Virus record (IMG/VR): IMGVR_UViG_3300021376_000336
Span: 1-24,561 of that record
DNA: 24,561 nt
Direction: 5' to 3' (one strand)
From: a virus
Part shown: positions 1 through 24,561 of the stretch, piece by piece
Position numbering within the stretch: position 1 is the first letter of the stretch
How the letters are laid out: each line of letters begins with the position of its first letter
Made by a program: the position numbers and the translations under genes
Notes under the pieces: model-generated
The model's database searches: none
Seen by the model: only the letters and a program-made list of their open reading frames with translations
What the model was told of the DNA's origin: nothing

Positions 1-3000
1 TCCTCCTTTTTGTCCTGTAGCACCTTGAATACCTTGAGTACCTTGAGTACCGGTAGCCCCTTGCGGACCTGTCGGTCCTGTAGGACCTGTTATACCTTGA
101 ATGCCTTGAGCACCAGTCGTACCTTGCGGGCCGGTAGGTCCTGTAGGACCTGTTATACCTTGAATGCCTTGAGCACCAGTCGTACCTTGCGGGCCGGTAG
201 GTCCTGTAGGACCTGTTATACCTTGAATACCTTGAGCTCCTGTTGCGCCAGTAGCCCCTTGCGGACCTGTTGGTCCAGTAGGTCCAGTTATACCTTGTAT
301 TCCTTGAGCACCAGTAGTTCCTTGAGGTCCAGTAGGTCCTGTTGGGCCGGTTATACCCTGAATTCCTTGAGCGCCAGTAGTTCCTTGCGGACCTGTCGGT
401 CCAGTAGGTCCAGTTATACCTTGTATTCCTTGAGCACCAGTAGTTCCTTGAGGTCCAGTTGGTCCAGTAACACCTTGAATACCTTGCGGTCCAGTTGGCC
501 CAGTAACACCTTGAATACCTTGCGGTCCGGTTGGTCCGGTAGGTCCAGTTATACCCTGGATACCTTGAATACCCTGAGCACCGGTAGTACCTTGTGTACC
601 CTGAGGACCGGTAGTACCTTGAATACCCTGTATACCTTGTATTCCTTGAATGCCTTGTGTACCTTGAGGTCCTGTTGTTCCTTGAGTTCCAGTTATACCT
701 TGAATACCCTGTATACCTTGCGTACCTTGAGGTCCCGTTGGTCCAGTAGGGCCAGTTATACCTTGTATACCTTGAATTCCTTGTGCACCAGTAGTACCTT
801 GTGTTCCTTGAATACCTTGTATGCCTTGAGTACCTTGAGGACCAGTTACGCCTTGAATGCCCTGCGTACCAGTTGTTCCTTGTGTTCCCTGTGTTCCTTG
901 AGGTCCAGTAGTTCCTTGTATACCTTGAATACCTTGGATACCTTGTGTTCCTTGTGTTCCTTGAGGTCCAGTAGTTCCTTGTATACCTTGAATACCTTGG
1001 ATACCTTGGATACCGGTATTGCCTTGGATACCTTGGGTTCCTTGTGTTCCTTGTGTTCCTTGGGTACCGGTATTACCTTGTATCCCTTGAGTACCTTGGG
1101 TTCCTTGCGTACCTTGCGGTCCTGTTGTACCTTGTATACCTTGAATTCCTTGAGTTCCTTGGGTGCCTTGTATACCCTGGATTCCTTGTGTTCCTTGAGT
1201 ACCTTGTATGCCTTGTATACCTTGTGTACCAATTGTACCTTGAGTACCTTGCGTACCTTGTATTCCCTGTATGCCTTGAATACCCTGTATACCTTGCGTG
1301 CCTTGAATACCCTGTATACCTTGGGTACCTTGTACACCCTGTGTACCTTGCGGTCCTGTAATACCTTGGATACCTTGAGTTCCAGTTAAGCCTTGTACTC
1401 CTTGAATGCCTTGCGTACCTTGCGTACCTTGCGTTCCCTGTGTTCCTTGTGTTCCTTGAGTACCAGTATTACCTTGTATACCTTGAGCGCCAGTTGTGCC
1501 TTGTGTACCTTGTATTCCCTGAATGCCTTGGATGCCTTGAGTACCTTGAGTACCTTGGATGCCTTGAGTTCCTTGAGGACCGGTAGTTCCTTGTATGCCT
1601 TGTATACCTTGTGTACCGGTTGTACCTTGAATACCTTGAATTCCTTGTGTACCTTGAATGCCTTGTATTCCTTGAGTTCCTTGAGTTCCCTGTGTACCTT
1701 GCGTACCTTGTATTCCTTGTATACCTTGGATTCCTTGAGTTCCCTGGGTTCCTTGCGTACCAGTGTTACCTTGTATCCCTTGAATTCCTTGAGTACCTTG
1801 AGTACCTTGCGGTCCTGTTGTACCTTGAATTCCCTGAATACCTTGTATTCCTTGTGTACCCTGGGGGCCTTGTATACCCTGTGTACCTTGGGTACCCTGA
1901 ATCCCTTGAATTCCTTGAATTCCTTGCGTACCTTGGATTCCTTGCGTACCTTGAGGGCCAGTAATACCCTGGATACCTTGGGTTCCAGTTATGCCTTGTA
2001 CCCCCTGTATACCCTGTATTCCTTGCGTACCTTGTATGCCTTGGATACCCTGCGTTCCTTGAGTCCCTTGAGTCCCTTGCGTACCTTGTATTCCCTGTAT
2101 ACCTTGAATGCCTTGCGTACCTTGCGTGCCTTGAATACCCTGTGTACCTTGAATACCTTGAATACCTTGTATACCTTGTGGTCCTGTAATACCTTGAATA
2201 CCTTGAGTACCGGTAGTTCCTTGCACTCCTTGAATGCCTTGGGTACCTTGTGTTCCCTGTGTTCCTTGTGTTCCTTGTATTCCTTGAGTACCTTGTACGC
2301 CTTGAATCCCCTGAGTGCCTTGAGAACCTTGTATACCTTGTATACCTTGAATACCTTGAATACCGGTTATACCCTGTACGCCTTGTATTCCTTGTGTACC
2401 TTGTATTCCTTGTGTACCTTGTGTACCGGTAGTTCCTTGCACTCCTTGAATACCTTGTGTGCCTTGTGTACCTTGTATTCCTTGAGTACCCTGTGTACCT
2501 TGTATTCCTTGTATTCCTTGTATTCCTTGAATACCTTGTGTTCCTTGACTACCTTGAGCACCAATTATGCCTTGTACCCCTTGAATTCCTTGAGTACCTT
2601 GCGTGCCTTGTGGACCGGTAATACCCTGTACGCCTTGAATTCCTTGGGTTCCGGTTAAGCCTTGAATTCCTTGAATACCCTGTGTTCCTTGTGTACCTTG
2701 AATACCTTGTATGCCCTGTAGTCCCTGGGTTCCGGTTGAGCCCTGAACGCCCTGAGTTCCTTGAGGACCGGTAGTTCCTTGTATGCCTTGTATACCTTGT
2801 ATTCCTGTATTACCTTGTATTCCTTGGGTTCCTTGTATTCCTTGGGTTCCTTGTATTCCTTGAATGCCTTGGATTCCGTTATTACCTTGAATACCTTGAA
2901 TTCCTTGAGTACCTTGTATGCCTTGCGTACCTTGGATACCTTGGGTTCCGTTATTACCTTGAATACCTTGAATACCTTGAATTCCTTGAGTACCTTGTAT

Positions 3001-3249
3001 GCCTTGCGTACCTTGGATGCCTTGAGTACCGGTATTGCCTTGAATACCTTGAATTCCTTGTGTACCTTGGAGACTAAGATTAGTTCTATATTTAAAAGTT
3101 CCATCCGTATCAGTTACTACTACATTAGTTTCAGTTGAACCTAAAGGTATAGCCGGAACGGCAAGTGATCCGGAAATAGAGAGAGATCCTGTAACTTGTG
3201 AATTATTTAGGGCCTTTAGGCCGTTACGGACAATAAATTCATTCGCCAT
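1..3249 (-). CDS. collagen-like fibre protein, C-terminus outside window
   Basis: An open frame starts at ATG 3249-3247 and has no stop to the window edge, giving at least 1083 codons. The first ~61 residues form a non-collagen head (begins [18 protein letters not shown], then Ser/Gly-rich segments like those of the neighbouring fibre proteins). From residue ~62 on it is Gly-X-Y repeat. Gly codons keep one register from 3064 to 4 (341 positions, no net phase change; several stretches were checked codon by codon without an exception). Y is mostly Gln. X is Ile/Thr in the N-terminal part, with more Pro/Thr/Ala toward the C-terminal part. Gly and Gln codons vary, so the repeat is old. Collagen-like regions in phage fibres trimerise into rods, so I infer a long appendage or adhesin stalk. 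The start is preceded by GGGAGA, one of the few Shine-Dalgarno-like sites here. A C-terminal receptor-binding tip would lie beyond the window. Confidence 0.9.
81..480 (-). repeat. 63-bp minisatellite-type units in the collagen-like gene
   Basis: Positions 81-143 and 144-206 are identical 63-bp units, and the identity continues about 20 bp into a third. The landmark TTATACC recurs at 90, 153, 216, 288, 351 and 414; spacings are 63, 63, 72, 63 and 63. The unit at 288 matches that at 414 almost exactly, 126 bp (two units) apart. Each unit encodes 21 residues, that is seven Gly-X-Y triplets, so gain or loss of units keeps the frame. This is coding repeat expansion, not a CRISPR array. Confidence 0.85.
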
Positions 3250-3258
3250 GTTTATCTC

Positions 3259-3280
3259 CCTTAGTTCACTTTCCCTAAGG
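3259..3280 (-). promoter_or_regulatory. inverted repeat in the leader of the collagen-like gene
   Basis: CCTTAG (3259-3264) and CTAAGG (3275-3280) form a 6-bp stem with a 10-nt loop, just upstream of the start at 3249. On the transcript one arm abuts the GGGAGA ribosome-binding site, so the hairpin could affect translation. There is no T-tract on the minus strand, so it is unlikely to be a terminator. Function is inferred. Confidence 0.3.
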
Positions 3281-3309
3281 TAGGGGTTTTATATATGCTA
3301 ATATATTAT

Positions 3310-3317
3310 ATAAATAG
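3310..3317 (-). promoter_or_regulatory. CTATTTAT motif before the collagen-like gene
   Basis: The minus strand reads CTATTTATATAA here, 61 nt before the start at 3249. It lies in the 98-nt gap after the 115-aa gene. It is one of about twelve copies placed before genes in this window; a late-promoter role is inferred. Confidence 0.35.
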
Positions 3318-3347
3318 TTAAAATCTTGTTTATAGCTAAATAAATCA

Positions 3348-3695
3348 CTATAGAATCCAAGGAGATTGTTTTATAACAAAAGTAGGATTCAATTTATTTT
3401 CAAGCTTTTCTTTAAGGTCAGTCTTAAGGTTTTTTACACCCTCTTCTCCTAGCATGTATTCAACCCACTGCTGTATTATAGGTGATGTTAAGTCTTGAAA
3501 AGGAATAAAGCTTCCAGAAGGTGATATCGGAAGTATCTCTTGAAATCCACCTACTGATCCACTAACAGACCCTATAGTTGCTCTAAGTTCGTAAAAAACT
3601 TTAGTAACAACATCATTATGTTCAGTCGATGTAGGGCTAACAAAAAGTGGATTAAACTGCCAAGTAAAGGTAATATCTGAAAGATTCAAAGCCAT
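3348..3695 (-). CDS. uncharacterised 115-aa protein in the appendage block
   Basis: I do not recognise this protein. It begins MALNLSDITFTWQFNPLF. The middle is Ser/Gly-rich (GSVSGSVGGF), followed by a Pro/Ser stretch and a C-terminal charged, probably helical segment rich in Lys/Glu (about residues 84-103). It has no signal peptide or membrane segment. It sits 10 nt after the 152-aa fibre-type protein and before the collagen-like gene, with an A-rich leader (AAATAAAAATTA) and no Shine-Dalgarno. The placement suggests a small structural or assembly partner of the fibres, such as a connector or chaperone. That is inference from position only; the frame itself is convincing because it is tightly packed between neighbours on the same strand. 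Confidence 0.75.
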   Translation of the reverse strand: MALNLSDITFTWQFNPLFVSPTSTEHNDVVTKVFYELRATIGSVSGSVGGFQEILPISPSGSFIPFQDLTSPIIQQWVEYMLGEEGVKNLKTDLKEKLENKLNPTFVIKQSPWIL

Positions 3696-3705
3696 TAATT
3701 TTTAT

Positions 3706-4164
3706 TTAAATAAGTCTATAAGTTGTTTTTATATTCCAAGTATCTCCATTTATTGTTGCTCTTAATAAAGCATTAGCACCACTTAAAGCTACACTCATTG
3801 TAACAAGTGTAGTACTTCCAATGTCTGTTGTTGAATTATCAGTAAAGTTTACATTACTACCATCCCAGACAGACATCACTGTACCAGCTCGAGCATTACT
3901 TCCGCTTGAAGCTACATAATCAAAAAAACCAGCTCTAAATGAACCTGTGGATATATTGACAATTGTTGTTGTACCTACACCAGCTAAAGCTCCTTGAGCT
4001 GAATATAATGAAGATGAAATATTAAATACTGAAGCGGCAGAAGCTGAAGCAGCAGTTCCAAATAAAGAACCAGTGAATGATTCAGCTACAACATTTGTAG
4101 CTACTGTTAATGAGTTTAAAGAGGCATTTGAGCCACTTACGATGACTTTTTTCCAATTCGGCAT
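3706..4164 (-). CDS. small fibre-type structural protein (NWKKVIVSGS N-terminus)
   Basis: The 152-aa protein starts MPNWKKVIVSGSNASLNSL, nearly the same N-terminus as the 364-aa protein at 4497-5591 (MANWKKVIVSGSVAQLSNL). This indicates a shared attachment domain or a duplication. It continues with GSLFGTAASASAASV, the Ser/Ala/Gly pattern typical of the other fibre-type proteins here, then a beta-rich C-terminal half (about residues 60-152) ending in NGDTWNIKTTYRLI, which could be a small head or tip domain. It has a 103-nt leader with an inverted repeat and an ATAAATA-type motif, so it probably starts its own transcript. It is most likely a short tail fibre or appendage subunit; the exact role is unknown. 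Confidence 0.75.
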   Translation of the reverse strand: MPNWKKVIVSGSNASLNSLTVATNVVAESFTGSLFGTAASASAASVFNISSSLYSAQGALAGVGTTTIVNISTGSFRAGFFDYVASSGSNARAGTVMSVWDGSNVNFTDNSTTDIGSTTLVTMSVALSGANALLRATINGDTWNIKTTYRLI

Positions 4165-4195
4165 AGTAATACAAATTTACACTGTGGTTAGATAC

Positions 4196-4214
4196 ATACA
4201 CTTATGCCGTGTAT
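4196..4214 (-). promoter_or_regulatory. inverted repeat in the leader of the 152-aa gene
   Basis: ATACAC (4196-4201) and GTGTAT (4209-4214) form a perfect 6-bp stem with a 7-nt loop, about 32 nt before the start at 4164. No minus-strand T-tract follows, so it is a leader hairpin rather than a terminator. Function is unknown. Confidence 0.25.
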
Positions 4215-4252
4215 ATGCCTACTTCCTTTCGGCCTACAGTACTTTCCTTCAT

Positions 4253-4260
4253 ATAAATAT
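4253..4260 (-). promoter_or_regulatory. ATATTTAT motif before the 152-aa gene
   Basis: The minus strand reads ATATTTATAT, 89 nt before the start at 4164 and just after the stop of the 85-aa gene. The long spacing leaves room for a structured leader. A promoter role is inferred from the recurrence of the motif. Confidence 0.35.
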
Positions 4261-4267
4261 CACAGAA

Positions 4268-4525
4268 TCAGGGTAGCTTAACGTAATAGTCTTGAAGTTT
4301 TAGCACTAATTCAAATATCTTTTGAACCTGCTCTCCTTTGAAATGAGATTCTCTTATTAAATTTAACAAAGTCTCAACCTCAGGTTTATTAAGACTTAAG
4401 ACAGGTAAAGGAGCCTTATGGAGCTCCTCTACACGTTTATTATTTACTACTACGTTATTTGCGTTAAAACCCATAACTACTCTTTTGAAAACTCTATTAA
4501 GAATATATCCAAATTGTTTCGTCAT
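4268..4525 (-). CDS. uncharacterised 85-aa helical protein overlapping the fibre gene
   Basis: I do not recognise a function. The start lies inside the last 29 bases of the 364-aa fibre-type gene in another frame (MTKQFGYILNRVFKRVVMGF). The N-terminal ~20 residues are basic and amphipathic. Residues 43-85 (LSLNKPEVETLLNLI...ELVLKLQDYYVKLP) look like two helices with heptad-like hydrophobics, a possible oligomerisation or chaperone-type module. The composition differs sharply from the Ser/Thr-rich fibres on either side, which suggests a non-fibre partner such as a fibre-assembly factor. An ATATTTATA element lies 6 nt before the start. The overlap suggests translational coupling. Confidence 0.7.
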   Translation of the reverse strand: MTKQFGYILNRVFKRVVMGFNANNVVVNNKRVEELHKAPLPVLSLNKPEVETLLNLIRESHFKGEQVQKIFELVLKLQDYYVKLP

Positions 4526-5591
4526 TACCTATAAATATATTACCTTTTGCAATGTACCTACCTGGTGCTGTTGTTGGATCTCCGCTTGAACCTAAAACCG
4601 CTGCTGCCATAAATGCATCAGGTGTATAAGTACTTTGATTGGCGGTAAATGAACCAGTTAATCCCCATCTTGTAGTTCCGCTATCGAATGCAAATAATTC
4701 GCCTACATTCTGTGTTCCTTGCTGTACTACGATACCCCCATCACCTGCTGCGTTTGATCCAGAAGCAAGAAGAATAAATCTATCTGCAACCTCAAGATTT
4801 GTTGTTTGTTGGAAGCTAGCAGTACCGAATACTGTTAAATTATTACTAACTACTAAATTGTTACCAATAGTAACGTTATTAGGTAACCCGATTGTTAGGG
4901 TTTGGGAGGCAGCTGATGTTTCTATTTCATTAGCTGTACCGGTAATTGTAAATACCTGAGTTAAAAGATCTACATTACCGCTTCCGGTTGAACCAGAGAA
5001 GTCTAATTCAGTTACAAGGCCGGTTAGTTGTGAACCGTCTCCTTTAAATGATCCGCTAAATGAACCAGTTAAGCTTGAATTTGCGCCTGTAAGTACTATC
5101 GATGTATTACCGGTTATTAAAGTACCGTTATCAAAGAGACTCGAATTGGTAAACTTATTATCTGTGTCATTCCACTTTGTAATAGCGTTTTGAGAAAGTT
5201 GAGCAGCACCGCTGACTTCTACTGTTACGTCAGTACTACCGTTGAAAGAAAAAGCATTAAGACCCCCGCCAGCTACTTGAGATAAAGTACCTTTTGTTCT
5301 ACCTGCAATTGAAGCGCTTACGGCATGAGAGGCAGTAAGTATGCTATTCATACCTAGAGGGCCATCTACCCCGCTACTTAAAATATAAGAAGCAGTAGTT
5401 GCGGTAAATGAACCGGTACCTTGATAAGTGAATAAACCTGTAGTTGTATCATAAGAAACTATATTCGGCTTATTTGCATTAGTAAGTCCTAAAGCGTTTA
5501 CCGAGCCGGTTACAGCTAAGTTACTACTAATACTTAAATTACTTAACTGAGCTACACTTCCCGATACTATTACTTTTTTCCAATTTGCCAT
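4497..5591 (-). CDS. fibre-type structural protein, 364 aa
   Basis: It begins MANWKKVIVSGSVAQLSNLS, sharing its N-terminus with the 152-aa protein. The body is low complexity and beta-prone: repeated SGS/TGS/TASY/ASH motifs (TGSFTATTASYIL, TASHAVSASIAG, LTGSFSGSFKGDGSQLTGL), like trimeric phage fibre shafts. Residues ~255-364 are more globular (NLEVADRFILLASGSNAAGDGGIVVQ and a C-terminus ending NIFIGNDETIWIYS). The NLEVADRFILLASGS segment resembles the base of fibre tips I know from marine T4-like phages (recollection, not a search). An ATAAATAG-type motif lies 21 nt before the start and the leader is A-rich. Probable tail fibre or whisker component. Confidence 0.8.
   Translation of the reverse strand: MANWKKVIVSGSVAQLSNLSISSNLAVTGSVNALGLTNANKPNIVSYDTTTGLFTYQGTGSFTATTASYILSSGVDGPLGMNSILTASHAVSASIAGRTKGTLSQVAGGGLNAFSFNGSTDVTVEVSGAAQLSQNAITKWNDTDNKFTNSSLFDNGTLITGNTSIVLTGANSSLTGSFSGSFKGDGSQLTGLVTELDFSGSTGSGNVDLLTQVFTITGTANEIETSAASQTLTIGLPNNVTIGNNLVVSNNLTVFGTASFQQTTNLEVADRFILLASGSNAAGDGGIVVQQGTQNVGELFAFDSGTTRWGLTGSFTANQSTYTPDAFMAAAVLGSSGDPTTAPGRYIAKGNIFIGNDETIWIYS
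4531..4538 (-). promoter_or_regulatory. ATATTTAT motif 6 nt before the 85-aa gene
   Basis: The minus strand reads ATATTTATAG inside the end of the fibre-type gene, 6 nt before the ATG at 4525. The codons also encode I-F-I of that protein, so this copy could be coincidental. Confidence 0.2.
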
Positions 5592-5611
5592 TTTTCTGTC
5601 TTTTTATTTTA

Positions 5612-5619
5612 ATAAATAG
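5612..5619 (-). promoter_or_regulatory. CTATTTAT motif before the 364-aa fibre gene
   Basis: The minus strand reads ACTATTTATT, 21 nt before the start at 5591, in the short gap after the preceding fibre gene. A promoter role is inferred. Confidence 0.4.
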
Positions 5620-5625
5620 TTAATT

Positions 5626-6852
5626 TTAATCTAAACCTACATAAAGATTAGTTGATGTAAACCATATTCCTCCATTAGGTGCAGTGCCGGTAGGAATCGC
5701 TGATTGAGTCGCGAACTGTACAACACTTTCGCTTACTGTAAATACAGGCTGTTGTGTCTGTTTATTTCTAACATAAAAATAATTGCTATATATGTCTACA
5801 ATAGTAGCTGACCCGGTTACGAAAAAAGTACTACCTGTGTAAATTAAATCAGATGACGCTGTAGCAGCATTAGTCGAACCGTCAGAAATAATTAATCTAC
5901 CAGGTCCTGCGTTGTTGATTGTATTAAAACCCTCCCCAGATGCGCCTACTGGTATAAATGCAAATTGATCTCCTTCAGCGGGGTCGTTACCTGCTGAAGT
6001 TAACTGTGATACTCCATAACTTTCGTAACCAGATTCAGGGGGTGCTACGCTTGTAATTTGTAGTAGTTTAAAGGTACCTGCTTCTGCAAGGCTTACAAGT
6101 TTTATTACTGTACCTACTGTTAGATTATCTAAATAACCTGAAAAACTTACGTTTGGATCATACGCAAAATTGTCGAACGATGCAGCAGTAGGAGATGATG
6201 ACCAGTATTGATTTAGTTTAAAAAATCCGTTACCAGGATCTACTCCTGTATTTAAACTTGATGTATATTTCCATATAGCTAATTGTCCCCCATTCTCTGC
6301 ACTCAGGGAAAGACCGTTTACAAATAAAGCGCCGCTTATATTTGTACTTCCTGTTACATTTAAGCTACCACTTATAATAGCGCTTCCAGTAAAAGGGAAA
6401 GATGATACGTTAGCAACATACGATGCTGTAAGAGCATAAGAAGCAGATATAGCATTTGAGATTGAACCGCTAAAATAAGAAGCAGTTAAAGCATGTGATG
6501 CTGTAAGAGGAACAAGACTTGTTAAATTTACTAAAAAAGTTGAACCGTCTCCTTTAGTAAATGTAATAGAAGGATTAGAAAATGAAGCTGTTGTAATTAA
6601 AGACCCTGTAGCCGCTCCTTGTATAACCGATGCGGTAGCAGCATAAGAAGAGGTCCCAAATAATGAACCGGTTAATCCTGCAAAGAAATTAACAGTATTT
6701 AAAAAGTTTGCAGATCCACTTACTCCAAGACTACCTGAAATAAGGATTGTACTACCGCTTACTCCATTTAGAGCGTAAATAATTCTGAGAACCTGTTCGG
6801 ACTTAATTAATTGACCGGGGGATATACCGGAAGTTGATATAGTATCTGCCAC
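5626..6852 (-). CDS. fibre-type structural protein, 408 aa (GTG start)
   Basis: I choose GTG 6852-6850, giving (M)ADTISTSGISPGQLIKSEQVL. The upstream ATG at 6891 would add 13 residues that run through a CTATTTATAA motif and look non-coding. The N-terminal ~45 residues (through RIIYALNGVSG) may be the attachment domain. Next comes a long Ser/Ala/Tyr/Thr shaft with SGSLGVSGS, TASHALTASYFSG and SASYALTASYVAN motifs, shared in style with the other fibres. A globular region follows (about residues 200-340, Trp/Tyr/Phe-rich), and a C-terminus ending GGIWFTSTNLYVGLD. It lies directly after the gp15-like gene, where tail appendage genes would be expected. Probable tail fibre or neck whisker; which one cannot be told from sequence. 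Confidence 0.8.
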   Translation of the reverse strand: MADTISTSGISPGQLIKSEQVLRIIYALNGVSGSTILISGSLGVSGSANFLNTVNFFAGLTGSLFGTSSYAATASVIQGAATGSLITTASFSNPSITFTKGDGSTFLVNLTSLVPLTASHALTASYFSGSISNAISASYALTASYVANVSSFPFTGSAIISGSLNVTGSTNISGALFVNGLSLSAENGGQLAIWKYTSSLNTGVDPGNGFFKLNQYWSSSPTAASFDNFAYDPNVSFSGYLDNLTVGTVIKLVSLAEAGTFKLLQITSVAPPESGYESYGVSQLTSAGNDPAEGDQFAFIPVGASGEGFNTINNAGPGRLIISDGSTNAATASSDLIYTGSTFFVTGSATIVDIYSNYFYVRNKQTQQPVFTVSESVVQFATQSAIPTGTAPNGGIWFTSTNLYVGLD

Positions 6853-6868
6853 TCTATGAAATTTGATT

Positions 6869-6876
6869 ATAAATAG
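6869..6876 (-). promoter_or_regulatory. CTATTTAT motif before the 408-aa fibre gene
   Basis: The minus strand reads ACTATTTATAATC, 17 nt before the GTG at 6852. The same spacing is seen before phoH, which supports both the motif and the GTG start. Confidence 0.4.
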
Positions 6877-6904
6877 TTCGTTCCGTAACAATAAGAAACC
6901 TACC

Positions 6905-7765
6905 TTACTGCACCTGTTCGGTTGTAAATACTATTTTACATATATTATAAGTTTTTCCTGAAAGCTGTGCTAAATAGGCATTTAGCGAATCCGGAATAAG
7001 GTAACCGTTGACAGTTAAATCAAATTCAGTTCTTACCAATCTATCTTCACCTTGATCATAGACTTGCGCGTCATTAAACGTCTCAATTTTTGCAAGAAAC
7101 TGAAATGAATCGGGGTCACCCCAGTATGAATTAGAAGCAAAATTTACAGCTTCTATCAACTTATTCATTTGTTCAACATAGTTTGTCCACATTATTACTG
7201 TATAATTTACAGTAACATAGTCAGGCGTAACTACAACCGTATATTCTTTCTGCGGCTTTTGATTTTGCAAAACATTGAAGTTATCATATACGTTTCTTTT
7301 TGAGAAAGCCTTTTCGTATAGTTGAACATTTTTAGCAACATTACCGTCTATTTTATTTCCGAGCGTTCTATTCTGTACAACTGAAGATCTTTTAAAAACT
7401 AAAAGAGGGGACATTATTTTTGCTACATTATTACGATAGTATCCGTCTTTTTGTATTGATTTCCATTTTTCAGGTGAACCGTATATAACGGGAACAAGTA
7501 CCGTAGAATTGTTTTGAAATACCGTAAGCTTAAGAACGTTTGCAAAATGGTACATTATTGATTGATCAATATCTTTTAATCCTATTGAGTATTTTTTGTC
7601 TCCTGTAGGTTCAAAAGCAGTTTCATATGCCCTATTAAATTCAGGTTGTCCTGGTTTGAAAGGTTCAGAAAAAACTATATTTGGATTGCCATACTGCGGA
7701 TCAGCAGGTATGATAAGTTTATTCATAAACTCCCTTCTATTCTCTGGACGTACTATTTGTGGCAT
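6905..7765 (-). CDS. 15: tail-sheath stabiliser / tail completion protein, gp15-like
   Basis: The 286-aa length is close to T4 gp15 (272 aa), the protein that caps the contractile tail and joins it to the neck. Family-like features include a helix near residues 66-80 followed by a beta segment with VPVIYGSPEKW (about residues 92-102), a segment of conserved Pro and hydrophobics (IMSPLLVFKR) and the membrane-like but soluble stretch TVNYTVIMWTNYVEQMNKLIEAV. It follows the gp13- and gp14-like genes with a 1-nt gap, the T4 order 13-14-15. The assignment rests on order, length and the VP-x-x-YG-x-x-EKW region, not on an alignment. It could also be another tail terminator type. Confidence 0.6.
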   Translation of the reverse strand: MPQIVRPENRREFMNKLIIPADPQYGNPNIVFSEPFKPGQPEFNRAYETAFEPTGDKKYSIGLKDIDQSIMYHFANVLKLTVFQNNSTVLVPVIYGSPEKWKSIQKDGYYRNNVAKIMSPLLVFKRSSVVQNRTLGNKIDGNVAKNVQLYEKAFSKRNVYDNFNVLQNQKPQKEYTVVVTPDYVTVNYTVIMWTNYVEQMNKLIEAVNFASNSYWGDPDSFQFLAKIETFNDAQVYDQGEDRLVRTEFDLTVNGYLIPDSLNAYLAQLSGKTYNICKIVFTTEQVQ

Positions 7766-7766
7766 A

Positions 7767-8261
7767 TTAGAGTCTCTGTTGTGTTATACCTAATCTTTCA
7801 GGTGATGTCATATGGGTGGTTAGAATGATAGAAAAACTAGTACCAAAGTTGTTTAATCCTTCAGAGTAAGAATAATTGGGATCTTTTCCAAGGAAAAGCT
7901 GATTTTCGTTAGTATTATCTACTTCGTAATATAATTCGTTATACATAATAATATCACCGGTCTCAGGCACTATATTAGCTAATTCTAGATCTGGCTTTAA
8001 AAATCTAAAATCTACTTCCCTTCTACTATCAGGTCCGAAATTATTATCGGTAATTGTTGAGAAGTCGCCCCTGACTATTAAACAGTTTAAAAGTACCGGG
8101 CCGATATATTGCTTAACGGATGATTCGCCATAGATATTCGGAGGGGATGAGGGTATTACTATCTTATAGTAGCCTATTTGCTGGGTTACTACGTTATTTA
8201 CAAACTCGCCGGCTACGCCAAGTTGCATTGTTGCATCTCTTACTGAACCGAATAGTGCCAT
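7767..8261 (-). CDS. 14: neck protein, gp14-like
   Basis: A 164-aa protein, shorter than T4 gp14 (256 aa). The recognisable part is the C-terminal half: a DFRFLKPDLELANIVPETGD segment, then an IIMYNELYYEV strand pair and a Gly-rich turn, reminiscent of the gp14 pattern of PxxGDxI followed by a Y/F-x-V strand. gp14 joins gp13 to form the neck between portal and tail. It begins 2 nt after the gp13-like stop and ends 1 nt before the gp15-like start, so the three are almost certainly cotranscribed and coupled. The N-terminus (MALFGSVRDATMQLGVAGEF) is compatible with a neck ring protein. Assignment is moderate. Confidence 0.55.
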   Translation of the reverse strand: MALFGSVRDATMQLGVAGEFVNNVVTQQIGYYKIVIPSSPPNIYGESSVKQYIGPVLLNCLIVRGDFSTITDNNFGPDSRREVDFRFLKPDLELANIVPETGDIIMYNELYYEVDNTNENQLFLGKDPNYSYSEGLNNFGTSFSIILTTHMTSPERLGITQQRL

Positions 8262-8263
8262 AG

Positions 8264-9454
8264 TTATCCGATATATACCATTAACGGTATACTATTTAAA
8301 GTATCGTTAAGAGAATTGTTTTCAGACTGTTTTCTTTCAAGCTGCTTCTGTCTTGACATGTCTTCGAAGTCAAGCCGTAATTTTTCACGTAAAGCTACTT
8401 GCATTTCTTTACCACGTGAGATTAAATCAGCAAAATTGAGTGTAGCTTCTGCCCCTGGAATAAGTACAGTTTGGTATTTTCCGCGTATCAAACCAAGCAA
8501 TTCAGAAGTAAGTGCAGCTGTATATTCTTTGATCCATTGTTTGCCCGGTTGATTAATATAGGAGTATGTGATTAGACCGTATGGAGCTAATGCTGCATTT
8601 GCTACTAGACCTTTATTACTGCCGTATGGGCTATTTTCTGTCAAAGACATAAGGTCTGATTGGAATGCATATTGAATTGAAATACATGAACGGTATCCGC
8701 CATAATTACTGCCTAGAGGTACTGGAGTAATTCTTAAGTTAGTTCCAATAAGCTCAAACGACCATTCAGGAAGCCGTACGTCATTTGACATTTCTAATTC
8801 TTGAATTCTTTGAATATCCCAAAATACAGGATAATAAGTAGCAGCGTTGTTCCCTCCACCCATAGCTCCGTATCCGCCCCAACTACCAGGCCATGCACCC
8901 GATCCACCTAATTGAGGATAATAAGCACCATACCCGTATCCGTAAATCGCAGGCGGTGCTTGATACATTATTCTTTGAATTACTATTCTATCTCCCGGAC
9001 TCATACTCTGTGATGCTACTGCCCAGTCGTATACGTTATAGTTTTGCTCTCCAGATATAAGTTCCAACGAACCACTTCTCCAACTTATAAATCCACCTAC
9101 TCCTGCTACTTGACCGTAAGTTTCGGCTATATTAACCAGGTTGGTTAAGTTAGGCGAGACTACAATACTGTTTAATAGAGAGGAAGTCGGCTGTCCTTCA
9201 AGCGTTAGGTAATTGTCTTTTATCTTAAGTTGATATAATTCTTCGGCGTAGATTGAAACGGCTTCTTCAAAACAAGCGTAAATCGATCCGGACTGTAGTT
9301 CAACGTCGAGTACGGGATATCCTAGTTTCCATGCACAGTAGTTTGCTACTTTTGGTCCATCGGTTTGATAATCTGCGTCATTATCGTAAAATCCAAATGG
9401 GGTACTGCCTGAAATTGGCCCTGGATCGCCGTTATAAATTATTGGATTAGCCAT
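8264..9454 (-). CDS. 13: neck protein, gp13-like
   Basis: A 396-aa protein. The N-terminal third holds a helix-rich LGYPVLDVELQSGSIYACFEEA region like the pattern of T4-type neck proteins. The C-terminal part has KQWIKEYTAALTSELLGLIR, then PGAEATLNFADLISRGKEMQ and a long charged helix, which matches the gp13 layout (QW-helix, conserved PG-LN, terminal helix). A Gly/Tyr-rich insertion (GYGYGAYYPQLGGSGAWPG, about residues 178-205) makes it longer than T4 gp13 (309 aa). The gene sits 3 nt after phoH and is followed by gp14- and gp15-like genes. It probably binds the portal after packaging. Confidence 0.65.
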   Translation of the reverse strand: MANPIIYNGDPGPISGSTPFGFYDNDADYQTDGPKVANYCAWKLGYPVLDVELQSGSIYACFEEAVSIYAEELYQLKIKDNYLTLEGQPTSSLLNSIVVSPNLTNLVNIAETYGQVAGVGGFISWRSGSLELISGEQNYNVYDWAVASQSMSPGDRIVIQRIMYQAPPAIYGYGYGAYYPQLGGSGAWPGSWGGYGAMGGGNNAATYYPVFWDIQRIQELEMSNDVRLPEWSFELIGTNLRITPVPLGSNYGGYRSCISIQYAFQSDLMSLTENSPYGSNKGLVANAALAPYGLITYSYINQPGKQWIKEYTAALTSELLGLIRGKYQTVLIPGAEATLNFADLISRGKEMQVALREKLRLDFEDMSRQKQLERKQSENNSLNDTLNSIPLMVYIG

Positions 9455-9457
9455 TTT

Positions 9458-10132
9458 TTAATCTCTATGATCTAAATAAATTTTCAAAATATCTTCAACG
9501 ATTGGATCGCGATGATTAGTTTTCAGAGTTACAACTGAAAAACCTATTACGTTGGTCAAGTTATTACATATAAATCCAAAACCTGATAATTTTTTATCTT
9601 TTAAATCAATCTGTGCAGTATCACCACATATAATCATTCTTGATCCTTCACATATTCTACCAAGAATTAGCTCCATCTGCCTGTGTGTAATATTTTGGCC
9701 TTCGTCTACTACTACACAGCAGTTTGTAAGATTCCTGCCTCTCATAAATGCTACCGGAATAACCTCTATTCTACCTTCAATAATTTCTCTATCTATCTTT
9801 TCCTTATTATAGAGCCTATACATATTATCGTATATAGCTGCTGTATAGGGAGCTAGCTTAGCGTCTTTATCTCCGGGCATAAAACCTAATTCTTCTCCAG
9901 CAGTTACGGCAGGTCTAGTTAGTATTACCTTTTCAACCTGTCCGGTAAAGAGTAGATCGAGTGCAGCTTGAGCAGCTACTATCGATTTTCCTGATCCTGC
10001 ACTACCTTTTAGTACTGTTATCTTGTTTTCAAGAATAACTGATTTCGCAACTTTCTGTTCTTCATTAAGTGTAACCTGAAATTTAATTGGATTCTTAAGT
10101 TTTTTCTTTCTTGTAACTGTTGTTATCACCAT
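9458..10132 (-). CDS. phoH: PhoH-like ATPase
   Basis: The 224-aa protein has a clear P-loop, GSAGSGKS at residues 43-50, and a Walker B, CVVVDEGQN around 139-147. Further family motifs are LTRPAVTAGEELGFMPGD (71-88) and ICGDTAQID with a C-terminal NHRDPIV. PhoH family proteins are ATPases with a RecA/helicase-like fold, very common in marine T4-like and other phages; their role in infection is not settled. The start ATG 10132 follows a CTATTTATA motif by 17 nt, and a terminator lies just upstream, so phoH starts a new transcript that continues into the neck genes. Placement between capsid and neck genes is unusual for a metabolic gene. Confidence 0.95.
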   Translation of the reverse strand: MVITTVTRKKKLKNPIKFQVTLNEEQKVAKSVILENKITVLKGSAGSGKSIVAAQAALDLLFTGQVEKVILTRPAVTAGEELGFMPGDKDAKLAPYTAAIYDNMYRLYNKEKIDREIIEGRIEVIPVAFMRGRNLTNCCVVVDEGQNITHRQMELILGRICEGSRMIICGDTAQIDLKDKKLSGFGFICNNLTNVIGFSVVTLKTNHRDPIVEDILKIYLDHRD

Positions 10133-10148
10133 GCATAGACCGTTTGAT

Positions 10149-10156
10149 ATAAATAG
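10149..10156 (-). promoter_or_regulatory. CTATTTAT motif before phoH
   Basis: The minus strand reads CTATTTATATC, 17 nt before the phoH start and immediately downstream of a terminator. This is the clearest promoter-like context of all copies. Confidence 0.45.
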
Positions 10157-10167
10157 TAAGCAAAAGA

Positions 10168-10193
10168 AAATAAAAAACCCTCAAATGAGGGTT
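10168..10193 (-). terminator. Rho-independent terminator after the 89-aa decoration candidate
   Basis: AACCCTC (10176-10182) and GAGGGTT (10187-10193) form a 7-bp stem with a 4-nt loop. On the minus strand it is followed by a run of six T and more T-rich sequence (10177-10168). It lies about 30 nt after the stop at 10222, and so ends the transcript just before the phoH promoter motif. Confidence 0.85.
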
Positions 10194-10221
10194 CTATATT
10201 ATATATTTTCAAGGATTTATA

Positions 10222-10491
10222 TTAGGGGTAAGGGTATTGATAAGAACCTGAGTAGAGAACGGCGATACCGGATGACTGTGAGACTTCAGTAATTGCGCCG
10301 AAAATACCGTTACCGGCTGTAAATGATGCACTAATCGGTCCTCCAGTTAGACTGCTGAATGATATTATTGCGGTAGTATTTGTTACTGGTAGATACCAAA
10401 ATGCATCAGCTTTTGTATTTATTGATCCACTGACGATTGTACCACCGTTTAATCCGTATGGATCTCTGCTTAAATCTAACAGAGTAGGCGT
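10222..10491 (-). CDS. 89-aa beta-rich protein after the capsid gene, probable ACG start
   Basis: The minus strand holds an open frame ending at TAA 10222-10224. It encodes TPTLLDLSRDPYGLNGG, then a beta-rich Ser/Thr/Gly body (AFWYLPVTNTTAIISFSS) and a C-terminus SGSYQYPYP. No ATG, GTG or TTG occurs at the expected start. ACG at 10491-10489 would give (M)PTLLDLSRDPYG and lies 14 nt after a CTATTTATA motif; CTG 12 nt further in is the alternative. The frame is bracketed by the capsid terminator and its own terminator, so it looks like a separate expressed unit. Size, position and beta-rich composition suggest a capsid decoration or vertex protein, but I cannot identify a family. A sequencing error in an ATG is possible. 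Confidence 0.6.
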   Translation of the reverse strand, partial: TPTLLDLSRDPYGLNGGTIVSGSINTKADAFWYLPVTNTTAIISFSSLTGGPISASFTAGNGIFGAITEVSQSSGIAVLYSGSYQYPYP

Positions 10492-10504
10492 TAATAATTT
10501 TAAT

Positions 10505-10512
10505 ATAAATAG
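10505..10512 (-). promoter_or_regulatory. CTATTTAT motif before the 89-aa gene
   Basis: The minus strand reads CTATTTATATTAAAA, between the capsid terminator and the presumed ACG start 14 nt downstream. It supports a separate transcript for the small gene. Confidence 0.4.
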
Positions 10513-10525
10513 TAGATATAAGTAT

Positions 10526-10552
10526 AAAAAAAACCGGCCTTACAGGGCCGGT
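10526..10552 (-). terminator. Rho-independent terminator after the major capsid gene
   Basis: ACCGGCC (10533-10539) and GGCCGGT (10546-10552) form a 7-bp GC-rich stem with a 6-nt loop. On the minus strand a run of eight T follows (10533-10526). It lies about 25 nt after the capsid stop codon. Confidence 0.92.
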
Positions 10553-10576
10553 CTTTATTTTTTAAGCTAGTCTGAA

Positions 10577-12259
10577 TTAGCTAGCTTGAGCTACGTTTAA
10601 GTTAGCAACGTATACCTTACCGTAGTATTCAGGACGAATCATCTTCTTAGCGTAGCGAGTCATAATACCTTTTCTTGGTGTAAAGGTATCTGGATCGTAC
10701 ACTAGAGGTGTCATAATTAACGGTACGTATGGAGCGTAAACGGCACCACACTCTAGGAATTGGTTACCACGGAACCCTAATAGAATAGTGTTCTCGGTCA
10801 TATAAGGGTTCTTGTAAACCTTATAACGACTGTTTAACTGACCAATTTTCTGAACGCCGAATGCATATTTCATAGTATCTGCAGCACCATCAGTATCAGC
10901 TGCAAATCCAGGAATAGATTCAAGGATTGTAGCTACAGTTGGTGAACATACTAGGAAGTTAGCACCGCCACGTAAAGTCAGTTGGTGGATTTTATTAGAT
11001 ACAGCTTGAAGCTTAATACCTAAAGTTTGGAACCAAGACATCTGGTTATAGTAAGCACCAGCAGTATTGCTAGTGTAAGCAGTACCAGCTGCGTTAATTT
11101 GGTTACCAATCTGTGCAGACCAGTTTGCAACTGTCTGAGCATTCTCGATTAACATATCGAGGATCTCGAGATCGATCTCAAGAGAGATATACTCTGAAAG
11201 CATACCGGTTAACTCTGCTTCAGCATCAAGAGAATGATAAGCATTCAAATCTTGAGCGAATTCCGGAGTCCATTGTGCTTTCAACTTACGTGTCTTAGCT
11301 GAGATGGTCTCTGACTTCATCTGAACGTTAATCTCGGGTATAACGATCTGAGTTGAAGAAGCAGCGTTCGGATTAGAGAATGGTGTTGGTGTATCGCCAG
11401 GAGCATCTTCAAAATCACCGCGAGTTTGGAAATTGGTTTGCTTATTGTAGAATACAATAATTGAACCGGTTACAGCATCGATAGCTGCTGCATTTGATCC
11501 GCTTACATAGAATAAGATATCGCCACCGGATAAAGTAGTAAAATCATTAATCAAAGTAGAAGGGGATAGTATAGCAGAGCTAGCGCTCAATTCGAAAGCA
11601 CGGATACCGTTAAGGTCAGGGGTGCTTAAAGAAGCAGTAGGAACTGCGATCTGAATCATCTTGCTATCTACAACAGACTGAGAGTAGTCATTGTTGAAGT
11701 TAACGTTAGCAAAAGTTGCGGCAGTTGTTACAACTGTACCTGCAGAAGCAGAAAACTGGTTGATAGAATATCCGTAACGGCCTTGACCATAAAGACCACC
11801 AGAGGCTAAGTTACCGAATCCGCTAGTAGCTGTTTGGTTTAGAGTACCATAAACAGATTGTCCCTTTACGAAAGGCTTAGGGATGTTGTTACCATACTGG
11901 AAATCTAAGTAGAATACTAGACCAGCAGGAAGGTTCATTGGCTGTACGCTAACGAACTCTTTAGATGCAATTTGTCCGAAGATCTTACGAACGAGAGGTA
12001 AAGCTACACCAGCCCACTGCTCACCATTACCAGGAGTAAAGGTTGCACCGTTGGTTACGCCACCACCAGTTGTAGAAGATTCAAGTACGAGTTGTTTTGC
12101 TTGGTTTTCAAGAATAACGGCCATATTAGTTCGGTCGTAATCTTTCAAACCCTCGAGTAGGCCGGACTTAGCCCACTTCTTAGCAAGTTTCTGACTAACC
12201 CCCATTTGATCGGTATATGGGTTAGCGCTTTCTAAAAGGGAATTAACTAGGTTTGACAT
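10577..12259 (-). CDS. 23: major capsid protein, gp23-like
   Basis: I choose ATG 12259 (MSNLVNSLLESANPYTDQ), giving 560 aa; an ATG at 12316 would add 19 residues that overlap the scaffold gene. As in T4 gp23 (521 aa), an N-terminal propeptide carries ILENQ (49-53) and a gp21-type site: LVLE at 57-60, so cleavage is expected after Glu60, just before SSTTGGG. Next come VSVQPMNLPAGLVFYLDF (the T4 region is QPMNSPTGQVF), KSETISAKTRKLKAQWTPEFAQDLNAYHSLDAEAELT... (very like T4), a long helix in SLEIDLEILDMLI, and the C-terminal YKVYKNPYM...APYVPL...GIMTRYAKK. It forms the hexamers of the head shell. The gene follows the scaffold by 26 nt and is closed by a strong terminator. No Shine-Dalgarno is visible; the start is preceded by TTAAAAAA. 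Confidence 0.96.
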   Translation of the reverse strand: MSNLVNSLLESANPYTDQMGVSQKLAKKWAKSGLLEGLKDYDRTNMAVILENQAKQLVLESSTTGGGVTNGATFTPGNGEQWAGVALPLVRKIFGQIASKEFVSVQPMNLPAGLVFYLDFQYGNNIPKPFVKGQSVYGTLNQTATSGFGNLASGGLYGQGRYGYSINQFSASAGTVVTTAATFANVNFNNDYSQSVVDSKMIQIAVPTASLSTPDLNGIRAFELSASSAILSPSTLINDFTTLSGGDILFYVSGSNAAAIDAVTGSIIVFYNKQTNFQTRGDFEDAPGDTPTPFSNPNAASSTQIVIPEINVQMKSETISAKTRKLKAQWTPEFAQDLNAYHSLDAEAELTGMLSEYISLEIDLEILDMLIENAQTVANWSAQIGNQINAAGTAYTSNTAGAYYNQMSWFQTLGIKLQAVSNKIHQLTLRGGANFLVCSPTVATILESIPGFAADTDGAADTMKYAFGVQKIGQLNSRYKVYKNPYMTENTILLGFRGNQFLECGAVYAPYVPLIMTPLVYDPDTFTPRKGIMTRYAKKMIRPEYYGKVYVANLNVAQAS

Positions 12260-12285
12260 TTTTTTAATGTTTAGTTTAGAGATTG

Positions 12286-13560
12286 TTATTTTTTTATTCC
12301 AGCAAGCTGTTGCCATCTTGATACAAAAGCATCGGCTTCAACAATCGGACGAGCTGGAGCGCTACCGATTGGTTTTGATGCAAAACCTACGGATTCTTTA
12401 AGTGAAGTTTTTTTAGCTTCTACACTAATTGACTCAAGTAAAGTTTTGTAAGTATTCTCAACCTCTTTGATTGTTGTTGTTCTGTCAAATGCGTTGATTA
12501 CTTTCGTTTTTTGTGATTCAGAAAGATTTTTTGCCTTGAATATTTTATTTACATATAGAAGTTTTGCACTGAAAAGATTGATTTCATTAAGTTCGGTTTT
12601 AAGTGCTTTTATCGTTTTAACAGCTTCATTAAGCTCTTTCTTTATTTCTTCAACCTTGTAAGTGCTTTCGGCTTTAGGATCGATCTCACCACCCGGTCCT
12701 GTACCTTCATCTACTTTATCATTGTGGTGATGCTTTTTCTTAACTTCTTCCATTTTATGCTCTTCTTCTTCAAGTTCAGCTAGAATTTCATCAAGAGAGA
12801 TTTCTTCTTCTCCTGCCTCCATTTCTCCGCCGCTTCCTAAATCTGTTGCAAGTTCAGTACCGCCATCTAGTGATGCTCCAGGAGCCATATCACCGCCCTG
12901 TAATTGCATGAATACATCACGAATGATGTCTTTCAATTCACCTACAGTAATATCAACTACTTCTTGCTCTTCACCGCCTCTAGCCGCTTCGATGTCTTTA
13001 GTAAGGTCCTCGCCGGCTTCTTCAGCCTCGTCGTCTTCTTCTTCTTTTTCATCATCAGCTTCGTGAAGTTTTCCATCGCCATGTGATACTCCGGCGCGTT
13101 CATTATAACCGGTTGCACCTCTGCCTGCTTTTCCAACGTAGCCGTCTTCGGGAACGTGTCCTTCATCGACTGTGTGATCTCCTTCTTCGATATTTTCTTC
13201 AGAAAGAGCATCTAGCTCGGCTAAGATTTCATCTAGTGTAGACTCTTCCATTTCAGTAGCATCATGTTTTTTATGATGCTTCATGGCTTCTTCCATTTCA
13301 GTAGCATCATGTTTTTTATGATGCTTCATGGCTTCTTCCATTTCAGTAGCATCATGTTTTTTATGATGCTTCATGGCTTCTTCCATTTCATTATCCTCTT
13401 CCATGGTGTCGTGCTCTTCTTTTGTGAGTTCTTTTGCCATGGTTTCCTTGATGAAAGGTTCAAAATGCTCAGCGAGAGTAGTTCTGGCGGCAGCCATTGC
13501 AGTCTCACGAACAGCCTTTGCGTCAAGGATTGCTTGCTTAAACAATTCTTGATTTTCCAT
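12286..13560 (-). CDS. 22: prohead scaffold / core protein, gp22-like
   Basis: A 424-aa, very acidic protein immediately before the capsid gene, as gene 22 is in T4. An N-terminal helix (1-50) precedes three perfect copies of EMEEAMKHHKKHDAT (58-102), then acidic linkers with SLDEILAELE twice (about 107-117 and 255-264). The C-terminal third (300-375) holds a coiled coil and LNEINLFSAKLLYVNKIFKA, ...LSESQKTKVINAFDR, a pattern I associate with gp22 scaffolds of marine T4-like phages. Many L-x-E sites (LNE, LLE, LKE) are available for gp21, and gp22 of T4 is degraded to small peptides. The extreme C-terminus, FVSRWQQLAGIKK, echoes the N-terminal peptide of several small proteins here. It is expected to be inside the prohead only. 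Confidence 0.85.
   Translation of the reverse strand: MENQELFKQAILDAKAVRETAMAAARTTLAEHFEPFIKETMAKELTKEEHDTMEEDNEMEEAMKHHKKHDATEMEEAMKHHKKHDATEMEEAMKHHKKHDATEMEESTLDEILAELDALSEENIEEGDHTVDEGHVPEDGYVGKAGRGATGYNERAGVSHGDGKLHEADDEKEEEDDEAEEAGEDLTKDIEAARGGEEQEVVDITVGELKDIIRDVFMQLQGGDMAPGASLDGGTELATDLGSGGEMEAGEEEISLDEILAELEEEEHKMEEVKKKHHHNDKVDEGTGPGGEIDPKAESTYKVEEIKKELNEAVKTIKALKTELNEINLFSAKLLYVNKIFKAKNLSESQKTKVINAFDRTTTIKEVENTYKTLLESISVEAKKTSLKESVGFASKPIGSAPARPIVEADAFVSRWQQLAGIKK
13249..13383 (-). repeat. three perfect 45-bp tandem repeats in the scaffold gene
   Basis: Copies at 13249-13293, 13294-13338 and 13339-13383 are identical. Each encodes a 15-residue unit with the core MKHHKKHD. Perfect nucleotide identity means recent expansion or gene-conversion-like homogenisation. 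Frame is kept. Confidence 0.95.
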
Positions 13561-13623
13561 CTTAAATTTGTTTCGGGGATTGCTAATTAGAGTGTAGCAA
13601 TATAAGGGTGTATAGAATACGAG

Positions 13624-13643
13624 ATGCCATATTAGGATGGCAT
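13624..13643 (-). promoter_or_regulatory. inverted repeat in the scaffold gene leader
   Basis: ATGCCAT (13624-13630) and ATGGCAT (13637-13643) form a perfect 7-bp stem with a 6-nt loop in the 139-nt gap before the scaffold. There is no T-tract on the minus strand. It lies just downstream of the ATATTTAT motif, so it would be in the 5' leader of the scaffold transcript. Function is unknown. Confidence 0.3.
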
Positions 13644-13649
13644 ACGTTC

Positions 13650-13657
13650 ATAAATAT
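13650..13657 (-). promoter_or_regulatory. ATATTTAT motif upstream of the scaffold gene
   Basis: The minus strand reads GATATTTATGAACG, 90 nt before the scaffold start at 13560, in the only sizeable gap between the protease region and the scaffold. It could drive the scaffold-capsid pair. Confidence 0.35.
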
Positions 13658-13699
13658 CTCTGCCTGTACGGAAAACCTTGATTCTTAGTGAAAATTTTT

Positions 13700-14014
13700 T
13701 TATTCAGGTAAGCCGTAAGGGATTCCAAGTACTCCGTGTACGGCTTTTCTAAAGGCTTTTTGAGATTCTAATTGAATTGATTTCATAACTACTTCCTGAA
13801 GTGCTGGGTTATTAATCAATAGCGGAACTTTTCCGTTACCCGGAGTATGAAAAAAAGCGGTTAATTCGATTTTCATCATTCCGTTATCGTCAATATCTAA
13901 CTTCACCGATGGTAGATCGTCTAAAGGGTTAGGGTCTTCTAAAAAATTATGCTCGTGCTCAACAACCCCTGCAAGCTCTTGCAGTCTTTTTACTTCGGTA
14001 AGTTGTTGTTTCAT
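13700..14014 (-). CDS. small head-associated candidate with LTEVKRLQELAGV N-terminus, 104 aa
   Basis: Start chosen at ATG 14014 (MKQQLTEVKRLQELAGVV); a longer frame from 14053 would add 13 residues that overlap a duplicated gp21 tail in another frame. The N-terminus belongs to the recurring M-K-x-x-L-x-E-V-x-R-L-Q-x-(I/L)-A-G family in this window. LTE would be a consensus gp21 cleavage site after Glu7. The rest has an acidic linker (about 19-45), a beta segment (MMKIELTAFFHTPGNGKVP) and a helix (PALQEVVMKSIQLESQKAF). It lies between the protease and the scaffold, where T4-type phages carry small core genes. I infer an internal head protein; no fold is recognised. Confidence 0.75.
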   Translation of the reverse strand: MKQQLTEVKRLQELAGVVEHEHNFLEDPNPLDDLPSVKLDIDDNGMMKIELTAFFHTPGNGKVPLLINNPALQEVVMKSIQLESQKAFRKAVHGVLGIPYGLPE

Positions 14015-14019
14015 GATCG

Positions 14020-14070
14020 TTATTTTATACAGCAAACACCTGATTGAGTGCAAATAATGTCAGAAATTAA
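14020..14070 (-). pseudogene. duplicated C-terminal tail of the gp21 protease
   Basis: The minus strand encodes L-ISDIICTQSGVCCIK-stop, the same 16 residues and stop that end the protease gene at 14348-14398. The nucleotides differ at about seven positions and every difference is synonymous (for example Ser TCA against AGC). No start codon opens this copy: upstream is a TAA, in the same frame as the preceding 82-aa gene. It is probably the displaced 3' end of gene 21, left when a segment carrying its own copy of the tail was inserted or duplicated. Confidence 0.85.
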
Positions 14071-14091
14071 TTATTTAGGATTTCTTATTTT

Positions 14092-14340
14092 TTAATAATA
14101 AGTCTTACTACGGCTATCAACTATTTTATCTACGTCGTAGTGTAATTCAGCTTTAATTTGTTCAATTTCTTCTCCATCCTTTATTTTACTATCTATCCAA
14201 GGACCAATAGCTTCTTCTAGCATATCCATAAAATACCCGCCTCGATCGTAGTCTGGTTCGAATGCTTCGTTTGATTGTGATTGATTAATCAATCCAGCTA
14301 TATGCTGCATTTTCCTAATTTCGTTAAGATGTTGTTTCAT
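14092..14340 (-). CDS. small head-associated candidate with LNEIRKMQHIAGL N-terminus, 82 aa
   Basis: It begins MKQHLNEIRKMQHIAGLINQ, a clear member of the same N-terminal family, with a potential gp21 cut after LNE (Glu7). The remainder is acidic: a Tyr/Gly loop (EPDYDRGGYF), then helices (MDMLEEAIGPWIDSKIKDGE, IEQIKAELHYDVDKIV). It starts 7 nt after the protease stop and is flanked on both sides by copies of the protease tail, so the gene appears to be part of a duplicated or inserted unit. Its stop is in frame with the tail copy downstream, separated by two TAA codons. Function is not known; internal head protein is my inference. Confidence 0.75.
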   Translation of the reverse strand: MKQHLNEIRKMQHIAGLINQSQSNEAFEPDYDRGGYFMDMLEEAIGPWIDSKIKDGEEIEQIKAELHYDVDKIVDSRSKTYY

Positions 14341-14347
14341 AGTTGTT

Positions 14348-14977
14348 TTATTTTATACAGCAAACACCGCTTTGGGTGCAAATAATATCTGAAATTAGTC
14401 TATTAATACTGTTTTTCCTACCCTCACCGCCGTTTGGATCATAAGATTCATTTAATCCTTCCAACGGTTTTACATAAGCACCATATGTTGAAGGTGTAGA
14501 AACGAAATCCCAGCAAATCAATTCTAAGTCATCTTCTACTTGAACGAGACCTTCACCTATTGGTGAAACCGACCCCATTGCACGTGAAGAGACACCGACT
14601 GTAATATTGTTCATAAATAATTCACGTAGTATATTACCTGAAGGTGTATCTAAAACTTCAAACTCACCCATGAGATTCTTACCATCCCACCAGAGTCTAG
14701 TAATATTATGACAAACATTCTTAAGGTTAATAACAGAAGATTCTGGGTGATCAAGCTCCCCAAGCGCCCTTCTTTCAGCAATGGGTCCGTCGATATAGAG
14801 TTTTACTTGCTTAGCTAAAGTATCAAAGTCGTAGATACGCTTGTTAGCATTAGGTCTATCGGCAGCCTGTACGAGACCGGCTACAATAAGTGGGGCTTTA
14901 GGATTCATTCTAGCCTCGTGTAGTTGCCTAGGTAAGGGTGTGAATGGTAGATATTCTATTAAGACTTGCTTACTCAT
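14348..14977 (-). CDS. 21: prohead protease, gp21-like
   Basis: A 209-aa protein close in size to T4 gp21 (212 aa). Serine-protease landmarks are GELDHPESS with His77, and VGVSSRAMGS with Ser130/Ser131; LICWDFVSTPS (154-163) matches the conserved D-x-x-S-x-PS region of this family. It cleaves scaffold, capsid and internal proteins after (L/I)-x-E during head maturation and also itself; GLNESYD near residue 174-180 is a plausible self-cut. The C-terminus ISDIICTQSGVCCIK has three Cys and is duplicated downstream. The start overlaps the stop of the 391-aa gene in an ATGA, so the two are translationally coupled. The assignment is firm from the His and Ser motifs and the position before the scaffold. 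Confidence 0.93.
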   Translation of the reverse strand: MSKQVLIEYLPFTPLPRQLHEARMNPKAPLIVAGLVQAADRPNANKRIYDFDTLAKQVKLYIDGPIAERRALGELDHPESSVINLKNVCHNITRLWWDGKNLMGEFEVLDTPSGNILRELFMNNITVGVSSRAMGSVSPIGEGLVQVEDDLELICWDFVSTPSTYGAYVKPLEGLNESYDPNGGEGRKNSINRLISDIICTQSGVCCIK

Positions 14978-16149
14978 GAGCTGATTGTTGTAACGATGGG
15001 ATTAATACCGCCTTTAGATTGATTCTTTATACTATTAGCTAAACTTTTGCCTTTTCCTGTAGCAGTTGCGCCTAAAAAGGTTCCGTCAGCCGCTTTTACC
15101 AGATCGCCGGCTTCTTTAGTCAACGCTTTAATAAGTTTTTCTTTCAGATCTTTAATTTTATCCTCTTTCCTAATAACGGTAGCACGTAAGCTAGCCTCTT
15201 CTTCTTCATCGCCTGCTGCTTGCTGCCCTACAGGATCTTCATTGAGCTTTTCTTCGTTATTGCTCCATGGAACCATTGTACGAGGTTTCATTTCGCTAGA
15301 AGGAAGCTCTGTAGTAGTCTTTTCAGGCTTAACTTTTGTAAGTACGTTTTTTTGTAAATCTTCTTTATGGCCATCTTGCCATTCTACTGTAGCAGTATGA
15401 CCATCAAAATCAACTACTTTACCGGGGGTACCGTTACCTTTTTTTTTATAAACCTCGTTACCCTTATGAATCTCTTCGTGATGAGGATTTCGGGTAGTCA
15501 TTTCATCAAGAATATGTTCTTTGAGAGCCATTACTTTTTCCTTACCGGGAGTTGCAAATGCTTCAAGTTTTCCTTTCGGAGTTTGAGTCATTACAGGTAC
15601 CTTAGCAGTCTTAGACTTTCTTTTTTCTTTGTTTTCGAGAGTATCTTGTGTGTTGGCTTTAGCATCCTTCTCAACAACCTTCATCTCATTAGGCTTATCA
15701 ACGAGGTTGTTCTTCTTAACGTCTTTCATTTCAAGATCCTTATCCATTTCTTTTACGGCTTTAAAATTTGCAAGCTGTAATTCTTTATACGCATCAGGAT
15801 CTTTTAAAATATTATCAACGACTTTCTTTCTAGCCTTAACGTAATTTTCATCAGTAATTTCTGGCATTCTAGCAAGTTCATATTGAATACCGTGGTAGAC
15901 TTGGTAGTAATTCAAGTGATCTATACCTCTAGAAGTTTCAGCTTCTGCGTTTGGATTATGTCCGTAAACGCCTTCAGGCTTTTTAGCTTCGTTTAAGATA
16001 CGCTTTCCTTTTAGGATTCTTACGGAATCGTCAAAAGAGGTAGTAGGTGAGATATGTTGTGGAAACTGCATACGTACATTACGCATGAAGTTGCTCTTAG
16101 ACATCTTACCCTCTAACAGGTCTTGGTATTGAGCTTGAATATTTTTCAT
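14974..16149 (-). CDS. charged head-region protein with SH3-like segment, 391 aa
   Basis: I do not recognise a named family. The N-terminus MKNIQAQYQDLLEGKMSKSN resembles a T4 capsid-targeting peptide ending in L-L-E (Glu13), and further gp21-type sites are ILNE (51-54) and KLNE (301-304). Residues 60-125 look globular, 125-215 are highly charged and Lys-rich, and ~229-273 form an SH3/KOW-like beta module (GTPGKVVDFDGHTATVEWQDG). Residues 327-350 form a charged coiled coil and the tail is Gly/Ser-rich. Situated between portal and protease genes and coupled to gp21 by an ATGA overlap, it is probably a core or internal head protein processed by gp21. An ATAAATAG-type motif lies 5 nt before the start. 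Confidence 0.75.
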   Translation of the reverse strand: MKNIQAQYQDLLEGKMSKSNFMRNVRMQFPQHISPTTSFDDSVRILKGKRILNEAKKPEGVYGHNPNAEAETSRGIDHLNYYQVYHGIQYELARMPEITDENYVKARKKVVDNILKDPDAYKELQLANFKAVKEMDKDLEMKDVKKNNLVDKPNEMKVVEKDAKANTQDTLENKEKRKSKTAKVPVMTQTPKGKLEAFATPGKEKVMALKEHILDEMTTRNPHHEEIHKGNEVYKKKGNGTPGKVVDFDGHTATVEWQDGHKEDLQKNVLTKVKPEKTTTELPSSEMKPRTMVPWSNNEEKLNEDPVGQQAAGDEEEEASLRATVIRKEDKIKDLKEKLIKALTKEAGDLVKAADGTFLGATATGKGKSLANSIKNQSKGGINPIVTTISS

Positions 16150-16153
16150 AATA

Positions 16154-16161
16154 ATAAATAG
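16154..16161 (-). promoter_or_regulatory. CTATTTAT motif 5 nt before the 391-aa gene
   Basis: The minus strand reads AACTATTTATTATT, 5 nt from the ATG at 16149. At this spacing a promoter would give an almost leaderless message, so the role is less clear than at other copies. Confidence 0.3.
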
Positions 16162-16168
16162 TTATGAC

Positions 16169-16465
16169 TCAGTATAAGTAATCCATAAGCAAATCGTATA
16201 CTAGATCAGAATCACCGTTTAACTCATCTATTTCTTCCTCAGTCATTGGTCTGCCGTCTATATCCGCGCTAACAACATATGCATCAACGTAATCAGGGTA
16301 GTCGTTATGATCTATTCCGTCAAAAGTAACGTTTGTGATCTTACCTGTATGTAGATCGCTTTTCTTGATAAATTCTGGTGTATCAGATAGATCAAGCTCT
16401 TCTTTTAACAGTCCGGCAATTTTTTTCAGCCGGTTGATTTCACCAAGAAATTTTTTAGTACTCAT
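16169..16465 (-). CDS. small acidic protein with LGEINRLKKIAGLL N-terminus, 98 aa
   Basis: It begins MSTKKFLGEINRLKKIAGLL, a divergent member of the shared N-terminal family, with LGE (Glu9) as a possible gp21 site. Residues ~36-98 are acidic and seem to be a compact alpha/beta domain: KITNVTFDGIDHNDYPDYVD, AYVVSADIDGRPMTEEEIDE and a C-terminal acidic helix ending YDLLMDYLY. I have a vague impression that the DYPDYVDAY-SADIDGR segment recurs in other phages, but cannot confirm it. It stands between a 44-aa basic protein and the 391-aa protein, in the T4 position of small core genes 67/68. Internal or core head protein is inferred. Confidence 0.75.
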   Translation of the reverse strand: MSTKKFLGEINRLKKIAGLLKEELDLSDTPEFIKKSDLHTGKITNVTFDGIDHNDYPDYVDAYVVSADIDGRPMTEEEIDELNGDSDLVYDLLMDYLY

Positions 16466-16470
16466 AATGC

Positions 16471-16605
16471 TTAAGGTTTTCTTCCTTGCCCGCGATATTT
16501 TTTAGGCCGCGGACTGTGTTTGTTAAAACTTTTCTGAGCAGAACCTGCTTTTCTTTTGCCAAAACTGATCTTTCTTAATTCACTACCGCCTTTTCCTTTT
16601 GCCAT
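16471..16605 (-). CDS. 44-aa highly basic protein
   Basis: ATG 16605 opens MAKGKGGSELRKISFGKR and the frame ends at TAA 16471 after QGRKP. Of 44 residues about 15 are Lys or Arg, with only one acidic residue, so it is expected to bind nucleic acid. The leader AAAATAAGGTAT has an AAGG, better than most here. It fits snugly between the 303-aa gene and the 98-aa gene (gaps of 5 nt each), which argues that it is real. It may be a DNA-condensing internal head peptide, or a counter-ion for the acidic scaffold, comparable in position to T4 genes 67/68, although gp67 is acidic. No family is recognised. Confidence 0.75.
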   Translation of the reverse strand: MAKGKGGSELRKISFGKRKAGSAQKSFNKHSPRPKKYRGQGRKP

Positions 16606-16610
16606 ATACC

Positions 16611-17522
16611 TTATTTTAAATCTCTAGTTTTTGTATACACTTCTACTACTTTTGAATTGATTTTCTCAAAGATCTTTTTAGTGTTATGCTTATATTCAAG
16701 AGCGTTTTCACCTTCAGTTAATTCATTTCTCATTTGCTGAGCGAATTCTACAAGCCTGGATACTTCTTCTAATTTCTTATGAATGATTTTTACCGCCTCG
16801 TGCATCTGCTGATCCTTAGGACGAATGGCAGTTTGCTTTTTAAACTGTGAATATGCACGAGATTCGTTTATGTACTCTCTTAGAGCCTCACCGTATCCTG
16901 CAGTACAAGTCTCTAAATCCTGTGGTTTAACAATTAGACCTTGTTGGTGACAGCCTTTCATATAATCTACATAATCGTTTCCGTATCCGTAATGCTTTGC
17001 TAGCTTTAATACAAACTCTTTTACTTCATCCCAGGCAGGAGTCTGACCTTCTTTCCAAAGCATCTTAACCTGTACGCCCTTTATCTTTTTTCCGGCCTCT
17101 TGAGCACTTGGTGCCTTAGTAAAACCAACGCTACTATATGCACTTAGGTTTTTAGCACCCTGTGAAGTAGTCCTAGCAGGTGATCCGGCAAGACGCGGTG
17201 CATCTTCTTTGATCTTTTTCTTTCGCGTACCGGCAAAGTATTGTTCTCCTTCAGGTCCGCCGCTGACTGTTGCTCCGTTAGTTACTCCACCGCCTGTTGT
17301 ACTACCCCCACCTCCTGCAGGTGCTGCTGCTCCTCCATCTTCATCTAGCTTAAATCCCTTGATAATCTCTCTAACCATTGCTACTGCTTCGATTCGAGTT
17401 AAACCAAAAGACATAGCTTTTTCGATCATCGCCTCAATAAACTTCTCATCGAAAGGTAGATCTTCGTCAGGCAGATCTTTTAAATCTTCTAATAAGAATT
17501 GCGTAGCAAATTGATTATTCAT
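16611..17522 (-). CDS. portal-proximal protein with capsid-like Gly-rich segment, 303 aa
   Basis: Not recognised by family. The N-terminus MNNQFATQFLLEDLKDLPDE ends its first dozen residues in L-L-E, a gp21-type site. After a helical region (20-60), residues 62-100 are Gly/Ala/Thr-rich and include STTGGGVTNGAT (74-85), identical to residues 62-73 of the major capsid protein, followed in both by a GEQ-x-x-AG context. A middle globular domain (about 140-215, with KMLWKEGQTPAWDEVKEFVL and a Cys-containing KGCHQQGL) and a C-terminal coiled coil (about 240-300) follow. It overlaps the stop of the 283-aa gene by one base (TAATG). The position suggests a head-assembly or vertex function. Cleavage at Glu12 is inferred. 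Confidence 0.75.
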   Translation of the reverse strand: MNNQFATQFLLEDLKDLPDEDLPFDEKFIEAMIEKAMSFGLTRIEAVAMVREIIKGFKLDEDGGAAAPAGGGGSTTGGGVTNGATVSGGPEGEQYFAGTRKKKIKEDAPRLAGSPARTTSQGAKNLSAYSSVGFTKAPSAQEAGKKIKGVQVKMLWKEGQTPAWDEVKEFVLKLAKHYGYGNDYVDYMKGCHQQGLIVKPQDLETCTAGYGEALREYINESRAYSQFKKQTAIRPKDQQMHEAVKIIHKKLEEVSRLVEFAQQMRNELTEGENALEYKHNTKKIFEKINSKVVEVYTKTRDLK

Positions 17523-18373
17523 TATTTGATGGCTTTGAGCTCACTGATCAATTCATAGTACTGCATTAAGCCGATCAAAACCTCGTCCTTGATTGAATCA
17601 TTTGGACCAAGGGGCTTAATAAAATTTAAAACTTCATTCAGTTTTATTTTAAGAACCTTATCTCCGACGTTAGACTTTAAGCCTACGAGCTCGGTTTTGA
17701 CTTCGAGTAGTTTAATATTGAGATAGGTTCTTAGTCTCTTAGTATCAGAGACGTTATTAATATATTCTTTGAGTAAATCTTTTTGTTCTAGAGAAAGACT
17801 AGCGTATTTTTCATTAAACTTCTCAACTAGTATCTTATAGGCAAGGATTCTAATTTCTTTATCCTCTCTCATAAACGCTTCAACTACCTTAGAAGCTACT
17901 TTTCTCTCAGTTAAAGACTCTTTAGTAATGTACTCAAGGAGAGTAAGCTTATTTGTTACAAGCTGCTTAGTATCTGAGAACTTTTTGGTAAGTTGATTTT
18001 CAATAAGAGTATATACTGAAGCATAAATCTTATAATTATTTATTTTGGCTTTAAAAAAATCATCTAAATCGTAATGTTTCTTTACTTCTTTAATGAGATT
18101 ATACTTTTCTTTATCTAATTTAACTCTATCAAGCTTTTTTGCTTGCTCAACTATAGTATTAATTAGTATTTCAGCTTTAGATTCAGAAAGTTTTGGTGCA
18201 CTAGCAACAGAATTATAAAGGTTATACTCTTTACCTAACTCTGTGCCTGTGAAGTATTTCTTAAAAATCTTAACAGCTTTTGGATCTTTATTAGACATTA
18301 AATCTGAAGTAGATTGACGTACTAAAAGCTCAAATAAAATCCCTGTATTTTTGTATTTGCTATGTTTAATCAT
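17522..18373 (-). CDS. uncharacterised helical head-region protein, 283 aa
   Basis: No function is recognised. It begins MIKHSKYKNTGILFELLVRQ and is almost entirely alpha-helical by pattern, Lys/Glu/Leu-rich, with no Trp or Cys visible and no signal or membrane segment. The segments LSESKAEILINTIVEQAKKL (63-82) and LSLEQKDLLKEYINNVSDTKRL resemble amphipathic bundles. It lies 32 nt after the portal gene with a CTATTTAT-type motif in that gap and shares a base with the next gene (TAATG). Its place between portal and protease suggests a prohead core or portal-assembly component. It has no obvious L-x-E near the N-terminus, unlike several neighbours. Confidence 0.75.
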   Translation of the reverse strand: MIKHSKYKNTGILFELLVRQSTSDLMSNKDPKAVKIFKKYFTGTELGKEYNLYNSVASAPKLSESKAEILINTIVEQAKKLDRVKLDKEKYNLIKEVKKHYDLDDFFKAKINNYKIYASVYTLIENQLTKKFSDTKQLVTNKLTLLEYITKESLTERKVASKVVEAFMREDKEIRILAYKILVEKFNEKYASLSLEQKDLLKEYINNVSDTKRLRTYLNIKLLEVKTELVGLKSNVGDKVLKIKLNEVLNFIKPLGPNDSIKDEVLIGLMQYYELISELKAIK

Positions 18374-18390
18374 CGCTAGTTAGCTTACTA

Positions 18391-18398
18391 ATAAATAT
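18391..18398 (-). promoter_or_regulatory. ATATTTAT motif after the portal gene
   Basis: The minus strand reads CGATATTTATTAG, 18 nt before the start at 18373 in a 32-nt gap. The spacing matches other promoter-like copies. Confidence 0.38.
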
Positions 18399-18405
18399 CG
18401 ACGTA

Positions 18406-20361
18406 TCAGATTAAATCTGAATCAGGTCTAATACGTGATTCATCAAGCAATTCGCTTTTTTTATCATTTTCATATATGTTAACTCTCTTGTTCTTCTTAA
18501 AAGATTCAAATGCAGCTTTATTGGTTAGATAAGTAGCTACGGTTGTATTTTTACCCTCTCTAAGTGAAAGAGGGCTTCCGCCTGTAAATTTAGCTTTTAA
18601 TCCATCTTCGCCGGAGATCGATTTAGATTTGAGATCGTATACCCCCATTCTGTCTCTGCCTAGTGGATCTTCTGAAGTATTTATAAGAGATACTTTATTT
18701 GCAGGGCGTCCGGGTAATTTAACAGGTTCGCTAGGGTTAGTTTCATCATAACCTTGCGGGACGTTCTGACCTGAAAGCGGTGCAGTACCGTATCCGCCAT
18801 ACATTGAAGCGATTTGATGTGGTGTACCGTAAGCCTGGCCGCTTTCAGCAGGATCATTGCCTTCTTCTTGAATCTGCTTAATACGGAACATTCTTTTTTT
18901 ATCTTCTACTATTAAATCACGATATTCATCAAACTCCTCTTCAGAGAAGTGAAATAATTTGTCGTATATCCAGTCAGTAGGTAAAAAACTAGTCTCCATC
19001 ATTTGACTGGCTAGATCCATTTTTTCTTTCATCAAGGCAATTCTTTCTTGCTCGTAGATAATTGAAGGAGTAGTAAGACTTAATTCAAAATTAGTCAGCG
19101 ACTCATCGTCGTATCCATGTGCGTAAAGATGTACTAATGCTATCTTTGTCAATTCTGAAAGAACAATACGCTGGATTCTTTCAATAGTACGTGCAAAGCG
19201 AATATCTTCAGCAGCCAATGTTGCTTTACCTGTTAAATCTTTTTCATATCCAAGGAATGCTTTAGGTATTTTAAGAGCTGCAAATAATTTGTTAAGTAAG
19301 TAATTAATATCTTCAATACCGTTATACTCCAGAGGTGGTGCATTATCAATACGTGTAGAGGAGTCGTTACCGCGTACAGGTATAAAGAAATCTTCGAGCA
19401 TGTTTTGAACGTTATAGTTCAAATTATACTGTCCTGTTTTTTGATCAACAAGAGGAGTTTTTTTCATCTTATTAATCATACGCTGCATATAATTTTCAAC
19501 CTCGTTTGGAGGTATAGCTCCAACATTTACGTAAAAAATACGGCGTTGAGGAGCACGAGTAAGACGATGAATCATCATCGCATCTTCCATTAAAATATAT
19601 TGTTTATATAATCTACGTCCTGGCTCTAGGTAAGAGCGACCGTAAGGTAGATAGTTTACATCACCAATCAATCTAAGGTGAGCCATTTCGTAATTATAAA
19701 ACGTTATACCTAAATCAGTATTCTGATATGATGTAGAATATCCTGCAGTAGCTCCTAATGCAGCAGTAGGGTCATATTTAAAAATTACTTCAGAAGGATT
19801 AGAAGGATTTGTACCTTCAAGACGTACAATATTATAAGCGGAAAATGGAATTACATTATAAACTCCGTACTTTTCGGCAACTTCTAACTTTAGAAAAAAA
19901 TCACCATACTTACACATATTTCTAATCCAGAACCATAGATTAAACTCAATGTTTAGTATATCATAGAAAAGGCTATAGAGTATCTTTTGAATGTTTTCAT
20001 CTGATGAACGTATTTGAATTACATCTCCTTGAGAGTTTTTAAGAGTACACTCGTCAGAGATAATATCTAAAGCTGAGGCAATAATAGGATCAGTATCCAT
20101 TGCTTCATAATCGGCGTAAATCTGTACCCTGGCGCTTTGATAATTCTGCGAAAGGTTTAAGTTTACACCGTAAGAGGTAGAGGTAGTATAGATACGATTG
20201 AATCGATCTACTAATGCATTAGTTTGAAGTACGCCATCGACCTGGATCTGATCGATATCGACTGTCTTGAGAGTACCGCCGTCGTTTCTGATGATAACAT
20301 CAGTGGAAAACAAGCGTTTAAGTGTTGAAAAAAGGTTCCTTTGTGGTTGTTGATCTGCCAT
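18406..20361 (-). CDS. 20: portal vertex protein, gp20-like
   Basis: The 651-aa protein is longer than T4 gp20 (524 aa). Diagnostic segments are ILMEDAMMIHRLTRAPQRRIFYVNVG (about 256-281), followed by a MxxxMNxMKxxxLxDxxTG pattern (293-310), then MLEDFFIPVRG and a GIEDINYLLNKLFAALKIPK helix, each with a clear T4 gp20 counterpart. EDIRFARTIERIQR continues the family pattern. The C-terminal ~130 residues (Gly/Tyr/Pro-rich, then TVATYLTNKAAFESFKKNKR) are extra and probably lie in the crown or inside the head; YEND and LLDES offer possible gp21 sites. As portal it forms the dodecameric ring for DNA entry and binds the terminase. It directly follows TerL; the sheath and tube genes that lie between them in T4 are absent here. 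Confidence 0.95.
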   Translation of the reverse strand: MADQQPQRNLFSTLKRLFSTDVIIRNDGGTLKTVDIDQIQVDGVLQTNALVDRFNRIYTTSTSYGVNLNLSQNYQSARVQIYADYEAMDTDPIIASALDIISDECTLKNSQGDVIQIRSSDENIQKILYSLFYDILNIEFNLWFWIRNMCKYGDFFLKLEVAEKYGVYNVIPFSAYNIVRLEGTNPSNPSEVIFKYDPTAALGATAGYSTSYQNTDLGITFYNYEMAHLRLIGDVNYLPYGRSYLEPGRRLYKQYILMEDAMMIHRLTRAPQRRIFYVNVGAIPPNEVENYMQRMINKMKKTPLVDQKTGQYNLNYNVQNMLEDFFIPVRGNDSSTRIDNAPPLEYNGIEDINYLLNKLFAALKIPKAFLGYEKDLTGKATLAAEDIRFARTIERIQRIVLSELTKIALVHLYAHGYDDESLTNFELSLTTPSIIYEQERIALMKEKMDLASQMMETSFLPTDWIYDKLFHFSEEEFDEYRDLIVEDKKRMFRIKQIQEEGNDPAESGQAYGTPHQIASMYGGYGTAPLSGQNVPQGYDETNPSEPVKLPGRPANKVSLINTSEDPLGRDRMGVYDLKSKSISGEDGLKAKFTGGSPLSLREGKNTTVATYLTNKAAFESFKKNKRVNIYENDKKSELLDESRIRPDSDLI

Positions 20362-20366
20362 ATCTA

Positions 20367-20374
20367 ATAAATAT
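20367..20374 (-). promoter_or_regulatory. ATATTTAT motif 6 nt before the portal gene
   Basis: The minus strand reads GATATTTATTAG, 6 nt before the ATG at 20361, in the 15-nt gap after TerL. The short spacing makes a promoter role uncertain. Confidence 0.25.
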
Positions 20375-20376
20375 CT

Positions 20377-21966
20377 TTATCTTATAAGCCACCCGATATC
20401 TTCTTGTTGACCGTTGACGGTCATTTGCCATGGATTCTGTTGTTTTGAACCGTTATTTTGAGTATAAATTTGAAAGCCTGATTGAGTTCTTGTATAGCTG
20501 TTAAGACTTGCATAGGCCAGATCCATAGCTGTTTGACGGAAACGTATTGCTGTATCACGAAGAAATAAGCCTATACCGAAAGACATTACCAAGTCATCGT
20601 TATAACCTTGCAAGGCCTGCGCTTTACCGTTTTTCCAAATAAATACTCGCCATTCATCAAGCAGTCTCTGGGATCTTATAACTATACTTTTTTCTTCGAC
20701 AAAGGATCTTGCTTTTTCAAGTACAAGAGGTCTAGTTCTTTGATTCATACTGAAACCAGGTACCATTCCGTCACCTCTATCAAATTTCTCAACATAGAGT
20801 TCAATTTGTGTACCTATTATTTCTGATTTCGGCGCATGATAAAGATTAGGATATCCCATTTCATCAATAGTAGTTACAACGTCCCATCCAATATTAGCAT
20901 TTTCTACTACAAGCATTGCATTATTCCATTCGATAGCAACAGAAACTAACTTACGAGCAAAGTCTTTAGTACTTAACTGGTCTTTAAATTCAGCTACCTG
21001 GGTCATAGTATCAGTTTCTATAACATGAAATGCTGAATAGTCTAATCCATCACCACGTGCTACGTCAGCTACTACCATGTAAGTAGCCATCGAATTAGGA
21101 TAATCCCATAGCCAGTACGATTGGTTCATGTCTCGCCTTTCAAGTGGCTCCCTTACCGTATTTAATTGATACCAGTTTAAAGTTTCAGGTTCAAGGAATG
21201 TATTACCCGAGGTTGTAAAGTCACAATCGCACTCTTGAGCTGCATTTCTTTTACCGAGAGTTGCTTCTTGTTCATCGCGCCATTCTTGATTTCTTTCCGG
21301 GTGTACGGTCCATGGGAGAGCGATGGGTGTAAATTTATTTTCGCCGTTTTGTGCACGAGAAAACTCTTTATGAAACCAGTTACCAACACCGTTTGGCGTA
21401 GATAGTGCTAAACACCGGCCACCGGTAGCAAGTGTCTGTTGTGCTGCTGTAAAAATGTCTTCAATTCTATCTATAAATGCTGCTTCATCGATTATAAGTA
21501 ATGATACTGCTTCAGAACGTGCGCTATCTGTAGCAGCTGAAACGGCTTTAATTTGAGATCCGTTTTTTAAACGCAAACTCAAACGGTTATGTTCAAGCAC
21601 CGGCATTTGCATCCAGGTAGGAAGATTATCGTAAGCAAATCTTACTTTTGTAACCATGTTTTTTGCTGTAGCTTGCGTAGTTGCTAAAACAAGAACGTTT
21701 TTATCTTGCTCAAATAACATCATCCATAATGAAAAAGCAGAGGTTAGAGTTGAAATACCTAACTGTCTGGACTTGTTAATGATTGTATAATCATGTCTTT
21801 GAAATAATCTCAGTACTTTTTCTTGGAAAGGATAAAGGTTAAAAATCATTCTACCCCTAGTAGGATGCTGAATAGTATAATACTTCTTCATGAAGTATAC
21901 AGGATCTTGCTTACATCTTATAAGTTCCTGTCTTATAGCATCGCTAATTGCTGCTCGTTGACTCAT
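20377..21966 (-). CDS. 17: terminase large subunit, gp17-like
   Basis: A 529-aa protein with the two terminase domains. The ATPase has Walker A NKSRQLGIST (64-73), Walker B SLLIIDEAAFID (155-166) and the coupling motif LALSTPNG (186-193). The RNase H-like nuclease has VVADVARGD with Asp301, VVENANIGWD with Glu355, and GYNDDLVMS with Asp457/458. This is the T4 gp17 layout (610 aa in T4). It cuts concatemeric DNA and drives it into the prohead through the portal. The gene starts 8 nt after the candidate small terminase and is followed 15 nt later by the portal gene. A DQD/KNG region at 438-452 is typical of this part of the family. Assignment is firm. Confidence 0.97.
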   Translation of the reverse strand: MSQRAAISDAIRQELIRCKQDPVYFMKKYYTIQHPTRGRMIFNLYPFQEKVLRLFQRHDYTIINKSRQLGISTLTSAFSLWMMLFEQDKNVLVLATTQATAKNMVTKVRFAYDNLPTWMQMPVLEHNRLSLRLKNGSQIKAVSAATDSARSEAVSLLIIDEAAFIDRIEDIFTAAQQTLATGGRCLALSTPNGVGNWFHKEFSRAQNGENKFTPIALPWTVHPERNQEWRDEQEATLGKRNAAQECDCDFTTSGNTFLEPETLNWYQLNTVREPLERRDMNQSYWLWDYPNSMATYMVVADVARGDGLDYSAFHVIETDTMTQVAEFKDQLSTKDFARKLVSVAIEWNNAMLVVENANIGWDVVTTIDEMGYPNLYHAPKSEIIGTQIELYVEKFDRGDGMVPGFSMNQRTRPLVLEKARSFVEEKSIVIRSQRLLDEWRVFIWKNGKAQALQGYNDDLVMSFGIGLFLRDTAIRFRQTAMDLAYASLNSYTRTQSGFQIYTQNNGSKQQNPWQMTVNGQQEDIGWLIR

Positions 21967-21974
21967 ATGTACTT

Positions 21975-22472
21975 TTAGATATCGTCTTCGTCACTATCAC
22001 CAATAACCGGATCTAATTGTCTCTCGATATCAAATCTCAATTTTTTAATTTGGTTAGGTATATTACCAATAGCAGCTTTATATTGATCTAATTTTAACTG
22101 TCCGCTCTTATATTGCATTATTAGTTTATCTTTTATATCTTCTAGAGATTTTAACTTAAGTTCTTTTTTATGTAAGCTACTAGTAGCTCTATCGATTTTA
22201 TTAGCATCAGTTGCAGACGGACCATCATCTACATCTTTTCTAGTACTGTCAAGAGGGTCTCTTTGTGGCCAAGGTATTTCAGAGCCTGTAAAACTACTTA
22301 CTTTTTCCTGCCTGTAAGGATGATTGCTATCTGGATCAAACATTTCTTCATCTCCTTCTTCAGCACCCATAGCTACTTTTTCGGCATCAGTCTTAGTCTC
22401 GGCATCTTCGTTAAGACGAGATCTTTTAGTTAATTTATTCTTTACCAAGAATTTTTGTATATTAAATACCAT
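21975..22472 (-). CDS. candidate small terminase subunit (gp16 position)
   Basis: A 165-aa protein, the same length class as T4 gp16 (164 aa), directly upstream of TerL. The N-terminus is basic (MVFNIQKFLVKNKLTKRSRL) with an LNE at residues 20-22. Residues ~25-95 are acidic and probably disordered. Residues ~100-150 form a coiled coil (LHKKELKLKSLEDIKDKLIM and GNIPNQIKKLRFDIERQLD), and the tail is acidic (GDSDEDDI). A central coiled coil would fit the gp16 oligomerisation region, but no gp16 motif is certain, so the call is by position, size and coiled coil. LNE would also fit a head protein cleaved by gp21. It has a CTATTTAT motif 15 nt before the start. Confidence 0.6.
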   Translation of the reverse strand: MVFNIQKFLVKNKLTKRSRLNEDAETKTDAEKVAMGAEEGDEEMFDPDSNHPYRQEKVSSFTGSEIPWPQRDPLDSTRKDVDDGPSATDANKIDRATSSLHKKELKLKSLEDIKDKLIMQYKSGQLKLDQYKAAIGNIPNQIKKLRFDIERQLDPVIGDSDEDDI

Positions 22473-22486
22473 GGTAACGTTTATTA

Positions 22487-22494
22487 ATAAATAG
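22487..22494 (-). promoter_or_regulatory. CTATTTAT motif before the gp16-position gene
   Basis: The minus strand reads CTATTTATTAATAAACG, 15 nt before the start at 22472. It would drive the terminase genes. Confidence 0.4.
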
Positions 22495-22495
22495 A

Positions 22496-22747
22496 TTATA
22501 ACTGTGAATCAAAAGATATATCTGCAGGTGTTATAGTCTTCTTTTTTGTAAGCTTTTCTTTCCATTCAGCTTTAGAATATTTAATGCCGTACAGGTAATA
22601 CTCGGGAGCTTTATTATCAGTATCAGGAAAAACTAATGCAGGACCATCGACGGAATGCATTTTATTAGCTTGGCCTTCAGATTCAAGATAGCTTATAGTT
22701 TTACCACAAACTGTATTTATTGTCCTAGTAATAATTCGTGTTTTCAT
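22496..22747 (-). CDS. uncharacterised 83-aa protein with DGPA-YYLYG motif
   Basis: It begins MKTRIITRTINTVCGKTISY. The segment MHSVDGPALVFPDTDNKAPE, then YYLYGIKYSKAEWKEKLTKK, has the form of a phage and giant-virus repeat unit (HR-x-DGPA-x-x-x...YY-x-x-G-x-x-H/Y-x-x-x-x-W) found in small proteins of unknown function; this is from memory of the pattern. One unit is present. It probably is a small beta-sheet domain with a C-terminal tail. It follows the terminator after the acidic-tailed gene and precedes the terminase operon. Its role is unknown, and it may be a non-structural accessory gene. Confidence 0.7.
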   Translation of the reverse strand: MKTRIITRTINTVCGKTISYLESEGQANKMHSVDGPALVFPDTDNKAPEYYLYGIKYSKAEWKEKLTKKKTITPADISFDSQL

Positions 22748-22790
22748 ATATGATTTTCTTATAGTATAAGAAACAAGTTTTAAACTAACA

Positions 22791-22821
22791 ACAAAAAACC
22801 CGGCTTTTTTAACCGGGCTTT
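22791..22821 (-). terminator. terminator after the 156-aa acidic-tailed gene
   Basis: CCCGG (22799-22803) and CCGGG (22813-22817) form a 5-bp GC stem with a 9-nt loop. On the minus strand a run of six T follows (22798-22793). It lies a few nt after the stop at 22825. It probably ends the endolysin-side transcript. Confidence 0.75.
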
Positions 22822-22824
22822 ATA

Positions 22825-23295
22825 TTAAGCTTCTGTTTCTTCAGCTTCAGCTTCAGCTGGGGGTGTTTCTTCTTCTTCTACTTTAGGTTCACCAGCTACC
22901 TGTTCTTCTCCTTCAGGACCCTTAGTCTCAATAGGATTACCAACGGCTAAAATACGTGCAATTGCATTCGTGGCCCTTTCTCTTTCACCAATTGTCTGTA
23001 GGTAAAACTTCTTTCCTGCTACTGTAGCCTCGTAGACCTTACCCAGGAATGTAAGCATAAAGCTCTGTCCATTATGAAGAACAATTTTGAATGTAGTAGG
23101 TTTTGGTGCTATAATATAAATGCCTGTAATGTAGTCCTTATAGGCAGAGGACATTAGCATTTCTAAGGTCTTACGAAGTGTGGGATACTTCTGTAAAATA
23201 AAGTCAATAGGATTATCTTCAAAAGATTGAACTTTTGGTTCCATCCTCTCTACTTCGTTAAGTATTAATCTTCTTATAATTTCTCTATTTGTCAT
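22825..23295 (-). CDS. uncharacterised protein with acidic Glu/Ala tail, 156 aa
   Basis: Start chosen at ATG 23295 (MTNREIIRRLILNEVERMEP), which avoids a longer frame overlapping the preceding gene's stop by 29 nt. The N-terminal helix carries L-I-L-N-E-V, a looser variant of the shared peptide, with a possible gp21 site after Glu14. Residues ~25-120 look alpha/beta (ILQKYPTLRKTLEMLMSS, TFKIVLHNGQSFMLTFLGKVYEA). The last 30 residues are Glu/Ala/Pro-rich and disordered, as in some core proteins of T4-like heads. The gene follows the 121-aa LNEVRQLQ protein by 4 nt and ends at a terminator. Function is unknown; head-associated is a guess from the N-terminus and composition. Confidence 0.7.
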   Translation of the reverse strand: MTNREIIRRLILNEVERMEPKVQSFEDNPIDFILQKYPTLRKTLEMLMSSAYKDYITGIYIIAPKPTTFKIVLHNGQSFMLTFLGKVYEATVAGKKFYLQTIGERERATNAIARILAVGNPIETKGPEGEEQVAGEPKVEEEETPPAEAEAEETEA

Positions 23296-23299
23296 ATTA

Positions 23300-23665
23300 T
23301 TATTGAAATATAACGAATTCGTAGGCATCGCTTACTCCCATTGATAATTTAGCTTCCATACCTTCAAGTCCATATTCTTGAGCAGGATATGCAACTGCAG
23401 TCTCGTAGTCAAAGTGGACACCTTCTTCTTGTTGAGTATCTTTTATTTTTTGTAGCTTATTTACTAATTCTGTAGGATTAGCTCTGCGAGGCTCGTCAGC
23501 ATAGTGGCCTGACGTTTCAACAACGACTACAGGCGTGTTCATATCAATACCGGCTTTTTGAAAAGCCTCTTGTACTGATTCAGGATCTGTTTCAAAATAC
23601 TCTTTCAAAATACCTGCAATCTTTTGCAGTTGACGTACTTCGTTTAGTTGTGTTTTCTTTTTCAT
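23300..23665 (-). CDS. small protein with LNEVRQLQKIAGIL N-terminus, 121 aa
   Basis: It begins MKKKTQLNEVRQLQKIAGIL, the clearest form of the shared N-terminal peptide; a gp21-type cut is predicted after Glu9. The mature part (residues 25-121) appears to be a small alpha/beta domain: a Val-rich strand (MNTPVVVVETSGHYADEP), a helix (PTELVNKLQKIKDTQQEE), and an acidic-aromatic C-terminus ending DAYEFVIFQ. It lies after the 84-aa paralogue, with which it shares a near-identical 44-bp stretch over the peptide. The start is preceded by AATAAAAAA with no Shine-Dalgarno. I infer an internal head protein or injected effector; no family is recognised. Confidence 0.75.
   Translation of the reverse strand: MKKKTQLNEVRQLQKIAGILKEYFETDPESVQEAFQKAGIDMNTPVVVVETSGHYADEPRRANPTELVNKLQKIKDTQQEEGVHFDYETAVAYPAQEYGLEGMEAKLSMGVSDAYEFVIFQ
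23601..23644 (-). repeat. 44-bp copy of the N-terminal peptide coding sequence
   Basis: This stretch matches 23868-23911 with about two mismatches in 44 bp. It encodes NEVRQLQKIAGILK. The rest of the two genes is unrelated, so only the leader peptide has been copied or retained. Confidence 0.85.
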
Positions 23666-23674
23666 TTTTTTTAT

Positions 23675-23929
23675 TCAGTCTATATTGCTATAAAGATCAT
23701 CCCGGTAGGAATCGAATACATCACCCATTGTATTTTCAATAAAACTATCAATAGTCATTCTACCGGTAGTCAAATCAGCAAGAACGTTAAGTACTGTTTC
23801 CGGCTGTACTTCTATCATCGTCTCCCAATACTTTCTTACATGTTCTTCGGAAGGCTTCTGATAGTCTTCTTTCAAAATACCAGCAATCTTCTGCAGTTGA
23901 CGTACTTCGTTGATTAAATTTTTTTTCAT
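23675..23929 (-). CDS. small protein with INEVRQLQKIAGIL N-terminus, 84 aa
   Basis: It begins MKKNLINEVRQLQKIAGIL, almost the same peptide as the next gene; INE is a gp21-type site (Glu8). The remainder is a helical acidic domain with a conserved-looking Trp (HVRKYWETMIEVQPETVLN, VLADLTTGRMTIDSFIENTM) and a tail ending DDLYSNID. The leader is TAAAAAAAACA with no Shine-Dalgarno. It sits 8 nt downstream of the endolysin stop and 9 nt upstream of the 121-aa gene, so all three are likely cotranscribed. The peptide is the only part shared with its neighbours. Internal head or injected protein is inferred from the capsid-targeting-like peptide. Confidence 0.75.
   Translation of the reverse strand: MKKNLINEVRQLQKIAGILKEDYQKPSEEHVRKYWETMIEVQPETVLNVLADLTTGRMTIDSFIENTMGDVFDSYRDDLYSNID
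23868..23911 (-). repeat. partner copy of the 44-bp peptide coding sequence
   Basis: Second member of the pair with 23601-23644, about two mismatches. It marks a recent duplication limited to the 5' end of the gene. Confidence 0.85.
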
Positions 23930-23937
23930 TGTTTTTT

Positions 23938-24537
23938 TTAAGATAGTAAATGATGAAACTCTTTAAAATGTTTTATACGATCATCAAGGCCAATGGTACC
24001 TCCGTTAACAAGTTTGGTTGCTTTAGTTACTACTGCATCAGTTGCACCTTGATCGGCTACAGCATTTAGCTTACGGCTATTCCAATACCAGGCTGCAGAT
24101 AATAACGGATACTTTGTTGCAACTAGATCAGGATTAGCTAAAATATCAACACCGATTGCTTTACCAAATGCTGTATAGTTATCTTTACCAGTCAATTGAA
24201 TGTATCCGCGTCCACGAAATTTATATCCGTCTCCGCTTGCTTTATCTCCATTTCCCATTCTACTAGCGTATACTAAGTTGGCGATTTTTTCTGGTTTGCG
24301 TTCATAGAGGAGAGCGGTAGCGTCATCGGTAAAATATTTTTTAAATATAGAACGTAAGCCTTTAGCTCTATAGTTTAAATTTTCCTTTACTACTTTAAAA
24401 CCACCGGATTCATGGCCGCATTGAGAAAGAAAATGTGCAAGACGCAAAGGAGTGTTAATAGCAAATTTTTCTCCTACTTCAGGAATTTGGGCTATTACAG
24501 TGTCGGGAACGTGTCCTTTTAGTTTATCGAGGTTCAT
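23938..24537 (-). CDS. GH19 endolysin (chitinase-like lysozyme)
   Basis: The 199-aa protein matches the single-domain glycoside hydrolase family 19 endolysins of phages. The general acid Glu43 is in FLSQCGHESGGF. YASRMGNGDKASGDGYKFRG, then GRGYIQLTG, is the family core around the second catalytic region, and VNGG (near residue 178) is the C-terminal landmark. It cleaves the glycan of peptidoglycan for lysis at the end of infection; GH19 enzymes with no signal peptide depend on a holin, and none is recognised here. A baseplate-associated cell-wall enzyme is the alternative. It is the first complete gene from the right edge, close to the small-protein cluster. Confidence 0.93.
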   Translation of the reverse strand: MNLDKLKGHVPDTVIAQIPEVGEKFAINTPLRLAHFLSQCGHESGGFKVVKENLNYRAKGLRSIFKKYFTDDATALLYERKPEKIANLVYASRMGNGDKASGDGYKFRGRGYIQLTGKDNYTAFGKAIGVDILANPDLVATKYPLLSAAWYWNSRKLNAVADQGATDAVVTKATKLVNGGTIGLDDRIKHFKEFHHLLS

Positions 24538-24561
24538 ATTTTATTTAAATACTGGATGATT

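Follow-up and report, generated by a model that had tools for sequence, protein, structure and literature searches.

A startless second copy of the gp21 protease tail between gp21 and gp22 of a phage as the probable scar of a small-gene import

The window, i.e. the whole stretch of DNA analysed, is a virus record of 24,561 bases, and the virus infects bacteria. Its head genes are read from the minus strand in the order portal, small genes, gp21, an 82-aa gene, a startless second copy of the gp21 tail (here called the relic), a 104-aa gene, gp22 and gp23. The features of the gp21-gp22 region are as follows.

14348-14977, minus strand: gp21 prohead protease gene, 209 aa, intact; native to the clade of the window phage by tree and distances
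14348-14398, minus strand: live gp21 tail, LISDIICTQSGVCCIK plus stop, AGC for Ser; 4-7 of 48 nt from its nearest relatives
14092-14340, minus strand: 82-aa gene with N-terminal tag MKQHLNEIRKMQHIAGL, the remainder orphan
14020-14070, minus strand: relic gp21 tail, the same 16 residues plus stop, TCA for Ser, no start
13700-14014, minus strand: 104-aa gene with N-terminal tag MKQQLTEVKRLQELAGV, which probably came in with the relic
13561-13699, minus strand: gp22 leader, native by its identity to relatives, and probable right edge of the insert
12286-13560, minus strand: gp22 scaffold gene, whose C-terminus FVSRWQQLAGIKK is similar to the N-terminal tags of the small genes

The gp21 product matched Pfam Peptidase_S77 (2.3e-25) and the PHROG head maturation protease. 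Within gp22, an in-frame 45-bp tandem repeat was seen at 13244-13398; the window has three copies and the relative L001 at least one more. The first 3 kb of the window (10-3138) are highly repetitive and have long ORFs rich in repeats on each strand.

Comparison of the two tails revealed that the last 16 codons and the stop of gp21 (14398-14348) recur at 14070-14020 on the minus strand. The copies differ at 7 of 51 nt, distributed over 5 codons, and every change is synonymous, including the AGC/TCA serine codons; the preliminary description, which had reported about seven all-synonymous differences with this serine exchange, was exact. As a direct repeat, 14020-14069 and 14348-14397 are 88% identical over 50 nt; the DNA repeat is longer than the tail, covering 78 bp at 83% identity, and reaches the start of each downstream gene. 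Both of these genes begin with MKQ-x-L-x-E, and the second copy lies behind the 82-aa gene without a start codon, both of which had likewise been described before and are confirmed here. The frame of this copy is closed by a TAA immediately upstream. A partial copy lacking its own start adjoins an intact gene, the arrangement expected of a recombination scar. The gp21 homology of the relic may extend to approximately 14091, a limit blurred by the hypervariable linker of gp21.

To place the locus among its relatives, eighty gp21 loci, labelled with L-numbers, were compared. Across these proteases, the C-terminus ISDIICTQSGVCCIK was found to be conserved behind a variable linker. Besides the window, 10 contigs of one population have the double tail, with 99.9-100% identity across the 940 bp that were compared; it is absent from all other approximately 60 distinct relatives. 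A scan of the viral collection with a pattern based on the relic retrieved only the same 10 population contigs, and a DNA search of phage records gave no match. Two side observations concern the protease itself: the gp21 end contains a conserved cysteine-rich segment (CxxxGxCC) after the hypervariable linker, and a GLNE just ahead of this linker as well as an LIE near the N-terminus resemble self-cleavage sites.

Both gp21 and gp22 were visible in 52 distinct relatives. A scan of the coding strand revealed no gene in the gp21-gp22 interval of 40 of these and one or two small genes in the remaining 12. Since two of the 40 (L015 and L042) hold a gene on the opposite strand, outside the coding-strand scan, the strictly empty intervals number 38. 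Thus, one-tailed relatives without the insert, for which the preliminary description had suggested looking, do exist, and a single tail is found in all but the window's population. The relative with the closest gp21 protein, L010, has an empty site, in which the gp21 stop leads directly into the gp22 leader; the two phages are 96.4% identical over window positions 13701-13481, with the intervening ~640 bp missing in L010. The gp22 leader is 93.7-96.4% identical to those of L010, L012 and L015-L017, irrespective of the presence of cargo genes.

The origin of each copy was approached via the distance to the tails of L010, L012-L014, L016, L017 and L021. From these, the live tail differs at 4-7 and the relic at 9-12 positions, in a comparison comprising 48 nt only. 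The nearest gp21 relatives use AGC for the tail serine and the relic uses TCA; as these two codons have no position in common, the serine is a good lineage mark. One relative, L044, is almost equidistant, with 4 nt to the live tail and 5 to the relic. Judged by their sequences, the gp21 body, the live tail and the gp22 leader belong to one native AGC clade. The 104-aa protein shows 72-76% identity to its versions in L040, L062 and L105, whose gp21 is 67-75% identical, and 50-54% to those in L014 and L017, whose gp21 is 87-89% identical. The gene trees conflict accordingly, the L014, L017 and L021 versions of the 104-aa gene forming a clade (100/99) without that of the window; the latter groups with genes of more distant phages, which gp21 does not. 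Hence, both flanks are native, and the segment that separates the 82-aa gene from the gp22 leader is foreign; the relic and its adjoining gene differ in history from their flanks, as is characteristic of a recombination scar. The tails nearest to the relic (L044, L074) belong to other phages than the nearest 104-aa genes, and no phage combining the relic's tail with a close 104-aa gene was found in the viral collection, which limits the detail of the assignment as a scar and not its class.

We consider it probable, at roughly 80%, that the second tail is a recombination scar, left when the 104-aa gene was imported together with the end of the donor's gp21; the dead 51-base gp21 end would be present because the small gene came with the adjoining piece of the protease gene. 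The donor would have been a related phage carrying the 104-aa gene directly behind gp21, the usual arrangement of this family, which starts 2-12 nt past the gp21 stop in eight other loci, a spacing that explains why the gp21 end came along. The 104-aa gene and the last ~17 codons of the donor gp21 would have entered the gp21-gp22 interval of the window phage. As to the junctions, we infer that the left one lies at the border of the hypervariable linker of the donor gp21 and abuts the 82-aa gene just beyond its stop, and that the right one lies where the end of the 104-aa gene meets the start of the native gp22 leader. Startless and behind a stop, the imported tail would persist as leader of the 104-aa gene and is most likely untranslated. 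From its freedom from amino-acid changes, we read the transfer as recent in comparison with the split between the two tails.

The preliminary description had offered two readings, a tandem duplication of tail plus small gene and an insertion from a related phage that displaced the original tail. The former would account for the like order of both units (tail, short gap, MKQ-x-L-x-E gene) and for the 78-bp DNA repeat extending into both small genes, which, however, are similar only in a tag common throughout these phages. Moreover, all seven differences are synonymous although the frame of the relic is now unread, an outcome never obtained in 100,000 random sets of 7 substitutions. Such a pattern speaks for two gp21 genes, each maintained separately, and we agree with the earlier argument that it favours import. 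As the gene-tree conflict and the tail distances to relatives also contradict it, in-place duplication followed by divergence is hardly credible, and it was discarded on the grounds of the synonymous divergence and the tree conflict. The import from a related phage has held up, with its polarity reversed: the live tail is the native one, and the copy at 14020 is the foreign one, associated with the 104-aa gene. The opposite polarity, in which the copy at 14020 is original and was displaced by a new gp21 tail arriving on a donor segment along with the 82-aa gene, could draw on the 82-aa gene being unique to the window's population, hence also an addition, and on TCA-type tails preceding a 104-aa relative in some distant relatives. 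It is unlikely given that the gp21 body, live tail and gp22 leader share the AGC clade with the 104-aa gene outside it, and that L010, L012, L014, L016 and L017 have AGC tails without an 82-aa gene.

Retention of the second copy for a function, be it as a leader or translation signal of the 104-aa gene or as an RNA element, was also considered. The final 21 nt are identical between the copies and A-rich just ahead of the 104-aa start codon; yet the relic has no start codon and a stop upstream, and 104-aa relatives also exist away from gp21 without such a tail, making this quite improbable. An RNA element was rejected, with no Rfam match for the relic and a fold no better than that of shuffled sequences (z 0.85). 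Extra constraint at the nucleotide level on the gp21 tail was rejected too, its synonymous divergence being equal to that of the body.

Gene swapping of this general kind is familiar; what is new for the gp21-gp22 locus is this case, with its polarity, and a literature search found no described case of such kind. Arbiol et al. 2010 reportedly described a modular shuffling of small genes between T4-type core genes, with a promoter stem-loop cassette as the unit. Common to both are small non-core genes at fixed places between core genes, whereas the unit in the window would consist of gene end, leader and tag instead of a promoter stem-loop cassette.

An independent sign that cargo tends to move jointly with the gp21 tail comes from L015 and L042, where a gene for a 229-aa GIY-YIG homing endonuclease (L015:2838-3527; L042:1191-1880) faces gp21, overlaps its 3' end by 8 bp and is accompanied by a swapped tail. 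Whereas the gp21 body of L015 is typical of its clade, the tail is unusually divergent, at distances from relatives of 0.375-0.458 for body distances of 0.15-0.19; for other pairs at body distances under 0.21, the tail distance averages 0.18. The tails of L015 and L042 are 0.167 apart, in contrast to 0.279 for their bodies. This pattern is what co-conversion of flanking sequence would give, a process known for free-standing homing endonucleases of T-even phages (PMC2988022). As in that system, the inserted gene takes along DNA of the core gene next to it, and in L015 and L042 a divergent gp21 tail accompanies the GIY-YIG gene that fills the slot; unlike there, the donor tail in the window would have been added beside the native one and not have replaced it. 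The gp21-gp22 interval of the window contains no endonuclease ORF, and among the loci only L015 and L042 have one there. The recoded L015/L042 tail reads IICLNSGVCC, residues that L038 has without an endonuclease gene.

Several small genes that are otherwise unrelated have a short RxQxLAGI-type motif N-terminally, and in the scaffold gp22 it lies at the very C-terminus. The motif [RK][LMWF]Qx[LI]AG[ILV], searched in a somewhat looser form, occurred 83 times in the locus set versus 3.4 times expected from shuffles, with 30 occurrences at small-gene N-termini; the other 53 lie where a reading frame ends, nearly always that of gp22. It recurs in longer contigs, most having one to several tagged genes, and has a few internal matches there. 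In Microcystis phage Mel-JY01, no gene was N-terminally tagged, and the end of the probable scaffold was the sole site of the tag. Sites of this type in the window are 12286-12327, 13955-14014, 14281-14340, 16406-16465 and 23600-23665. We regard the motif as a candidate capsid-targeting tag.

In T4, gp21 cleaves after L/I-x-E, and short N-terminal sequences address internal proteins to the core (PMC9026906, PMC3012670). In 37 tagged genes, L/I-x-E was found at about residue 7, up to the motif, in 29 (background 24%) and at about residue 20 in 25 (background 20%). The 82-aa and 104-aa genes of the window both have E7, and the second site is missing in both. A scaffold-like tag together with gp21-type L/I-x-E sites suggests that the small genes, these two included, probably encode internal head proteins. 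The likeness to the T4 internal proteins (PMC9026906, PMC3012670) lies in diverse small proteins having only a short N-terminal tag in common, and in L/I-x-E sites at fixed places; in contrast to T4, the tag has a different sequence that resembles the scaffold C-terminus. For the T4 protease, loss of the C-terminus by self-cleavage has been suggested (PMC5694885), and, by analogy, the conserved gp21 tail may be a removable piece.

It is conceivable, and we propose it tentatively, that genes for internal head proteins, with a tag copying the gp22 C-terminus, repeatedly refill a slot between gp21 and gp22, that units of gp21 end, leader and tag move between phages, and that the relic captures a single transfer of this kind. 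The scar itself would be a clean fossil of small-gene swapping between essential head genes, in which the end of a core gene was carried in and left behind. The tag shared by scaffold and cargo would predict which unidentified proteins ride in the heads of many uncultured T4-like phages.

As to the two small proteins themselves, PHROGs and Pfam gave nothing significant for either, and for the 82-aa gene no relatives were found beyond its tag. The predicted structure of the 104-aa protein had a mean pLDDT of 73, with no Foldseek match below 0.001, and was uninformative. The same 104-aa gene was observed in a sister phage (L111:1-460; gp23 98.8% identical), with 97% DNA identity over 110 bp. There, it carries a long C-terminal extension that is absent from the window, and an extension of similar kind is seen in L017.
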